Assembly (NCBI GenBank): GCA_902827205.1
Contig: LR792634.1
Location: 310,001-374,000 of the forward strand
Direction: 5' to 3'
DNA from: Methanocaldococcus lauensis
Lineage (GTDB): Archaea; AGJL01; Methanococci; Methanococcales; Methanocaldococcaceae
Length of the DNA: 64,000 bases
Shown here: positions 1-64,000 of the stretch, piece after piece
How positions within the stretch are numbered: the stretch's first letter is position 1
Layout of the letters: every line of letters starts with the position of its first letter
The notes under the pieces: model-generated
Seen by the model: the letters and a program-made list of their open reading frames with translations, nothing else
Told to the model about the DNA's origin: nothing
The model's database searches: none
Translations under genes and position numbers: made by a program

Positions 1-137
1 TAGTCTTTAGTTTTTTCGTTAATCTCTTTGACAACCTGCATAACATTAACTCCTAAAGGACCAATTGCTGGTCCTAATGGTGGCCCTGCTGTAGCCTTAC
101 CTCCAGTAATTAAAACTTCTACGACTTCCTTAGCCAT
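1..137 (-). CDS. rpl11: 50S ribosomal protein L11 (5' part only)
   Basis: The first 45 residues of ribosomal protein L11 run off the left edge. The N-terminal sequence contains the family hallmark [18 protein letters not shown] followed by [11 protein letters not shown], which forms the start of the L11 N-terminal domain that contacts the GTPase-associated region of 23S rRNA. The ATG is preceded by a GGTGAG-type ribosome binding site. It is the last visible gene of a leftward cluster ftsZ, secE, spt5, rpl11, the usual archaeal arrangement in which SecE and Spt5 genes precede L11. Confidence 0.95.
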
Positions 138-234
138 AATGTCTCACCTCAGTTAAAAAAATAAGGTATTATATTATGATGCGTAAATAAAATTAATATA
201 TGGAATATATAAAGTTATTCCTAATTAACTAATA

Positions 235-678
235 TTAATCTTTATGTTTTGAAACTATCTTAACACCTTCAACAGATAATGTTATTGGTATCGGAACCAT
301 AGCATTTTCAAGTTCTAAGGTAACTTCCTCTTTATTTTTATCTACTCTAATAACTTTAGCCCTTTCTCCTTTAAAAGGACCTGCAATAATTTCAACAACA
401 TCTCCTTTCTCAATATTTTCAATAATTTTCTTTGGAGTTAATAGTGGTTCAATTTCTTCAATGGCTATAGTCCCAGGAACTATTCCTCTAACTCTTGGCA
501 TTCTTTTTATTAATTCTTCTACATCCCCTTTTGTCTCTGCCTCAACTAAAACATACCCTTTTAAAGACTCAGTAGCCAATATTGAATAAACATTTAATTG
601 CTCCTTTTCAGCCCTACTTGCCATTAATTCAGCAATGTTTTTCTCCTGACCAACCATAGTTCTTACAGCAAAAATCAT
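235..678 (-). CDS. spt5: Transcription elongation factor Spt5/NusG
   Basis: A 147-residue archaeal Spt5. Residues 1-85 are the NGN domain (MIFAVRTMVGQEKNIAELM at the start), which with Spt4 binds the RNA polymerase clamp. Residues about 90-145 hold a KOW motif (GDVVEIIAGPFKGERAKV). Length matches archaeal Spt5. A GGTGAT ribosome binding site lies just before the ATG. It lies between secE and L11 and is probably co-transcribed with them, although gaps of about 100 bp on each side leave room for internal promoters. Confidence 0.95.
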   Translation of the reverse strand: MIFAVRTMVGQEKNIAELMASRAEKEQLNVYSILATESLKGYVLVEAETKGDVEELIKRMPRVRGIVPGTIAIEEIEPLLTPKKIIENIEKGDVVEIIAGPFKGERAKVIRVDKNKEEVTLELENAMVPIPITLSVEGVKIVSKHKD

Positions 679-789
679 AATATCACCTTAAATAGTTTAA
701 TTCAAAAATATAAATCATTTAGTATTTAGTCAAAATTAAAGCATAAAAAATTAAATAAAAAATAACATAAAAAAGTCTTTAAATTATTT

Positions 790-1020
790 TTATACTTTTG
801 GAGTGCTTGGAGGCTTTATTATATTTTTTATATATGTCGCAGGGACATGGATTATGTAACCAATTACACCTAATAATGTTATTCCCAATGCTGTAATTTT
901 AGCAACATTTATATATTCTTCCATTGTAGGTTTTTTAATTACTAACCAAACTCTTTTACACTCTTCAAGAAACTCCTTTAGTTCATCTATTTTTTTATTA
1001 ATGTCAATATCTATATTCAT
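790..1020 (-). CDS. secE: Preprotein translocase subunit SecE/Sec61-gamma
   Basis: A 76-residue single-span membrane protein. Residues 1-38 form a charged amphipathic cytosolic helix (DELKEFLEECKRVWLVIKKP); residues about 41-70 form the transmembrane segment (AKITALGITLLGVIGYIIHV). This is the archaeal SecE/Sss1 layout, which clamps the two halves of SecY in the translocon. The start has a strong AGGGGAT ribosome binding site. Only 10 bp separate it from the end of ftsZ, so the two are very likely co-transcribed. Confidence 0.92.
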   Translation of the reverse strand: MNIDIDINKKIDELKEFLEECKRVWLVIKKPTMEEYINVAKITALGITLLGVIGYIIHVPATYIKNIIKPPSTPKV

Positions 1021-1030
1021 TATTATCCCC

Positions 1031-2125
1031 TTAAATTTTTGGGATATTCAATAACTCTGTCTTTTTTCTTTTTATTCCAGACTCTCCAAACTCAATTCTT
1101 GATTGAACCCCTGTAACTACTAATAAAACTTTAACTGTATTCTCTAATTTTTCGTCAATAGTAGCTCCCCAAATTATTGTAGCGTTAGGATCTAATCTTG
1201 AAGACACTGTTGCTACTACTTCTTTTGCCTCTTCCAATGTTAAGTCCTCTGGACCCATAACATGAATTAAAGCCCCTGTAGCTCCATCTATATCTACATC
1301 TAACAGTGGGGAGTTTAGTGCCATATTTATAGCTTCTTTAGCTCTCTTTTCACTATCACTTTCCCCGATTCCAATCATCGCTAAGCCTCCATCGCTCATA
1401 ACTGCCTTTACATCGGCAAAGTCCACATTAATTAATCCCTCTTTGGTTATTAATTCTACTAACCCTTTTACAGCATTGATTAAAACTTCATCAGCCACTT
1501 TAAAAGCTACTTTTAGAGGCATATTTGGAACGATTTCAAATAACTTTTCGTTAGGTATTACAACTAATGTATCAGTATGTTGTTTTAATCTTTCTAATCC
1601 TTCCATAGCATTTTTCATTCTAATTTTACCCTCCATTTCAAAAGGTAGAGTAACTACTGCTACAGTTAATGCTCCAATTTTTTTGGCTATCTCTGCAACT
1701 ACTGGAGCTGATCCTGTCCCTGTTCCTCCACCTAATCCACAGGTTATAAATACCATATCGGAATCTTGAATTGCCGCTTTAATTTCTTCAGCGCTTTCTT
1801 TTGCCGCTTCTTCGCCAATCTTAGGATTACCTCCTGCACCCAAACCTCTTGTCAATTTTTTACCAATTAATATTTTTTTGTCTGCCTTAGTCCTTATTAA
1901 CTGTTGGGCATCTGTGTTAATTGCTATAGTTTTAGCTCCCTCTATTCCTTCTAATTTTAATCTTGTAATTGTATTGTTTCCAGCTCCTCCACAACCTACC
2001 ACAGTAATTTTAGCTTTAGTTTGTTGCAAATATTCTAACAACTCCTTATCTTCAGGAGATAGCTCTAACTCTTCAAACTCCTCAACTTTATTTTCTTCAT
2101 CTAATATTTTTTTCAAAAATTTCAC
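1031..2125 (-). CDS. ftsZ: Cell division protein FtsZ
   Basis: Tubulin-like GTPase that forms the division ring. The tubulin signature [10 protein letters not shown] is at residues 132-141, the VGCGGAGNN nucleotide-binding loop at 43-51, and the T7 synergy loop NVDFADVK at about 233-240. I place the start at a GTG (2123-2125) because a strong GGAGGT sits seven bases upstream. This gives 364 residues, the length I recall for the M. jannaschii orthologue. An upstream ATG at 2150-2152 would add nine residues but has no comparable site. It heads a leftward run into secE and spt5. Confidence 0.95.
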
Positions 2126-2330
2126 GGTATAACCTCCATAATTTTTATTCATTATTTTTATTCATAAGACCTAAATAATTATATATGAATAATTTTATAT
2201 AGCCTACGAGTAATTTTACCATCTATAGCATTGTGCATCATAATTATTATTCAATTATAAAACTTAGTATAAAAATCTATTGGTTATATTAAATTCATAT
2301 AGGTACAAATTGTAGTGTTTGGTGATTATT
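2126..2330. promoter_or_regulatory. Divergent promoter region between ftsZ and top6A
   Basis: About 200 bp of AT-rich DNA separate the leftward ftsZ operon from rightward top6A. TATA-like stretches occur around 2180-2200 and 2270-2300. I see no clear operator or structured RNA. The end of the region carries the GGTGAT ribosome binding site of top6A. Confidence 0.5.
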
Positions 2331-3440
2331 ATGGTAAAACTTCCTGCTATTTCTAAAAAGCCAAGAGAAATTGCAAAACAAAAAATTATTGAATTGGCTA
2401 AAAAAATGTATGATGAATTAATGAAAGGTAAAAGGCCAAAAATAACAATGCCAATTAGAAGTTTATCTAATGCTGTATTTGATAAAAAAAAGGGTTCATT
2501 TACTTTAGTAGGTAAAGAAAAGGCAAGAACTTTAACTGTTAATCAGGCAAAAATCTTTGCACAAACAGCCAAAATGTTAGAATTTGCCAAGCAATTATTA
2601 GAATCTGATGATTTCTCAACGCTAAGAGAAGCTTATTACGTTTCAAAAAACTGGGGTGAAGCGAGATTTGATGATCAGCAAGCATCAAACAATGTTATTG
2701 AAGACTTAGAGGCGGCTTTAGGGGTATTGAGAGAACATCTTGGATTTATTCCAGAGGAGGATGGTTCTGCAGTAGTAGGACCTTTAAAAATTATTGAAGA
2801 AACTCCAGAGGGAGAATTGGTTGTAGATTGTACAAAATTAGGGACTGGAGCATATAATATTCCAAACGATGTAACTAAGTTGAATCTTGAAACCAATGCC
2901 GACTTTGTATTAGCTATTGAAACTTCTGGTATGTTTGCAAGGTTAAACGCTGAAAGATTTTGGGACAAACATAACTGTATATTGGTTTCTTTAAAAGGAG
3001 TGCCAGCAAGAGCTACAAGAAGATTTATAAAAAGGCTTAACGAAGAACACGATTTGCCAGTTTTAGTATTCACTGATGGAGACCCTTATGGATATTTAAA
3101 CATATATAGAACTTTAAAAGTTGGTAGTGGTAAAGCAATACATTTGGCAGATAAACTTTCAATTCCTGCGGCAAGATTAATAGGTGTAACTCCTCAAGAT
3201 ATTATTGATTATGATTTGCCAACACATCCTTTAAAGGAGCAAGATATTAAGAGAATAAAAGATGGTTTAAAGAATGATGATTTCGTAAGAAGTTTTCCAG
3301 AATGGCAGAAGGCATTAAAACAAATGCTTGATATGGGTGTAAGAGCAGAACAACAATCTTTAGCAAAATATGGATTAAAGTATGTAGTAAATACTTACTT
3401 ACCAGAAAAAATTAAAGATGAGAGTACTTGGCTACCTTAA
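2331..3440 (+). CDS. top6A: DNA topoisomerase VI subunit A (Spo11-like)
   Basis: Catalytic subunit of the type IIB topoisomerase. The winged-helix/CAP region carries the active-site tyrosine in REAYYVSKNW (Tyr103 with the chosen start). The Toprim domain shows the metal-binding glutamate in LAIETSGMF (about 197) and the DxD in FTDGDPYGYL (about 249-251). The length of 370 residues is normal. The start is the ATG at 2331, seven bases after GGTGAT; an in-frame TTG twelve bases upstream lacks a ribosome binding site. The partner gene top6B is not in this window. Confidence 0.95.
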   Translation: MVKLPAISKKPREIAKQKIIELAKKMYDELMKGKRPKITMPIRSLSNAVFDKKKGSFTLVGKEKARTLTVNQAKIFAQTAKMLEFAKQLLESDDFSTLREAYYVSKNWGEARFDDQQASNNVIEDLEAALGVLREHLGFIPEEDGSAVVGPLKIIEETPEGELVVDCTKLGTGAYNIPNDVTKLNLETNADFVLAIETSGMFARLNAERFWDKHNCILVSLKGVPARATRRFIKRLNEEHDLPVLVFTDGDPYGYLNIYRTLKVGSGKAIHLADKLSIPAARLIGVTPQDIIDYDLPTHPLKEQDIKRIKDGLKNDDFVRSFPEWQKALKQMLDMGVRAEQQSLAKYGLKYVVNTYLPEKIKDESTWLP

Positions 3441-3583
3441 AAAATAATATAAATGATGTTATTATTTCCGTTTCCTTCTACAATCTTCTGTTTTTATATT
3501 TTTTCATGTTTTAATGATAAAACTACTTTTTCCATTTTTATATAAATATTTAGATTAATTAATACAAATATCTAAAATAAAAA

Positions 3584-3673
3584 TGGCGCAGGGGCTGGGA
3601 TTTGAACCCAGGCGGGGCAAAGCCCCACTGGATCTCAAGTCCAGCGCCGTAGTCCTGGCTTGGCTACCCCTGC
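3584..3673 (-). tRNA. tRNA-Ser (anticodon UGA)
   Basis: The minus strand folds into a complete tRNA with acceptor stem GCAGGGG/CCCCTGC, discriminator G and an encoded CCA. The anticodon stem CTGGA/TCCAG carries loop CTTGAGA with anticodon TGA. A long variable arm (GGGGC-TTT-GCCCC) and the T arm CTGGGTTCAAATCCCAG follow. The long variable arm together with G73 marks it as serine rather than leucine. No intron is seen. A TATA-like stretch near 3710-3730 is the likely promoter. Confidence 0.97.
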
Positions 3674-3792
3674 TCATAAACTGTTAAGCACTATGAAGAA
3701 TATACTGATTTAGTATATATATTTTACGGTTGCATTATTTAAATATATTATAGTGTCAAAAGTATTAATAATATTCTAAGTAGGGGATTTTT

Positions 3793-4788
3793 TTGAAATT
3801 AAGATATATAGAATGTTATGTTCCAAAACATCTTTTTAGTGGGATGGATAATTTTTTAGAGAACTGTGAAGATATTATATGGTATAGTGTAGAAGAAACA
3901 AATAACTTTACGGTTATAAAGATATTAACAACACTGAAAAACACTGAAGTAATATTAGATAAACTTAATAAAGAATATGGAGGTTCTAAATTCAGAATTA
4001 TTGTGTTTGAGCCAAAAGCTACAATTCCTGCAGTAGAAAAAGATGAAAAAGAAAGTAATGAAGAAGATCCAGAAAAAGTCCAAGAATTAGAAAGATTGAG
4101 TCGGCAAGAAATATACAATAAAGTCTCAGAGATAGTACATTCTCCAAAGGAATACTATTTGATGGTAATATTATCAACAATTGTTGCTGTAATAGGGATA
4201 TGGAAAAATGATGTAGCAATTATTATAGCATCTATGATTATCGCTCCTCTTTTAAGCCCAAATATGGCATTGTCTTTTTCTATGGCAATTGCCGATAGAG
4301 ATTTAGCAAAAAAATCTTTAAAAGATTTAATTTTAGGCATTGGATTAGTAATAATATTATCAGTTTTTTTGGGGCATATTCTTCCAATATCTATAAAAAA
4401 CCCACAAATAATATCAAGAATGAACTTAGGGATTGAGGATATTATAATAGCATTATGTGCTGGTATCGCTGGTGCGTTGTCTGTAGTTTCTGACATCCCT
4501 TCTGTCGTTGTAGGCGTGATGATTGCAGTAGCATTACTGCCTCCATTAGTTGTTTTTGGATTAACCATAGGATCTGGATATTTTATTGAGTCTATTCCGA
4601 TTTTAATGTTATTTTTAATAAATATAATCTGTATAAATTTATCTTCAAGTGTTATTTTTGCAATATATGGAATTTCTCCTTATAAGTTGTGGGATAAAGA
4701 AGAGGCAAAGAAATTAACAATTTTTTCAATATTGGTTTGGTGTATTCTTTTAATTGTTGCAGTTGTTATAATATATATCTATTTTTAA
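3793..4788 (+). CDS. DUF389 family membrane protein
   Basis: A 331-residue protein with a soluble N-terminal half (about residues 1-110, including an acidic linker EKDEKESNEEDPEKVQ) and a C-terminal half with about six hydrophobic helices. The motif IIIASMIIAPLLSPNMALSF is the DUF389 (TIGR00341-type) signature. The function of the family is unknown; a transport role has been suggested only from its membrane topology. The start is a TTG preceded by AGGGGAT. It stands alone between tRNA-Ser and the EF-Tu-like gene. Confidence 0.8.
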   Translation: MKLRYIECYVPKHLFSGMDNFLENCEDIIWYSVEETNNFTVIKILTTLKNTEVILDKLNKEYGGSKFRIIVFEPKATIPAVEKDEKESNEEDPEKVQELERLSRQEIYNKVSEIVHSPKEYYLMVILSTIVAVIGIWKNDVAIIIASMIIAPLLSPNMALSFSMAIADRDLAKKSLKDLILGIGLVIILSVFLGHILPISIKNPQIISRMNLGIEDIIIALCAGIAGALSVVSDIPSVVVGVMIAVALLPPLVVFGLTIGSGYFIESIPILMLFLINIICINLSSSVIFAIYGISPYKLWDKEEAKKLTIFSILVWCILLIVAVVIIYIYF

Positions 4789-4881
4789 TTTTTTAACTTT
4801 GTTTGAAATTATTATATAGTTGGTAGAGTCATATAAATAGGGTTAAATAAAAAGTTTAAAAAATAATTGAATGGTGGTTAA

Positions 4882-5811
4882 ATGGAAGGTTTAACAGTAG
4901 GGTTATTTGGACACATTGAAGGCATTGGAAAAGAGTTGGGAAAAAAAGGAACATCAACAGATATAACTTTTTATAACTATAAACAGGGAGAAAAAGTAAT
5001 ATGCTATGTAGAACCTACGAGATATCCTGATAGAATAAATCCATTAATATATACAATAAATATGATGGATTATGCTTTAGTTTTTATTGATGAAATTACT
5101 GGAGAGTTAGGTGAAACTCTCTTAGCCTTAGATATGTTTGAAATAGACAAAGGCTTTTTTGTTTTAGGGGATTATGTCGATGTTGATATGCTAAAAAATA
5201 TAATATCACAAACTTCAATGAGAAATTTTGAAATATTAGAGAAGAATTTTATAGACATTAGAGAGAAAATAGTTAATTTAAATGTAGAAAGAGATTATGA
5301 TGGAAATGTAAAAATTCCTATAGACCACTATTTTACAGTTAGAAGTGTTGGAACTGTGATATTAGGTAAAGTAGAATCTGGAACAGTGAAAGTTCATGAT
5401 AATTTAAATATATATCCAATCAACAAAACAGTTATGGTTAGAAGCATTCAAATTCACGACAATGATTTTACAGAGGCAAAGGCAGGGAATAGAGTAGGTT
5501 TAGCGTTAAAAGGAATAACTACTGAGGAATTAGACAGAGGTTATATATTATCTGATAAAGATCTAAAAGTAACTAATGAGCTTGATATAAAAATAAATTG
5601 GAATCCTTTTAGACAGAAAGATGTAAAAGAAGGAGAGAATTATCAAATAATTGTAGGACTACAAAGTGTTCCTTGCTCTGTTGAAGAAGTTAATGGAAAT
5701 AATGTTAAATTAAAACTACAAAAAAATATTGCCTACGATGTTGGAGATAAAGTATGTTTAATAGATGGAAGTGCAAAAGTTAGAATAGTTGGAGTGGGAA
5801 CCCTAGAATAA
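4882..5811 (+). CDS. EF-Tu/SelB-like protein with degenerate GTPase domain
   Basis: A 309-residue protein with the three-domain shape of translation GTPases. Residues 1-130 resemble the G domain, but the P loop reads GHIEGIGKELGKKG instead of GHVDHGKT and no NKxD is present, so nucleotide binding is doubtful. Residues about 137-215 form an EF-Tu domain-II beta barrel (YFTVRSVGTVILGKVESGTV), followed by a domain-III-like remainder. It starts at ATG after GGTGGT. It is about 100 residues shorter than EF1A. It could be a non-GTPase paralogue of SelB or EF1A; its role is not known to me. Confidence 0.7.
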   Translation: MEGLTVGLFGHIEGIGKELGKKGTSTDITFYNYKQGEKVICYVEPTRYPDRINPLIYTINMMDYALVFIDEITGELGETLLALDMFEIDKGFFVLGDYVDVDMLKNIISQTSMRNFEILEKNFIDIREKIVNLNVERDYDGNVKIPIDHYFTVRSVGTVILGKVESGTVKVHDNLNIYPINKTVMVRSIQIHDNDFTEAKAGNRVGLALKGITTEELDRGYILSDKDLKVTNELDIKINWNPFRQKDVKEGENYQIIVGLQSVPCSVEEVNGNNVKLKLQKNIAYDVGDKVCLIDGSAKVRIVGVGTLE

Positions 5812-5893
5812 TAAAATTTTAATATTTTATAAAATTTATAAAATAATATTATAATTATAGTTAAATAATATTTATGTTAAATAATATTTATTT

Positions 5894-5965
5894 GCCCCCC
5901 GAGGCCCACGCTCTCGACGAGGCTGTGCTATGGATGAGAGAGGGTAGGATACGGGGGGAACATTT
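5894..5965 (+). ncRNA. Candidate H/ACA guide RNA in a GC-rich island
   Basis: This GC-rich island stands out from AT-rich DNA. The plus strand folds with a lower stem CCCCCCG (5895-5901) / CGGGGGG (5952-5958) and an upper stem CTCTC (5911-5915) / GAGAG (5938-5942). A kink-turn-like pair of GA elements (5916-5917 and GATGA 5933-5937) caps it. The fold is followed by A-ACA-TTT, placing an ACA box three bases from a plausible 3' end. The pocket strands are 5902-5910 and 5943-5951. This is the archaeal H/ACA pseudouridylation guide layout and matches the GC-rich ncRNA class (hgc RNAs) first found in M. jannaschii. The target is not established. Confidence 0.7.
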
Positions 5966-6034
5966 ATTTTTATTATCAATAATATCGATATATTTAAATT
6001 TATAAATGTAATTGTCCAAAATAAAAAACAAAAA

Positions 6035-6113
6035 TGGTAGCGGGGGGAGGATTTGAACCTCCGATCTCCGGGTTATGAGCCCGGCGGGATGGACCTGGCT
6101 ACCCTACCCCGCT
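6035..6113 (-). tRNA. Initiator tRNA-Met (anticodon CAU)
   Basis: The minus strand gives AGCGGGG...CCCCGCT with discriminator A and encoded CCA, anticodon loop CTCATAA, and T arm GGAGGTTCAAATCCTCC. The A1-U72 pair and the three consecutive GC pairs at the base of the anticodon loop (CCGGG/CCCGG) are the archaeal initiator hallmarks, so this is tRNA-iMet rather than elongator Met or Ile2. No intron. A TATA-like stretch near 6140-6160 is the probable promoter. Confidence 0.96.
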
Positions 6114-6264
6114 TCACCAACCTATGCAAAATTAATAAATAATGAAACTAATATATAAAAATTACGGTTTAGTGTATGATTATGACACTACCATAAATAT
6201 ATAAAAACAAAAGATTTATGATTTATAAAGATATTTTTATTAAGCATAATATTTTGGTGAAAGT

Positions 6265-7530
6265 ATGATTAGAGAAATCATTGATAAATTAAATCCAATT
6301 GTAATAGAAAAGGCAAATAAAATTTTTGAAGTTTCAAGAATCTTAAAGAAGTATGATGGAAAGCCAGTTTATATAAAAGATGTGGATGGCTTTGAAGTAG
6401 TTGGTAATATTTGTAGTAGAGAAACATTAGCAAAGATTTTCAATGTGAAAAAAGAAGACTTTATATTTTTTATGCTCGATGCAATGGAAAAAGAAAAAGA
6501 TGGAAAATTAATTAAAAATAATAAATTAAGAGAGAAGTATATTGAAGAAGAGCCAGAGTATATTAAAAAAATGCCAATTCCTACATACTATGAAAAAGAT
6601 GCTGGTCCATATATAACGAGTGGTGTTGTTGTTGTAAATGATGAAGATTATGGCTATAATCTATCAATTCATAGAATTTTAGTTAAAGACAATTATTTAG
6701 TTATAAGAATGGTAGAGCAAAGACATTTACATTTTTTATATAAAAAGGCATTGAAAGAAAAAGGTTATTTAGATGTGGCAATAATTATTGGAGTACATCC
6801 AGCAGTTTTATTAGCTGGTTCTACATCAGCAGATATAACATTTGACGAACTTAAATTTTCAGCATCATTGTTAGGAGGAGAAATAGAGGTTTTTGAGTTA
6901 GATAATGGTTTGTTAGTTCCTGAAGCAGAATTTATTATTGAGGGAGTTATCGTTGATAGGTTAGATGACGAGGGGCCATTTGTGGATATAACTGGAACTT
7001 ACGATATTGTTAGAAAACAACCAATTATTGAAATAAAAAAATTATATAGAAAAGAAAAGTCTATATTCCATGCATTATTACCCGGAGGAATAGAGCATAA
7101 AACTTTAATGGGAATGCCTCAAGAACCAAGAATATTTAAGGGGGTTAGAAATACTGTTCCAACTGTAAAGAATGTCGTATTAACTGAAGGAGGTTGTTGC
7201 TGGCTCCATGCAGTAGTGCAGATAGAAAAAAGAACAGAAGGAGATGGAAAAAATGCTATATTAGCGGCTTTTGCATCACATCCAAGTTTAAAACATGTGG
7301 TAGTTGTTGATGAAGATATAAATATATTTGATATAAATGATGTTGAGTATGCTATTGCCACAAGAGTTCAAGGTGATAAAGATATTATTATAATTCCTGG
7401 AGTAAAGGGCTCATCATTAGACCCCTCAAGTGACTTAAAAAATAGATTAACCACAAAGGTGGGAATTGATGCAACAATGAGTTTAATTAAAGGAAAGGAG
7501 CATTTTGAAAGGGCTAAGATTCCTGAATAA
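6265..7530 (+). CDS. UbiD-family decarboxylase (possible anhydromevalonate phosphate decarboxylase)
   Basis: A 421-residue UbiD-fold protein with the family block GPYITSGVVVVNDEDYG (about residues 112-128), the central AGSTSADITFDELKFSA region, the GPFVDITGTYD segment and the C-terminal KVGIDATMSLIKGKEHF. UbiD enzymes decarboxylate with prenylated FMN made by UbiX. In archaea with the modified mevalonate route, a UbiD homologue decarboxylates trans-anhydromevalonate 5-phosphate to isopentenyl phosphate. That role fits an organism that also has mevalonate kinase (at 50 kb) but is inference here. ATG with GGTGAA ribosome binding site; its end overlaps the convergent scpA gene by 17 bp. Confidence 0.85.
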   Translation: MIREIIDKLNPIVIEKANKIFEVSRILKKYDGKPVYIKDVDGFEVVGNICSRETLAKIFNVKKEDFIFFMLDAMEKEKDGKLIKNNKLREKYIEEEPEYIKKMPIPTYYEKDAGPYITSGVVVVNDEDYGYNLSIHRILVKDNYLVIRMVEQRHLHFLYKKALKEKGYLDVAIIIGVHPAVLLAGSTSADITFDELKFSASLLGGEIEVFELDNGLLVPEAEFIIEGVIVDRLDDEGPFVDITGTYDIVRKQPIIEIKKLYRKEKSIFHALLPGGIEHKTLMGMPQEPRIFKGVRNTVPTVKNVVLTEGGCCWLHAVVQIEKRTEGDGKNAILAAFASHPSLKHVVVVDEDINIFDINDVEYAIATRVQGDKDIIIIPGVKGSSLDPSSDLKNRLTTKVGIDATMSLIKGKEHFERAKIPE

Positions 7531-8185
7531 ATTTTATTATTAATTTTTCAAATAATTTTTCCTGAATTAACTCAACCTTACCATCATTAGCCAAGTATAA
7601 AGAAGGCAAAAGATATTTAACTCTCTCATCCTTTGTTTTAAACTTTTCCTGATATATAATTATCTTTTCTTTCATTAAATCTTCTAAAAGTTTTTCTATT
7701 ATATCAGAAATATCATCCTCTTCTAATAATTCCTCTACGATTTCTTCTACTTCTTTTATATCTTTTTCCTTTTTTCTTTTAGACTTTTTTACTTTTTTAA
7801 GTTCTTTTTCAATAGTTTTAATTAATTCATCTACAGTTATGGTTTTTTTACTTTTTTTATCTTTATTGTTTTCTTTATTTACACTTTTCTTAGTGTTATT
7901 GTTTTCTTTAATCTCGTTATCATCAATATAAAAATCTTCATAATCATTTTCCTCAATATTACATTCATTATATAAAGATTCTGATTTTAACCTTAAAAGT
8001 ATTCCCCCTACCAAAATTACATCAGCCGATAATCTAATATCAAATTTTTTAAGTTCTTTAATTTTAGTTATATAGTAATCTGCAATTTCAGAAATATTCA
8101 CATCCCAAGGATTTAAGTTTTTTTTCTCAATTCCTTCCTTAATCATTTTAACCCATAGAGAAATGTCAAAATTAGAATCAACCAT
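7514..8185 (-). CDS. scpA: Segregation and condensation protein A (ScpA, kleisin)
   Basis: A 223-residue kleisin-like protein. The N-terminal region (about 1-75; WVKMIKEGIEKKNLNPWDV and SADVILVGGILLRLKSESL) matches the SMC-binding ScpA domain. A lysine/glutamate-rich linker spans about 85-150 and the C-terminal 60 residues form the winged-helix segment. ScpA bridges SMC heads in chromosome condensation. ATG with GGGATAAG ribosome binding site. It is convergent with and overlaps the UbiD gene end. The low-complexity linker is typical of AT-rich methanogens. Confidence 0.8.
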   Translation of the reverse strand: MVDSNFDISLWVKMIKEGIEKKNLNPWDVNISEIADYYITKIKELKKFDIRLSADVILVGGILLRLKSESLYNECNIEENDYEDFYIDDNEIKENNNTKKSVNKENNKDKKSKKTITVDELIKTIEKELKKVKKSKRKKEKDIKEVEEIVEELLEEDDISDIIEKLLEDLMKEKIIIYQEKFKTKDERVKYLLPSLYLANDGKVELIQEKLFEKLIIKFIQES

Positions 8186-8199
8186 CTTATCCCTAATTC

Positions 8200-8660
8200 A
8201 GTAATTTATATTGTTTTTATATTTTAGGTCATTTATATATATCTTTGGTTATATCTGTCTATATAATGTAAAATAATTTATGCTTTTTGATAATCTTCCC
8301 TCGCTAAAAATTTTTATTTTTTAATTTAGGGGATTTTAATTTAATATTTTTAAATTTTAAAAGATTTTATTAAATTTCGGAGGGTCGTCTATTTTGATTA
8401 ATTTGAGTATTTGGTTTTATTAAATTATTGAGATTTTTAGGAGATTTTGGTAGTTTATTTTTATCTCTAATTTTCCCCGATAAAAAGGTTGATATTAAAA
8501 ATTTAAAGGATTTTTAAGCAAATAAATAAAAATAGAAAAGTTTATATATAAGTTCGGAGGTATATAAATAACAAGGGTTACTGACCCTCCAAACTATAAC
8601 CCCCTAACAAAGAAGCATAATAAAGTAATTTTAAAAGTTTATTTCTTCAAATTATGCCCT
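8200..8660 (+). promoter_or_regulatory. CRISPR leader and array promoter
   Basis: About 460 bp of very AT-rich non-coding DNA end directly at the first CRISPR repeat. A TATA box (TTTATATATAAG) lies near 8538-8550, placing transcription start about 90 bp before the first repeat. A small inverted repeat (CGGAGG near 8553, CCTCC near 8586) sits downstream. The same TATA-AGTTCG-AG-TAT-AAATAA arrangement recurs at 42.5 kb. The terminal repeat at the opposite end of the array is degenerate, which confirms that this side is the leader. Confidence 0.8.
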
Positions 8661-8759
8661 GTCTAAAATCAGACCCCCAAGGGGATGGAAACGCAAAGGA
8701 AGGTCCTCTAAGCCGACTCGATGAAGTGTCTAAAATCAGACCCCCAAGGGGATGGAAAC

Positions 8760-9997
8760 GTAAAACCTAAAAAATGGGAGTTTGTTGGTTTGGTTGATGT
8801 CTAAAATCAGACCCCCAAGGGGATGGAAACGTTTTTTCTACAACTCTTATTTTACCTCCCGCTTCACTGTCTAAAATCAGACCCCCAAGGGGATGGAAAC
8901 CACCAATGCAAACATTTATTTTATTATCAAAATTGTCTAAAATCAGACCCCCAAGGGGATGGAAACATAATTTTAAAAGTAGTTTTTGTTTATCTGACAA
9001 ATGTCTAAAATCAGACCCCCAAGGGGATGGAAACTTCTGGGTCTGGTTTATTCTTACAAGGAGTGATGATGATTGTCTAAAATCAGACCCCCAAGGGGAT
9101 GGAAACCCTCCATTTTTTTATTTTTTTACAGTAAATAAAATAGCATTTGTCTAAAATCAGACCCCCAAGGGGATGGAAACGCCTATGTTCCTATTAGTGT
9201 GAGTAATCCCCAAAATATAATTGTCTAAAATCAGACCCCCAAGGGGATGGAAACTGAAAGTGAATGGAAAATTGTTAAAAATAATAATCAAGTCTAAAAT
9301 CAGACCCCCAAGGGGATGGAAACAAATGCTTTAACAATGCTTGAGAAACTGAAAGAAGATGAGGTCTAAAATCAGACCCCCAAGGGGATGGAAACACACT
9401 TGGAGTAGTAAATGTTGGAGTAGTTATTTGCTGGTCTAAAATCAGACCCCCAAGGGGATGGAAACGTAAAACCTAAAAAATGGGAGTTTGTTGGTTTGGT
9501 TGATGTCTAAAATCAGACCCCCAAGGGGATGGAAACGTTTTTTCTACAACTCTTATTTTACCTCCCGCTTCACTGTCTAAAATCAGACCCCCAAGGGGAT
9601 GGAAACCACCAATGCAAACATTTATTTTATTATCAAAATTGTCTAAAATCAGACCCCCAAGGGGATGGAAACATAATTTTAAAAGTAGTTTTTGTTTATC
9701 TGACAAATGTCTAAAATCAGACCCCCAAGGGGATGGAAACTTCTGGGTCTGGTTTATTCTTACAAGGAGTGATGATGATTGTCTAAAATCAGACCCCCAA
9801 GGGGATGGAAACCCTCCATTTTTTTATTTTTTTACAGTAAATAAAATAGCATTTGTCTAAAATCAGACCCCCAAGGGGATGGAAACGCCTATGTTCCTAT
9901 TAGTGTGAGTAATCCCCAAAATATAATTGTCTAAAATCAGACCCCCAAGGGGATGGAAACTGAAAGTGAATGGAAAATTGTTAAAAATAATAATCAA
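8760..9997 (+). repeat. Tandem duplication of an eight-spacer CRISPR block
   Basis: Spacers 2-9 (8760-9291) reappear in the same order as spacers 12-19 (9466-9997), offset by exactly 706 bp, with the intervening repeats also identical. Two unique spacers (9324-9363 and 9396-9433) complete the 706-bp unit. The order and identity of eight spacers point to recombination between repeats rather than independent acquisition. Confidence 0.97.
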
Positions 9998-10029
9998 GTC
10001 TAAAATCAGACCCCCAAGGGGATGGAAAC

Positions 10030-10286
10030 ATACTAATGAAGCTAATAAACTTAGTGTTAGACAAACATAGGTCTAAAATCAGACCCCCAAGGGGATGGAA
10101 ACAATAACAATATGACAATAGCAATAAGGAGGGGATATGTCTAAAATCAGACCCCCAAGGGGATGGAAACAGAATTAAATATACCAACATGGTTAGCATG
10201 GGTTCTTTATCAAGTCTAAAATCAGACCCCCAAGGGGATGGAAACATACTAATGAAGCTAATAAACTTAGTGTTAGACAAACATAG
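10030..10286 (+). repeat. Second duplicated CRISPR spacer (20 = 23)
   Basis: The 41-bp spacer at 10030-10070 recurs exactly at 10246-10286, 216 bp apart, with spacers 21 and 22 between. It lies just outside the 706-bp duplication and so records a separate event. Confidence 0.96.
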
Positions 10287-10601
10287 GTCTAAAATCAGAC
10301 CCCCAAGGGGATGGAAACGGATATTCAGCATCTTTTTTTAATAATTCCAATGGCATCTCGTCTAAAATCAGACCCCCAAGGGGATGGAAACAAATGTTAG
10401 AACTAAACCAATGTGGGCTTTAGGAACAGTCTAAAATCAGACCCCCAAGGGGATGGAAACGATAAATTATGCTGTAATTTTAAAATGCTGGATTTTAAAC
10501 AGGTCTAAAATCAGACCCCCAAGGGGATGGAAACAGCGCGCTGAACTTTAAAAAATATCTTCATCTTCTGTCTAAAATCAGACCCCTAAGGGGATGGAAA
10601 T

Positions 10602-10790
10602 CAAATAAATCTATTAATGTCTATATTTGTCTATGAAAAATTAAACAGTTTTAAACGGCTACATTTACTATTTTAGATACTAAATAAATTTTTTAAGCGA
10701 GAATAATAAATTTAATAGTAAGTTTAATAAATAATAATAAACAAGTGAAAATGAATAATTTAAGTTTATCTAAATGTTACGGTGGTTATT
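10602..10790. other. Intergenic region after the CRISPR array
   Basis: AT-rich DNA between the terminal repeat and the next gene. It includes a motif at 10619-10659 (GTCTATATTT ... CAGTTTTAAACGG) that recurs at 36411-36440. The rest probably carries the promoter of the downstream gene, whose GGTGGTT ribosome binding site ends the region. Confidence 0.5.
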
Positions 10791-11735
10791 ATGTACTATA
10801 TAATACTTTTATTTGAGTGCATTGAAACCTCTCTATTTTATACAATAAAAATATCTATTGTCGTATTATTAACGATGTTTATTGTAAATTATATTATGAA
10901 TATTGGAACAATGAAAAAGCTAAGTGACTATTTATTTCCATTTTTAAAGAGGCTAAAAATAAATCCTATCTCAATCTCCTCAATATTAGCGTGTTTTTTT
11001 AGTCCTACAGTTGGCTATTCTATCTTAGCAGAAGGTTTAAAAGAGAATAAAATAAATGAAAAAGAGCTTATAGGAACCTCTTTAGCTAACTCATTTCCGT
11101 CAGTTTTATCACATATATTTACTTTTTTTATTCCCGTAGTTATTCCAATATTAGGTTGGACTGGAGTATTGTTTATTTTAATTAGATTAGGAGTGGCATT
11201 TATAAAAACAATAATTGGATTTTTATATCTCTTTTCAATATCAAAAAATGATTTTTATGAAGTTCCAAAAATTGATAAGTTGAATAAAAAAGAGAATTTT
11301 AAAAGATCACTAACAAAAACATTAAAATTCTCTAAGAGATTTATACCAACAATGTTTTTTATGATGACTTTGGTTTTATATCTATACAAAGTTGGTTTCT
11401 TTAACTATATTGAAAAATTAATTCAGCCAATAATAAGTGTGTTAAATTTAAATCCGAATGTTGGAATATTAGCATTAACTGAAGTCTTAAATGTTCAAGC
11501 CGCAATAGTTATGGCTGGAGGTTTTTTAAATGAAAATATTTTAAGTTCAAAAGAAGTTCTAATTGGATTAATTATTGGAAATGTATTAACATTCTCCACA
11601 AGATATGTAAAACACTCTTTGCCACTACATGTTTCATTGTTTGGAGCCAAGTTAGGAACTAAAATAGTTATGATCAATGCAATAATTACCCTAATTTTGG
11701 ATATTTTTGTAATATTTGGATTACTATTAGTGTGA
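10791..11735 (+). CDS. Nucleoside-recognition (Gate) domain membrane protein
   Basis: A 314-residue protein with about eight hydrophobic helices. The segments SILACFFSPTVGYSILAEGL and TSLANSFPSVLSHIFTFFIP, repeated in the second half by LTEVLNVQAAIVMAGGFL and RYVKHSLPLHVSLFG, match the nucleoside-recognition/Gate family that includes spore-maturation and FeoB-like gates. The substrate is unknown. I chose the ATG at 10791 after GGTGGTT; a GTG nine bases upstream is in frame. The gene is flanked by the CRISPR array on the left and by two inverted CRISPR repeats on the right. Confidence 0.75.
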   Translation: MYYIILLFECIETSLFYTIKISIVVLLTMFIVNYIMNIGTMKKLSDYLFPFLKRLKINPISISSILACFFSPTVGYSILAEGLKENKINEKELIGTSLANSFPSVLSHIFTFFIPVVIPILGWTGVLFILIRLGVAFIKTIIGFLYLFSISKNDFYEVPKIDKLNKKENFKRSLTKTLKFSKRFIPTMFFMMTLVLYLYKVGFFNYIEKLIQPIISVLNLNPNVGILALTEVLNVQAAIVMAGGFLNENILSSKEVLIGLIIGNVLTFSTRYVKHSLPLHVSLFGAKLGTKIVMINAIITLILDIFVIFGLLLV

Positions 11736-11799
11736 AAAATGAAAACAATAAAAAATAAATGTTGAAGAAAGAAAAACATACATAAAAGAATATCTAAAA

Positions 11800-11899
11800 A
11801 TTTCCATCCCCTTAGGGGTCTGATTTTAGACAAATAATCGTGATAAAATGATAATAGCAATTTTTCGGTTTCCATCCCCTTGGGGGTCTGATTTTAGAC
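11800..11899 (-). CRISPR. Inverted two-repeat CRISPR mini-array
   Basis: Two 32-bp repeats in reverse orientation to the main array: a perfect copy at 11868-11899 and a degenerate copy at 11800-11831, with one 36-bp spacer (11832-11867). The degenerate copy carries the same two changes (CCCCTAAGGGG core, final T) as the terminal repeat of the main array. No leader-like sequence is seen to its right. Confidence 0.95.
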
Positions 11900-11917
11900 A
11901 AAAAATGAGGTGAAAAT

Positions 11918-12020
11918 ATGCAAATATATGTATATGCAAAATCATTATCGAAAGATTTAGATGTAAGTATGTATAAGAAATAAAAATTATATGCCCAGAT
12001 GTGGGAGAAAAATGGAGTCC
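11918..12020 (+). pseudogene. Gene relic with TnpB-like zinc-finger remnant
   Basis: A short ORF (MQIYVYAKSLSKDLDVSMYK, 11918-11983) has a good AGGTGAAA ribosome binding site but stops after 21 codons. Directly after it, 11993-12015 resembles a frameshifted zinc finger (C-P-R-C-G-R-K-M-E-S if one base is restored). A similar stretch is found on the minus strand at about 35850-35890. I read this as the fused debris of a lost gene and a transposon-type TnpB/OrfB C-terminus. The family call is tentative. Confidence 0.4.
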
Positions 12021-12069
12021 CTAATAGTTATTATCTAATTTAACCAGGATAACTTCCAAGTCCATTTTC

Positions 12070-12135
12070 CTATTTTTCTCTATATTGGATAGACTCTTCA
12101 ACTTCAAAATCTTTAACTTTAATTTTAACGTTCAT
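12070..12135 (-). pseudogene. Truncated ORF overlapping the end of the DUF3343 gene
   Basis: An ATG at 12135 overlaps the last codons of the DUF3343 gene and opens a 21-codon frame (MNVKIKVKDFEVEESIQY...) that ends in TAG. The same frame continues with ENGLGSYPG before a second stop. The overlapping start suggests a former downstream operon partner that has decayed. I do not recognise the family. Confidence 0.4.
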
Positions 12136-12697
12136 TTTCAATAAACAATTCTCTTGCCTTTTCAAACGCTTTATTTAATGTGTATGCACATAAGGTAAAG
12201 CCCAAACTTTTTGGTGTTTCATCTTCTTTAATATCCTTAATATTTCTTCCTTTTAATTTTAATGCTAAATAAGGAACATCTGGACAACCACCACCAGAAA
12301 TATTTACAATATTCCCCTCTTTATCAATAGTTATTTTCATATTTCCGCATCTAACTAAAATGAATCCATCAACTTCTTTAATTTTTATTAACTCCAATGG
12401 CTTTAAAGAGTAATCATTTAAAGAGATAAATTTTAAAGGTTTTATGTTGTTATTTTCCAATTCTCTTTTAATTCCAAATTCATCAATTAACTCATATTCT
12501 ATTGCCAAATCACATCCTTCTCTAATCTCTACTGGAGGAGCAACCACCTTAATTTTATATCTATCTTTTAAAATACTCTCTGCCTTCATGGCATCCTTTG
12601 TATTTTCAAATATAATTAATCCCTTTCCTTTTAGGCTATCTTTTTCTCTTTCTTTTTCTTTTTTTAATTTAAGAATATTTTTTAATTTTCCTATCAA
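12125..12697 (-). CDS. DUF3343-type protein
   Basis: A 190-residue protein. After a basic leader (1-25), residues about 26-80 (GKGLIIFENTKDAMKAESILKD ... KVVAPPVEIREGCDLAIEY) fit the DUF3343 pattern of small putative sulfur/electron-carrier-related domains. The C-terminal half (SGGGCPDVPYLALKLKG and GFTLCAYTLNKAFEKA) has two conserved-looking cysteines. The start is TTG with GGAGGGAT. It follows the phosphoglycerate mutase gene by 10 bp and is probably co-transcribed with it. Function unknown. Confidence 0.6.
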   Translation of the reverse strand: MIGKLKNILKLKKEKEREKDSLKGKGLIIFENTKDAMKAESILKDRYKIKVVAPPVEIREGCDLAIEYELIDEFGIKRELENNNIKPLKFISLNDYSLKPLELIKIKEVDGFILVRCGNMKITIDKEGNIVNISGGGCPDVPYLALKLKGRNIKDIKEDETPKSLGFTLCAYTLNKAFEKARELFIENER

Positions 12698-12707
12698 AAT
12701 ATCCCTC

Positions 12708-13994
12708 CTATTCTTTCAAAAGTTCTATGTCATCATCCTTTGGAATATAATATCTTAACCTATTTCCAGCTCTTAAACCATATAATAAAGCTCTATTTGT
12801 ATAGTTTAAAATTAGAGGCATTAATTCTTCCCCTCTTATTCTTAAATGTCCATTTGAGCAGGCAATTTCATTAAATTCTTTAACATTATCGATTCTAACG
12901 TTTTTTCCATAAAATATTATTGGAACACTTTCACCAGAATGGATTAAATCTCCAACAGAAGGTGTTGAGTGGTCTGCAATTATTATAAGTAAATCATCAT
13001 CATTTAATTTTAAATTGCCTATAAGTTTATCAATCTTTTCAATAACTTTTACTTTATTTAATGGATTTTTTGTGTGGGCAGCCTCATCAGTTTCTTTTGT
13101 ATGCAAGTGAATGAAATCATAATTTAACTCAGGAATTAAATTTATTCCTTCCTCAAAACTCTCAATCTTTGTAAAATCCATCCCTAAAAATTTTGCTAAT
13201 CCTTTAAATAATGAACTACTACCTAAAACTACAGCATTCATTCCCCATCTTTCTTTAAAGCTCTCTATCTTTTTATATCTTGATGCCCATTTTGTTAATA
13301 AAAAATTAGCAGGCATTTTTTCCATTTTTCTTCTTTTTCTATTTATTTTATGATTTTGTAGGATTTTATAAACATTTAAAAGATATTTGTTTAAAGCCCT
13401 TGCAGTGTCTTTTGCTTTGTTATATTCTACACTACTTTTGCATAACTCTTTTATTGGATGAACTTTCATAACATATCTATTTTTATAGAATGGGTCAGAA
13501 TCAGAGATTTTATCTGAAATCCATCCATTTTTTTCTTTAATTTTTAATATAAAATGAACATCAAAAGAATAGAACAGCTCAAACTTATATCCATCAATGC
13601 ATGTAGGTAAAGAATTTATTAAATTCTCAATCTCTTCTCTGCTAATATCTTTAGCTCTTCTATCTACAACTAAAAATCCTTTCTCATCCTTTTTTACAAA
13701 TCCTAAAGAAGCCCTCAAATATATGGCATTTTCCTCTATTTCTATATCCTCTCCTAATGCCTCAATAACTCCTCTTCCAGGAAATTCTTCTAAGGAATAT
13801 CCCCAAAGTAAAAAATGGGCAACTTCAGTTCCTAAGGGAATCCCTTCTTTATATGTTGTCATTAAACCGCACATGCCATTTTCAGCTAATTTATCTAAGT
13901 TTGGTGTTTTTGCAAATTGTAATGGTGTTTTGTTATCTAAAATCTCACAACCTCTATCTCCTAAACCATCTAATAATATTAAAATAGTCCTCAT
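12708..13994 (-). CDS. apgM: 2,3-bisphosphoglycerate-independent phosphoglycerate mutase (archaeal)
   Basis: A 428-residue member of the alkaline phosphatase superfamily that interconverts 2- and 3-phosphoglycerate. Metal-site motifs are visible: ILLDGLGDRG near the N-terminus (Asp8), HLHTKETDEAAH around 290-305 and IIIADHSTPSVGD around 345. Length and sequence match archaeal ApgM. ATG with GTGAGATA ribosome binding site. It is 7 bp after the PP-loop gene and 10 bp before the DUF3343 gene, so the three probably form one leftward operon. Confidence 0.93.
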   Translation of the reverse strand: MRTILILLDGLGDRGCEILDNKTPLQFAKTPNLDKLAENGMCGLMTTYKEGIPLGTEVAHFLLWGYSLEEFPGRGVIEALGEDIEIEENAIYLRASLGFVKKDEKGFLVVDRRAKDISREEIENLINSLPTCIDGYKFELFYSFDVHFILKIKEKNGWISDKISDSDPFYKNRYVMKVHPIKELCKSSVEYNKAKDTARALNKYLLNVYKILQNHKINRKRRKMEKMPANFLLTKWASRYKKIESFKERWGMNAVVLGSSSLFKGLAKFLGMDFTKIESFEEGINLIPELNYDFIHLHTKETDEAAHTKNPLNKVKVIEKIDKLIGNLKLNDDDLLIIIADHSTPSVGDLIHSGESVPIIFYGKNVRIDNVKEFNEIACSNGHLRIRGEELMPLILNYTNRALLYGLRAGNRLRYYIPKDDDIELLKE

Positions 13995-14001
13995 TATCTC
14001 A

Positions 14002-14832
14002 CTAAATAAACTTTTTTACAATATTCTGATAATTAAAATTCCCTTTGTATCCTTCTTTTAAAATCTCAATTGATGCTGGATATATAAACTCATTTAATAG
14101 CCTTAAAATACTTTCCTTCTCAAAAATTACTTTTCCATCTTTATCTCTATAATTTCCACTAAAAACACATGAAAATTGCTTCTCTCCTTGCTCCCATTCA
14201 TCTCCTATAATTTCTTTAATTTTCTTTCCCTCTTTTATGTATCTTATAGGCAAAATTAGCTCAACATCAAATTCTTTACAAATTTTACTATAAACATCTA
14301 AAACTTCTTCTATTTGGTCGATTTTAAAATCTCCGTTATGATAAACCCTCTCTCCACTGATTATTTTATTTCCTAAATGCTTTGCCAAAGGGATTCTCAA
14401 TATCCTCAAATATGCATGGCATCCAATACATGGGCTGTAATAGTTATATTTTTTTGAAAGTAAAACTGTCCATCTTCCATTTAATGCATGCCAAAGTTTT
14501 GACTCAAACATAAAATGTAATGGCAATAAAACTTTATCTCTATCAATTTCTTTAACTCTTTTATTTGTAATTTCCCAGTTTTTGTAAAAAATGCTTATAT
14601 TTCCATAATCAGTTCCTGTAAATGCAACAACAGGCAAAACGAAATCAATACCTTCATCCATAGCTTTAATTATTGCTGCTACACTATCTCTACCTGAAAA
14701 TTCTCCTATGGCAATATCTTTTAACTTTATACCATTTTCTTCAAGTATTTTAAATGTTTCATCAGATAGCGTTAGCTCTTTAAAAGATTTCTTAAAATCA
14801 ATAAAATTTTTAAGGTTTTGATGAAATAACAT
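14002..14832 (-). CDS. Uncharacterised PP-loop (ATP-pyrophosphatase) protein
   Basis: A 276-residue protein. FSGRDSVAAI at residues 45-54 is a PP-loop signature like SGGxDS, used to adenylate substrates. CIGC at 135-138 and GNKIISGERVYHNG at about 154-167 follow, as in tRNA-thiolation or QueC-like enzymes, where cysteines hold zinc or an Fe-S cluster. The substrate is not recognised. It lies directly upstream of apgM (7 bp) and 29 bp after the TIM-barrel gene, suggesting one transcription unit. Confidence 0.6.
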   Translation of the reverse strand: MLFHQNLKNFIDFKKSFKELTLSDETFKILEENGIKLKDIAIGEFSGRDSVAAIIKAMDEGIDFVLPVVAFTGTDYGNISIFYKNWEITNKRVKEIDRDKVLLPLHFMFESKLWHALNGRWTVLLSKKYNYYSPCIGCHAYLRILRIPLAKHLGNKIISGERVYHNGDFKIDQIEEVLDVYSKICKEFDVELILPIRYIKEGKKIKEIIGDEWEQGEKQFSCVFSGNYRDKDGKVIFEKESILRLLNEFIYPASIEILKEGYKGNFNYQNIVKKFI

Positions 14833-14861
14833 AACTTATCCACCTTATTTAGATTTTGAAT

Positions 14862-15509
14862 TTATTTATAAGTTTCTAAGTATTCCTTTATCATCTTCTC
14901 AGTTCTTAAAATCTCATTAATATCCATTAATTCAATTAAAAACATTTTACATTTAACGTCTAAGAGAGCATCTAATATTGGTTTTAAATTGTTAAGATTT
15001 TTAGGTGGCAGATGTTTTCCATTCATTTCAATCTCATAAACGTGGGAGTTGTAAATTCTATCAGAGCAAATGTCTAAAAATTCTAATCGTTTGTTGTATG
15101 GGATATGTCCAATATCAAATGTTATAAAGCAGTTAATTTCATCTGCTATCTCAGTTATATTGTTTGGATTAGATGAAAAACCTTCTCTTAAATTTTCTAT
15201 GCATAATTTTACATTATTTTTTTGTGCAAATTCATTAACTATTGATAGATTTTCAATTAAAAGTTCTTTATCAATATCTTTATTTTTTCCATTATGTAGG
15301 TGGATTGTTAAATAATCTCTTCCTTTAATATTTTCAATTATATTTTTTAAAATAAAAACACTCTCTTTTTCATCCAAATTTAAAATTGGTGCATGATAGC
15401 CTATAATATTATTTTTTTTAACTATTTTTGGATTATAATGCAAACCCCAATCCACCAATTTATTATTAAAAGTATAACCTTTCTCGAAGCGCATGCAAAT
15501 GCCTATCAT
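14862..15509 (-). CDS. Xylose-isomerase-like TIM-barrel protein
   Basis: A 215-residue protein with the order of strands and metal-type residues seen in the AP-endonuclease-2/sugar isomerase superfamily: HAPILNLD, TIHLHNG, LCIENLREG, ITFDIGHIPYN, NSHVYEIEMNGKHLPP and MFLIELMD. It is short for the family, but His, Glu and Asp positions for a metal site are present (His in HLHNG, Glu in IENL, Asp-x-x-His in FDIGH). ATG with GTGAG. Its role could be sugar-phosphate isomerisation or nucleic-acid repair; context does not decide. Confidence 0.65.
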   Translation of the reverse strand: MIGICMRFEKGYTFNNKLVDWGLHYNPKIVKKNNIIGYHAPILNLDEKESVFILKNIIENIKGRDYLTIHLHNGKNKDIDKELLIENLSIVNEFAQKNNVKLCIENLREGFSSNPNNITEIADEINCFITFDIGHIPYNKRLEFLDICSDRIYNSHVYEIEMNGKHLPPKNLNNLKPILDALLDVKCKMFLIELMDINEILRTEKMIKEYLETYK

Positions 15510-15549
15510 GTTCTCACAAAAATGTATTAATGCAATTAAAATATATAAA

Positions 15550-15571
15550 ATTAGATATTAAGAAATCTAAT
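15550..15571. promoter_or_regulatory. Inverted repeat ATTAGAT-N8-ATCTAAT
   Basis: Two 7-bp half-sites facing outward lie in the short gap upstream of the TIM-barrel gene and downstream of the double-cubane gene. The half-site is the same as in the 27-bp elements at 16764 and 21908, but with order and spacing changed. It could be an operator or chance in AT-rich DNA. Confidence 0.35.
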
Positions 15572-15635
15572 ATCTTATAATATAGAAACCTTGTAGTTGG
15601 AAAATAAAAAAGAAGAAAATTAAGGAATTTTTATT

Positions 15636-16754
15636 TTAAATCATCTCAATAAATGCCTCCAACCTTGTTTTTAACTGCTCTCTATCACTTTCAGAGTAAT
15701 CAGTTTCAATTCTAATAATTGGAATGCCCTCCTCTTTTAATGCCTCTTCTACTTTAGTTTCTTCAATATTGAATGTGTGACAGCACTGTAATGTGTAATA
15801 AACAACCCCATCAACATCCAACTCTTTAACCAATCTTTTTATATTCTCTATTCTCTCATCATTCTTAAATCTACAAGCACAAGGTATTTTGAAGTATCTT
15901 TTTGCTATATCTTCTATACTATAACCTTCAACAAAGTTTTCAAAGAATCTTGTTCCAGTACAGCTTTCTTCACCAACCACAACTCCACCAACTTCTTCAA
16001 TGAGTTCAACAATTTTAGTGTTTCCAGCAACCATAGGACAGCCAGTTATTAGAATCCTCTTACCTTCATAACCTTCTCCTTTCTTAACTCTCTCTTCTAA
16101 CTCTTTAATTAAATCTTCTAAAACTTCTATTGTGTCATCAATATCTAATAAGTAAGCAAATTGGAATATTTTTAAAACATCTAATCCTTTAATTGGGACT
16201 GGTTTATTTTTTCTTAGCTCATAAAGCTTATAGAATAGCTCTCTAAGTTTATTTACTTTATCTATTGCTTCTTTTAATTTCTCCTCAGTTATTTCATTAC
16301 CTGTTTCTTTTTCAACCAACTCTTTTAACTTTTCAACTTCTTTAATCCAGATTTTTAAAGATTCTTCATCTTTCATATGTGGAAGATGCATTATATGCAT
16401 AGGAACAAGCTTTTCCATCAATTCAAACATCTTTTTCTTCCCTTCACAAGTAGTTTCTCCAATAACTATATCTGACGCTTCAAAGTAAGGACATGATTTT
16501 GCCTTCTTAAATCCATAGGATGATTTTATTAATGGACAGAGATTTCTTGGTAAATCCTCCTCTGCTATTGGGATTGTGTCATTTTTACCTCCACATAAAC
16601 CAACAGGAATTGCATTTGCTGCTAAAATTATTTCTATTGGAACATAAGCACAGAACATTCCAAAAACTTTTCTCCCTTCTTCTTTTTGCTTGTAGAGTTG
16701 TTCTTTTCTATTAGAAAATTTTTGCATTAATTTTTCTATTGCCTTTAGTTGCAT
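15636..16754 (-). CDS. Double-cubane-cluster-type reductase (HgdB-like 2-hydroxyacyl-CoA dehydratase family)
   Basis: A 372-residue BcrC/BadD/HgdB-family protein. Many cysteines are spread as in the single-subunit double-cubane cluster proteins: GMFCAYVP (about 33), [12 protein letters not shown] (about 72), KSCPYFE and [10 protein letters not shown] in the first half, then [27 protein letters not shown] and TLQCCHTF in the second. Such proteins receive electrons from an ATP-driven ASKHA activator, homologous to the gene at 19541-20272. No separate HgdA partner is seen, which favours the double-cubane reductase type over a true dehydratase. ATG with GGTGATA. It faces away from the FdhA-like gene across 500 bp. 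Confidence 0.8.
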
Positions 16755-17258
16755 TATATCACCAAATCTAATACCTATTTAGTTATTAGATTTTCTAATA
16801 TATTGTGAATATTTTGCCAAGATTTTTGAAAATTTCATTAAAAAACTATCTTATCAATATTAAAAATTTTACCTTCAATTTTCTTGATACATTAGCAATT
16901 ATTAGAAAATATGATTGTGTAAAATTTATATATATAAATTAATAATGCTAAAATATTAAAATTTATTAACGAGGTTAAGGAGTTTTTGTAGATTAATAAT
17001 ACCCAATTATAATTTTTGTCGGTTTGGTAATACTTTTTAAAATTTTTTATTATTTTAGTAATAATAATTTTAGATAAGTAGTAAATTTTATATACAATAA
17101 CAATATTTGATATTAATATTGGTATGACAATACAATATTCAAAATAAATATTAAAATTAGCATCAAAAAGTTAAAATTAGTAAGATAAAAAGAAAGCTAA
17201 AAATCAAAATTAAACTTAGATACATAATTATTTATTTTTAGAATATTGGGTGGTAATT
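16755..17258. promoter_or_regulatory. 500-bp divergent regulatory region
   Basis: Very AT-rich DNA between the leftward double-cubane gene and the rightward FdhA-like gene. Next to the left gene is the palindromic 27-bp element (16764-16790). A further half-site pair (ATTAGC...ATTAGAA) lies around 16891-16903. TATA-like boxes occur near 16793-16805 for the left gene and in 17080-17100 for the right gene. No ORF or tRNA is visible. Confidence 0.5.
16764..16790. promoter_or_regulatory. Palindromic element AAATCTAAT-N10-TTATTAGA, copy 1
   Basis: An imperfect palindrome (AATCTAATA ... TATTAGATT) starts 10 bp upstream of the double-cubane gene start, between a TATA-like sequence and the ribosome binding site. 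It matches the element at 21908-21934 at 23 of 27 positions with identical spacing. The position downstream of the presumed TATA box suits a repressor. Confidence 0.6.
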
Positions 17259-18392
17259 ATGAAAGTTGTTCATACAATATGCCCAGGTTGTAGTGTTGGA
17301 TGTGGCATTGATTTAATTATCAAAGATAATAAAGTTGTTGGAACTTATCCTAACAAAAGACATCCAATAAATGAAGGAAAGAACTGTTTATATGGACAAA
17401 ACTGTTATAAAATAATATACCATGAAAAGAGATTGGAAAAACCATTAATTAAGAAAAATGGGAAATTTGTTAAAGTTGATTGGGATGAAGCATTAAATTT
17501 TATTGCAGAGAATTTAAAAAAATACAATCCAGAAGATATAACTTTTATAGCTTCTGGAAAATGCACAAATGAAGACAACTATGCGTTAAAAAAATTGGCA
17601 GATATCTTAAAAGCAAAGATTGGGCATTGTATCTGTAACTCTCCAAAGGTTAAGTATACTGAGGTTTCTACAAGCATTGATGATATTGAAAATGCAAAAC
17701 ACATTATAATTATTGGCGATGTTTTTGGGCAACATGCATTGATTGGAAGAAAAGTTATTAAAGCAAAGGAAAAAGGGGCTAAAGTAACAATTTTCAATAT
17801 AGAGGAAAAGGAAATCTTAAAATTAAATGCTGATGAGTTTGTAAAGGTTGATGATTATTCAAATATTAGTTTGGGCAATATTGATAAAGATACAATGATT
17901 ATAATCAACGCTCCAATAAATGCTGATGAAATAATTAAAAATGCAAAGAAAAATAAATCCAAAGTTCTACCAATAGCAAAACACTGCAATACAGTTGGAG
18001 CAACACTTATTGGCATACCTGCTCTAAATAAATATGAATATCTTGAATTATTAAAAAATTCAAAGTGCTTATACATAATGGGAGAAAACCCAGCTTTAGT
18101 AGATAAAGATTCATTAAAAAATGCTGAGTTTTTGGTAGTTCAGGATATTATAATGAGTGAAACCGCAGAACTTGCTGATGTTGTTCTTCCATCTTCATGC
18201 TGGGCAGAGAAAAAGGGGACGTTTACAAATACAGATAAAAGAATTCAAAAAATAAATAAGGCAGTGAATCCACCAGGGGAAGCTATGGATGATTGGATGA
18301 TAATTAAAAAATTGGCAGAAAAACTTGAAATTGATTTGGGATTTGAATCATTAGAAAATATTCAACAGGATTTTATTAAGGTGATATTATGA
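17259..18392 (+). CDS. Short FdhA-like molybdopterin oxidoreductase
   Basis: A 377-residue protein of the molybdopterin oxidoreductase family. An N-terminal 4Fe-4S motif C-x2-C-x3-C (CPGCSVGC) is followed by [16 protein letters not shown] aligns with the FDH active-site segment CHSPTV, placing a cysteine where FdhA has Cys or Sec. [20 protein letters not shown] and TNTDKRIQ match FdhA. It lacks the C-terminal MGD-binding domain and is about 300 residues shorter than normal FdhA. The ATG at 17259 follows GGGTGGT. Its stop overlaps the next start by ATGA. The substrate may not be formate. Confidence 0.75.
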
Positions 18393-19528
18393 AATATGCA
18401 TTAATCCAAGCTACGGATAAAGAGATTTTAAAGAAAGCAGAATGTGGTGGAGCAGTAACTGCATTATTCAAATACTTATTAGATAACAAGCTTGTTGATG
18501 GAGTTTTAGCTTTAAAGAGAGGAGAAGATATTTACGATGGAATTCCAGCATTTATAACAAATTCTAATGAATTGATAGAAACTGCTGGCTCTTTGCACTG
18601 TGCACCAACAAATTTTGGAAAGATAATTAGCAAATATTTGAATGATAAAAAAATCGCTGTCTCTACTAAACCATGTGATGCGATGGCGATTAAAGAGTTA
18701 GCAAAGTTAAACCAGGTAAATTTAGATAACATCTATATGATTGGTTTGAATTGTGGAGGGACAATAAGTCCAATAACTGCCATGAAAATGATTGAGCTAT
18801 TTTATGAAGTTAATCCATTAGATGTTGTTAAAGAAGAAATAGATAAGGGGAAGTTTATTATTGAATTAAAAAATGGAGAACATAAGGCTATCAAAATAGA
18901 TGAGTTGGAAGAAAAAGGTTTTGGTAGAAGAAAGAACTGCCAAAGATGTGAATTAAAAATTCCAAGAATGGCTGATTTAGCTTGTGGAAATTGGGGAGCT
19001 GAAAAGGGCTGGACGTTTGTTGAAATCTGTTCAGAAAAAGGAAAAAAATTAGTTGAGGATGCTGAAAAAGAAGGCTATATCAAAATTAAAGAACCTTCAG
19101 AAAAGGCAATTCAAATTAGAGAGAAAATAGAGAATGTTATGATAAAGTTGGCTAAAAAATTCCAAAAAATACATTTGGAAGATGAATATCCAAACCTTAA
19201 AGAGTGGCAGAAATATTGGAATAGATGTATAAAGTGTTATGGTTGTAGAGATAACTGCCCACTCTGCTTCTGTGTTGAATGTAGATTAGAGAAAGATTAT
19301 ATTGATGAAAAAGGAAAAATCCCGCCAAATCCTTTAATTTTCCAGGGGATTAGATTGAACCATATATCTCAAAGCTGTATAAACTGTGGGCAGTGTGAAG
19401 ATGCTTGCCCAATGGATATCCCTTTAGCTTATATATTCCACAGAATGCAGCTGAAGATTAGAGATACCTTTGGTTATGTTCCAGGTGTTGATGATAGCTT
19501 GCCACCACTATTCTTAAGTGAAAAATAA
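18389..19528 (+). CDS. FdhB/FrhB-like F420-binding iron-sulfur protein
   Basis: A 379-residue F420-dehydrogenase beta-family protein. The N-terminal part ([21 protein letters not shown]) and the [13 protein letters not shown] and GLNCGG segments are the FAD/F420 domain. [21 protein letters not shown] is typical of FdhB/FrhB. A C-terminal extension has two cysteine clusters ([14 protein letters not shown] and [12 protein letters not shown]) for ferredoxin-type clusters. It probably passes electrons between F420 and the FdhA-like partner, with which it overlaps by 4 bp. Convergent with the activator gene. Confidence 0.85.
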
Positions 19529-19540
19529 TAATAATTAAAT

Positions 19541-20272
19541 TTATACTAATATGGCTCCAACACAGCAAACAATCTGCGGTTCTTCTGGAATTAAAAGCTT
19601 TTTATTTAACTTTTTTTCAAACATATCAACTAAAACTTTATTTTTAGCGACTCCACCACTAAATACTATATTTTGTATTTTAAGCTTGTTTATCATTGGA
19701 ATAACTCTATTTATTATACTATCATAAACTCCCATTAAAATCTCTTCTTTTGGAATTTTTTTAGACAGTAAGCTTATTATTTCACTTTCAGCAAAAACTG
19801 CACACATTGATGATATTTTGGCAACATTATCTGATTTATATTTATTTACTTCATTTTTATTAATTTTTAAAATATCTAAAGATTTTTCTAAGAATTTTCC
19901 AGTTCCAGCAGCACATTTATCTGATAGGATGAAATCAATAACTTTTCCCTCTTTATTAATTTTTAAAACCTTTGTATCCTGTCCTCCAATATCTACAACT
20001 CCATCCGCATCATTAAAGAAATAATTAGCTCCCTTTCCTAAAGCAATAACTTCTGGAACTACTTTATCTGCAAAACTAATCTTATGCCTTCCATATCCTG
20101 TTGCTATAATTTTATCTATTGAATATTTTTTCTCAATCTCTTTAACCATTTTTAATAAAATATCCTCTTCAATAACAACTCCAATATCTTCAACTTTATA
20201 CCAAACTATTCTGTTATTTTCCATTAGAACCATTTTTGTAGTTGTGGAGCCAACATCTATTCCCAAAATCAT
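19541..20272 (-). CDS. ASKHA-family activator ATPase (HgdC-like)
   Basis: A 243-residue member of the 2-hydroxyglutaryl-CoA dehydratase activator family. The phosphate-1 motif GIDVGSTTTKMV is at the N-terminus, DGVVDIGGQDTKV at about 90-102, and the two cysteines that hold the dimer-bridging 4Fe-4S cluster are in DKCAAGTGKF and SSMCAVFAESE. Known activators hydrolyse ATP to push one electron at very low potential into an HgdB-type protein; the partner here is presumably the gene at 15636-16754. It overlaps the upstream DUF523-like gene by 4 bp and ends the leftward transporter operon. Confidence 0.88.
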   Translation of the reverse strand: MILGIDVGSTTTKMVLMENNRIVWYKVEDIGVVIEEDILLKMVKEIEKKYSIDKIIATGYGRHKISFADKVVPEVIALGKGANYFFNDADGVVDIGGQDTKVLKINKEGKVIDFILSDKCAAGTGKFLEKSLDILKINKNEVNKYKSDNVAKISSMCAVFAESEIISLLSKKIPKEEILMGVYDSIINRVIPMINKLKIQNIVFSGGVAKNKVLVDMFEKKLNKKLLIPEEPQIVCCVGAILV

Positions 20273-20736
20273 TCTATCATCTTCTTTAAATTTTTTATAA
20301 ATTCTTCATAATCTTCTTCATTTTTTGGATATGCAATTATCTTAATGTTGATATTTAAATTATCAATCTCCTTTAAAAGTTCTTCCATTAAGATTCCTCT
20401 ATTTTTAATATCACATGTTGGAGAGTTTTCTATTCCAATTAAAATAAATTTGAAGTCATCTTTTATATATTCTTGCAGATATTTAACTATTGGCTTTAAA
20501 AGTTCTCTGCATAGTTTTCTATATTCTTTTGAGTCATATTCCTCTTTTGTTTTTCCTACTCTCTCATATCCTAAATAAATTATCTCTGGACAAGGTAATT
20601 GGATTATGGCATAATTATTCTTTAAAAGAATTTCAACAACCTCATTAAAAGCTCCTTCAGCTCTCTCCAAACCATTAACAACACTATTTTGATTTAATAT
20701 ACAATGAGAAACAATAGCTATCTTTTTTCCTTTCAT
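20269..20736 (-). CDS. DUF523/TudS-like small cysteine protein
   Basis: A 155-residue protein beginning KIAIVSHCILNQNSVV, with later cysteines in QLPCPEIIYLG and ENSPTCDIKNRG. The three separated cysteines and the fold pattern resemble the DUF523 family, some members of which hold a 4Fe-4S cluster and remove sulfur from 2-thiouracil. The match is partial, so desulfidase activity is only a suggestion. ATG after GTGAGAGT. It lies 31 bp after the YeeE gene and overlaps the activator gene by 4 bp. Confidence 0.55.
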   Translation of the reverse strand: MKGKKIAIVSHCILNQNSVVNGLERAEGAFNEVVEILLKNNYAIIQLPCPEIIYLGYERVGKTKEEYDSKEYRKLCRELLKPIVKYLQEYIKDDFKFILIGIENSPTCDIKNRGILMEELLKEIDNLNINIKIIAYPKNEEDYEEFIKNLKKMIE

Positions 20737-20767
20737 ACTCTCACAAAATAAAAAGAGATTTAAATTT

Positions 20768-21241
20768 TTAAATTAATATTGCCTTTACTAATGGAGCTAC
20801 AAACTTGTGGAATATAACTGCTCCAACAGCTAATCCAATTAAATAGGCAATAGCTGTTTTATTCCCTTCAGCAGCCATAACGTAGTTTCTTAATGGGCAA
20901 CCTCCTTGAATAACTGAGAAAAATCCTACTCCAAATCCACCAATAATAGCCACTATTAAATGCCCCATTAAAGTTCTACTTGCGCCCAATGGGTCTCCTG
21001 GTATTGGGGATAATCCCTTATCAACAAACCATGGAAATGCTGAAATTAATCCAGCAGCACTAAATATGATATATCCAATTAGTGCTCCAGCAAAGAACCC
21101 AAATAAACCTTTGATTAACCATGTATCTTTTATTAAATAGAAATCTCTCATTCCTCCAACAAAACACATTCTTGCTCTCTGGAATAAATAACCTAAAATT
21201 ATTCCAAATACAAATGTTCCAATTATGTGGAGATATTCCAT
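20768..21241 (-). CDS. YeeE/YedE-family transporter half, gene 1
   Basis: A 157-residue membrane protein with about four to five helices. QRARMCFVGGMRD and QGGCPLRNYVMAAEG carry the conserved cysteines of the YeeE/YedE (sulfur transport) family, proposed to relay thiosulfate or related sulfur/selenium species across the membrane by cysteine contacts. Full-length family proteins are about 350 residues; here the work seems divided between this gene and the one at 21359-21817. ATG with GGTGG. Confidence 0.8.
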   Translation of the reverse strand: MEYLHIIGTFVFGIILGYLFQRARMCFVGGMRDFYLIKDTWLIKGLFGFFAGALIGYIIFSAAGLISAFPWFVDKGLSPIPGDPLGASRTLMGHLIVAIIGGFGVGFFSVIQGGCPLRNYVMAAEGNKTAIAYLIGLAVGAVIFHKFVAPLVKAILI

Positions 21242-21265
21242 AAAACCACCTTAAGTAGTTTTTAT

Positions 21266-21360
21266 AACAGAATTTTTGCAGATTAGATATTTATATTGGA
21301 ACTTTGATGCCAAAGGCATCTTTATTCAATAGAAAATTTAATTTCTGAAAAAATTCTGTT
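21266..21360. repeat. Long inverted repeat between the two YeeE genes
   Basis: A 17-bp arm AACAGAATTTTTGCAGA (21266-21282) is matched by TCTGAAAAAATTCTGTT (21344-21360), an inverted copy with one mismatch. Between the arms sits a smaller hairpin GATGCC-AAA-GGCATC (21306-21320). It fills the gap between the genes and reaches into the stop codon of the upstream one. It could be an RNA structure that tunes the downstream gene, or a tiny non-autonomous transposon. Confidence 0.6.
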
Positions 21361-21817
21361 AGAGGTTTCTTTTTAAATAAACTTCACTTGCTACAACCAC
21401 TCCAGCAAACATAGCTATTAAACTAATCAACGCTATAATATCTCCATAAGCAGTTCTTAAAGTCTCTCTAACAGGACAACCTCCCATTAATAGGGCAAAA
21501 TTAATAACCAAAATACCTAAAATAAAACCAATAGCTGGATTGTGTGTTTGTTTTATTTTAAACTCTTTATGAATAAATGCGGCTATTAAAGCCCCAATAA
21601 AGATACCTACAACAGTTAAAACAGGAAAAACTTTTGATACAGGAGCTAAACCTAATGAAGTTCCAAATAAGTGATTGACAATCCAATTTACTAAATCTCT
21701 TGTGTGACATGCTATACAGATACCATAAGCTGGTGGAGGGAACACTTTAAACAATGCCTGCAACATTGCTGCTGTAAAACCTCCTATCAACCCTGCTGTT
21801 AATGGGGAAATTCTCAT
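21359..21817 (-). CDS. YeeE/YedE-family transporter half, gene 2
   Basis: A 152-residue membrane protein. AYGICIACHTRDLVNW and MGGCPVRETLRTAYGD hold the family cysteines; about four to five hydrophobic helices are visible. It looks like the complementary half of the split YeeE/YedE transporter. It heads the leftward operon followed by gene 1, the DUF523-like gene and the activator. A GGTGAGG ribosome binding site precedes the ATG. Confidence 0.8.
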   Translation of the reverse strand: MRISPLTAGLIGGFTAAMLQALFKVFPPPAYGICIACHTRDLVNWIVNHLFGTSLGLAPVSKVFPVLTVVGIFIGALIAAFIHKEFKIKQTHNPAIGFILGILVINFALLMGGCPVRETLRTAYGDIIALISLIAMFAGVVVASEVYLKRNL

Positions 21818-22068
21818 TTCCTCACCATCTTTAGGTTTTTTAATATGGTATTTAGAAGAGGTTAGGGTTTATTTAAAATTTTTAATTATAAAAAATTTTT
21901 TGTAAAAAAATCTAATGGATATTTGGTTATTAGAAAAATTAATTGGATGATTTAAAAATAAATTTTAAAAGATTCTTAATTATTAAAATTATTAAATTAA
22001 ATAGAAATAGTAATAAAAAATAAATATTACAGTGTAATCTTTAAATCTTAAATAAATTGGTGATAAAC
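21818..22068. promoter_or_regulatory. Divergent promoter region of the YeeE operon
   Basis: AT-rich DNA between the leftward transporter operon and the broken DUF2254-like gene. It contains the shared palindromic element at 21908-21934, about 90 bp upstream of the YeeE start, with a TATA-like stretch between them near 21865-21880. No other structure seen. Confidence 0.5.
21908..21934. promoter_or_regulatory. Palindromic element AAATCTAAT-N10-TTATTAGA, copy 2
   Basis: This matches the element upstream of the double-cubane gene (16764-16790) at 23 of 27 positions, including both half-sites and part of the spacer (TATTT). It lies upstream of the presumed TATA box, so it may act as an activator site here. 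A shared regulator of the two leftward transcription units is the simple reading. Confidence 0.6.
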
Positions 22069-23041
22069 TTGAATTTATTGAGAATTGTTGAAAGATTTAA
22101 AGAGGATGAGATAAGAAATATAATTTTTATTTCAATAATTGCAGTTATCCTTACAATAATCTTCCATACACTGCTTTTCATGGGATGAGGGATTTTCAGA
22201 TAATGTTAGATATATTTTAAGCGCTTTACTACAAACTCAGGCAGGGATGATTGGAATAATAGTTTAAATTACAATTATTGCTATACAGATGGTTAGTCAG
22301 CAGTATTCAACAAGAATTGGGCATATAATATTAAACAAAACATTTTGGGCATTTATTTTATCTTATTTAATTTCAATGGGTTATGAGGTTTTTGCTTTAG
22401 GTTTTTTACCAGTAAAAAAAGATATTGTTATTGGAAGTTTTAAAATCCCATATAATTTTTTAATATACTTAGTGTTTTTCTTTGCATACTTTGATTTTTT
22501 AATTGTAATCCCATATATAAAAAGCACAATCTACAATTTAAGACCCGAAGTTGTTATAGAGAAGTTAATAAAATCAATTGATAAAAAGGAAATTGAAAAT
22601 TATAAATTGGTAAATTCTGAATCTGAATATGTAAATTACAGATCTGCAAAAGATATTCCAAGAAATCCTTTAAGAACTGTTTATTACATAATAGAAAAGG
22701 CATTATATTTAAAACATTATATGACTGTAAGAAATGCGATGATTTTATTGGGAAGTTATTACGAAGAGCTAAATGCCAAAACAAAAAACCAAGATGAGAG
22801 GTTCTTTAGAATATACATTGATATTATTGTTAAAATAGCCTGTTTAGCCAATGACTCACCAATTTCAATTACCAGAGAGGCAATGATATCTTTAAAAAAG
22901 ATAATAACTTATGAGCTATCCAACAATGTAAATAGAGCAATTTATGCGTTAAAAGGAATAGAAAAAATTGTATTGACTAATTTAAATAGTAAAAATAAAA
23001 ATAGAGTAAAGATAATTGTGTCATACACTTACTCCAAATGA
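22069..23041 (+). pseudogene. Broken DUF2254-like membrane protein gene
   Basis: The coding sequence starts at TTG 22069 with a GGTGAT ribosome binding site (MNLLRIVERFKEDEIRNI, then a membrane helix). It is cut by TGA at 22186 and resumes in the next frame (WDEGFSDNVRYILSALLQTQ). A TAA at 22265 interrupts it, and it continues to 23041. The join GMIGIIV-stop-ITIIAIQMVSQQYSTR matches the DUF2254 pattern with its QL-S-QFSPR motif. One frameshift plus one nonsense codon make inactivation likely. Sequencing error is possible for the frameshift but less so for both. Confidence 0.7.
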
Positions 23042-23244
23042 TAAAATTTATAAATTTTTTGAATATTATAAAGATATTTAAAAAATCTTTAAACATTCTC
23101 TTACTACTTCAAGAATACGCAAATACAAATGAGAATAAATATATAGAAAGATTCAACAAAACAATTAAAAATATTGAGGATTTACTAAAAAGTTATGGAT
23201 ATAACGATTTATTAATGGAATTATCACAGTTTTTATCATCGTAA
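23038..23244 (+). pseudogene. Probable C-terminal fragment of the broken DUF2254-like gene
   Basis: A 68-residue frame (MIKFINFLNIIKIFKKSLNI ...) overlaps the end of the preceding fragment by ATGA and lies in the same frame as its first 39 codons. It could be the tail of the same ancestral gene after a second frameshift, or a separate small overlapping gene. It is helical and lysine-rich with no recognisable motif. Confidence 0.4.
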
Positions 23245-23380
23245 TATTTTTTTATTTTTTTATATTTGTATTTATAATGTTCAACTTTCAAACCATAATT
23301 ATATAAATATAACCTTGACTAATATTTTAAAACCTAACAAAATCTTATCTCTTTTATACCCAATTTATGGAGGGTTGTTT

Positions 23381-24469
23381 ATGTGTGGAATTATCGGTTT
23401 TATGAGTAGAAAAAAAAGAATGATAAAAGGAGATAAAATAGCATTAGCACTGGATAGTTTAAAAGAGAGAGGTAATGGTAAAGGGTCTGGATATGTAGGT
23501 TATGGAATTTATCCAACAAAATATAAACATTGCTATGCATTTCACATATTATTTGATAACACTCCAAAATTTGAAAAAATAAAAATAAATGTTGAAAATA
23601 TATTGGAAGAGTATGGAACTATTGTTAAAGATGAGGAAATACCAACAGAAGAAGGTATAATTGAAAAAGTTCATATTCCTTGGAGATACTTCTATGAAGT
23701 TAATGAAAAATATTCTGATAGAGAGGAGGATGTCATAGTAGATATTGTAATGGAAATTAACGATAAAGTTGATGGAGCTTTTGTTATCTCAAGTGGTAAA
23801 GATTTAGGCGTTTTTAAGGCAGTAGGATGGCCTAATGAAGTGGCAGAGTTTTATAGAATAGATAGATATGAAGGTTATTTATGGCTTGCTCATGCAAGAT
23901 ATCCAACAAATACAAAGGCGTGGTGGGGTGGAGCTCATCCTTTCAATTTATTAAATTGGAGCGTAGTGCATAATGGTGAGATAACAAGTTATGGAACTAA
24001 TAAAAGGTTTGTTGAAATGTTTGGCTATAAGTGTAGATTATTAACTGACACTGAAGTTGTTACCTATATTTTAGATTTATTAATGAGAAAACATAAAGTT
24101 CCAGTAGAATATGCATTATCTGCCTTAGCCCCAAGATTTTGGGATGAAATTGATAAAATGCCAGAGGAAGATAGAGAGTTGCATACAGCGATAAGATTAA
24201 CTTACGGAGGAGCTATGTTAAATGGTCCATTTGCTATTGCAGTTGGAACACCAAGTGGTTTAATCTTTATGAATGGAGATATTGAAAAAGAAACTACTAT
24301 GTTTGGTTTAACAGATAGAATTAAGTTAAGACCATTAATTGCTGCTGAAAAAGATGATTTAATATTTATTTCAAGCGAAGAATCTGCAATAAGAAGAATT
24401 TGCCCAGACTTGGACAGAGTTTGGATGCCTGATGCAGGAGTTCCAGTAATTGCAAGAGTTTGGAAGTAA
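23381..24469 (+). CDS. Class-II glutamine amidotransferase subunit of archaeal glutamate synthase
   Basis: A 362-residue Ntn-type glutaminase. The start is fixed at 23381 because the catalytic cysteine must be residue 2 (MCGIIGFMS) and GGAGGG lies just upstream; an upstream in-frame start would bury it. [18 protein letters not shown] (about 190-207) and [12 protein letters not shown] match class-II amidotransferase substrate loops. It releases ammonia from glutamine for the synthase subunit encoded next. It heads the rightward cluster with genes at 24525, 26126 and 26975. Confidence 0.9.
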
Positions 24470-24524
24470 GTTTATTATTACCTAAGCAATAATAAAAAAT
24501 TAAAAAATTTTTGGATGTGAAAGC

Positions 24525-26057
24525 ATGATTCCAAGCTATGTTCCTCCAAAGTATAAGGTAGAGGTAGATCCAAATAAATGTATGCTATGTGAGAGATGTA
24601 CTGTAGAGTGTTCTTGGGGAGTTCATAGAAGAGAGGGAGATAGAATTATTAGTTATTCAAATAGATGTGGAGCATGTCACAGATGTGTAGTAATGTGTCC
24701 CAGAGATGCAATTACAATTAAAGAAAACGCTATTTCTTGGAGAAGTCATCCACTGTGGGATATTGATGCGAGAACTGACATATACAATCAGGCAAAAACT
24801 GGATGTATCTTGTTGAGTGGAATGGGTAACGCTAAAGAACATCCAATATACTTTGACCATATTGTATTAGATGCCTGTCAGGTTACAAATCCATCTATTG
24901 ATCCTCTTAGAGAGCCAATGGAGCTAAGAACATATATTGGTAAAAAACCTAAGCAGTTGGAGTTTGAATTTGTTGAGGAAGAAATAGATGGCAAAAAAAT
25001 TAAAAAAGCCAAGTTAAAAACAAAAATAGCTCCAAATTTAAAGTTAGATACTCCTATAATGATTGCACACATGTCTTATGGAGCTTTATCTTTAAACGCT
25101 CACTTATCATTTGCTAAAGCAGTTAAAGAATGTGGAACATTTATGGGAACTGGTGAAGGAGGTTTGCCAAAGGCACTCTACCCTTACGCAGATCACATAA
25201 TTACACAGGTAGCAAGTGGAAGATTTGGAGTAAATGAAGAATATTTAATGAAAGGGGCAGCAATAGAGATTAAAATAGGTCAAGGAGCAAAGCCAGGAAT
25301 TGGAGGGCATTTACCAGGAGAAAAGGTTACAGCAGAAATTTCAGCAACAAGAATGATTCCTGAGGGCAGTGACGCAATATCTCCAGCTCCTCATCATGAC
25401 ATTTACTCAATTGAAGATTTGGCTCAATTAGTTAGAAGTTTAAAAGAAGCCACAAGATGGAAAAAACCAGTATTTGTTAAAATAGCCGCTGTCCACAACG
25501 CTCCTGCAATTGCGGTTGGAATTGCTACAAGTGATGCAGATGCGGTAGTTATTGATGGATACAAAGGAGGTACTGGAGCAGCTCCTAAGGTATTTAGAGA
25601 CCACGTAGGGATTCCAATAGAAATGGCTATTGCCGCAGTTGATAGACGATTGAGAGAGGAAGGATTAAGAAATGAAATAAGTATTATAGCAAGTGGAGGA
25701 ATTAGATGTGCAGCAGATGTATTTAAGGCAATTGCATTGGGAGCAGATGCTGTTTATATTGGAACTGCCGCAATGGTGGCTCTTGGCTGTAGAGTATGTG
25801 GAAGATGTTACACTGGTTTGTGTGCTTGGGGTATTGCCACCCAAAAACCAGAGTTAGTTAAAAGATTAGATCCTGAAGTTGGAGCTCAAAGAGTAGCCAA
25901 TTTAATTAAGGCATGGACTCACGAAATTAAAGAATTGTTAGGAGCGGCAGGAATTAATTCTATAGAAAGTTTAAGAGGTAACAGAGATAGATTAAGAGGA
26001 GTAGGATTAAATGAAAAAGAACTTGAAATTTTAGGAATAAAAGCGGCAGGAGAATAA
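24525..26057 (+). CDS. Glutamate synthase, FMN/iron-sulfur synthase subunit
   Basis: A 510-residue archaeal GltB-like synthase domain. The N-terminus has two ferredoxin-type clusters (CMLCERCTVEC and CGACHRCVVMCP). The FMN-binding TIM barrel follows (MSYGALSLNAHLSFAKA; GTGEGGLPKALYP; GQGAKPGIGGHLPG; GYKGGTGAAP; ASGGIRCAADVFKAIALGAD). The 3Fe-4S cysteines GCRVCGRCYTGLCAWGIATQ are near 425. It forms glutamate from 2-oxoglutarate and ammonia. ATG with GTGAAAG. Confidence 0.93.
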   Translation: MIPSYVPPKYKVEVDPNKCMLCERCTVECSWGVHRREGDRIISYSNRCGACHRCVVMCPRDAITIKENAISWRSHPLWDIDARTDIYNQAKTGCILLSGMGNAKEHPIYFDHIVLDACQVTNPSIDPLREPMELRTYIGKKPKQLEFEFVEEEIDGKKIKKAKLKTKIAPNLKLDTPIMIAHMSYGALSLNAHLSFAKAVKECGTFMGTGEGGLPKALYPYADHIITQVASGRFGVNEEYLMKGAAIEIKIGQGAKPGIGGHLPGEKVTAEISATRMIPEGSDAISPAPHHDIYSIEDLAQLVRSLKEATRWKKPVFVKIAAVHNAPAIAVGIATSDADAVVIDGYKGGTGAAPKVFRDHVGIPIEMAIAAVDRRLREEGLRNEISIIASGGIRCAADVFKAIALGADAVYIGTAAMVALGCRVCGRCYTGLCAWGIATQKPELVKRLDPEVGAQRVANLIKAWTHEIKELLGAAGINSIESLRGNRDRLRGVGLNEKELEILGIKAAGE

Positions 26058-26125
26058 TAAAGCTATTATTATTTATGTCTCTTCTATTATCTTTTAGAAT
26101 TTACATTTTTAGAAGGTGAAAAATT

Positions 26126-26902
26126 ATGGAAGAGGTAGTTATAGATGCAAAGGATATGCATTATAGGGAGTTAAATGAGAAGATTCATGAAATATTAAAT
26201 AAAAATCCAGATGTTAAAAAGATAATACTAAAAAATGTTTTAGGACAGAGATTTATTGGAAATGGATTGCAGAAAAAAGATTTAACAATTGAAATTTATG
26301 GTATTCCTGGTGGAGACTTAGGAATGTTTATGAGTGGTCCAACAATAATAGTCCATGGAAATGCTGAATTTGCTCCAGGAAACACAATGGATGATGGGAC
26401 AATAGTTATTTATGGAAACAGTGGAGATGTAACCGCCCACTCTATGAGAGGAGGAAAGGTTTTTGTTAGAGGAGATGTTGGATATAGAAGTGGAATACAT
26501 ATGAAGGCATACAAAGATAAGGTTCCAGTTCTTGTTATTGGTGGGAGAGCAAAAGATTTCTTAGGAGAATATATGGCAGGAGGTATTATAATAGTTTTAA
26601 ACATAGATGAAAAAGGAAATGATTTAGGAGAAGTTAAAGGGAGAATGATAGGAACTGGAATTCATGGAGGAGCAATATACATTAGAGGTAATGTTGATAA
26701 AGACCAATTAGGAGTTGCCGCAGATATAAAAGAATTTACCAAAGAGGATTTAGAAAAAATTAAGCCATATATTGAAGAATTTTGTAAATGGTTTAATCTT
26801 TCAGATGAAATTAAAAACAAATTATTAAACTCAAAATGGACAAAAATAGCACCAATTTCAAAAAGACCATTTGGAAAACTCTATACTCCAGATTTAATGT
26901 AA
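26126..26902 (+). CDS. Glutamate synthase GXGXG (domain 3) subunit
   Basis: A 258-residue beta-helix protein with the repeating G-x-x-G-x-x-x-G pattern (GNAEFAPGNTMDDGTIVIYG, GRMIGTGIHGGAIYIRG) that corresponds to the C-terminal domain of bacterial GltB. Here it is a separate subunit. AGGTGAAA ribosome binding site; 68 bp after the synthase gene, 72 bp before the F420-type subunit. Confidence 0.92.
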   Translation: MEEVVIDAKDMHYRELNEKIHEILNKNPDVKKIILKNVLGQRFIGNGLQKKDLTIEIYGIPGGDLGMFMSGPTIIVHGNAEFAPGNTMDDGTIVIYGNSGDVTAHSMRGGKVFVRGDVGYRSGIHMKAYKDKVPVLVIGGRAKDFLGEYMAGGIIIVLNIDEKGNDLGEVKGRMIGTGIHGGAIYIRGNVDKDQLGVAADIKEFTKEDLEKIKPYIEEFCKWFNLSDEIKNKLLNSKWTKIAPISKRPFGKLYTPDLM

Positions 26903-26974
26903 TAATTCGTTTTTATTTAAATTTAAATTAGAATTAGTAATGTTTTAAAAATTAAGATGGATTAGGTGAGATTA

Positions 26975-28060
26975 ATGAAATCATATAAAAATCTAAAGGA
27001 GGAAGTTTGGGACACAAATAGATGCAGTGGCTGTGGAGCCTGTGTAGCAGTATGTCCAGTGAATAACTTATATTTTGTAGAGGAAAGCCCAGTAAAATTT
27101 GAATGTGACGAATGTTCTTGTATCTTAATACCAACTGACATGACTACTGAGCATCCAATTTCTGCAGAATTTTGTAAAACAGTTGTGTATGATGTCCCAT
27201 GTGGAGCTTGTTATGATGCTTGCCCGAGGATAAAAAAATCTTCAGTTCCTAAGAAGGAGGTATTAGGAAATATATTAAAAGCAGTAAAGGCAAAATCTTT
27301 AATAGAAATAAAAAATGCTCAAAATGGTGGGGTTGTAACGGCAATATTGGCAAATGCCTTTGAAGAAGGATTAATTGATGGAGCTATTGTTATGATAGAT
27401 GATAAATTTACCTTAGAACCTACATCATACTTATCTTTATCAAAAGAAGATGTTATAAAAGCGGCAGGAAGTAAATATCTTTGGAAGGGTCCAATATTAA
27501 AATCATTAAAAACTGCTGTTATGGAGAAAAAATTAAAGAAGTTGGCAGTAGTAGGAACTCCATGTGTAATTAATGCAATCACTCAAATAATGGCATCAGA
27601 TAATGATTTATTAAAACCATTTAAAAATGCCATAAGATTGAAGATTGCCATATTCTGTTTTGAAACTTACGATTACAATAAAATGATTAAAAAACTAAAA
27701 TCAGAAGGTATAGAACCTTGGGAAATTAGAAAAATGGATATTGAATCTGGAAAATTAAAAATTAAGCTAATAAATGGAGATGTTGTTGAATATAAATTAA
27801 AAGATTTAGAGGATTTAATGAGAAGTGGTTGTAAGGTTTGTGGTGATTTCACTGGATTAACATCTGATATTTCAGTAGGTAATGTTGGAAGTGAGGGAGG
27901 ATATTCAACAGTTTTAATAAGAAATAAATGGGGAGAAGGTTTCTTTAAAAGGGCTGTTTATAATGGTTACTTATCTTATGATGAAGTTGTAGATTTAGAG
28001 GCCGTTAAAAAACTATCTGAATTGAAGAAATCAAGAGTAAAAAATAAAAATAAAAATTAA
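26975..28060 (+). CDS. FrhB-like F420/iron-sulfur subunit linked to glutamate synthase
   Basis: A 361-residue F420-dehydrogenase beta-family protein. An N-terminal ferredoxin motif CSGCGACVAVCP is followed by CDEC and CGACYDACPRI, then the FAD/F420 domain (QNGGVVTAILANAFEEGLID; GTPCVINAITQ; GCKVCGDFTGLTSDISVG). As the last gene of the glutamate synthase cluster it may be the electron input, making the enzyme F420- or ferredoxin-linked. The start is ATG 26975 after AGGTGAG; a GTG nine bases upstream overlaps that site. Confidence 0.85.
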   Translation: MKSYKNLKEEVWDTNRCSGCGACVAVCPVNNLYFVEESPVKFECDECSCILIPTDMTTEHPISAEFCKTVVYDVPCGACYDACPRIKKSSVPKKEVLGNILKAVKAKSLIEIKNAQNGGVVTAILANAFEEGLIDGAIVMIDDKFTLEPTSYLSLSKEDVIKAAGSKYLWKGPILKSLKTAVMEKKLKKLAVVGTPCVINAITQIMASDNDLLKPFKNAIRLKIAIFCFETYDYNKMIKKLKSEGIEPWEIRKMDIESGKLKIKLINGDVVEYKLKDLEDLMRSGCKVCGDFTGLTSDISVGNVGSEGGYSTVLIRNKWGEGFFKRAVYNGYLSYDEVVDLEAVKKLSELKKSRVKNKNKN

Positions 28061-28064
28061 TAAC

Positions 28065-28763
28065 TTATTCAATATACTTTGTTTTATCTTCAACGCCAGC
28101 CATTAAAAAGGCTCTTTTTCTTCTAATGCAACTTTCACATTTTCCACAGTGTAAAAAATCTTCTCCATTGTCTTTATAACACGAATAAGTATATTTTAAA
28201 ACTTCCACATTAAGTTTTTTCTCTAACTCACTACCTATTTTAACGATCTCTTCTTTAGTTTTATCGTATAATGGTGCCTCTATCTTAACCTTATTTAAAG
28301 TTCCATACTCTAAAGTTTTATTAAATGCATTAACAAACTCTATGGTGTTATCAGGAAATGTTACTCCTTCCTCTTTATTTATTCCGATAAATACTTTTTT
28401 TGCATCTAAAGCTTCAGCAAAACCACTGGCAATACTAAACATTATTAAGTTTCTTGCAGGAACCCACACAGATTTCATAGTTTCATAAACTTTCTCACTT
28501 TCCAATTCTTCTATTTTTAAAGTAGGAATTTCTTTGTTAGTAATTAAAGAACTTTTTTTAAATTGTTTAACGAATGGCAAATCAACGACAATAGGTTTAA
28601 TATTTAATATTTCACAAATTTTTTTTGCTGAATTTATCTCTCTTTTAGCTGCTTTTTGCCCATAGTTAAAAATAACTGCTGTAAGGTCATAACCTAAATC
28701 TTTGGCTATTAATGTCGCTACAGTAGAATCTAATCCACCACTTAAAACAGTTACCGCTTTCAT
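28065..28763 (-). CDS. queC: 7-cyano-7-deazaguanine synthase QueC
   Basis: A 232-residue PP-loop enzyme converting 7-carboxy-7-deazaguanine to preQ0, used in archaea for archaeosine. The ATP site LSGGLDSTVATLIA is at residues 7-20. The zinc cysteines are in CYKDNGEDFLHCGKCESCIR near the C-terminus. ATG after GTGATAC. Convergent with the FrhB-like gene at a distance of 4 bp. Confidence 0.93.
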   Translation of the reverse strand: MKAVTVLSGGLDSTVATLIAKDLGYDLTAVIFNYGQKAAKREINSAKKICEILNIKPIVVDLPFVKQFKKSSLITNKEIPTLKIEELESEKVYETMKSVWVPARNLIMFSIASGFAEALDAKKVFIGINKEEGVTFPDNTIEFVNAFNKTLEYGTLNKVKIEAPLYDKTKEEIVKIGSELEKKLNVEVLKYTYSCYKDNGEDFLHCGKCESCIRRKRAFLMAGVEDKTKYIE

Positions 28764-28858
28764 AGTATCACAATAATTTTATTTTATTTGTTCTAAAAAA
28801 ATTAATTTAAATTTATGGAAATTTAGTTTAATAAAAAAATAAAATTTGAAGAAATAAT

Positions 28859-30205
28859 TTAGTAGATTAAGTATTTACTAACTTCCCAGTCAGTAACTGA
28901 TATTCTGAAATCATCCCATTCAGCTCTCTTAATCTCCATATAGTTTTCGTAGATGTGCTTACCTAATGCTTTTTGTAATACTTCGTCACATTCTAATTCA
29001 TCTAATGCTGCTGCTAAATTTGCAGGGACTGACTCAATTCCTAACTGTTTCTTCTCTTCTTCTGACATCTTGAAGATGTTTCTCTCAACTGGTTCTGGTG
29101 CTTCCATTTTTTTCTTAATTCCATCTAAACCTGCTGCTAACATACAGGCGAATGCTAAGTATGGGTTGCATGTTGGGTCTGGAGCTCTGAACTCAATTCT
29201 TGTTGCCTTACCTCTTGCAGCTGGAACTCTAATGATAGCACTTCTGTTCTTGTTAGCCCATGCAATATTTACTGGAGCTTCGTATCCTGGAACTAATCTC
29301 TTGTATGAGTTAACTGTTGGGTTTGTTACAGCAACTAATGCCTTAGCATGGCTTAAAATTCCAGCAATGTAACTTAAACAGGTTTCACTTAACCCATTGT
29401 ATGGTCCTTCTGGATCGTAGAATGATGGTTCTCCGTTAAACCAAACACTCTGGTGGCAGTGCATACCGTTTCCATTCATTCCAAAGAATGGTTTTGGCAT
29501 AAATGTTGCTCTTAATCCATGTTTCTTAGCAATGTTTTTAATTGTCATTTTGAATGTTACAACGCTATCAGCAGTTTTTAAAGCGTTATCGAATTTGAAA
29601 TCAACTTCGTGCTGTCCAGGAGCTACTTCGTGGTGTGATGCTTCAACATGGAATCCAAGGTTTTCTAATGCTAAGACAATATCTCTTCTTATGTCTGGAG
29701 CATCGTCTAAAGGTTCAACATCGAAGTAGCCACCATCATCTGCTGGAATCCATCTGTGTGGGTTGTGTGGGTCTCTCTTTAACAAGAAGAACTCTGGTTC
29801 TGGTCCTACGAAGAACTCTCCATTCATTTCTTCTTTTAATTCATTTAAAATAGCTTTTAATCTACTTCTTGGATCACCTTCGAATGGAGTCTTTTCGTTT
29901 CTATAAACATCACAGATAACTCTTGCAACACTTTTCTCTTCAGGTCTCCATGGTAAAACAGAGAGTGTGGATAAATCTGGCTTTAATAACATATCTGACT
30001 CTTCTATTCCAACAAAACCTGTAATTGATGAACCATCAAACCATACTCCGTTTTCAAATATTTCTCTTAATTCTTCAATTCCCTTTTCTCCACTTTTTAC
30101 TGGATATGCTACATTTTTTGGGAACCCTAAAATATCGACAAACTGGAATCTTATAAATTTAACATTGTTCTTTTTTACATACTCAATTGCTTGCTCAACA
30201 TTCAT
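28859..30205 (-). CDS. glnA: Glutamine synthetase, type I
   Basis: A 448-residue GSI. Family blocks are present: ENGVWFDGSSITGF (about 52-65), PEPEFFLLKRD with metal-binding glutamate, HHEVAPGQHEVDFKF, NGNGMHCHQSVW and SAIIRVPAARG. No adenylylation-loop Tyr context typical of GSI-beta is evident, consistent with the archaeal alpha type. It makes glutamine for the adjacent glutamate synthase. An NrpR-type operator lies 46 bp upstream of the ATG. Confidence 0.96.
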   Translation of the reverse strand: MNVEQAIEYVKKNNVKFIRFQFVDILGFPKNVAYPVKSGEKGIEELREIFENGVWFDGSSITGFVGIEESDMLLKPDLSTLSVLPWRPEEKSVARVICDVYRNEKTPFEGDPRSRLKAILNELKEEMNGEFFVGPEPEFFLLKRDPHNPHRWIPADDGGYFDVEPLDDAPDIRRDIVLALENLGFHVEASHHEVAPGQHEVDFKFDNALKTADSVVTFKMTIKNIAKKHGLRATFMPKPFFGMNGNGMHCHQSVWFNGEPSFYDPEGPYNGLSETCLSYIAGILSHAKALVAVTNPTVNSYKRLVPGYEAPVNIAWANKNRSAIIRVPAARGKATRIEFRAPDPTCNPYLAFACMLAAGLDGIKKKMEAPEPVERNIFKMSEEEKKQLGIESVPANLAAALDELECDEVLQKALGKHIYENYMEIKRAEWDDFRISVTDWEVSKYLIY

Positions 30206-30250
30206 ATGTATCCCCCTAATGTATTTTAATGTTGTTTGCTAAAACAATCT

Positions 30251-30264
30251 GGAAATAAGTTTCC
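30251..30264. promoter_or_regulatory. NrpR-type operator upstream of glnA
   Basis: GGAAATAAGTTTCC matches GGAA-N6-TTCC, the operator of the euryarchaeal nitrogen repressor NrpR. It lies just downstream of the glnA TATA box (about 30270-30282 on the minus strand), overlapping the expected start of transcription, so bound repressor would block initiation. Confidence 0.85.
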
Positions 30265-30333
30265 TATTACCATATATATAATTTACGGTTTAGTTTAGGG
30301 TTAATTAACATATAAAAATATAAAAATAAAAAT

Positions 30334-31260
30334 CTATTCATAGATTTCAATTGCTTTATTGTAGCATTCTATAGCCTCATCGATTCTTCCAAGTTTTTCA
30401 AGAGCTACAGCTTTTCCATTCCAGGCTTCTGGGAAATTAGGATTAATCTCTAATACTTTATCAAAACACTTTATAGCCTCTTCATATTTTCCTAATTTGT
30501 TTAAGATAATTCCATTATATAGATATAGTAGTGGGTCTTCTGGGTTTAATTTTAGAGATTTTTTTGTATATTCGAGAGCTTGATGTAATCTCCCAAGGTA
30601 AATTAAAATCTGTATTATATACATTAATGCTTTTATATCTTTACTACTTCTCTCAAAAACCTTTTTAAAGCATTTTAGTGCCTCTCCATACCTTCCAAGT
30701 TTAAATAATATTTCTCCTTTGTATTGTAAAGATTGACAATCATTAGGATTTATTTTTAGAGCTTTATCAAAGCATTCTAAAGAATTTTTAAGCTTTCCTT
30801 CTCTATATAGTATCTCTCCTTTCTCTGCCCAGGCAATGGCTGAATTTGGATATTTTTTTAATATATCTTCAAGAATTTTTAATGCTGAATCATATTCTCC
30901 AAGTTTTTTTAGTATATAAGCAGTAGCATATTTGACAGATAAGTCAGATTTTTTTAATTTATATAATTTTAAAAACACATCTTTTGCTTCTTCTAATCTA
31001 CCTAAACTTATCAATAAGAATCCTTTTAAAAAATTTGCCAAGATGTAGTTTGGTTTTATTTTCAATGCCTTATTAAAGTATTCTAATGCTTCGTTATTTT
31101 TTCCCATTGTTCTTAATATTCTTCCTTTTCTTACATAGATGTCTGGAGCTTTTCTAATTTCTAAGATTCTGTCAATTAGATAAAGAGCTTTTTCGTAGTT
31201 CTTTTTTTCAAGTGCATCAAAATATTCCTCCCATAAAATGCTTTCATTATGCATTTCCAT
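30334..31260 (-). CDS. Tetratricopeptide-repeat protein
   Basis: A 308-residue protein made almost wholly of about eight TPR units of 34 residues. The typical G-x-x-L-G-x-x-x-E-A-L-x-x-F-x-K-A-L-x-I-x-P pattern is clear in EALEYFNKALKIKPNY, NSLECFDKALKINPND and EAIKCFDKVLEINPNF. TPR stacks bind partner proteins; no catalytic domain is present. ATG with GGGAGGG. It follows glnA upstream but across 128 bp including the glnA promoter, so it is a separate unit. Confidence 0.9.
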   Translation of the reverse strand: MEMHNESILWEEYFDALEKKNYEKALYLIDRILEIRKAPDIYVRKGRILRTMGKNNEALEYFNKALKIKPNYILANFLKGFLLISLGRLEEAKDVFLKLYKLKKSDLSVKYATAYILKKLGEYDSALKILEDILKKYPNSAIAWAEKGEILYREGKLKNSLECFDKALKINPNDCQSLQYKGEILFKLGRYGEALKCFKKVFERSSKDIKALMYIIQILIYLGRLHQALEYTKKSLKLNPEDPLLYLYNGIILNKLGKYEEAIKCFDKVLEINPNFPEAWNGKAVALEKLGRIDEAIECYNKAIEIYE

Positions 31261-31636
31261 AACTTTCCCTCCCTGATGTTAATAATAAATAATTAAATAT
31301 TTAATTTAACACTAACAATATAATTTACGAATTTCGTCATAATAGTAACATGCAATTTATAAATTATATTAAAATACCGTGCAGAAATATATACTTTTCT
31401 ATATTTTAAAACGAGACTGCCAAGATAAAGAATAGACGTCAGTTATAGAAGAAAAAAAGATTTAAACATGAGAACATTTAGTTCTTCGCAGGAGTTAGAA
31501 GAATATTTTTATACATAACAATCTTAATATATTATAAGATTGAGATTTTATAAAAAATAATCATTTGTATATTTGGTTATTCTTTTTCATAATTTTATGA
31601 TTTTTAGAAAAATTTATATACTCCCTAATATATATA

Positions 31637-31650
31637 GGAAATAAGTTTCC
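31637..31650. promoter_or_regulatory. NrpR-type operator 1 upstream of amtB
   Basis: GGAAATAAGTTTCC, identical to the glnA operator, lies about 20 bp after the amtB TATA box at the expected transcription start. It forms a tandem with a second site 9 bp further on. Confidence 0.85.
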
Positions 31651-31659
31651 TTTTACATA

Positions 31660-31673
31660 GGAATATAAATTCC
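31660..31673. promoter_or_regulatory. NrpR-type operator 2 upstream of amtB
   Basis: GGAATATAAATTCC matches GGAA-N6-TTCC. Centres of the two sites are 23 bp apart, about two helical turns, as expected for cooperative tandem binding as described for the nif operon of Methanococcus maripaludis. Confidence 0.8.
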
Positions 31674-31704
31674 GTTTTCTGGGAGAAATTATAGGGTGAT
31701 ACCA

Positions 31705-32958
31705 ATGGCTACAGCAGATTTATTTACAAATGCTACAGATATACACTCAATAGTTCAAGCACTAATAACATTGGCTAATGCTTCAGATGTTTTCTTCCTT
31801 GTAGTTATGGGTGTCCTCGTTTTCATGATGCAGTGGGGCTTTGCGATGCTCGAAGGAGGGCAGGTTAGAAAGAAAAACGCTAACAATGTTATGATGAAAA
31901 ACATGGTTGATTGGCTAATTGGTTGTGTTGCATGGTTGTTTATTGGTGGAATATTATGGAAACACGGATTTGATTTTTCAGCATATATAGGCTGGTGGAG
32001 TAAAATATTTGGCACAAACTGGCCAAACAATGGGTTAGATTTAGCGAGCTGGTTCTTTGGTTTAGTATTCTGTGCAACAGCGGCAACTATAGTTTCAGGT
32101 GGAGTTGCAGAGAGAATTAAGTTCAGTGCTTATGTATTGATTTCATTAATTATTACAGCACTATTATATCCACTGTTTGTTTATTTGGGTCCTTGGGGAG
32201 CAAGTATTGTTCCATGGCATGATTATGCTGGAAGTTTGGTTGTCCACGGTTTAGGTGGATTTTTAGCTTTAGGAGCTATAATGGCATTAGGTCCAAGAAT
32301 TGGTAGATTTGTAGATGGAAAACCAATTCCGATTTTAGGGCATAACATTCCAATGGCAGTTTTTGGAGCGTTTGCTTTAGCAATAGGTTGGTATGGGTTC
32401 AATGTAGGAAGTTCATTAGCATTGGGAGATATTTCAGGATTGGTTTGTGCAACAACAACAATGGCTATGGCTGGAGGAGGCATTGGAGCTTTAATAGCCT
32501 CTAAGAAGGATGTTCTATTTACAGCAAACGGTATTGTTGCTGGTTTAGTAGCTATCTGTTCAGGAACCGATGTAGTTAGTCCAGTTGGTGGTCTAATAAT
32601 TGGATTACTTGCTGGATTACAGGTTCCAATAGTTTATAGACTGATTGAAAAATGTGGATTGGATGATGTTTGTGGAGTAGTCCCAGTTCATGGAACTGCA
32701 GGAGTTGTTGGAGCTATTTTAGCAGGAATCTTTGGAATGGAATTATTTGGAGGTGCTGGAGGGGTTAGCTTAGTAGATCAAATAATAGGTTCAGTATTTT
32801 GCATTGTTTATGGAACTGGTTTAGGATATATACTTGCTAAACTTGTAGGATTAGTAACAGGAGGTTTAAGAGTTAGTGAAGAAGAAGAAAGAATGGGTCT
32901 TGATTTAGCAGAGCACAAAATGCCTGCATATCCAGAAGAGGAAACGTCTTTTGCCTAA
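31705..32958 (+). CDS. amtB: Ammonium transporter Amt
   Basis: A 417-residue, eleven-helix channel. Family signatures include FMMQWGFAMLEGGQVRKKN, DWLIGCVAWLFIGG, DYAGSLVVHGLGGFLALGA with the first pore histidine, and VVPVHGTAGVVGAILAG with the second. I use the ATG at 31705 after GGGTGAT; a GTG nine bases upstream is part of that site. It takes up ammonium and is blocked by the PII protein encoded next. Confidence 0.95.
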   Translation: MATADLFTNATDIHSIVQALITLANASDVFFLVVMGVLVFMMQWGFAMLEGGQVRKKNANNVMMKNMVDWLIGCVAWLFIGGILWKHGFDFSAYIGWWSKIFGTNWPNNGLDLASWFFGLVFCATAATIVSGGVAERIKFSAYVLISLIITALLYPLFVYLGPWGASIVPWHDYAGSLVVHGLGGFLALGAIMALGPRIGRFVDGKPIPILGHNIPMAVFGAFALAIGWYGFNVGSSLALGDISGLVCATTTMAMAGGGIGALIASKKDVLFTANGIVAGLVAICSGTDVVSPVGGLIIGLLAGLQVPIVYRLIEKCGLDDVCGVVPVHGTAGVVGAILAGIFGMELFGGAGGVSLVDQIIGSVFCIVYGTGLGYILAKLVGLVTGGLRVSEEEERMGLDLAEHKMPAYPEEETSFA

Positions 32959-33039
32959 TGCCTAAATTTTATTATTTAAAAAAGTTAAAAAAATAAAAAA
33001 AAATAAATTATAAAAAGAAGAAAATAAAACTATAATTAG

Positions 33040-33387
<348 letters not shown>

Positions 33388-33441
33388 TATATTTCCTATT
33401 TTTTCTTTATTATATTTTCTATATTATTTTCATTCAATCAT

Positions 33442-33993
33442 TTAAAAAAAGTTTTTTAGTGAAATTATGATGTTTAAAGCAGTTAAGATAATAGTTACAT
33501 ATAATAAAAATTTAGTAGTAGATAAAGAATTAAGAATATCTTTTTGATTTTTATATAAAGATTTAATATTGTTATTTAAAGTTTCCATCTTTTTATTTTG
33601 GTTATTTATACTGTTTTCAATGTTTTTTAAATTAATAGAAACTTCTTTTAAAAATTGTTTTATGTCATTTATTTCATTTTTAACATTTGTTGAATTATCA
33701 TATGTTTTTTCAATTTTTTCTAAGTAATCTTTTAAACTTTCTGCAAATTTTAAATATTCTTCTAATTTATTTTTTAATTCATTCAACTCAGATACTGACA
33801 AATTAATATTTTCGTTTGTTATTTTTAATCCATAGTGTATTTCTGCAACATAGTTATTAATTTCAGAAATCAATTCGTTAAGTTTACTTATAATTTCATC
33901 CAATATAATTTCAGCCTCTATGACACTTAAAGATTTTTTGTCAATATCTTCTATTATTTTGTTTATCCAATCTATCTGCCTATTATTTCTCAT
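33442..33993 (-). CDS. Coiled-coil protein with C-terminal membrane anchor
   Basis: A 183-residue protein of unknown family. Residues about 10-155 are strongly helical with heptad-like leucine and isoleucine spacing, rich in Asn, Lys and Glu. Residues about 160-183 ([20 protein letters not shown]) form one transmembrane segment ending in KNFF. I use the ATG at 33993 after AGGTGAAT; a GTG nine bases upstream is less likely. It stands alone between glnK (convergent) and the Sua5-like gene. Confidence 0.55.
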
Positions 33994-34059
33994 TTTATTC
34001 ACCTAAATAGACATCATAAATAAACAAATAAATAATTACAAATTTAAATTAAAATAAAA

Positions 34060-34683
34060 TCATAAAATTTCATAAATTTCAGACATCTTTATAACTCCCT
34101 CCCTAATAGGAATTATTTTATTATCTTCTATTTTAATAATTGTAGAGGGCTTAGAATACTTACACTTTCCAATATCAATAATATAATCTACATTATCTAA
34201 AACTTCTTTGTCTATTTCGTCGACAGATGTGGGGCTTTCTTTTCCAGATATATTTGCTGAGGTTGTTGTTAAAGGAACTATTGATAACTCTCTAATTGTT
34301 GGTTCATCTGGAACTCTTATTCCAATGTATTCCTTAGAAACTATATCAGGAATTACATCCTTTTTCTTTAAAATTATAGTTAAAGGTCCTGGTAAAAAAG
34401 TATCAATAATCTTTTTAGCCAAATCATTTACATAAGCATATTTTTCAATATCTTCATTATCTTTAACGCAGATTGATAATGGTTTATTTAAATCTCTTTT
34501 TTTTATTTGATAAACTTTTTTTACTACTTCTTCATCTAACGCATTTGCAGATATTCCATATAATGTATCCGTTCCACAGATAATAATTTTTCCTTTTAGT
34601 ATCTCACCTTTTAAAAAATTTAATATATTTCCTCTTACCTTTTCATCAAGTTCATAAATTTTTATTATTTTGTTTAATTTCAT
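34060..34683 (-). CDS. L-threonylcarbamoyladenylate synthase (Sua5/YrdC/TsaC)
   Basis: A 207-residue YrdC-domain enzyme making threonylcarbamoyl-AMP for the t6A modification at tRNA position 37. GTDTLYGISANALDEEVVKK, KRDLNKPLSICV, FLPGPLTIILKK and TTTSANISGKESPT are the family blocks. It lacks the C-terminal Sua5 extension, so it is the short TsaC type. It is 21 bp downstream of the ferredoxin gene. Confidence 0.9.
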   Translation of the reverse strand: MKLNKIIKIYELDEKVRGNILNFLKGEILKGKIIICGTDTLYGISANALDEEVVKKVYQIKKRDLNKPLSICVKDNEDIEKYAYVNDLAKKIIDTFLPGPLTIILKKKDVIPDIVSKEYIGIRVPDEPTIRELSIVPLTTTSANISGKESPTSVDEIDKEVLDNVDYIIDIGKCKYSKPSTIIKIEDNKIIPIREGVIKMSEIYEIL

Positions 34684-34704
34684 TGTTTCTCCCTTTTTAA
34701 TATA

Positions 34705-34965
34705 TCATCTATAAAGGATTATAGCTCCATATCTACATATTCTTACACATTCTCCACATTTTGTACAATTTTTTTCATTTTTTACGACAATTCTATTATT
34801 TTCAATGTCAAAGACATTATTTTTACATACTCTATAACACGACAAACAATTCTTACATTTATTATAATCAATTTCAATGATTTTATGTGATTTATTATTT
34901 ATGGATTTTTTAGTATCTTTTTTATTATTTTTTCTACTAAAAATACTTAAAATTTTAGATAGCAA
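34705..34965 (-). CDS. Ferredoxin, 2x[4Fe-4S]
   Basis: An 86-residue protein with a basic N-terminal extension (1-27) followed by two C-x2-C-x2-C-x3-C motifs: CKNCLSCYRVC and CTKCGECVRICR. It begins at TTG after GGTGATAA. It lies between the phosphorylase gene (15 bp) and the Sua5-like gene (21 bp), so it belongs to a three-gene leftward unit, although no functional link is obvious. Confidence 0.88.
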   Translation of the reverse strand: MLSKILSIFSRKNNKKDTKKSINNKSHKIIEIDYNKCKNCLSCYRVCKNNVFDIENNRIVVKNEKNCTKCGECVRICRYGAIILYR

Positions 34966-34980
34966 ATTATCACCAAATTA

Positions 34981-35739
34981 TTATTCTATGATTGCATGTT
35001 TTAGAGCTTCTTTACATATGCAGTTTCTTTCTCCAAAATCGTAATTTATAAATTCTTCAACAACTTTTAAAATTTTGTCCTCCATTTCTTTTATAGTTTT
35101 TAAAACTTCATCAACAGTTAAAATATTCTTTGAGATTCCGCAAGCATAGTTTGTAATATTACACAGAGATACATAACATATTTCTAACTCTCTAGCTAAG
35201 ACAACTTCTGGATAGCCAGTCATTCCCACGACATCTCCCCAATTTTTGTAAATCTCTATTTCTTTCTTAGTTTCAAATCTTGGCCCTTCTGTGCAAACAT
35301 AGACTCCTTCTCCATAGGCGAAATTATTTTTATTTAGAATATCTTTTAAAATTTTTCTAAGTTCTGGGCAATATGGCTCTGTCATATCTATATGAACTAC
35401 TTTTCCCTCGTCATAAAAAGTTTCCTCTCTTTTCTTTGTAAATTCAATAAAATCATTTGGAATAAAAAACATTCCAGGCTTTAACTCTTCTTTTAAAGAA
35501 CCTACAGAGTTTATAGCTAAAATTCTCTCAACACCTAATTTTTTTAATGCATAGATGTTTGCTCTATAATTTACCTTATGTGGAGGAGTATTATGATTAG
35601 CTCCATGTCTAAATAATAGAATTACATCTCTTTCTTTATCAAACATAATTTTTGCCTTTCCATATTTAGTTTCTATTATCTCTTCTTTGTCTCCCTTTAA
35701 TATACTACTAATTCCAGTACCTCCAATTATACCAATCAC
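34981..35739 (-). CDS. Methylthioinosine/methylthioadenosine phosphorylase family
   Basis: A 252-residue purine nucleoside phosphorylase of the MTAP type. GIIGGTGISSIL at the N-terminus, FRHGANHNTPPHKVNYRANIYAL (phosphate and purine loop), TEGPRFETKKEI and VGMTGYPEVVLARELEICY are the family blocks. In M. jannaschii the orthologue is reported to act on methylthioinosine in methionine-salvage by way of hypoxanthine. GTG start after GGTGAT. Confidence 0.88.
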   Translation of the reverse strand: MIGIIGGTGISSILKGDKEEIIETKYGKAKIMFDKERDVILLFRHGANHNTPPHKVNYRANIYALKKLGVERILAINSVGSLKEELKPGMFFIPNDFIEFTKKREETFYDEGKVVHIDMTEPYCPELRKILKDILNKNNFAYGEGVYVCTEGPRFETKKEIEIYKNWGDVVGMTGYPEVVLARELEICYVSLCNITNYACGISKNILTVDEVLKTIKEMEDKILKVVEEFINYDFGERNCICKEALKHAIIE

Positions 35740-35814
35740 TATATCACCATTTAAATTATTTATTAATTACTAAAAATTAATGGAATTCTCCCGATATAGG
35801 TAATATATAGGCGA

Positions 35815-36021
35815 TTATAGACTACTTTTTACAATTTGGACAATAAACGACATGTCTCTTTTAGGACTCCATTTTACTCCCGCATATGGGACAGGTTGTT
35901 GAAGTATAGGCAGATTAACTAAAATCGTTATCGTTTTATAACTAATTTTTTGTATTATTTCATTCATCTTATAAATTTCTTCGTCAGAATGTTCCTTCTT
36001 TAAATATTCTATTTTTTCCAT
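35815..36021 (-). pseudogene. Chimeric ORF: Lhr N-terminus fused to transposase-like debris
   Basis: The frame begins with the start and first 18 codons of the Lhr helicase gene (MEKIEYLKKEHSDEEIYK), including its ribosome binding site, then diverges. Further on, another frame reads YTSTTCPICGSKMES-stop-KRHVVYCPNCKK, a four-cysteine finger like those ending TnpB/OrfB proteins, broken by one stop. So two relics are spliced here. It is unlikely to make a functional protein. Confidence 0.6.
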
Positions 36022-36096
36022 AGTTATCCCAAAAAGTATTATAATATTCTATATCTTCCCGGCTTTGGTTCGTCAATATCTCCATACTTAACTAAT
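35966..36096 (-). repeat. 131-bp perfect copy of the MCM/Lhr gene junction
   Basis: Base-for-base identical to 57129-57259, at a constant offset of 21163 bp. It covers the last codons of the MCM gene with its stop (36039-36096), the 17-bp gap, and the first codons of the Lhr gene (35966-36021). The similarity ends abruptly at both sides. Confidence 0.95.
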
Positions 36097-36467
36097 CAAT
36101 TAGCCCTATCTAACTTTCGATTGAAATATCTATTTTTATACATTTTTCGTTTATTCAATTTTTCTATCATAACTCTCCTTAATTCTGTGTAATTCAAATT
36201 AATCTATTTATTATCCATCCTTCAATTGAATGACATATATTGATAGATATTAAGTTGCTATCAATCGTTTTTAATGTTTAATACTAAAATTTGTTTCTTA
36301 AATTTCTTTTGAATTCATTTGATTTCGGTAGTTTTAGTTTGTTTTTTAATCCATTCAATATGTATTCTATGATAAAACATTTTGATAATTCAATACATAT
36401 TTAAATACTTGTCTATATTTAATTAATCAGTTTTAAACGGTAGAAGACTGTCATCTATACTCTTCCT

Positions 36468-37652
36468 TTACATTTTTCTCTTTTTATTCTTTTTGGGTTT
36501 CTTTTTACCCTTAATTTTTTTATTCTTTTTCTTTTCTTTAACTTTCTTTTTTTTCTTTGGTTTAGGATACTTTCTCTTTATTTCTTCAACTCTCTTATTT
36601 AATTTCTCCAACAATTCATCAGCTATATAATCTCCAACATAATCTCCTCTTGCCGCTATTGCCAACTTACATGCCAAAGCCCTCGCTATCTTACCTCTCT
36701 GCCATGGAGGAGAACCTTTAATTAAAGGATGATTAAATATAATTCCATGCTTTGGTGGAGTTGCTTTATTTCTCAAATGTGCAAACAACGCCTTTTCAGC
36801 ACCTAAAACTTGTATAGTTGAGGCAGGCATCTTAGATAACTTTTCCAAACCTCCCGCCAATCCTATTAATTTTGCCCCCAAAGAAACGCCAGCGAGTTTT
36901 GTAATATTTGGACATTCCTCAGTCATCAATTTCTCTAAGTATTCATAAAGTTCTTTTCTCTTTTCATATAGATGATTAATTTCCTCAGCAAATTTACCTA
37001 TTACATCTAAATCGTAATCTTCCAACTCTCCACCCATTGAATTTTTTGCCGCTTCTGCTATTTTTTCAGCCAACTTTGATGGTAGTATCTTTTTTAATTG
37101 GCTCTTTGTAAAGTTCTCTCTCTTTTTTAACTTTGCTACTAAAGAGGCATAAACCTCGTGCTTACTAACTAAGTGGTCTAACTCTGGGAAGTATAAGGAA
37201 TACCACTCCCTTAATCTTTCTGAAAGTAAATTTAATGTCTTGTCTAAATCAGATATAGCCTCAGCGACTTGAATAATTATTTTATCTTTCTGTTGAGTAT
37301 AACTTTTTATAAGTTTTTTTGTTACTTCTGTATTCCAATAGTGCATTTTATTTTTAAAATTCTCATAATCTTTAAAGTATTCCAACTCCTTACCAATTTC
37401 AAATAAATTATTTCTCAAATACTCTCCAATTTTGAATGGCTCAACGCTTAAAATTTCTAACTTAACTTCATCATTCCACTCTTCTTTTAGATCATCCGCC
37501 ATTTTATTTGGATTAGTTCTTAATAAAAACAGTATTTCTGGAATTTCTTTCTCATCAAATAATTTTTTATATTCAATGTCATCTAAACTATTAACTTCCT
37601 TGTTATCTTTAACTCCAAACGCACCATAAGGAGTAAATGCTACATATATCAA
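36468..37652 (-). CDS. Nop5/Nop56-like C/D box sRNP protein
   Basis: A 394-residue archaeal Nop5. The N-terminal fibrillarin-binding domain (1-115), a coiled coil (about 120-250) and the NOP domain follow in order. The NOP domain shows AGLEKLSKMPASTIQVLGAE-type sequence and HPLIKGSPPWQRGKIARALA. The tail is a lysine-rich low-complexity stretch of about 40 residues. It bridges L7Ae and fibrillarin on 2'-O-methylation guides. The start is TTG with GGAGGGAT. Fibrillarin is not in the window. Confidence 0.93.
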   Translation of the reverse strand: MIYVAFTPYGAFGVKDNKEVNSLDDIEYKKLFDEKEIPEILFLLRTNPNKMADDLKEEWNDEVKLEILSVEPFKIGEYLRNNLFEIGKELEYFKDYENFKNKMHYWNTEVTKKLIKSYTQQKDKIIIQVAEAISDLDKTLNLLSERLREWYSLYFPELDHLVSKHEVYASLVAKLKKRENFTKSQLKKILPSKLAEKIAEAAKNSMGGELEDYDLDVIGKFAEEINHLYEKRKELYEYLEKLMTEECPNITKLAGVSLGAKLIGLAGGLEKLSKMPASTIQVLGAEKALFAHLRNKATPPKHGIIFNHPLIKGSPPWQRGKIARALACKLAIAARGDYVGDYIADELLEKLNKRVEEIKRKYPKPKKKKKVKEKKKNKKIKGKKKPKKNKKRKM

Positions 37653-37760
37653 AGTAATCCCTCCATAAATGTCATAATTTTTTTAAGAATATTTTTATAA
37701 TAAAGAGTTATCTAAATATAAAAGTTTAGTATATAAAATATTTTTTAATAGGAGATACTT

Positions 37761-38378
37761 ATGAATGTTGAAGATTTAGAGAGGATGTTAATTCCTAAGG
37801 GAGAGGTTTCAGTTATAGGTTGTGGTAGATTAGGAGTTAGAGTTATATTTGATTTATTGGAAGTGCATAGGGGTGGAGTAGAGAAAGTTTATGTTTTTGA
37901 CAGCGCTAAGATAGAGAAAAACGATATTATTCATAGAAAATTAGGAGGAAATGTTGGAGAGTATAAAGTAGATTTTATAAAAAGATTTTTTAAAGATAGA
38001 GTAGAATCTTACAAAGTAAATATAAATGAAAAAAATTTAAACTTAATTAGAGGAGATGTTGCAATTATATGCATCGCTGGTGGAAATACAATTCCAACAA
38101 CAAAGGCTATTATAGAATACTGCAAAAGTAAAGGTATTAAAACGATAGGAACTAATGGAGTATTTGGCATTGATGAAAAAGTAAAGGTTTGTGATGCTAA
38201 GTATGCAAAGGGTCCAGCAAAGTTTTTAAATTTAAATGAAGATGGGCATATTGTAGTAGGAACTGAAAAGTTTATCAAAGATTTTGAGCCAATAACTCCT
38301 TATACATTAGATGAAATTGCCAAAAGGATGGTTATTGAATGTTTAAGAATACTATGGAAAAAATATTATTCCAGGTGA
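37761..38378 (+). CDS. ThiF/MoeB/HesA-like Rossmann protein
   Basis: A 205-residue protein with the nucleotide-binding motif VSVIGCGRLGVRVI at residues 15-28 and the E1-like pattern KVYVFDSAKIEKNDIIHRKL. It lacks the zinc cysteine pairs of MoeB and the C-terminal half of E1 enzymes, so adenylation of a Ubl partner is uncertain. ATG after AGGAGATA. It ends 5 bp before the EhbD-like gene and diverges from nop5, an order I recall from M. jannaschii. Confidence 0.7.
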   Translation: MNVEDLERMLIPKGEVSVIGCGRLGVRVIFDLLEVHRGGVEKVYVFDSAKIEKNDIIHRKLGGNVGEYKVDFIKRFFKDRVESYKVNINEKNLNLIRGDVAIICIAGGNTIPTTKAIIEYCKSKGIKTIGTNGVFGIDEKVKVCDAKYAKGPAKFLNLNEDGHIVVGTEKFIKDFEPITPYTLDEIAKRMVIECLRILWKKYYSR

Positions 38379-38383
38379 TATTG

Positions 38384-38623
38384 ATGGAGATTATAAACTA
38401 CATTGTAATAATAATGGCAATATTGTCAAGTTTAGCATCATTATTACAGAAAGATTTAATAAAATGTATTATATTATCAGGATTTTTTGGATTATGTGTT
38501 GCCTATTTATACTATGCACTATTGGCTCCAGATGTAGCTTTAACAGAAGCAATACTTGGTGGAGCTATTTTACCCTCTTTGTTTGCTTTCACCGTTAGAA
38601 GAACACAAAGAATTGATGAATAA
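38384..38623 (+). CDS. EhbD/MbhD-like hydrogenase/antiporter subunit (DUF4040)
   Basis: A 79-residue protein with three membrane helices and the signature LAPDVALTEAILGGAILPSL found in EhbD, MbhD and MnhB-related subunits of energy-converting hydrogenases and Mrp antiporters. The start is ATG 38384 after AGGTGAT; longer in-frame starts overlap the ThiF-like gene. Genes for the rest of such a complex are not nearby, so it is an orphan here. Confidence 0.75.
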   Translation: MEIINYIVIIMAILSSLASLLQKDLIKCIILSGFFGLCVAYLYYALLAPDVALTEAILGGAILPSLFAFTVRRTQRIDE

Positions 38624-38645
38624 AACATAAAATATTGTGATAATT

Positions 38646-40022
38646 ATGTTTAGACCAGAGGAAATAATTGAAACTATAAAAATGATAAGAATGGAAAACT
38701 TAGATGTAAGAACAGTTACATTGGGCATAAGTTTGAGAGACTGTATATCAAAAGATTTAGATGAATTAAAAGAAAATATCTATAATAAAATTACTACTTC
38801 TGCTGAGAATTTGGTAGAAGTAGCCAATAGAGTATCTGAGAAGTATGGAATTCCTATTGTAAATAAAAGAATAGCAGTTACACCAATATCTTTAATTATT
38901 GGTGGAGCAATTAAAGATTTGGACAGTGAGGAAAAAATAAATGCCTGTGTAGAAGTCGGTGAAATCTTAGACAAGGCGGCAAAGAAAGTTAAAGTAGATT
39001 TCTTAGGTGGATATTCTGCCTTAGTTCATAAAGATGCCACTAAGGAAGATATTGCATTAATCAATTCAATTCCATTTATGATGGAAAAAACTGAGAGAGT
39101 TTGCTCTTCAGTAAATGTTGCTTCAACTAAAACTGGAATTAATATGGATGTTGTAAAAATTATGGGAGAAATTATTAAAGAGACAGCATTTAGAACAAAA
39201 GATGGAATAGGATGTGCTAAGTTGGTAGTGTTTGCCAATGCTCCGGAGGACAATCCATTTATGGCTGGAGCCTTTCATGGTGTTGGAGAGGGAGATTTAG
39301 TTCTAAATGTTGGTGTTTCTGGCCCAGGAGTTGTTAGGGCAGTAGTAGAAAAACTTCCAGATGCCGACTTTGGAACATTGGCTAATGAAATTAAAAAAGT
39401 GGCATTTAAAATTACAAGAGTTGGAGAGCTAATTGGAAGGGAAGTTTCTAAGGAATTGGGGGTTAAATTTGGAGTTGTCGATTTATCCTTAGCCCCAACT
39501 CCTGCAAGAGGAGATAGCATAGCCAACATATTGGAGGCAATGGGTTTAGAGAAGTGTGGAACTCATGGTTCAACGGCAGCTTTGGCTTTATTAAATGATG
39601 CTGTTAAGAAAGGAGGATCTATGGCAGCTTCGTATGTAGGAGGGCTAAGTGGAGCATTTATTCCAGTGAGTGAAGATAGTGGAATGGTTGAGGCTGTTAA
39701 GGTAGGAGCATTAAGTTTAGAGAAGTTAGAGGCTATGACATGCGTTTGTTCAGTTGGAATTGATATGGTAGCAATTCCTGGGGACACACCAGCATCAACT
39801 ATTTCAGCAATTATAGCAGATGAAATGGCTATTGGAGTTATAAATAATAAAACAACTGCTGTAAGAATAATCCCAGTTCCAGGAAAAAAACCTGGAGATG
39901 TAGTAGATTATGGTGGTTTATTAGGAAAAGCTCCAATTATGGAAGTTAGTAAATTTTCTTCTGAGAAGTTTATTAAAAGAGGAGGTAGAATTCCCGCACC
40001 ATTACAATCTTTAACTAATTAA
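38646..40022 (+). CDS. DUF711/PFL-family protein (UPF0210)
   Basis: A 458-residue protein matching the UPF0210/DUF711 family, related to the pyruvate formate-lyase fold. [66 protein letters not shown] and the cysteine pair [18 protein letters not shown] are typical. The biochemical role is unknown. ATG 38646 with GTGATAAT; a GTG nine bases upstream is in frame. Confidence 0.85.
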
Positions 40023-40036
40023 TAACCAAATTAATA

Positions 40037-40744
40037 TTAAAGAGTTAAATGTTTGTTTTTATTTCTATTTAGGGAAACAGTACCTTTTTTAGTCCCTACT
40101 AAAACTTTATCTACTTTTGTAAATATTCCATTTTCAACTACTCCAGGAATGTTATTAATTTCTTTTTCAAGTTCTATTGGATCATCAATATTTTTCATAA
40201 AAACATCTATTATCATATTTCCATTGTCTGTTATAACTGGTCCTCTTTTTCTCTCTCCTAATCTAATTACTGGCTCTCCTCCAAGTTCTGTTAATGCTTT
40301 CATAACAACTCTATAGGACATTGGAATGACTTCTACAGGAATTGGAAATTTCTCTCCCAACTTTTTAACTAACTTACTTTCATCAACTAAAACTATAAAC
40401 TCCTTTGCATTGTAATCAACTATTTTTTCTTGTGTATGACAGCCTCCTCCACCTTTTATTAAAAATAATGTTTTTTCTTCAACTTCATCTGCTCCATCAA
40501 ATGCAATATCTACATCATACTCATCTAAAGATACTAATGGAATTCCATATTGCATAGCTAACATTTTCGCCTCGAAAGATGTAGGAATTCCAAATACTGT
40601 TAAATCTTCTTCCTGTATTTTGTTTCCAAGTTCTCTAATAAATAAAGCGGCTGTAGAACCAGATCCTAAACCTACAACCATTCCATCCTTAACATACTTT
40701 AATGCCTCTTTAGCCACTTTTAATTTTAAATCCTCATTAGCCAC
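40037..40744 (-). CDS. rpiA: Ribose-5-phosphate isomerase A
   Basis: A 235-residue RpiA interconverting ribose 5-phosphate and ribulose 5-phosphate. VVGLGSGSTAALFIREL (about 23-39), DIAFDGADEVEEKTLFLIKGGGG (about 80-102) with catalytic Asp and Glu nearby, and IPVEVIPMSY are the family blocks. GTG start after GGGGATAACT. The C-terminus has a short Asn/Lys-rich tail. In methanogens it works with the RuMP-type route that supplies ribose. Confidence 0.93.
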   Translation of the reverse strand: MANEDLKLKVAKEALKYVKDGMVVGLGSGSTAALFIRELGNKIQEEDLTVFGIPTSFEAKMLAMQYGIPLVSLDEYDVDIAFDGADEVEEKTLFLIKGGGGCHTQEKIVDYNAKEFIVLVDESKLVKKLGEKFPIPVEVIPMSYRVVMKALTELGGEPVIRLGERKRGPVITDNGNMIIDVFMKNIDDPIELEKEINNIPGVVENGIFTKVDKVLVGTKKGTVSLNRNKNKHLTL

Positions 40745-40859
40745 AGTTATCCCCTGTAAAGTTTTTTATTTTTATATATGGTTATTGGAAGTAAAAATTA
40801 CTAAAATCCCATTTATATATTTTTGTTGTAAATCAATATAACAAATTAAGGTGAGCTAA

Positions 40860-42125
40860 ATGTATATTGGTATTGACGATACAGACAGCCCATATAAATA
40901 TTGCACTACCTATATAGGTACTTTATTAATTGAGGAATTGAAAAATAATGGTTATTCTGTAGATATGCCAAAACTCATTAGAATGAATCCAATGGTTAAA
41001 TATAAAACCAGAGGTAATGGAGGTGTAGCAATACATGTTTTAAATAAAGATTTATCTTCAACTGATATTGATGAAATTAAAGATATAACTATTAGAATAG
41101 TTGAAAAATATACTGATTTTGAATGTGAAAATACTAATCCAGGAATAGTGTTTTTAGATGAAAATAAATATAAAGAAAATAGGGAAAAATTAAAGGAATA
41201 TTATAAAGAAGTTTTATATAACATAGTTAGCATAGATTACGCCGAAAAATTCATTTTAAAGATTGGTGGAGATTATATCAAATACAAATTAGGGAGAGGG
41301 ATTGTAGGGGCATTAGGAGCTATTTCTGCCACTCCACCATTTACTTACGAACTTTTGGCATATAGAAAAAAAGAAATGTGGGGAAAAAAAAGAGTTATTA
41401 ATGAGGATAGCGTTATAAAAATGGATAAGAAAACGTTTCCATACACATTTGACAACTACGATTATGAAAATAACAAAATTTTAATAACTCCTAACACCCC
41501 ATGTCCTGTTTTATTTGGAATTAGAGGAATTAATCCTGAAATTTTATTAAAGGCTATGAACATGATAGAAGGAGAAAAACCAGAAAGATTCATGATATTT
41601 AAAACAAATCAAGGAACTGATGTTCATTTAAGACCAATGAAAATTAAAGATATCTATCCAAACACTGGAGTTATTGTTTATGGAAGAGTTGTTGAAAATC
41701 CAAAAGACATAGAAGGGGGGCATGTAATATTTAGAATATCTGACAACACTGGGAAGATTGACTGTGTATCTTATGAGCCAACGAAAAAGTTTAGAGACGT
41801 TATAAGAAAATTGATTGTAGGGGATTATATAGCAGTTTATGGAACTGTAAGAGAAAAACCATTAGGAATAAATATTGAAAAAATTAAGATATTAAAGTTA
41901 GAAAAAAAGTATATTAAGGATAAAAAATGCCCATACTGTGGAGGCACATTAAAGGCAAAAGGTAAAAAAACAGGATATAAATGTAAAAAATGCAAAAAAT
42001 TAATAGGATATGATGAAATTAGAAAGATAGAAGTTGAGAGAGATTTAAAAATAGGTTTTTATGAAGTTCCAGGCTCTGCAAGAAGGCATTTAAGTAAGCC
42101 TATACAGTTGATAGATTTGATTTAA
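40860..42125 (+). CDS. tiaS: tRNA(Ile2) 2-agmatinylcytidine synthetase TiaS
   Basis: A 421-residue TiaS, which joins agmatine to C34 of tRNA-Ile2 so that it reads AUA. GIDDTDSPYKYCTTYIG at the N-terminus is the TCKD kinase-like motif. GRGIVGALGAISATPPFTYELLAYR follows. An OB-fold (about 280-345) and a C-terminal zinc ribbon (CPYCGGTLKAKG ... YKCKKCKK, about 358-380) complete the tRNA-binding part. ATG with GGTGAGC. Confidence 0.93.
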   Translation: MYIGIDDTDSPYKYCTTYIGTLLIEELKNNGYSVDMPKLIRMNPMVKYKTRGNGGVAIHVLNKDLSSTDIDEIKDITIRIVEKYTDFECENTNPGIVFLDENKYKENREKLKEYYKEVLYNIVSIDYAEKFILKIGGDYIKYKLGRGIVGALGAISATPPFTYELLAYRKKEMWGKKRVINEDSVIKMDKKTFPYTFDNYDYENNKILITPNTPCPVLFGIRGINPEILLKAMNMIEGEKPERFMIFKTNQGTDVHLRPMKIKDIYPNTGVIVYGRVVENPKDIEGGHVIFRISDNTGKIDCVSYEPTKKFRDVIRKLIVGDYIAVYGTVREKPLGINIEKIKILKLEKKYIKDKKCPYCGGTLKAKGKKTGYKCKKCKKLIGYDEIRKIEVERDLKIGFYEVPGSARRHLSKPIQLIDLI

Positions 42126-42595
42126 ATTTTTAGGTCTCACATCAACTAATAAGTCGTTTTAAGGAAATTTTATTAACTTTTTTAATATGCATATTAATAA
42201 TATTAATTTTACTTTCTTGCATTTATAAAGGGGTTGTTTGGATTTGGTACTAGAAAATTGATAAAAAGTATTACTATTTTTTTCTTATTAAAATTTAGAT
42301 TTTTTAGAGATTTTAGTTATTTATTTTTATTTTTATAATTTTAAGTTTAGTTTTATTTTTAAATATATAAAATAAGGTTTGATTATTGAGATTTTTGTTT
42401 ATGGTTGTGTATTGGATTTATAAATAGTTAGCACAACCTTTCTTAATTTTATAAATACTTTGATAATCAGGCAGTCAGAAAAATCGAGTGTTAAAAGAAA
42501 GATTTATATAGGAGTTCGAGTATAAAATAAGCAATAGTTGGTAGGGTTTGAATCGTTAGTCCATTAAAACAAGGATAATAACTAAAAATAAATGG

Positions 42596-42649
42596 GGTAT
42601 ACCAATAGGGGCGAAGCCCCTATGGGTTTATTAAAATAAGGATGGGAAC
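42596..42649 (+). repeat. Structured repeat unit 1
   Basis: GGTATACC (42596-42603), then a hairpin ATAGGGGC-GAA-GCCCCTAT (42605-42623), then GGGTTTATTAAAATAAGG and ATGGGAAC. The unit recurs 107 bp downstream with the stem sequence changed on both sides so that pairing is kept. Confidence 0.8.
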
Positions 42650-42702
42650 CTGTATAAAAAATAAAAATAATTAAAAATTAAAAAAGCATGCTTAATATGG
42701 GA

Positions 42703-42761
42703 GGTATACCAATAGGAGGGGTGGAATCCTCCTATGGGTTTATTAAAACAAAGATATAAAC
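42703..42761 (+). repeat. Structured repeat unit 2
   Basis: GGTATACC (42703-42710), then a hairpin with arms ATAGGAGG (42712-42719) and CCTCCTAT (42728-42735) around an 8-base loop, then GGGTTTATTAAAACAAAG and ATATAAAC. Compared with unit 1 the stem shows paired changes, evidence that the RNA or cruciform structure is under selection. Confidence 0.8.
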
Positions 42762-42912
42762 AATTTTCCACATATTTGTTCCAAAAATGTTTTATTCTCT
42801 TTTTTGAGTTTAAATTAAAAATTTTTTATACAATATAAAAAAGTATTTAAAAGTAAGTTTATAAAAACTAATGATATTTTTTTATAAAATTTAAAGATGA
42901 GGTTGAAGATAA

Positions 42913-44073
42913 ATGAAAATAGAGTATAAATTAGCAAGTTATAGAGTTTGTAGTCCAGAAGAGACTTTTGAAAAAATAAAAAATACATTAAGAGATATAA
43001 ATACATTAGAAATTAAAAATATACAACATTTAGATAAATTAGGAATTCCTGTATATTATTTAAAAAGAAAAGTAGTTATTGATGGAAAAGAAGGAATAGC
43101 AATAAATTATGGAAAAGGAGCTACTGACATTCAAGCAAAAGTTTCTGCGAGTATGGAGGCAATAGAAAGGTTTTCAGCAAGTTACGATGAAAGTAAAATT
43201 AAAAAAGAGGCAGATAATCCTATAAACATTAAAGATTTGATTCTACCACAATATTCAGATGAGAATGTTAAAGAATGGGTGGAAGGATTTGATATAATTA
43301 ATAATGAGACTGTAGATGTTCCAGTAGATGCTGTTTTCTATCCAGTTTATGGTAAGCTATTTAGGGGAAATACTAATGGATTGGCAAGTGGAAATAATTT
43401 AGATGAGGCAATATTACATGGAACTTTGGAAGTTATTGAAAGAGATGCATGGAGTTTGGCAGAGTTGGTTAGAAAGATTCCAAAGAAGATAAATCCTGAA
43501 GATGCTAAAAATCCATTAATACATGATTTAATTGGAAAGTTTAATAATGCCGGAGTAGAGATAATTTTGAAGGATTTAACTTCAGAATTTGAAATTCCAG
43601 TAGTTGCCGCAATTTCTGACGATTATTCAAGTAAAAACCCTTTAATGCTGTGTATGGGTGTAGGTTGCCATTTAGACCCAGAAATTGCTATTTTAAGGGC
43701 TTTAACAGAAGTGGCTCAAAGTAGAGCATCTCAATTACATGGATTTAGGAGAGATGCGAAATTAAGGAAGGAATTTACTTCAAAAATATCTTATGAAAGA
43801 TTAAAGAGGATACATAAAAAATGGTTTGAATTTGAGGAAGAGATTTATATTTCAGACATGCCTAACAATGCAAGGTATAACCTAAAAAAGGATTTAGAAT
43901 TTATAAAGGACAAAATTTCAGAGGATGGATTTGATAAACTGATATATGTTGATTTAAATAAAATTGGAGTTGATACAGTTAGGGTTATAATTCCAAAAAT
44001 GGAAGTTTATTCAATTGATAGGGATAGATTATCAAAAAATGCAATACAAAGGGCTAAAAAACTTTACTATTAA
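42913..44073 (+). CDS. YcaO-domain thioamidation protein
   Basis: A 386-residue YcaO enzyme. The ATP site residues lie in [14 protein letters not shown] (about 75-88), [17 protein letters not shown] (about 173-189) and [16 protein letters not shown] (about 276-291). In methanogens a YcaO protein, with or without TfuA, installs the thioglycine of methyl-coenzyme M reductase alpha subunit, and this is the likely role. No tfuA is adjacent. ATG after GATGAGGTTG. It overlaps the convergent nifB-like gene by 4 bp. Confidence 0.88.
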
Positions 44074-44987
44074 TGTGAAAAATGTTTTAATTCAAAGACA
44101 TCTAAATTTTTATTTTGCTCCATATTTTTTTCTTTAAAAAATTCTTCTAATATTTTTCTTTCTTTTATTAGCCCTACTGAATCAGCCCTACATTGACCGC
44201 AAGCCCTAAATTGTGGAATATATTTTTCACACTCTTCTCTAACTCTTTTTAGTTCCTCACAAGTTGGAGGTCTCATATTTTTCATTTTGTATAATGGAAT
44301 TAATGGAATTATATTTTGAATATATGCATAATCCTTTAATTCTTTTGCTATTTTAACAACATGGTTCATATTAATCTCTGGAATTAAAACAGTATTTATT
44401 TTTATTACTAATCCTTCGTCAAAAGCTTTTTTTATTCCATCAATTTGATTCTCTATTAATATCTTAGCCCCTTCAACATTATGATGTATTTTTTTATTAT
44501 AATAAACCCATTCTACTATATCTTTTAAAATTTCTGGATTTATTGCATTTACAGTTACTGTTACTGTCTTAACATTTAAATCTGCCAATTTTTTGTAGTA
44601 TTTATTTAACAATAAGCCATTAGTGGAGAGACATTTTATAAGGTCTGGGAATTTTTCATCTATAATTTCAAGAGTTTCAAAAGTTTCCTTGTTAAACAAA
44701 CTATCTCCCGGTCCAGCAATTCCAACAACCTTTATATTTGGTATTTCTTTTAAAACTCTTTTTAAATATTCTTCAACATCCTCAGGTTTTAATATTGTTA
44801 AAGATACTCCCGGTCTATGCTCACATGCCTCTTTTCCTAAACTTCTTCTACAAAATTTACATGCAATGTTACACTTTGGTGCTACTGGCAGATGAACTCT
44901 CCCAACTTTATCGTGAATTTTTTCATTGAAGCACGGATGAACTTTAGTTATATGAGCAAATTTTGACATTTTTATGTTCTCATCCAT
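44070..44987 (-). CDS. nifB: NifB-type radical SAM protein
   Basis: A 305-residue radical SAM protein. [21 protein letters not shown]-like sequence is followed by [24 protein letters not shown] and, near the C-terminus, [11 protein letters not shown]. These are the NifB features for the SAM cluster and the two auxiliary clusters that fuse into NifB-co. It has no NafY-like extension, as in stand-alone archaeal NifB. I use ATG 44987 after TGTGATAC rather than an ATG 18 bases upstream. No nif structural genes are in the window. Confidence 0.85.
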
Positions 44988-45096
44988 AGTATCACATTGA
45001 ATCATAGTTTAGATACTATATATTAAAACATCTAATATAAAATGTTTGTATATTTAATAAATACATTTAAATTTATTTTAACAATATTCCAATATT

Positions 45097-45375
45097 TTAT
45101 AAAACTTCTGGGATAAATAGAGATATTATAATTAAGATTATTAATATTTTAGTCCAAATTTCTCCTCTTAATTTTTCCTTAACAATTATTAAGTCCTCTT
45201 TCGTTGCTAATTCTTTTCTTAACTCATCTCTAATTTCATTTTTTATTTCCTCTCTTGCTACACTTACTGCTATTTCCTTAGTTTCTGCATAATTTTTTTC
45301 TTTTAATTTTTCAATTTCTTTTTCCAATTTTTGTATTCTATTTAATAATTCATCAACTGTTATTGTTGAACTCAT
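45097..45375 (-). CDS. Small coiled-coil protein with C-terminal anchor
   Basis: A 92-residue protein: a coiled coil over about residues 8-60 (LLNRIQKLEKEIEKLKEKN, then DELRKELATKEDLIIVKEKL) and one membrane helix (ILIILIIISLFIPEVL) at the end. The layout recalls DUF1640/CCDC90-type proteins common in Methanocaldococcus, of unknown role. The start is ATG 45375 after GGTGA; an earlier in-frame TTG overlaps that site. Confidence 0.6.
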   Translation of the reverse strand: MSSTITVDELLNRIQKLEKEIEKLKEKNYAETKEIAVSVAREEIKNEIRDELRKELATKEDLIIVKEKLRGEIWTKILIILIIISLFIPEVL

Positions 45376-45467
45376 TTTTTTCACCAAATAAAACCATCGC
45401 TATAATTTCACTAATAAATACAACTTAATATAAAAAATAGTATATAATGATTTTTGAAATTAAAAAT

Positions 45468-46103
45468 TTATAATTCTAAAATAGGATGTAAAACTGGATG
45501 AAGAATTGTATATAGACCAATTAGTAAAATTATACTCCCACTAACTAAAGGAAGTTTTGAAATTTTTTTACTACCTATATATTTCTCTATAAATTCTTTA
45601 CTTTCAATGAGTAATACTAATAATCCAGTTAATGATATAGCCAATCCTATACTAAAAATAGCCACATAGATTAAACCATCAATTACATTTCCCGAGGATA
45701 TTGATAATAATAAAACTGCCAAAGCCGTTGGACATGGAACTAAGCCAGCGGATAATCCTAAAGCAATTGTTCCTTTTTTAGTATCTATTTTATGCTCATG
45801 TGGATGAAAATAACTTTTTAGTATCCAAATCCCTATAATTATTAAGATTAACCCTCCTATAATACTCATCATATCATGAACCATTTCTACATTTAGATTT
45901 TCCAGTAAATATATTGAAATTATTCCTAATAAGAATACAACTGCAGTATGGGAAACTGTAACAGTTATTCCCAATAGGATAGCATCTTTTATGCTCGTTT
46001 TAGTCCCTACGATGTAAGCGGCTAAAACACTTTTCCCGTGTCCTGGTTCTAATGCGTGTAACATTCCGAGTATGAAAGCAGTAATTGTAAATAAAAGATT
46101 CAT
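45468..46103 (-). CDS. Nickel/cobalt transporter-like protein (RcnA/NiCoT superfamily)
   Basis: A 211-residue membrane protein with about six helices. MLHALEPGHGKSVLAAYIVG at the N-terminus and GLSAGLVPCPTALAVLLLSIS are superfamily motifs; a histidine-rich loop (SYFHPHEHK) lies between. It may export or import Ni2+/Co2+. It is divergent from cbiM. The start is ATG 46103 with GGTGATTG. Confidence 0.8.
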   Translation of the reverse strand: MNLLFTITAFILGMLHALEPGHGKSVLAAYIVGTKTSIKDAILLGITVTVSHTAVVFLLGIISIYLLENLNVEMVHDMMSIIGGLILIIIGIWILKSYFHPHEHKIDTKKGTIALGLSAGLVPCPTALAVLLLSISSGNVIDGLIYVAIFSIGLAISLTGLLVLLIESKEFIEKYIGSKKISKLPLVSGSIILLIGLYTILHPVLHPILEL

Positions 46104-46434
46104 ATCAATCACCGTAATAACATATTTTTATATAAACTTTTAATTTGTAATATCTAATATTACTAAAATTGTGTTATTATATAAATAAGTTATTACTAAA
46201 AAAGATAATTTAATCAATATTAAAAATGTCTTTAATTTTTGGGAGTATGATAAAGTATGAAAAACAGTGAAGAATTCTTTAAAAATAATAAAATTAAATA
46301 TAACTTTAATATTAATAAAAAATCGTTAAGTATATATAGTATAAAGATGATTATAACATCTATAAAGTTTCTTTTAATTAAACCTAAAAATAAAGAAATA
46401 AAAATATCTACATACCCCAGGAATAGGTGATAAC
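46104..46434. promoter_or_regulatory. Divergent metal-transport control region
   Basis: 330 bp between the NiCoT-like gene and cbiM. It contains a perfect palindrome GTAATAT-CTA-ATATTAC (46147-46163) and inverted half-sites GTAATAAC (46114-46121) and GTTATTAC (46189-46196). A further GTGTTATTAT lies at 46171-46180. These could bind a metal regulator such as NikR; that is inference. The remaining part near cbiM is AT-rich without visible structure. Confidence 0.5.
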
Positions 46435-47142
46435 ATGCACATAATGGAAGGTTACTTACCACCTATGTGGTGTGCCTTTTGGTATATATTGTCAGGTATA
46501 GTAATAGCCTACGGGATAATCCAATTGAGAAAGTTATTAAATGAACATCCAGATGCTAAACCTTTAGTAGCTATTTCAGGAGCATACATGTTCGTATTGA
46601 GTTCTTTAAAAATGCCTTCAGTTACAGGTAGTTGTTCCCACCCATGTGGTAACGCTTTGAGTGCAGTGTTGTTTGGAGTTCCAATAACTGCAGTTTTAGG
46701 GGCAATTGTTCTACTGTTCCAAGCATTGTTTTTAGCTCATGGAGGAATTACAACATTAGGGGCTAATGACTTCTCAATGGGTATTGTTGGTCCAGCAGCA
46801 GCAATTATAGCATACAAAATTTGTATGAGATTAGGACTAAATTCAAATATTGCAATATTCTTTGCCGCAGTATTTGGAGATTGGTTCACTTACATAACTA
46901 CAGCAATACAATTAGCGTTGGCATTCCCAATTCCTTCATTCACTGCGGCATTTACCAAGTTTATAGTAATCTATGCATATACACAAGTTCCATTGGCTAT
47001 TGCTGAAGGGTTCTTAATTGTGATAATCTGGGACTACATTAAGAAGTTAAGACCAGACATTCTCAAAAAATTAAATGTAGTTCCAGAAAAAGAATTAGAG
47101 CCATACTTAAATGTTAAACCTACTGTTAGTGGAGGTGAATAA
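46435..47142 (+). CDS. cbiM: Cobalt/nickel ECF transporter substrate-binding subunit CbiM
   Basis: A 235-residue membrane protein whose N-terminus MHIMEGYLPPMWC is the metal-binding element of CbiM/NikM (Met1, His2, then a second metal-side-chain region in SCSHPCGNALSA). PAAAIIAYKICMRLG and GDWFTYITTAIQLALA are family blocks. It gives specificity to the ECF complex with CbiN, CbiQ and CbiO. Co2+ and Ni2+ cannot be told apart from sequence. AGGTGATAAC ribosome binding site. Confidence 0.94.
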   Translation: MHIMEGYLPPMWCAFWYILSGIVIAYGIIQLRKLLNEHPDAKPLVAISGAYMFVLSSLKMPSVTGSCSHPCGNALSAVLFGVPITAVLGAIVLLFQALFLAHGGITTLGANDFSMGIVGPAAAIIAYKICMRLGLNSNIAIFFAAVFGDWFTYITTAIQLALAFPIPSFTAAFTKFIVIYAYTQVPLAIAEGFLIVIIWDYIKKLRPDILKKLNVVPEKELEPYLNVKPTVSGGE

Positions 47143-47144
47143 CT

Positions 47145-47432
47145 TTGGAAACTAAACACATTATTTGTTTATTGGCAGTTTGTTTAATTGTAGCAATTCC
47201 TTTAATAATGTATGCTGGAAAAACTGAAGAACAGGGATACTTTGAAGGTTCTGACGATGTAGGGACTGAGGCTATAGAATCTACTGGATACCATCCATGG
47301 TTCAGCCCAATTTGGGAGCCACCAAGTGGAGAGATAGAGAGTTTATTATTCGCTTTGCAGGCGGCAATTGGGGCTATAATCATCGGCTACTATGTAGGAT
47401 ACTTCAAAGCAAAAAGAGAATTAGCTCAATAA
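47145..47432 (+). CDS. cbiN: Cobalt transport protein CbiN
   Basis: A 95-residue protein with two membrane helices at the ends and an extracytoplasmic loop (FEGSDDVGTEAIESTGYHPW). This is the CbiN layout, an accessory that lets CbiM load Co2+. The presence of CbiN rather than NikN/NikL favours cobalt. TTG start after GGAGGTG; 2 bp after cbiM. Confidence 0.92.
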   Translation: METKHIICLLAVCLIVAIPLIMYAGKTEEQGYFEGSDDVGTEAIESTGYHPWFSPIWEPPSGEIESLLFALQAAIGAIIIGYYVGYFKAKRELAQ

Positions 47433-47537
47433 AAAATAATAAATAAATTTTTATTCTTTTTATTTTATTTTTAACTTTTTATCTGTAATTTAAAGAAAAA
47501 TTAACTCTTATTTTTTAATTTTAAATTGGTGATAAAA

Positions 47538-48341
47538 ATGAAGCATAATATTGTAGATTATATCGCTATAAACAATAAGTTAAGGTATGTTAATCCAAAG
47601 TTAAAGTTTATTTTTGCAATCTCAATGCTAATAATTTCTTTAATATCAAAGTCAATTATAGTTCCACTGTTAATATTTTTTATCGTTTCATTTATTCTAC
47701 TGTTTATAGCCAAAGTCCCAAAGAGAGTTTATGGAGTCTTTATAGGAATTCCACTAAGTTTTGGAATATTAAATTTAGTATTATTTGCATTTCTTTTTGG
47801 AAAAGTTGTGTGGTTCTATATAAATATATTTGGTTTTAAAATTCCAGTGTATATTGATGGATTTGACTTAGGTTTTTTACTATTTGGAAGAATGCTCGGT
47901 GGAGTTAGTAGTATGCTATTCTTAGCCCTAACAACTCCAATGCCAGAATTATTTTACATATTGAGAGAGTTAAAATTACCAGAAGAATTTGTAGATATGG
48001 CTATGTTAATATATAGATATATATTTGTTCTTTATGAAGAATATGAAAGAATGAAGTTTGCACAGGAGTCAAGGTTGGGAGAGGCTAATTTAAAATCTAC
48101 ATATAAATCTTTGGGTGCATTAGCGGCACATTTATTTATTAGAGCGTGGGAAAAAGGAGAGCAGTTAAATATATCAATGCTTTCAAGATGCTACGATGGA
48201 AAGTTAAAATTATTAGGGGGAATTAAAAATCCACCTATTCCATATATTTTAGCAATTGCTATTTTTGACATTTTCCTTATAGGAATCTCCTTATTAACTC
48301 AAAACTTTAAAGTTAGCAGTTTAATTTTGCATTATCTTTAA
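47538..48341 (+). CDS. cbiQ: ECF transporter transmembrane subunit CbiQ
   Basis: A 267-residue membrane protein. LRYVNPKLKFIFAISMLIIS at the N-terminus and the coupling helix region FVDMAMLIYRYIFVLYEEYE then GEQLNISMLSRCYDG are CbiQ/EcfT motifs that contact the ATPase. The start is ATG 47538 with GGTGATAA. It lies 105 bp after cbiN and 26 bp before cbiO. Confidence 0.93.
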   Translation: MKHNIVDYIAINNKLRYVNPKLKFIFAISMLIISLISKSIIVPLLIFFIVSFILLFIAKVPKRVYGVFIGIPLSFGILNLVLFAFLFGKVVWFYINIFGFKIPVYIDGFDLGFLLFGRMLGGVSSMLFLALTTPMPELFYILRELKLPEEFVDMAMLIYRYIFVLYEEYERMKFAQESRLGEANLKSTYKSLGALAAHLFIRAWEKGEQLNISMLSRCYDGKLKLLGGIKNPPIPYILAIAIFDIFLIGISLLTQNFKVSSLILHYL

Positions 48342-48367
48342 ATTTTTAAAATTTTAAAGGTGAAAAT

Positions 48368-49213
48368 ATGAATATAATTGAAACAAGAGATTTGTATTTT
48401 TGTTATCCAGATGGAACTGAGGTTTTGAAGGGAATAAATTTTAAAGTAAAAAAAGGGGAAATTGTATCTATCTTAGGTCCTAATGGGGCTGGAAAATCAA
48501 CTTTATTTTTGCATTTCAATGGTATATTAAAACCAACGAGAGGAGAGGTTTTAATAAAAGGAAAGCCAATAAAGTATAATAAAAAGGGATTAATTGAAGT
48601 TAGAAAAACTGTTGGCTTAGTATTTCAAAATCCAGATGACCAGATATTTGCTCCAACAGTTCAAGATGATGTGGCATTTGGTCCTTTAAACTTAGGACTA
48701 CCAGAGGATGAGGTTAGAGAGAGAGTTAAAGAGGCGTTAAAAGCTGTAGGTATGTGGGAGTATAGAGATAAGCCACCACATCACCTAAGTGGAGGACAAA
48801 AAAAGAGAGTGGCAATTGCTGGAATCTTAGCAATGAAACCAGAAGTTATTGTTTTAGATGAACCAACTGCTGGCTTAGACCCTGTTGGAGCGGCTCAAAT
48901 TATGAAACTACTTTATGATTTAAATAAAAAGGGAATGACAATTGTTATCTCAACACATGACGTTGATTTAGTTCCAGTATATGCAGATAAAGTTTATGTT
49001 ATCTATAATGGGAAGATTTTAAAAGAAGGAACTCCACAAGAAGTTTTTAGTGATGTTGAAACAATAAGAAAGGCGAATTTAAGATTACCAAGAGTAGCAC
49101 ATTTAGTTGAAATTTTAAATAAAAAGGATAATATTCCTATTAAGTTGGGATATACAATTGGAGAAGTTAGAAGAAATCTATTGGAATTTATAAAAGAAAA
49201 GTGTCAGGTATAA
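48368..49213 (+). CDS. cbiO: ECF transporter ATPase CbiO
   Basis: A 281-residue ABC ATPase: Walker A GPNGAGKST (about 38-46), Q loop VFQNPDDQIFAPTV, signature HLSGGQKKRVAIAG, Walker B VIVLDEPTAGLDP and switch histidine in STHDVD. It powers the CbiMNQO importer. AGGTGAAA ribosome binding site. Last gene of the operon. Confidence 0.95.
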   Translation: MNIIETRDLYFCYPDGTEVLKGINFKVKKGEIVSILGPNGAGKSTLFLHFNGILKPTRGEVLIKGKPIKYNKKGLIEVRKTVGLVFQNPDDQIFAPTVQDDVAFGPLNLGLPEDEVRERVKEALKAVGMWEYRDKPPHHLSGGQKKRVAIAGILAMKPEVIVLDEPTAGLDPVGAAQIMKLLYDLNKKGMTIVISTHDVDLVPVYADKVYVIYNGKILKEGTPQEVFSDVETIRKANLRLPRVAHLVEILNKKDNIPIKLGYTIGEVRRNLLEFIKEKCQV

Positions 49214-49267
49214 ATCTATAAATATCTGGACTAATAGATATAATTATAGAATAATACTGGTGACACA

Positions 49268-49579
49268 ATGATGATTAATGAAATACCTTTGGAGGTCTAT
49301 AAAAAAGTTTATAGAGAAATAATAAAAGAAAAAAAGAAAAGGAAATTTTTAATTCATTTAATAATCTACATAATTGTTAATGCAATGTTTATAGTTGATA
49401 ACCTTCTATACACTCCTGATGAAATTTGGTTCATATATCCTCTTATATTTTGGGGGTTTGCTCTATTAATACACTACCTATATGGTGTTCATTGGGTAGA
49501 TAATATTCTTAAAGATATAGAAGCAAGAGCAGAATATAGAGCAAGAGAAATTTTAAAAAATAATATACATCAAAATTAA
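49268..49579 (+). CDS. Small 2TM-domain protein
   Basis: A 103-residue protein with a basic N-terminal helix (EVYKKVYREIIKEKKKRKF), two membrane helices (about 28-50 and 57-78, separated by LLYTPDEIWFIYP) and a charged C-terminal helix. This is the 2TM domain layout. Function unknown. It starts at ATG 49268 after GGTGACAC and its end overlaps the convergent mevalonate kinase gene by 4 bp. Confidence 0.7.
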   Translation: MMINEIPLEVYKKVYREIIKEKKKRKFLIHLIIYIIVNAMFIVDNLLYTPDEIWFIYPLIFWGFALLIHYLYGVHWVDNILKDIEARAEYRAREILKNNIHQN

Positions 49580-50526
49580 ATCATTATCTCACACTTAAAG
49601 ATTTTTACATTCTCCTTATTTAATTCTTTTATTAAATCTTTCTCATTTTCTTCATTAACTAATATTATAATACACCCCCCTCCCCCAGCACCAGTTAATT
49701 TTGCTCCATATCCATATATATTTCCAATATTAACAATTTTATCAAGTTTTGGCGTAGAAACATTCAATTTTTTTAAAAGTTCGTGATTTTTTGTCATTAA
49801 TCTTCCAAAATCTTCTTTATTTTTTGTTTTTAATGCCTCCTCAACTATTTCGTCAATTTTTTTAAATATTATATCTTTATCTTTAATTTTGGCAACCTTA
49901 TTAACCAACTCAGCAGTTTTTTTCTTCCTTTTTTCAACATAAACTATTAAAAATTTACAACTTTTTAAAAATTCCTCAAAACTGCCTTTAATTTTCTTAA
50001 ATTTGTTATTTTTTATCTCTAAAATACCTCTATATGTTATTGTAAAAATATCTGTTATACTCGCCTTTCCTTGAACTTCTCTCTCTACCAAATAACCAAG
50101 TTTTGCAACTTCATCATTTTTAAGATGTTTGTTATAAAATTTACTAACAGCCCTTATTGTTCCAACGGTTATTGAGGCAGAACTGCCTAAGCCACAACTC
50201 ACTGGAATTTTTGAAGAAATTTCCATTTTAAACCCAAATTCTGGTTCTATATTTAGGTAATTTAATGTATTTCTTATAGCACAGAGGCAATATTTAAAAT
50301 CACTCAAATTATTATCTAAATTTGAAATATTTAAATCTTTTATATTATTTAAATCCAAACTTAATGACGTGTTTAAATCCTTTAAATTTAATATTATTTT
50401 TCTTTCATTGATTTTATCAATTTTTATAGTTGATGTTAAATTGATAGCCATTGATACTGCTCTATATCCATAAACAACTGCGTGCTCTCCAAATAATATA
50501 ACTTTTGAGGGAGTTTCAACTATCAT
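49576..50526 (-). CDS. mvk: Mevalonate kinase
   Basis: A 316-residue GHMP kinase making mevalonate 5-phosphate for archaeal lipid synthesis. KVILFGEHAVVYGYRAV (about 8-24), [18 protein letters not shown] (about 108-125, ATP loop) and LTGAGGGGCIIIL (about 277-289) are the three GHMP motifs. ATG start. It follows the nucleotidyltransferase gene by 10 bp, so it is the last gene of a three-gene leftward operon. Confidence 0.94.
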   Translation of the reverse strand: MIVETPSKVILFGEHAVVYGYRAVSMAINLTSTIKIDKINERKIILNLKDLNTSLSLDLNNIKDLNISNLDNNLSDFKYCLCAIRNTLNYLNIEPEFGFKMEISSKIPVSCGLGSSASITVGTIRAVSKFYNKHLKNDEVAKLGYLVEREVQGKASITDIFTITYRGILEIKNNKFKKIKGSFEEFLKSCKFLIVYVEKRKKKTAELVNKVAKIKDKDIIFKKIDEIVEEALKTKNKEDFGRLMTKNHELLKKLNVSTPKLDKIVNIGNIYGYGAKLTGAGGGGCIIILVNEENEKDLIKELNKENVKIFKCEIMI

Positions 50527-50536
50527 AAATAAAACC

Positions 50537-51562
50537 TTACAAATTTTTTAACTTTATATACTCATTATATGCCTCTCTTGTAGTTCCTACAACAACTCTC
50601 TTATATTTATTTCCAGATTTATCAATAACCTCCTCTAATTTTCCTCTTGCAATAATCTCCTCTCCATTAAAACACTGTCCTGCATAAGTATGGGTGAAAG
50701 AAACAACCTCTTTTATATTTTCATCATTGTAGCACTCTATCTCATAAATTGCAGGATTGTCAAAGGCAAAATCATCATTTAACACAATTCCCTCTATTTC
50801 TACAAAGCCCAAATTTTTATATCTCTTATCACCATACTTTCCTTTAATTTCATCCCATTCCCTTGTAAATAGTAAATCAAACATTGTATTATTTACGACT
50901 CCTCTATTATACTTTCTCTTTTCATAAAATATAAATTCTTCATAAGTTAAAGTGTTATCTTTAATTCTCTTTTTATATGCAATTTTCCAAAAATTTTCAG
51001 ACAATGGCTCTAATTTTCCATCTTCAAATGCCTGTTTCAATGCTTCTCTTCCTTTTTTATGCATCTCTCTACCATAGATTACAAAGTCAATGTCAGAATT
51101 TTTGTTATTTAACTTTAACAATAGAGATCCGCTAACTCCCATACTTTTAATTGGAACTCCATAATCCTCTAATATTAAAGATAATTTTCTACATTTCTCT
51201 TCCAACTCATTTAATTTATATTCTTCATTAACAATTTCCTTTAATCGTTCTTTTGGTTTTAATATTCTTTTTACATCTTCCTTAGGAATTGCGTGCATTA
51301 ACACATCGATAGTTTCATCATAAAATAAATATTTATTAAAATTTTCCTCTAAGAATTTGTATGCCAAAGAACTTTCACTTATTTTTACATATTTTTTTCC
51401 ATTAATTTCTCTAATATTACTTATATCAACTTCAAAATTTACAAATTTATAAGGAACATATCTCAAAAAAGATAAAACTCTATCTTCTGGATGATAGTAT
51501 GAATTTACAGCAAAATATAATCCCTCATTAGTTTCTATAAAATCTCTAATCCTTACTCTCAT
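50537..51562 (-). CDS. Nucleotidyltransferase-fold protein
   Basis: A 341-residue protein. MGVSGSLLLKLNNKNSDIDFVIYGREM (about 158-184) is the Pol-beta-type G-S...D-x-D motif with both aspartates. NTMFDLLFTREWDE could provide the third carboxylate. The C-terminal part has an OB- or beta-rich segment (FTHTYAGQCFNGEEIIARGKLE). The substrate is unknown. It overlaps the upstream NYN-like gene by ATGA and precedes mevalonate kinase by 10 bp. Confidence 0.7.
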   Translation of the reverse strand: MRVRIRDFIETNEGLYFAVNSYYHPEDRVLSFLRYVPYKFVNFEVDISNIREINGKKYVKISESSLAYKFLEENFNKYLFYDETIDVLMHAIPKEDVKRILKPKERLKEIVNEEYKLNELEEKCRKLSLILEDYGVPIKSMGVSGSLLLKLNNKNSDIDFVIYGREMHKKGREALKQAFEDGKLEPLSENFWKIAYKKRIKDNTLTYEEFIFYEKRKYNRGVVNNTMFDLLFTREWDEIKGKYGDKRYKNLGFVEIEGIVLNDDFAFDNPAIYEIECYNDENIKEVVSFTHTYAGQCFNGEEIIARGKLEEVIDKSGNKYKRVVVGTTREAYNEYIKLKNL

Positions 51563-53082
51563 ACTATCACAGTTTCTTTTATTTTTTCAAGTCTTTTTAT
51601 ACATAGTTCAGAATATATTTTTCTCAACAATTCAATATCAATATTAATATTTCCATCTTTTATCGTAAATGGAATGATGTAATCTTTAATTTCTTTGTAT
51701 GATGGATATTTTGAATTCTTCATTATATAATCTTTAAATGATGCATTACTTATAACTAATGCACCAAAGTTTTTTATATAATCAATTATAAAGTCATAAG
51801 CTTCATCTTTTGATTCAACTCTTTTAATTTTACATTTATCAATTAAATACTTCCAAATGTCTTTTCCTTTAATTTTATAGTATGTTTCTATATCCACTAT
51901 AACCATTACATTTTTAAATCCTGCATTTTTAATTTTTTTAATAAGGTTTTCTATAGATTTAGATGAAAGATTATGCATATTTCCTAAAACAGTTATTGCA
52001 TCAATAATAACAATCCTTCTTGAAGGCTTTGGAGGATATATCCTTCTAAATATTTTTTCCTCTTTAATATATTCCCCAAGTAAGGAAATAGTCTCACTAT
52101 TTTCTAAATATTCTTCTAAATCGTCTATTGTAGTAAATCTTGTAGAATACCACGAAGGTCCTGAAATATCTGCAAGCTTGTTTAGCATATCTTTTTTTAT
52201 CTTCATTAAACCTTCCTTTTCTTTTAATTTATTGTATAAATCTTTGAGATTTATTGTTTCGTCTAATCTCATATCCATTAAAATCTTTAATAAATAACCT
52301 TCTTCAAATGTTTCTAACTCAAAGTTTTCACATATTCTTTTTAATTCTTTATACTCTTTAAGCTCTTTTTCACTTGAAACTCCCAGAGTTTTTGCTATTT
52401 TATATTCTTCTGCATCCTTAAAACCTCTACTTAATGCATCATTATATTCATAAGCATCTTTAAATCCTCTTTTTAAAGCATCTTGATATTCTCTATAATC
52501 GCCAAAACCTGCTTTTAGTGCTTCAACTAATTCATCAAAACTCTTAAACCCTCTATCTAATGCAAAGTAATAGAGCTCAGCATCATTTGAAAATATCTGC
52601 TCTTCTAATATTCCATAATAAAGATATTCTATAATGTATTTATCATCAACTTTTTTTGCAATGTTTTCTTTTACAAGTTTTTCAAGTCCATCTATAAATC
52701 CAAGTTCTTTTGCTTTTTTATAATCTTCAATATTTCTAAATCCAGAAGATTTGTATTTTTTATATTCATCAATATTTCCAAATTGTAAATATTCGTAATA
52801 TTCTTCAGCACTTAAACCTAAAGATTTTGCTTCTATCATATCTGGCAATGATTTAAATCCATTGGTAGGGATATAAAATATAACGCCATTATCTACAAAG
52901 AAAAATATTTGCTCAATATTATCCTCATATTTGTAAATTACATTTTTTCCAAGGACTCTGTGAGATTCAAGAAATTCTTCAACACTTTTAACTTTAACCT
53001 TTGGTAAATTTTCTATTTCGTCAACATCCACATACTTTATTAAATTTGCCTTTATCTTAAGGATATTCAAATTTTTGTCCAT
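51559..53082 (-). CDS. Repeat protein with C-terminal NYN/PIN-like nuclease domain
   Basis: A 507-residue protein. Residues about 90-240 contain eight or nine short helical repeats of the type A-L-x-x-G-F-K-D-A-x-E-Y (for example DALKRGFKDAYEYNDALSRG). Residues about 355-490 look like a NYN/Zc3h12a-type RNase fold: VIIDAITVLGNM, VMVIVDIETYYK, ALVISNASFKDYI and IIPFTI, with aspartates at the expected strand ends. Its partner is probably the overlapping nucleotidyltransferase. ATG with GGTGACAG. Role unknown. Confidence 0.6.
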   Translation of the reverse strand: MDKNLNILKIKANLIKYVDVDEIENLPKVKVKSVEEFLESHRVLGKNVIYKYEDNIEQIFFFVDNGVIFYIPTNGFKSLPDMIEAKSLGLSAEEYYEYLQFGNIDEYKKYKSSGFRNIEDYKKAKELGFIDGLEKLVKENIAKKVDDKYIIEYLYYGILEEQIFSNDAELYYFALDRGFKSFDELVEALKAGFGDYREYQDALKRGFKDAYEYNDALSRGFKDAEEYKIAKTLGVSSEKELKEYKELKRICENFELETFEEGYLLKILMDMRLDETINLKDLYNKLKEKEGLMKIKKDMLNKLADISGPSWYSTRFTTIDDLEEYLENSETISLLGEYIKEEKIFRRIYPPKPSRRIVIIDAITVLGNMHNLSSKSIENLIKKIKNAGFKNVMVIVDIETYYKIKGKDIWKYLIDKCKIKRVESKDEAYDFIIDYIKNFGALVISNASFKDYIMKNSKYPSYKEIKDYIIPFTIKDGNINIDIELLRKIYSELCIKRLEKIKETVIV

Positions 53083-53215
53083 ACTGTCACCAAATTTTTA
53101 ATACAAAATCAAAATAGATAATAATCTTAATATTATTATTATATTAATTTTACATTTATAAAAATTTTTTAATTTAGTTTAATTAAATAAACAAAAAAAG
53201 AAATAAAAAAAGAAA

Positions 53216-54151
53216 TTAATGTAATAAAATTTTCTCATTTCTAATTCCTGCTGAATATAAAACTTCTCCAAGACCTTTTCCAATACCATATCCTAAGTAG
53301 TATGTTAATTTAAATAATAATCCATTATCTTCATTTAATCCATACTCTACGATTTCAGGATTTGAGACATTTGCAAGTTCTTCCAATTTTTTCAATGCAG
53401 TTTCTTCAGTTCCTACTTCATCAACCAACCCTACTTTTTTTGCATCTTCTCCAGTGTATATTTTACCATCTGCTATTTTTAGAGTGTAATTTATTGAAAG
53501 ATGTCTATACTTAGCAACCCATTTAACAAAATCTAAATAGGTTTCATTTATCATCTTTTGTAAGTATTCATATTCTTCTTTAGTCATTGGTCTAAATGGT
53601 GAGCCTATATCTTTATACTTTCCTGCCTTTATTGTAGTTACATTTATACCAAGTTTTTTCATCAATCCGTAATAATGTATTATATCCATTCTAACTCCAA
53701 TACTTCCTACTATTGAATGTTTCTCAGCAACTATATAGTTAGCTGGAGCTGAAACCATATATGCTCCTGAAGCATCTAATCCTTCAACATAAACAACTAC
53801 TGGCTTTTTCTTTGCAAGTTCTGCAACTTTTCTTGCCAATTTTTCACTTGCTATAACTTCACCACCCGGAGAATTAACTATAAGTAAAACTCCTTTAACT
53901 GAGTCATCTTTTTCTAATCTATCTAATAAATTAATGTAATATCTTGCATCTTTTTTAGGTTCCATAAATAAACCGGAATCTTGATCATAATTAAAATAAA
54001 TTTCATTGCATAGATAAACCTTTGCTATTTTTTCTCCTCCAAATAAATTTATACTTTCATTTGATAAACTCATAACTACCAATATTGTGGCTCCTACAAT
54101 TCCAATTAAGATAACAAAAAGAATTATTAATACTAAATAGATTTTTTTCAT
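53216..54151 (-). CDS. sppA: Signal peptide peptidase SppA
   Basis: A 311-residue membrane-anchored serine protease. Residues about 5-30 are the single transmembrane anchor. LLIVNSPGGEVIASEKLA, then VEGLDASGAYMVSAPAN with the catalytic serine, and IKAGKYKDIGSPFRPM with the catalytic lysine follow the SppA pattern. It degrades leftover signal peptides in the membrane. ATG start. It lies 42 bp downstream of the YhbY-like gene. Confidence 0.93.
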   Translation of the reverse strand: MKKIYLVLIILFVILIGIVGATILVVMSLSNESINLFGGEKIAKVYLCNEIYFNYDQDSGLFMEPKKDARYYINLLDRLEKDDSVKGVLLIVNSPGGEVIASEKLARKVAELAKKKPVVVYVEGLDASGAYMVSAPANYIVAEKHSIVGSIGVRMDIIHYYGLMKKLGINVTTIKAGKYKDIGSPFRPMTKEEYEYLQKMINETYLDFVKWVAKYRHLSINYTLKIADGKIYTGEDAKKVGLVDEVGTEETALKKLEELANVSNPEIVEYGLNEDNGLLFKLTYYLGYGIGKGLGEVLYSAGIRNEKILLH

Positions 54152-54193
54152 TTTTTCCCTCTATTAGGAACATTTCTTTATCTATTTTATCAA

Positions 54194-54598
54194 TTATTCT
54201 TTAATTGCCTTCTTTTTAAACTTTTCAAACAACTCAATGATTTTCTCATCTTTTTTGACTTTTTTCTTAGGTTTCTTAGCTAAATATTTTTTCCAGCCTT
54301 CTCTTGGTCTAAATAATGTTATAACATGTCCTACTACACTAACAACCTCTGCATCACACGCCTTAGAAAGTTTATCTGCAATTTCATATTTGTCTTCATA
54401 TAGTAAGGCAGTTTTTCTAACCTTAACTTTTATTAACCCTCTCGCTTTCAACTGCCTATCAACTTCCTTAATAACCTTCTCACTTCCTTCCTTTCCAATC
54501 CAAACAACTGGCTCTAAATGGTGAGCCTTAGCTCTAAGCATTCTCTTCATCTTTCCAGTAAGTCTTCTTTTTTGTTCAGTCTTTTGTTCCTCAGTCAT
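54194..54598 (-). CDS. CRS1/YhbY-domain RNA-binding protein
   Basis: A 134-residue protein. LTGKMKRMLRAKAHHLEPVV, WIGKEGSEKVIKEVDRQLKA and LIKVKVRKTA are the CRM/YhbY fold with its GKEG loop, usually linked to ribosome assembly. A lysine-rich extension (KKPKKKVKKDEKI) follows the domain. The start is ATG 54598 after GGTGATAT. It lies 57 bp downstream of the Lhr-type helicase gene. Confidence 0.88.
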   Translation of the reverse strand: MTEEQKTEQKRRLTGKMKRMLRAKAHHLEPVVWIGKEGSEKVIKEVDRQLKARGLIKVKVRKTALLYEDKYEIADKLSKACDAEVVSVVGHVITLFRPREGWKKYLAKKPKKKVKKDEKIIELFEKFKKKAIKE

Positions 54599-54655
54599 AA
54601 ATATCACCAAAAATATTTTAATTAATTAGTAATGATGTTAAACTATATAAAATTT

Positions 54656-57184
54656 TTATTCCTCTTTTTTATTTCCCTTGATAAACTCCATAACTCTTTT
54701 ATGTAATTCCATAATCATCCTTCTCTTATCTTCCATAAATATAACATCCGATGAAGCAAATACTATTAAATTAAATGCAAATGGAGAAGGAGTTGGTAAT
54801 TTTAAATAATATATTTTTCTCTTTTTTATTTTTTCAAAATAATTTAAGGCATTCTCAATGTCTAAAGAATCCTCTAAAATCTCCCGAATTGTTTCTCTAT
54901 ATAGAGGATGATTAACCTCTTTACAGTATTTTAAAAGCATCTCAGCATTAAATTGTTGTTTATCCACACTAATCTTCTTATTCATATATCTTCGTAAAAT
55001 CATAAAGCCCCTTGTAGCAACATGTCTAAATCTTCTCTTTATAATATCACTTCTCTCAATAGATTCCCTAATATTTTTAATAATGTCTATATTTAATAAT
55101 TCCACAATATCAGATTTTGTTATCTTTCTATTTTTTGGAAGTATCAAAGCAAATCCATAGTCATTTACTGATATTCTTACATTACAATTTTTAATTTTAG
55201 AGATGTAATTGGCAAAAGCTCTTGCTAATGCCTCATTAGCCCTCCTTCCTGCAACAAAGTGGAATATATAATATCTTCGCTTCTCTTCATCAAAATTTTC
55301 TATTAAAACTTTCTCATCGTCAGGAACAATTGCATACTTATTTTGCTCTTCTATGTAGTTTTTTACAGCCTTAGATGTTTTTTCATCAATATCATACTTA
55401 TTTTTAATATCCTCAACTTCTTTATGTAAAACTTCTTTTCTAAATTTTTCTATATCTAAGGCTAAATCATAAGCAAGTGGCAACTGTTCAGAAAACCACG
55501 CTGGAATTGTTGGATTTTCATTGAACACCTCTTTAACTAAGATTTTATTTCCTCTACTACCTAAATACTTGTAGGTTTTTCCTCCTAAAACAAATATATC
55601 TCCCTTCATCAACTTTTCAGCAAACTCTTCCTCAACCTCACCAACATATCTTTTTCCATCATAGACAGATATAGATGTCTCATCAGGAATTGTTCCAACA
55701 TTCATATAGTAAATTGCTCTAACATTTTTTCCTCTCTTACCAAATTTGTTATCTTTTAACCATATTTTAGCATAAACCTTTTTTTCTTCAATACTTCCAG
55801 ATAAGTATCTTAAAACATCTAAGAAATCTTCTTTACTTAAATCTTTATATGGATATGCTCTTTTAATTAAATTATATGCTTCATCAACATCCCAAACTTT
55901 TTCCAAAGCCATTCCCACAATATGTTGTGCCAATACATCTAAACAGTTCTTTGGAATGTGTATCTTATCAATTTTACCAATTTTAGCATCATAAGCTAAT
56001 ACAACATTTTCAACTAAATCATCTCTATCAAAAGGAATAATAATTCCCTTACTCTTTTCGTGAAGTTTATGCCCACTTCTTCCAATTCTTTGTAAAGCCC
56101 TCGAAACACTCTTTGGAGAACCTAAGAGAATAACTAAGTCAATACTCCCTATATCAATTCCCAACTCTAAGGATGTTGAGCTAATAACACACGACAGTTC
56201 TCCTTTTTTTAATTTTTCTTCAACCATTAATCGATGTTCTCTACTTAAAGAAGAATGATGTGTCTCAATATTCTTTATACCCATCTTTTTTAAATGAAAT
56301 GCCACTCTTTCAGTTGCGCTCCTTGTATTTGTAAATATTAAAACTGTTTTATGCTCTTCAATAAGTTTTTTTAATAAATTGTATAATCTTTTACTAATCT
56401 CTTCAGAAGGAGTATATACAAAGTCATCAACTGGCGATAAAACTTTTATTTCCATATCTTTTTTATAACTTACATCTACAATGTAACAATCTCTTCCATT
56501 ACCTACTAAAAATTTGGCAACTTCTGTTAAAGGATGAATTGTTGCAGATAACCCAATTCTTATAAAGTTTGCTATTCTATTTAACCTCTCTAAGGATATA
56601 GAAAGATGAACTCCTCTCTTATTGGTTAATGCATGAATTTCATCAACTATAACATATTTAATTCCTTCCAATAACTTAGAAAATTTTGGAGAGCATAAAG
56701 ATATTGCCAAAGATTCTGGAGTGGTTATCAATATATGAGGTGGTTTTTTTAACATCCTTTGCTTTTGCGAACTCGTAGTATCACTCGTTCTTACAGCCAC
56801 TCTAATCTCATCCAACTCAATTCCTAATTCTTTAGATACTTCGTAAATCTCCTTTAATGGTTCCTTTAAATTTCTTTCAATGTCGTTATTTAAAGCTCTC
56901 AAAGGAGAAACATAAAGAATATAAATCCTATCCTCTAACTTTTTTTCCATAGATAATTTTATCAATTCATTAATCCCTGCTAAAAAAGCAGATAATGTTT
57001 TTCCACTTCCAGTTGGTGAGCAAATTAAAATATTTTTTCCTTCATGTATTTCCTTAATTGCATATCTTTGTGGAGGAGTAAAAGTTTTATATTTTCTTCT
57101 AAACCATTCTTTTACTGGTTTTTCTAAAATCTTATAAATTTCTTCGTCAGAATGTTCCTTCTTTAAATATTCTATTTTTTCCAT
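54656..57184 (-). CDS. Lhr-family superfamily-2 helicase
   Basis: An 842-residue helicase. Walker A CSPTGSGKTLSAF (about 54-66), DEIH box VIVDEIHALTNKRG, motif III GLSATIHP, motif V region SSTSLELGIDIG and motif VI RALQRIGRSGH are clear. The C-terminal third is the Lhr-core winged-helix/beta-barrel region. Lhr proteins unwind DNA and RNA-DNA hybrids in repair. Its first 18 codons are duplicated at 35966-36021. It starts 17 bp after the MCM gene end. Confidence 0.9.
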   Translation of the reverse strand: MEKIEYLKKEHSDEEIYKILEKPVKEWFRRKYKTFTPPQRYAIKEIHEGKNILICSPTGSGKTLSAFLAGINELIKLSMEKKLEDRIYILYVSPLRALNNDIERNLKEPLKEIYEVSKELGIELDEIRVAVRTSDTTSSQKQRMLKKPPHILITTPESLAISLCSPKFSKLLEGIKYVIVDEIHALTNKRGVHLSISLERLNRIANFIRIGLSATIHPLTEVAKFLVGNGRDCYIVDVSYKKDMEIKVLSPVDDFVYTPSEEISKRLYNLLKKLIEEHKTVLIFTNTRSATERVAFHLKKMGIKNIETHHSSLSREHRLMVEEKLKKGELSCVISSTSLELGIDIGSIDLVILLGSPKSVSRALQRIGRSGHKLHEKSKGIIIPFDRDDLVENVVLAYDAKIGKIDKIHIPKNCLDVLAQHIVGMALEKVWDVDEAYNLIKRAYPYKDLSKEDFLDVLRYLSGSIEEKKVYAKIWLKDNKFGKRGKNVRAIYYMNVGTIPDETSISVYDGKRYVGEVEEEFAEKLMKGDIFVLGGKTYKYLGSRGNKILVKEVFNENPTIPAWFSEQLPLAYDLALDIEKFRKEVLHKEVEDIKNKYDIDEKTSKAVKNYIEEQNKYAIVPDDEKVLIENFDEEKRRYYIFHFVAGRRANEALARAFANYISKIKNCNVRISVNDYGFALILPKNRKITKSDIVELLNIDIIKNIRESIERSDIIKRRFRHVATRGFMILRRYMNKKISVDKQQFNAEMLLKYCKEVNHPLYRETIREILEDSLDIENALNYFEKIKKRKIYYLKLPTPSPFAFNLIVFASSDVIFMEDKRRMIMELHKRVMEFIKGNKKEE

Positions 57185-57259
57185 AGTTATCCCAAAAAGT
57201 ATTATAATATTCTATATCTTCCCGGCTTTGGTTCGTCAATATCTCCATACTTAACTAAT
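57129..57259 (-). repeat. Source copy of the 131-bp duplicated MCM/Lhr junction
   Basis: This intact gene junction matches 35966-36096 perfectly. Because both flanking genes are whole here, this copy is presumably the original. Confidence 0.9.
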
Positions 57260-59211
57260 TTTTTAATAATATTTTCCAATTCATTCTCTTTAATTCCTTT
57301 CTTTTTTGCCTCCTCAGCAATATCAACATACTCAACGAGCTCTGATTTCTCTGCCAATTCTTTAATTATTTCATATACAACAATTAATTTATCTCTTTCT
57401 TTCTTAGAAACTCCCAATATTTTATCAACATCAAATATTCCTGTCTCTGGGTCATAGGCAATTTCTTTTAGGCATTCAGTGATAATATTTATTGCCTCTT
57501 TGGCATCTTCCTCATCAACGACATCCTTTAACTTCGCCTTTGCATGAGCTTCAGCAATTCTTATAACAGATTCCAACTGTCTTGCAGTTATTTGGTGCTT
57601 TTTTCTCATTTCAACATAGTAATTAATAAATAATTCTTTGGCTCTTTCGCTAATTACTGGCTTTTTCTGCCTTGCGTAGTAAATGTATTTTATTATAAAC
57701 TCCTTGTCAATCTTTACGCCATCAACTTCTAAATAATTTAGCCCTATCTTTTTATTTATATTGTCATCTAAATAAGCCCTATGTAAGTCAATAATATATT
57801 CTGCAATGTCTCTATCTTTATTCTTATCAGAAACATCTCTAATTGGAAATATTAAGTCAAATCTACTTAATAATGGAGCAGGAATGTTTATCTGCTCAGC
57901 TACAGAAACTTCTGGATTAAATCTACCCCATCTTGGATTACATGCTGCCAATATTGCACATTCAGCTGGTAGTTTAGCATTAATTCCTCCTTTACTAATA
58001 TGAATTGTTTGACTTTCCATTGCCTCTAAGATATAACTTTGCAAATCTTTATTAACAGTTAATTCATCAATACAGGCAGTTCCCTTATGTGCCTTAACCA
58101 ATAACCCTGGTTTTATAACCCATGTATCTTCTCCAATTTCAGTTTTTTCCCTGACTACTGCGGCAGTTAAACCAACACCAGTTGCAGTAGTAACTGAACC
58201 ATACAAATTACCGGGAATTTCAGCAATTTTTCTTAAAATTACTGTCTTCCCAATACCTGGATCAGTAATTAAAAGTATATGAATATCCGCCCTCTTACCT
58301 GGTTTTTTCACTCCCTTTATTTGTTGCAAAAATACAGCTTTTTTTATTGCCGAATGTCCCCTAATTTCAGGAATTAATCTATCAGCCAATATATCAATGA
58401 TATCCTGCCTTTTAGCTAATTTTTTAATATTTTCAATATCTGAATTAGTTAATTTAATTTTAACATCTCCATCTAAGACTTCACAATGTATTGCCTTAAC
58501 ATAAATTTCATATATAGGAAGTTTTTTGCTCTTTCTAATTTTTATTGGAACGCCAGTTATTTTAACTCTTCCAGCATACACTCCTGAACTGTTCTCTAAA
58601 AACACGGTTACATACTTTGGAGGTTCTTCTGGATTTTCCATTAAATCCAAAGGTTGCTGAACTTTTATTTCTTGGAAGTCAGTATATGTCGATTTATCTT
58701 CAATTAAATTTAATTCCGAGCCACATTCACATACAGATTTTTCACTCTCAAAATTCAAAATATCTATCTCCTTATAATATTCTCTTCCACATTTTGGACA
58801 TATATAATAGGCATATTTTAGCATTGGTCTAATTTTTGATGCCATTACTATGATTCCTTCAAATTCTACTAACTTTCCTAAGGTATTGCTTCTAATATCC
58901 TCTATTGTGAAAATCTTCCCTTTCCTTGTAGTTTTAAAAATTTTTGGTAAATTCCTTACTGAAACTATTATGTTTTTTGGATATTCGTTTCTTAAAGTGT
59001 AGTATGCCTCATAGTAACACTCTTTTATAAATCTAATTCCCTCTTCAGGATTATCTACTAAAAACTCTACAAATTCCATTAATCCATATTCATAAAGTTT
59101 ATTTAAATCAATTACAATTTTTTCACTGTCTAATATAATATCCTCTTGGTGAATATTCCTTAAATATGCAACTAAATAGTCTTTAAATTCTTCTAATGTT
59201 TCCATATCCAT
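57202..59211 (-). CDS. mcm: Minichromosome maintenance (MCM) helicase paralogue
   Basis: A 669-residue MCM. The N-terminal part holds a zinc ribbon (CPKCGREYYKE ... CECGSE, about 142-170). The AAA+ core has Walker A TDPGIGKT (usual GDPGxAKS), Walker B GTACIDELTVNK (usual CIDEFDKM), sensor-1 LAACNPRWGRFNP and arginine finger LLSRFDLIFPI. The C-terminus is a winged helix (about 590-669). No intein. Methanocaldococcus carries several MCMs; the altered Walker motifs suggest this is not the main replicative one. Confidence 0.88.
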   Translation of the reverse strand: MDMETLEEFKDYLVAYLRNIHQEDIILDSEKIVIDLNKLYEYGLMEFVEFLVDNPEEGIRFIKECYYEAYYTLRNEYPKNIIVSVRNLPKIFKTTRKGKIFTIEDIRSNTLGKLVEFEGIIVMASKIRPMLKYAYYICPKCGREYYKEIDILNFESEKSVCECGSELNLIEDKSTYTDFQEIKVQQPLDLMENPEEPPKYVTVFLENSSGVYAGRVKITGVPIKIRKSKKLPIYEIYVKAIHCEVLDGDVKIKLTNSDIENIKKLAKRQDIIDILADRLIPEIRGHSAIKKAVFLQQIKGVKKPGKRADIHILLITDPGIGKTVILRKIAEIPGNLYGSVTTATGVGLTAAVVREKTEIGEDTWVIKPGLLVKAHKGTACIDELTVNKDLQSYILEAMESQTIHISKGGINAKLPAECAILAACNPRWGRFNPEVSVAEQINIPAPLLSRFDLIFPIRDVSDKNKDRDIAEYIIDLHRAYLDDNINKKIGLNYLEVDGVKIDKEFIIKYIYYARQKKPVISERAKELFINYYVEMRKKHQITARQLESVIRIAEAHAKAKLKDVVDEEDAKEAINIITECLKEIAYDPETGIFDVDKILGVSKKERDKLIVVYEIIKELAEKSELVEYVDIAEEAKKKGIKENELENIIKKLVKYGDIDEPKPGRYRIL

Positions 59212-59253
59212 AGTTGCATCCCCACAAAATAGAAGTTCATTAATTTATTTTAA

Positions 59254-60450
59254 TTAATTCATCTTTTTATTTAAATGCTCTATATAATTAACGACTTTTA
59301 AAACTCCCATGGCTATTCCTTCAACCTCAATTCCTCCTCTCCCCTTACATCCATCTCCAACTAAAAATAGTTTATCATTTACAATATTATCTATATCTGT
59401 TTCATTAGAAGCGTGATTTACTGGCCAACTTTCTCTATATGACTGTATATGCAAGATTCTATAATCTTTACCTTTAAATAATCTATCAATATCCTCCAAA
59501 CCTAAATCTATCTCTTTTTTTACATTGTTAGTTATTTGTGCTTGATGAGTCATAACTAAGTGCCATCCTTCAGGGGCTAAGGATTTATCTACATTTGTCA
59601 CTTGATTCAATCCATTAATTCTTTCACATTCTGGAGTAAAGAGAACTCCTCCATGCCTTATAATTCCTTCTTTTGAGGCTATAGATATTTTTATACCTTT
59701 GGATGGCTTTGGCTTTGATTTTAAAAATTTTATATTGCAAATTTTTTGTGTTTCTATAGGGGATATATTACTAACAACTACATCAAATTCGTAATCATCA
59801 ATATATGCTTTCTCATCAATCTCTATTTTTTTAACTTCATATTCTTTAATAATTTTTCCATTATTTGTTTTAATAATTCTCAAAAGTTCGTCAATAACTG
59901 CCTTACAGCCACCAATGGGAATTCCAGGACCTCCAAATTTGTAATAATTTTTAGCAATTTCAATAATTTCACTCATTGGTGTTTCATAGGCTGTTAAACT
60001 CAAAGCCCATCCTGTAAATGCATTCCCTATCTTTAAAGCTAACTCAACGTCTTCTAAAAACTCTCCAAATGAGATATTTTTATCAACATTTCCTAACTTT
60101 AACTTGGCAGACATTGTTATAGCCTTAACCTTCTCTTTAAATCCTAAAAGAGAAAATAAATCTTTGTATAAATATTCTTTTCCATTAATTAAAAAAGTTC
60201 CATCAGGATTTGAATTTATAATTTTTACATTAGCTCCTGCCTTTCTTAATAACTGAGCTAAATATCCATCATTTCCATGTGGTATCATATGTAAAGCTCC
60301 CGTTGTTAGTTGAAATCCTTCATATTCCAAATTAGTAAATCTTCCTCCAAAAAATGGAAGTTTTTCAAATATAACAACTTCATGATTCTTAGATAACAAT
60401 GCTCCTGTTAATAATCCTCCCAATCCACCACCAACAATTCCAATCTTCAT
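59254..60450 (-). CDS. FAD-dependent oxidoreductase (phytoene dehydrogenase-like)
   Basis: A 398-residue flavoprotein. The dinucleotide motif GIVGGGLGGLLTGALLSKNH is at 3-22, and the C-terminal FAD motif KLFLVGDGCKGRGGIEVEGIAMG near 365-387. The middle fits the CrtI/geranylgeranyl-reductase-like group. It could act in isoprenoid or lipid metabolism. It overlaps the acyltransferase gene by ATGA; an AGGAGGAC site lies inside that gene's end. Confidence 0.82.
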   Translation of the reverse strand: MKIGIVGGGLGGLLTGALLSKNHEVVIFEKLPFFGGRFTNLEYEGFQLTTGALHMIPHGNDGYLAQLLRKAGANVKIINSNPDGTFLINGKEYLYKDLFSLLGFKEKVKAITMSAKLKLGNVDKNISFGEFLEDVELALKIGNAFTGWALSLTAYETPMSEIIEIAKNYYKFGGPGIPIGGCKAVIDELLRIIKTNNGKIIKEYEVKKIEIDEKAYIDDYEFDVVVSNISPIETQKICNIKFLKSKPKPSKGIKISIASKEGIIRHGGVLFTPECERINGLNQVTNVDKSLAPEGWHLVMTHQAQITNNVKKEIDLGLEDIDRLFKGKDYRILHIQSYRESWPVNHASNETDIDNIVNDKLFLVGDGCKGRGGIEVEGIAMGVLKVVNYIEHLNKKMN

Positions 60451-61571
60451 AACAATGTCCTCCTATGTTTTTTAATTTTTATTTTTAACTCTGTGTATAG
60501 ATAAGTAGAAATATAACTTAAAATTAGGACCAAAATGAAGTATAAAATAAAGTAACTTACACTATTATAATATTGAATATTAAGGTTAATGATGCTATTA
60601 TTTAAAAATTTTAAAAAATTGTTGTTTAATACGCCCTTAAGTAGTTGATAGATTCCTCTTATAAATAAATCATATCGCACAAACAAATAATGGATAAGAT
60701 AGATTCCAAAAGAATATTGTCCAATTTTTAAAATTATATTAAAAATCTTTTTGTTGTGTATATAGTTCGATAATTTAAAGAGTAAGATGAATAGTAATAT
60801 ACTATATCCAGTAATACCAAAATAATAAAAGTAGAAATGAAAATCATTATAAAATTTAAAAGTTTTTAGATATAAGCCGTCTAATATTATATAAACTGCT
60901 AAAATACTCCATAAAATTAGAATTCTAATTAAGTTTTCATTATCATTGAAAAATTCATTTTTAAATTTTCTAATGTTTAAACCTAATATACATCCAAATA
61001 AGAAAAAATATACCTGAGTAATCATTAAGGGGAAGCCCCATGATAGTATATGAAGATAACACACAGAGTATATGGAAATAATACCAAAAATTATGAATAC
61101 TACTAAATTTATAAGCAATTTTTTAGAATTTAGATATTTTGCAATACTTATAAAGATAGGAAATAATATATAAAATTGAAAAATTAGTGGTATAAAGTAT
61201 AAGTGAGGAGCCACATAACCAGATATGATATATTTTAAGAGATTAATCACACTAAAAGATTCTCCTCGGGCAATATGAAAAAAATAATAATATATCAACA
61301 CAAAAAATAAATAGGGGATAAATATAAAACTAATCCTTTTTTTAATAAATGATATGTAATTTATCCCGTTGTTTGCATATTTATACGACAATACCACTCC
61401 ACTAATAATTATAAAAAACGGAACTGCAAATCTTGTAAGGTTGTTCATTAATACATAAAATAATTTGTAAAATATATTTAAATCAAATATTCCATAACTA
61501 CTTACATGGATAGCAATAACGCCCAATATTGCAATACCTCTAAGATAATCCACTTCAACGATTCTTTTCAA
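60447..61571 (-). CDS. Acyltransferase-3 family membrane protein
   Basis: A 374-residue protein with about ten membrane helices. VDYLRGIAILGVIAIHVSSYG at the N-terminus with its conserved histidine, and RFAVPFFIIISGVVLSYKY are the acyltransferase-3 signatures. Members move acyl groups onto surface sugars and lipids. The start is TTG after GGTGAAATA. It is translationally coupled to the FAD oxidoreductase. The strong Phe/Tyr/Ile bias reflects low GC. Confidence 0.8.
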   Translation of the reverse strand: MKRIVEVDYLRGIAILGVIAIHVSSYGIFDLNIFYKLFYVLMNNLTRFAVPFFIIISGVVLSYKYANNGINYISFIKKRISFIFIPYLFFVLIYYYFFHIARGESFSVINLLKYIISGYVAPHLYFIPLIFQFYILFPIFISIAKYLNSKKLLINLVVFIIFGIISIYSVCYLHILSWGFPLMITQVYFFLFGCILGLNIRKFKNEFFNDNENLIRILILWSILAVYIILDGLYLKTFKFYNDFHFYFYYFGITGYSILLFILLFKLSNYIHNKKIFNIILKIGQYSFGIYLIHYLFVRYDLFIRGIYQLLKGVLNNNFLKFLNNSIINLNIQYYNSVSYFILYFILVLILSYISTYLYTELKIKIKKHRRTLL

Positions 61572-61621
61572 TATTTCACCATTTATTAAATCATATTTAG
61601 TTATATTTTAATTTTAAAACT

Positions 61622-62902
61622 CTATAACTCTCCAAATCTTAAATACTTTGATATTTTCTTAGCTAACATCTGTTGATTATGCCACGAACCATAAAATATT
61701 CCTTTGGGAATCTCATATCTCATAGCCATTATTATTTTTTTATCAACAACCCCAGGATTTGCCTTTGCAAAAGGAGTTTGTGGTAATGGAATAAAAGCAT
61801 GAGCATGTATTTTAACGCCTAATTTTATAAAATCTTTCATAACCTTTATTGTTTTCTCAATATCCTCCTTAGTCTCCCCAGGTAATCCAAAAATAAAATC
61901 TAAACTTACATTAATTCCTTTTTTTATTGCTATATATACAGCTCTATAAATATCCTCAACTGTATGTCCTCTATTGCACAACTCTAAAACTCTATCACTT
62001 CCAGACTGTGCTCCAATAACTAAGCTTTTGTTGTATGTATATTTTAAAATTAAGTCAGTTGTTTCATCATTAACATGCTCTGGTCTAACCTCTGAAGGAA
62101 ATGTTCCAAAGAATATTCTCCCGTCTTTACCTAAAATTTCTTTAATGTTTTTTAGTAAATTTTCAATTTTGTCAATATTAACATCTTTTCCAGTTTTAGA
62201 ACCATATCCAAAAGCATTTGGTGTTATAAATCTAATATCCTTTAAATTTCTTTCAGACATTATTTCAACGTATTTACAGATATTTTCAATACTTCTATGT
62301 CTAACATTTTTTCCAAATATTCTTGGTGTTTGACAGAAATAACATTTATAAGGACAGCCTCTCGTTATCTCTATGTGTCCAAATTTGTTATATTTTATTG
62401 GAAATGGTGGATACTTATTTAAATCAATAGGATTTCTTTTTCCAGTGTATATAAATTTATCCTCTTCAAAATAACATATTCCTTTAACTTTTTTATAATT
62501 TTCATACTCACTAACTGACATAATAAATTCTGGAAATGTCTCTTCTCCTTCTCCAATGCAAACTACATCAAACCCTAATTTTAAAGTTCCCTTCGGATCT
62601 CCAGTAGGATGAGGTCCTCCAGCTAAGTAAATTATTTTATTACTATATTCTTTATATTTAATTTTTAGTTTTTTCATTAATTCATAGGTTTTCCATAACT
62701 CAGTTGTAAAAAACGATATTGCAATAATTACTCTATCATACTTCTTTAAAATTCTTTCTAAGTTATAAATATCTTTTTTATTGGCAAAGTATATAGGAAA
62801 ATTGTCAAAGTATTCATTAACCTCTAATGCTCCAATCAATGCATTAAAACTATTTTTGTGTTGTTTTGTATAATAAACTACCAAAGCTGTGTTTTCTCCC
62901 AT
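61622..62902 (-). CDS. B12-binding-domain radical SAM protein (MJ1487-type)
   Basis: A 426-residue protein. The N-terminal part (about 1-150) has a cobalamin-binding-like fold ([36 protein letters not shown]). The radical SAM motif [15 protein letters not shown] follows at about 185-199. [20 protein letters not shown] and [15 protein letters not shown] are typical of the B12-radical SAM group. The substrate is unknown. I prefer ATG 62902 after GGGGTTGAT; an ATG 18 bases upstream is also possible. In M. jannaschii I recall the homologue lying next to purT, as here. Confidence 0.82.
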
Positions 62903-63077
62903 ATCAACCCCTAAAAACATTTATTCCCAAATGGGATAATTAACATAGAACTTTCAATATACATTATTAATATTTATCCATGCGAAAGTCCTATGACAAA
63001 AACTATATTAAGGATTCCTTTAAAAGCTAAAAATATAGAATAAAATTTTTAATGCTAAAAATTTTTTGGTGGAATTT

Positions 63078-64000
63078 ATGGCAATTGGGACTCCTCTTTT
63101 AAAAGGTAGTGTTAAATTTTTATTATTAGGAAGTGGAGAGTTAGGGAAAGAGGTTATTATTGAGGCGCAAAGATTAGGAATTGAATGTATTGCCGTAGAT
63201 AGATATCAAAATGCTCCTGCTATGCAAGTATCTCATAAAAGTTATGTTATTGATATGAAAGATTACGATGCTTTAATGGCGATTATTGAAAGGGAAGAGC
63301 CAGATTACATAGTTCCAGAGATTGAGGCGATAAATACTGATGCGTTAATAGATGCTGAAAAAGATGGATATACTGTTGTTCCTACTGCAGAGGCAACAAA
63401 AATAACAATGAATAGAGAACTAATAAGAAGATTAGCCGCTGAAAAGTTAAAATTAAAAACTGCCAAGTATGAATTTGCTAATTCTTTGGAGGAGTTAAAG
63501 GAAGCAGTTGAAAAAATTGGATTGCCTTGTGTTGTTAAACCAATTATGTCCTCATCTGGAAAAGGGCAAAGTGTAATTAAAAAAGAAAAGGATATAGAAA
63601 AAGCGTGGATTAGAGCAAAAGAAGGAGCAAGAGGAATAGGAAATAGGGTTATTGTTGAAGAGTTCATAAACTTTGATTACGAAATAACATTATTAACAGC
63701 AGTTACAGAGGAAGGAACTAAATTTTGCGAGCCAATAGGGCATATTCAGATAGATGGAGATTATCACGAAAGTTGGCAACCTCACGAAATGGGTGAGTTA
63801 AAAGAACAAGCACAAGAGATAGCAAAAAAGATAACCAATGCATTAGGAGGTTATGGAATATTTGGAGTAGAAATGTTTGTTAAAGGAGATGAAGTTATAT
63901 TTAGTGAGGTTTCACCAAGACCACACGATACAGGAATGGTTACGATGGTTACTCAGGAGATGAGTGAGTTTGAGATTCATGTTAGGGCAATATTGGGCTT
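63078..64000 (+). CDS. purT: Formate-dependent phosphoribosylglycinamide formyltransferase PurT (5' part)
   Basis: The first 307 codons of an ATP-grasp enzyme that formylates GAR with formate and ATP in purine synthesis; the gene runs off the right edge. [60 protein letters not shown] and [17 protein letters not shown] match PurT. Full-length proteins are about 390 residues. ATG 63078 after GGTGG. Divergent from the radical SAM gene. Confidence 0.95.

Follow-up and report, generated by a model that had tools for sequence, protein, structure and literature searches.

A two-module gene island of Methanocaldococcus lauensis joins a double-cubane cluster protein, a TudS-family protein and a split YedE transporter

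Analysis of a 64,000-nucleotide stretch of Methanocaldococcus lauensis DNA (the window) showed that an island at 15636-21817, whose seven genes are all intact, consists of two modules. Module 1 comprises a YedE importer split into halves, whose true partners are a Se/S carrier and a kinase-like gene, module 2 is a double-cubane cluster protein (DCCP) with its activator, and a putative TudS-family desulfidase forms the bridge between them. Our tentative reading, to which we give slightly less than an even chance, is that the island serves acquisition of a chalcogen, most likely selenium, coupled to an ATP-driven low-potential reductase. The gene set listed in a preliminary description of this DNA was confirmed, with open reading frames of the same coordinates, and the function proposed there was partly supported. 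All order-level counts refer to 36 Methanococcales genomes.

The 372-aa HgdB-type protein (15636..16754, minus strand) scored 506 bits in a profile search with NF040772, exceeding the curated equivalog cut-off of 350, and matched PDB entry 6ENO at E=6.9e-105 (phmmer). Its Cys 35, 54, 73, 88, 103, 265, 292 and 325 align with cysteines of 6ENO, and these eight positions were invariant in 11/11 archaeal sequences in the alignment. Judged by these matches, the protein is a DCCP. It had been described as lacking an HgdA partner, and in the profile search it was indeed the sole HGD-D match in the genome of the window. The gene assigned as its own activator (19541..20272, minus strand) encodes a 243-aa ASKHA ATPase of the DCCP reductase type and scored 344 bits against the acyl-CoA dehydratase activase model TIGR00241 (cut-off 125). 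Orthologues of the activator were present in 28 of the 36 genomes, including all 27 with a DCCP; one genome had the activator alone and eight had neither. The physiological role and substrate of DCCPs are reported as unclear (PMC11971306).

The bridging gene (20269..20736, minus strand) was recognized as TudS-like, as previously described, by NF045597, 'CD3072 TudS-related putative desulfidase' (167 bits, cut-off 130); the Pfam DUF523/2-thiouracil desulfurase family matched at E=0.012 only. C12, C49, C108, E51 and S105 were invariant in alignment A1, with T107 at the second Ser position, and by alignment with the TudS residues in PMC10611767 the cluster and catalytic residue set is complete. 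Where TudS has its phosphate-binding Arg17, the window protein has Val19, which makes a substrate other than that of the 4-thio-UMP desulfidase probable. With 6Z96 as the reference for the TudS fold, the predicted structure (pLDDT 84.8) gave no Foldseek match at E<=0.001, and a profile search against the PDB gave no significant match. The gene overlaps that of the activator by 4 bp and is separated from YedC by 31 bp. This spacing fits the earlier proposal that the activator, TudS and YedE genes form one operon, but the 117-bp gap between YedN and YedC has a dispersed element inside it; a single operon is plausible. A scan with a sigma-70 promoter model, which is ill-suited to archaea, remained at chance level.

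The two YeeE/YedE halves proved complementary, as had been claimed, with YedN (21359..21817, minus strand; PF04143) matching positions 4-131 and YedC (20768..21241, minus strand; PF04143) positions 185-309 of the seleno_YedE model TIGR04112. They scored 71 and 75.9 bits, each under the cut-off of 200, and 138 bits when read together, still below it. The gap between them holds a MITE-like dispersed element of ~100 bp (21242..21358, no strand assigned), identified by its genome copies (18 in genome G012, 8 in G008 and none in the same-species genome G031). The element is inverted at this site in G012 and is not part of the function. A Se/S carrier-like protein with an archaeal C-terminal domain is encoded at 12125..12697 (minus strand; PF11823, formerly DUF3343; E=1.8e-17, 63 bits, cut-off 25); it was absent from the preliminary description. 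In other genera the carrier gene is immediately downstream of YedN-YedC, and YedE and the carrier occurred in an identical set of genomes (23/36; Fisher p=4e-10 with phylogeny ignored): the carrier is an obligate companion of YedE. The kinase-like gene, located elsewhere in the genome, was found in 22 of the 23 YedE genomes and 0 of the 13 others. The earlier description had tied the importer to the reductase, but the obligate partners of the importer are the carrier and the kinase-like gene and not the reductase. Neither YedF nor a gene for a Sec lyase turned up at the archaeal loci.

A comparison of genera g1 and g3 showed 94.2% nucleotide identity along 3,712 bp of the activator-TudS-DCCP-YedN-YedC block, against 76% for a GltB-like housekeeping gene; activator, TudS, DCCP and YedE moved as one block between two genera. 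An absence of conservation beyond chance had been set beforehand as the first point that would count against the island. That objection falls away because the set recurs in several clustered arrangements as well as in this 3.7-kb block, 94% identical between genera. In a survey of Methanococcales of the kind proposed earlier, orthologous TudS was restricted to DCCP-positive genomes, adjoining the activator in 10/12, but YedE and DCCP each also occurred alone (DCCP without YedE in six genomes, YedE without DCCP in two). In the Methanocaldococcus genome G008, YedE, TudS, the end of the carrier and the kinase are broken, and DCCP, activator, FdhAs and FdhB (the last two described below) are intact, so the modules are separable and the single joint pathway proposed at first is unproven. 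With importer, desulfidase, carrier end and kinase broken, G008 is also a poor model for the pathway.

This separability is the basis for supposing two unrelated functions, DCCP and activator being a general low-potential reductase, possibly for another small molecule, which neighbours the Se/S module and hitch-hiked along with it. The modules are found apart in both directions, more than 500 kb separates module 1 from DCCP in Methanococcus-type genomes, and module 1 and TudS decayed in G008 beside an intact module 2. We nevertheless consider unrelated functions somewhat unlikely, given the transfer as a block and the fact that every genome of the order with an orthologous TudS also had DCCP. 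Bacterial loci argue in the same direction. A Halanaerobium locus (L126) clusters TudS, DCCP, activator and carrier in the order ECF S component-TudS-...-DCCP-activator-PF11823, over 5.5 kb counted from TudS, and DCCP has independently been reported within bacterial selenium clusters (PMC10418091). Outside Methanococcales, an importer gene was at most three ORFs away in 52 of 76 TudS neighbourhoods, and DCCP was nearby in just 3 of 79 TudS loci. Universal conservation of TudS with DCCP and YedE was rejected, since most bacterial CD3072 loci have no DCCP. The earlier link to an imported chalcogen compound is supported.

Whether that chalcogen is selenium bears on a second alternative, in which the machinery takes up and strips a sulfur compound, organic or inorganic (thiosulfate or a thione), and selenium plays no more than an incidental part. 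The YedE/YeeE relatives TsuA and SoxT are sulfur-compound carriers (PMC11582611), the CD3072 family carries the NCBI name of putative desulfidase, PF11823 is named a Se/S carrier, and the majority of bacterial CD3072 loci have importers alongside and selenium genes absent. Against this, TIGR04112 was the best-scoring model for the YedE halves (76 + 71 bits, compared with 42 + 24 at best for TsuA models). M. maripaludis yedE is also selenium-regulated, its transcript rising by 5.3 log2 under Se depletion (PMC11097638), and in two bacteria, Orenia (L092) and Herbinix (L135), TudS belongs to selD/yedF operons that also include a PF11823-type carrier. The sulfur alternative appears unlikely on this evidence. 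Deletion of M. maripaludis yedE gave no clear selenium phenotype (PMC11097638). Archaeal YedE is reported to be split and to co-occur with SelD (Lin et al. 2015, PMC5322559). SelD was rejected as a discriminator inside Methanococcales: SelD-family matches were present in 36/36 genomes, with or without YedE (33 over the cut-off), so distribution within the order cannot tell selenium from sulfur.

The short molybdopterin protein overlapping FdhB is better described as FdhAs, a degenerate formate-dehydrogenase alpha paralogue of 380 aa (17250..18392, plus strand) with Molybdopterin and Fe4S4 domains. The described overlap with FdhB is real (4 bp), as is the F420-oxidising FdhB/FrhB subunit with ferredoxin-type clusters (18389..19528, plus strand; PF04432/PF04422). 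FdhAs retains the N-terminal 4-Cys [4Fe-4S] motif and scored 272 bits against formate dehydrogenase alpha TIGR01591, under the score of 666. It was found in 13/36 genomes, only DCCP-positive ones. A pseudogene was rejected, 11 of the 13 copies being free of internal stops and dN/dS being 0.09-0.16; FdhAs is under purifying selection. Formate had been named as a possible donor, and a small FdhAs-FdhB formate dehydrogenase feeding the reductase would agree with the closeness of FdhB to the subunit with which full Sec-FdhA enzymes pair. However, all 11 short FdhA sequences aligned lack the Sec/Cys-His, the substrate Arg ('PLRGQNN') and the C-terminal cofactor domain, which makes formate an unlikely donor and the formate-driven variant very improbable. 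FdhAs is probably an F420H2 electron adaptor. FdhB was the sole match at E<=1e-60 in the genome of the window (G000), and thus its only close FdhB copy; Sec-FdhA has no FdhB beside its own gene, and this one FdhB could serve Sec-FdhA too. An ordinary 2-hydroxyacyl-CoA dehydratase is scarcely credible, since the distant HadC similarity (129 bits) is far under the HadC cut-off of 700 while the DCCP cut-off is far exceeded, the genome has no second HGD-D subunit and the DCCP cysteines are all retained.

In the preferred reading, selenium acquisition coupled to the reductase, YedN and YedC would together form a single importer of a small selenium (or sulfur) compound, the chalcogen of which would be bound by the free iron of the [4Fe-4S] cluster of the TudS-family enzyme. 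The carrier and the kinase-like partner may then pass the chalcogen to selenophosphate synthesis. The activator would spend ATP to deliver electrons to the double-cubane cluster, which would perform or support a difficult reductive step. Electrons from F420H2 would enter through FdhB, with the degenerate FdhAs as an Fe-S adaptor and not a formate dehydrogenase. In its substrate, chemistry, direction of transport, electron path and choice of selenium over sulfur, this scheme is inferred from what was observed: the identities of the genes, the residues retained and lost, co-occurrence, co-transfer, recurrence in bacteria and co-decay. A more specific version, in which activator, DCCP and TudS act as an ATP-driven reductive deselenase or desulfurase on an imported organic compound (a seleno- or thio-carbonyl, for example), is in our view rather doubtful.

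Compared with the Carboxydothermus hydrogenoformans DCCP/DCCP reductase (6ENO, 7YYL), the archaeal system shares the single-subunit HGD-D, the eight Cys positions and the ASKHA activator but is embedded with TudS, split YedE, a Se/S carrier and F420-linked Fdh-like genes. The split archaeal YedE and the PF11823 carrier are common to the YedE/SelD sets (Lin et al. 2015, PMC5322559) and type I mlp clusters (PMC10418091), to which the archaeal loci add the CD3072 TudS, the degenerate FdhAs-FdhB and the kinase-like partner; bacterial selenium neighbourhoods likewise contain activase and 2-hydroxyglutaryl-CoA dehydratase genes or DCCP (PMC10418091). The three cluster Cys and the catalytic Glu and Ser positions are those of the TudS 4-thio-UMP desulfidase (PMC10611767), from which the window protein differs in its CD3072 subfamily and in Val19. 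Gene order and FdhB are shared with the Methanococcales FdhAB formate dehydrogenase; the island's alpha subunit, in contrast, is truncated and has no catalytic residues.

A specific high-affinity selenium uptake system has so far not been identified in prokaryotes (PMC13188914). The six-gene archaeal cassette, mobile between genera, is a compact expressible unit for questions of DCCP substrate and selenium uptake, and it offers DCCP, an enzyme family of obscure purpose, a testable job. As an electron adaptor, a 'dead' but conserved formate dehydrogenase subunit that pairs with an F420 subunit would be out of the ordinary. If the deselenase reading is true, it would give free-standing DCCP its first physiological role and reveal a dedicated route of selenium acquisition, with F420H2 as the electron source via a non-catalytic Fdh paralogue.

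The gene set around the double-cubane protein (DCCP) gene is real, recurring and partly mobile. All seven genes named in the preliminary description were found in the 1.48-Mb, Methanocaldococcus-like Methanococcales genome G000 and their family assignments hold; an additional, overlooked gene (12125-12697(-); PF11823, E=1.8e-17) encodes a Se/S carrier-like protein with a C-terminal extension of archaeal type. Purifying selection acts on all island genes (dN/dS 0.02-0.31 against three relatives). The HgdB-type protein (15636-16754(-)) is a DCCP by family score (506, cut-off 350). Eight of its cysteines have aligned counterparts in the Carboxydothermus structure 6ENO and do not vary among 11 archaeal homologues. 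Its proposed lack of an HgdA partner was borne out, as no second HGD-D subunit was found in G000. Co-occurrence with the activator (19541-20272(-)) was almost perfect across 36 Methanococcales genomes (both in 27, activator alone in one, neither in eight). By eye, one Methanococcus-type genome has a SatP/YaaH-type acetate-transporter-like gene (L061:7622-8236) separating activator from DCCP. Window positions 14002-15509 encode two proteins: one of 276 aa that shows a PP-loop-like motif and belongs to no Pfam/NCBIfam family, and a CbiR-like TIM-barrel protein. Across much of Methanocaldococcus the two are conserved, along with apgM, on the downstream side of DCCP; in G006 they appear to have degraded together.

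The TudS-family protein (20269-20736(-)) exceeded the CD3072 family cut-off. Its C12, C49 and C108 (cluster), E51 (catalytic Glu) and S105 (first Ser) agree with residues reported for TudS, and the second Ser position is T107. Val19 occupies the position of the phosphate-binding Arg17, suggesting from sequence that 4-thio-UMP is an unlikely substrate. A Foldseek comparison with its structural model (pLDDT 84.8) gave no match at E<=0.001. In a Tissierella locus (L109:9273-9887), a SatP/YaaH-type acetate-transporter-like gene appears by eye immediately upstream of TudS.

The expected association of DCCP with DUF523 and YeeE genes across the order held for TudS, whose orthologues occurred only in DCCP-containing genomes (12/12) and adjoined the activator in 10 of these; YedE proved partly independent, with DCCP lacking YedE in six genomes and the reverse in two. 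The reductase and importer modules are separable. In G008, only a deletion remnant of YedN is left and a stop cuts YedC short; TudS has lost its Cys12, the carrier has a shifted end and the kinase carries a frameshift. The same genome keeps DCCP, activator, FdhAs and FdhB intact. G002 and G023, from different genera, carry activator-TudS-DCCP-YedN-YedC-carrier on one strand. Identity was 94.2% from activator to YedC (five genes, 3,712 bp) and 91% for the carrier (500 bp), compared to 76% for the DNA of a GltB-like gene (protein 85%), suggesting that the cassette moved laterally as one unit.

The YedE halves, YedC (20768-21241(-)) and YedN (21359-21817(-)), matched complementary stretches of the selenium YedE model, with higher scores than for thiosulfate (TsuA) models; combined, they still fell under the cut-off of the selenium model. 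Lin et al. 2015 (PMC5322559) had already reported split YedE in archaea. YedE and the carrier occupied an identical set of 23/36 genomes. A ribokinase-like gene (weak PF01256), outside the window at G000:C1:533820-534623 (L202), occurred in 22 of these and none of the others, the sole exception being an incomplete genome; Fisher values for co-occurrence ignore phylogeny. The tight order YedN-YedC-carrier-kinase was found in other genera and several Methanocaldococcus. A kinase-like gene (weak PF01256) also lies at L028:14325-15164. YedN and YedC are separated here (21242-21358) by a ~100-bp dispersed element with, by eye, terminal inverted repeats and a central GATGCC...GGCATC hairpin (18 copies in G012, eight in G008, five in G001, one here, none in same-species G031); G012 carries it at the same site, reversed.

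Alignment of the short FdhA paralogue (FdhAs, 17250-18392(+)) to the complete, Sec-containing FdhA of G000 showed that FdhAs retains the N-terminal four-cysteine cluster motif. A formate dehydrogenase function was ruled out by loss of the Sec-His pair (LUHSA to ICNSP), the substrate Arg (PLRGQNN to PIAKHCN) and the entire C-terminal cofactor-binding domain. FdhAs would instead be an Fe-S adaptor relaying F420H2 electrons. It occurred in 13/36 genomes, all DCCP-positive, usually followed by FdhB, and close to activator or DCCP in eight. The window FdhB (18389-19528(+)) is the sole close copy in G000, where no FdhB adjoins Sec-FdhA elsewhere, so it may serve both FdhAs and Sec-FdhA. Against a same-species genome FdhAs showed dS 0.66 (adjacent genes 0.05-0.17), suggesting that one copy was probably replaced through recombination. 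In G006 a full Sec-FdhA-FdhB pair adjoins YedN-YedC (L162:4057-8262), and FdhAs lies beside DCCP >300 kb off.

Outside the order, in a pattern-based sample of CD3072 loci (n=79), DCCP lay within 10 kb of the CD3072 gene in 3/79 and an importer gene within three ORFs of TudS in 52/76. Family models confirmed ECF S component-TudS-C_GCAxxG-SLAC1-DUF169-DCCP-activator-PF11823 in Halanaerobium (L126). TudS operons of Orenia (L092) and Herbinix (L135) hold SelD (386 and 398 bits, respectively), YedF, a Sec-lyase-like enzyme and a PF11823-type carrier. Another Halanaerobium TudS locus (L117:12044-17281) has a URO-D methyltransferase and corrinoid protein, recalling the methyl-selenide SdmABC system of M. 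maripaludis, which is induced on Se depletion.

SelD occurs throughout the Methanococcales (36 genomes), so selenium is favored over sulfur only through the family fit, these bacterial operons and the Se-regulated yedE of M. maripaludis, deletion of which gave no clear phenotype. DCCP has also been reported from bacterial selenium clusters (PMC10418091); this selenium-linked association is already known from bacteria, and what is new is the archaeal variant. Its predicted role is most likely acquisition of a chalcogen, probably selenium, tied to an ATP-driven reductase.

Follow-up and report, generated by a model that had tools for sequence, protein, structure and literature searches.

A 131-bp copy of the MCM-lhr junction in a tnpB relic beside nop5 of Methanocaldococcus lauensis, most likely a recent repair scar

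Human TSIPs of the class 2 templated sequence insertions carry marks of non-homologous end joining (NHEJ), e.g., microhomology, microdeletion or added bases, and were proposed to be RNA-derived (PMC5110952). Among archaea, the primase PriSL of Saccharolobus islandicus is described to promote the joining of ends that share very short homologies (PMC12019639), and Ku-independent joining via MMEJ is described for Haloferax (PMC7776575). A further relevant system are tnpB relics of the IS200/IS605 type together with their short non-autonomous derivatives.

The window analysed here is a stretch of 64,000 bp (positions 310,001-374,000) of the single-contig, 1,479,331-bp chromosome of the heat-loving methanogen Methanocaldococcus lauensis (genome G000; completeness 99.4%). 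Positions 35966-36096 beside nop5 are identical over 131 bp to positions 57129-57259, in direct orientation and with starts 21,163 bp apart. The repeat comprises 56 nt from the beginning of lhr with its start codon, the intergenic gap of 17 bp, and 58 nt from the end of MCM with its stop codon. The original prediction of a perfect direct repeat about 21 kb apart, spanning the end of MCM, the gap and the start of Lhr, thus held with exact coordinates in a one-contig genome, and Pfam matches identify the two source genes as MCM and Lhr. The features of both sites are as follows:

34981..35739, minus strand: phosphorylase-superfamily gene (PF01048), neighbour of the relic on the side away from nop5
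35785..35965, minus strand: 3' part of the tnpB relic, to the left of the insert, its zinc-ribbon region decayed; 87% identity to tnpB at G000:735 kb and 98% to the G000:577 kb relic
35815..36021, minus strand: accidental chimeric 68-aa ORF, 18 lhr codons with start region plus tnpB remnant (start at 36021, end calculated from 68 codons)
35966..36096, minus strand (sense in which the copied genes are coded): 131-bp patch inserted into the relic, identical to the MCM-lhr junction; absent at nop5 in G005, in the long G005 relic at 1077 kb and in tnpB at G000:735 kb
36097..36437, minus strand: 5' part of the tnpB relic, to the right of the insert and with several deletions inside it; matches tnpB at G000:735 kb
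36468..37652, minus strand: nop5 (PF01798, PF21667), neighbour of the relic on its upstream side with respect to transcription
54656..57184, minus strand: lhr helicase gene (PF19306, PF08494), donor of 56 nt
57129..57259, minus strand: donor (lhr start, 17-bp gap, MCM end); single and in place in G005, G009 and G010
57202..59211, minus strand: MCM helicase gene (PF00493, PF17207), donor of 58 nt

Exactly two full copies of the 131 bp are present in the whole genome, no further ones were found in 14 Methanocaldococcus genomes (own included), and a 52-bp stretch of it has no exact counterpart in viral contigs. The exact match is not due to chance. A third genomic match at 425,031 (75% over 70 bp) looks like an AT-rich chance match. 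In the 464 kb around the window (31% of the genome), exact dispersed repeats longer than 45 bp are otherwise confined to CRISPR-associated blocks (the CRISPR repeats together with blocks that resemble leaders or lie at array ends) and to a single pair of paralogous genes.

As a separate observation, the CRISPR array at 8660-10540 of the window (repeat GTCTAAAATCAGACCCCCAAGGGGATGGAAAC) contains an exact internal 597-bp duplication (at 8728 and 9434), representing duplicated spacers. Blocks of up to 271 bp are identical beside CRISPR arrays at about 8300-8680 of the window and at G000:137.0, 258.0 and 291.9 kb, and are probably shared leaders.

The nop5-side copy resides within a decayed tnpB (IS200/IS605-type OrfB) relic at 35785-36437, a host site missed in the original prediction; the 728 bp that separate nop5 from the phosphorylase-superfamily gene are therefore relic-bearing rather than a plain spacer. 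The assignment is based on alignment to the tnpB at G000:735 kb, an ORF of 383 aa that matches PF07282 and PF01385 (Cas12f1-like_TNB, OrfB_IS605) and thereby connects the host site to OrfB_IS605 with its zinc ribbon. Most pieces of the right relic part share 82-89% identity with this tnpB (77% in case of one piece), and its first 210 bp are 94% identical to G005:1077453-1077662. Several internal pieces of tnpB are missing from the nop5 relic. A plasmid origin was considered and rejected, since a distant search with the whole site yielded only an 85-bp stretch annotated as zinc-ribbon protein on a Methanocaldococcus plasmid. Elsewhere, short copies at 10607-10660 and 12003-12050 of the window share 44-45 bp with G000:475.3-475.5 kb and match in part the end of the nop5 relic (CAGTTTTAAAC); they probably represent other tnpB-type relics.

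Two forms without the 131 bp define the insertion point. The long relic at G005:1077 kb reads TTTCATTC directly followed by CAATTAGCCC (join CATTC^CAATTA), and in case of the tnpB at G000:735 kb the two halves likewise meet directly, GCTATTC being followed by CAATTACTCC. In the window, the 131 bp fall exactly between the halves joined in these two forms. Since both join without the fragment, the 131 bp are, by comparison with an empty state taken from other loci, a clean insertion into the tnpB relic. The nop5 relic of G005 itself is a compact form without the segment corresponding to 35968-36306, the pre-insertion state of the nop5 site thus being deduced from another locus. Relative to this empty site, no target sequence was lost, none was added and no target-site duplication was formed. 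Junction microhomology amounts to 0 bp on both sides of the insert, which is unusual compared to the microhomology-mediated end joining known from archaea.

The direction and age of copying follow from the donor sequences. G005, which belongs to the same species, contains only one copy of the 131-bp sequence, located at MCM/lhr, and the search of relatives proposed in the original prediction accordingly retrieved a nop5 site without insert in this strain. Of the 131 donor positions, 3 distinguish G000 from G005; since G009 and G010 carry the G005 base at each of them, the changes arose on the G000 branch. The nop5-side copy shares the G000 state in all three cases and was therefore copied from the MCM-lhr junction after G000 and G005 had diverged, barring later conversion that removed an older state. 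The original prediction had explained the perfect identity either by a very recent event or by conversion: recent copying agrees with the single copy in G005 and the three derived donor bases, whereas conversion is not needed to explain the 131 bp.

Like class 2 templated sequence insertions, the insert is a short patch from a distant locus without target-site duplication or poly(A), and it is polymorphic between strains as class 2 insertions are between individuals (PMC5110952). Its donor is intact, still in place here and in three relatives. Unlike class 2 insertions, the junctions are clean, lacking end-joining marks, and neither Ku nor reverse transcriptase was detected. A blunt join is conceivable, and the insert is described as working like a class 2 templated insertion, but since positive end-joining marks are missing it is not filed as one. 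With Saccharolobus (PMC12019639) and Haloferax (PMC7776575) it shares the joining of breaks with little homology in Ku-less archaea; the products reported there are mainly 1-2 bp indels or deletions, unlike the 131-bp ectopic patch, and the consulted parts of these reports contain no description of a patch of about this size. In case of the IS200/IS605-type relics, the host site is itself such a relic and compact copies occur at orthologous places, whereas the 131-bp piece has no transposon features.

The relics also exchange sequence with each other. The relic locus at G005:1077 kb is orthologous to that at G000:577 kb, with flanks of 98-99% identity over about 1.9 kb on each side. Here, G000 has the compact form (577158-577460) and G005 the long one (1077320-1077843), the reverse of the situation at nop5; each strain thus has the compact form at the locus where the other has the long one, and its junction is almost identical in both. 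Alignment of the four relics (two loci in two strains, insert removed) revealed 15 columns that agree within a strain and differ between strains, and only 2 locus-specific positions inside the relic (36341 and 36411), while the outer flanks follow the locus, i.e., are orthologous. The largest concerted block (36371-36388) corresponds to a different tnpB deletion junction in each strain and represents an indel-level marker. In sequence comparison, the relics at nop5 and 577 kb, 231 kb apart, therefore bear the signature of ectopic recombination or conversion. The diagnostic pattern of ectopic gene conversion, within-genome copies more alike than orthologues in orthologous flanks, was found for the two relic loci and for two roadblock/LC7-like genes (named from reading the sequence, not from a family search). 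The latter (G000:110809-111159 and 421329-421679) are identical over 351 bp at a distance of 310 kb, with unrelated flanks, and share G000-specific bases, indicating concerted evolution by ectopic exchange as in the relics.

Sequence comparison establishes that the host is a relic, where the fragment entered it cleanly, which locus donated it and that this happened recently, and the patch is observed in the assembly. The nop5-side copy is quite probably a patch insertion that sealed a break in the old tnpB relic with a fragment of MCM-lhr. A double-strand break in the relic would have started the event; the 131-bp piece from 21 kb away would have been provided as a captured fragment or by short templated synthesis, and then joined to the relic ends without homology. 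Joining might have proceeded via an alternative end-joining route, e.g., with primase/polymerase and ligase, which is invoked since Ku (PF02735) was not detected in the genome and classical NHEJ thus finds no counterpart. Nor were the Y1 transposase TnpA (PF01797) and reverse transcriptase detected in the genome. Together, these negative results speak against classical NHEJ, transposition of the IS200 type and capture of cDNA; an RNA-templated origin of the 131 bp was rejected since no reverse transcriptase was detected. Recombinational repair, by contrast, is demonstrably at work at the nop5 site, since the relics exchange sequence ectopically.

Other explanations fit less well. That an older duplication was held identical by ongoing gene conversion between both 131-bp copies appears improbable. 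Ectopic conversion does occur in this lineage, and the nop5 relic of G005 lacks the relevant part, so it offers no direct proof that an older insert was missing. However, the only comparable long relic in G005 carries no insert, some 3.4 differences are to be expected if no conversion occurred, the probability of seeing none being about 0.03, so that this reading depends on conversion of a tract as short as 131 bp, whereas a recent insertion requires one event. Another alternative is a sub-form of the repair explanation that relies on homologous exchange, namely a template switch during ectopic recombination of two tnpB relics, the invading strand copying 131 bp of MCM-lhr and then returning. 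The strain-specific exchange seen in the relics would suit such an event, but template switching normally leaves microhomology, which both junctions lack, and we regard it as decidedly improbable.

An assembly or library artefact is very improbable, since the genome forms one contig of high completeness, and a repeat collapse or mis-join does not usually take the form required here, with two new junctions and 131 bp added to a relic that is intact in other respects. Hardly credible is the placement of the 131 bp by a mobile element or their retention for a function, be it as regulatory DNA or via the chimeric ORF. In its favour one might cite that the 131 bp lie in a transposon relic and supply the start region of lhr, whereby the 68-aa ORF is opened, but the piece has no element ends, repeats, target duplication or other copies, is absent from G005, and the nop5-side site has no Rfam match to a structured RNA. 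IS200/IS605 transposition as the cause was specifically rejected, there being neither a Y1 transposase nor repeats at the insert ends. Nothing suggests expression or retention of the 68-aa ORF. The nop5-side copy thus needs no function as explanation and looks like a repair scar rather than a functional element.

The two-copy direct repeat may represent a putative recombination substrate. The deletion or circularisation of the intervening 21-kb segment envisaged in the original prediction finds no support: the segment holds nop5, tiaS, rpiA, the gene for McrA-glycine thioamidation and that for mevalonate kinase, and with nop5, tiaS, rpiA and mevalonate kinase on it, its loss should be lethal.

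The 131-bp length lies within the range of archaeal Okazaki fragments, which provides a lead rather than a test. One may speculate, quite tentatively and against the odds, that Ku-less hyperthermophilic archaea seal breaks with a preformed duplex of about Okazaki length by blunt, homology-free joins, which would constitute a datable class of ectopic patches not described for archaea in the literature searched; judged by titles and abstracts, none of the papers found in a search on templated insertion at archaeal double-strand breaks concerns such patches in archaea.

The nop5-side copy most likely represents a repair scar of an ordinary kind, though dated unusually well, within the transposon relic, and it leaves ideas about the functions of MCM, Lhr and nop5 as they were. 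Little is known about how breaks are repaired in Ku-less archaea once homologous repair has failed, and a recent, base-exact patch with known donor, inferred empty site and polarised dating offers a clean natural example. The surrounding relics document, as a second and independent case, ectopic exchange over a distance of 231 kb.
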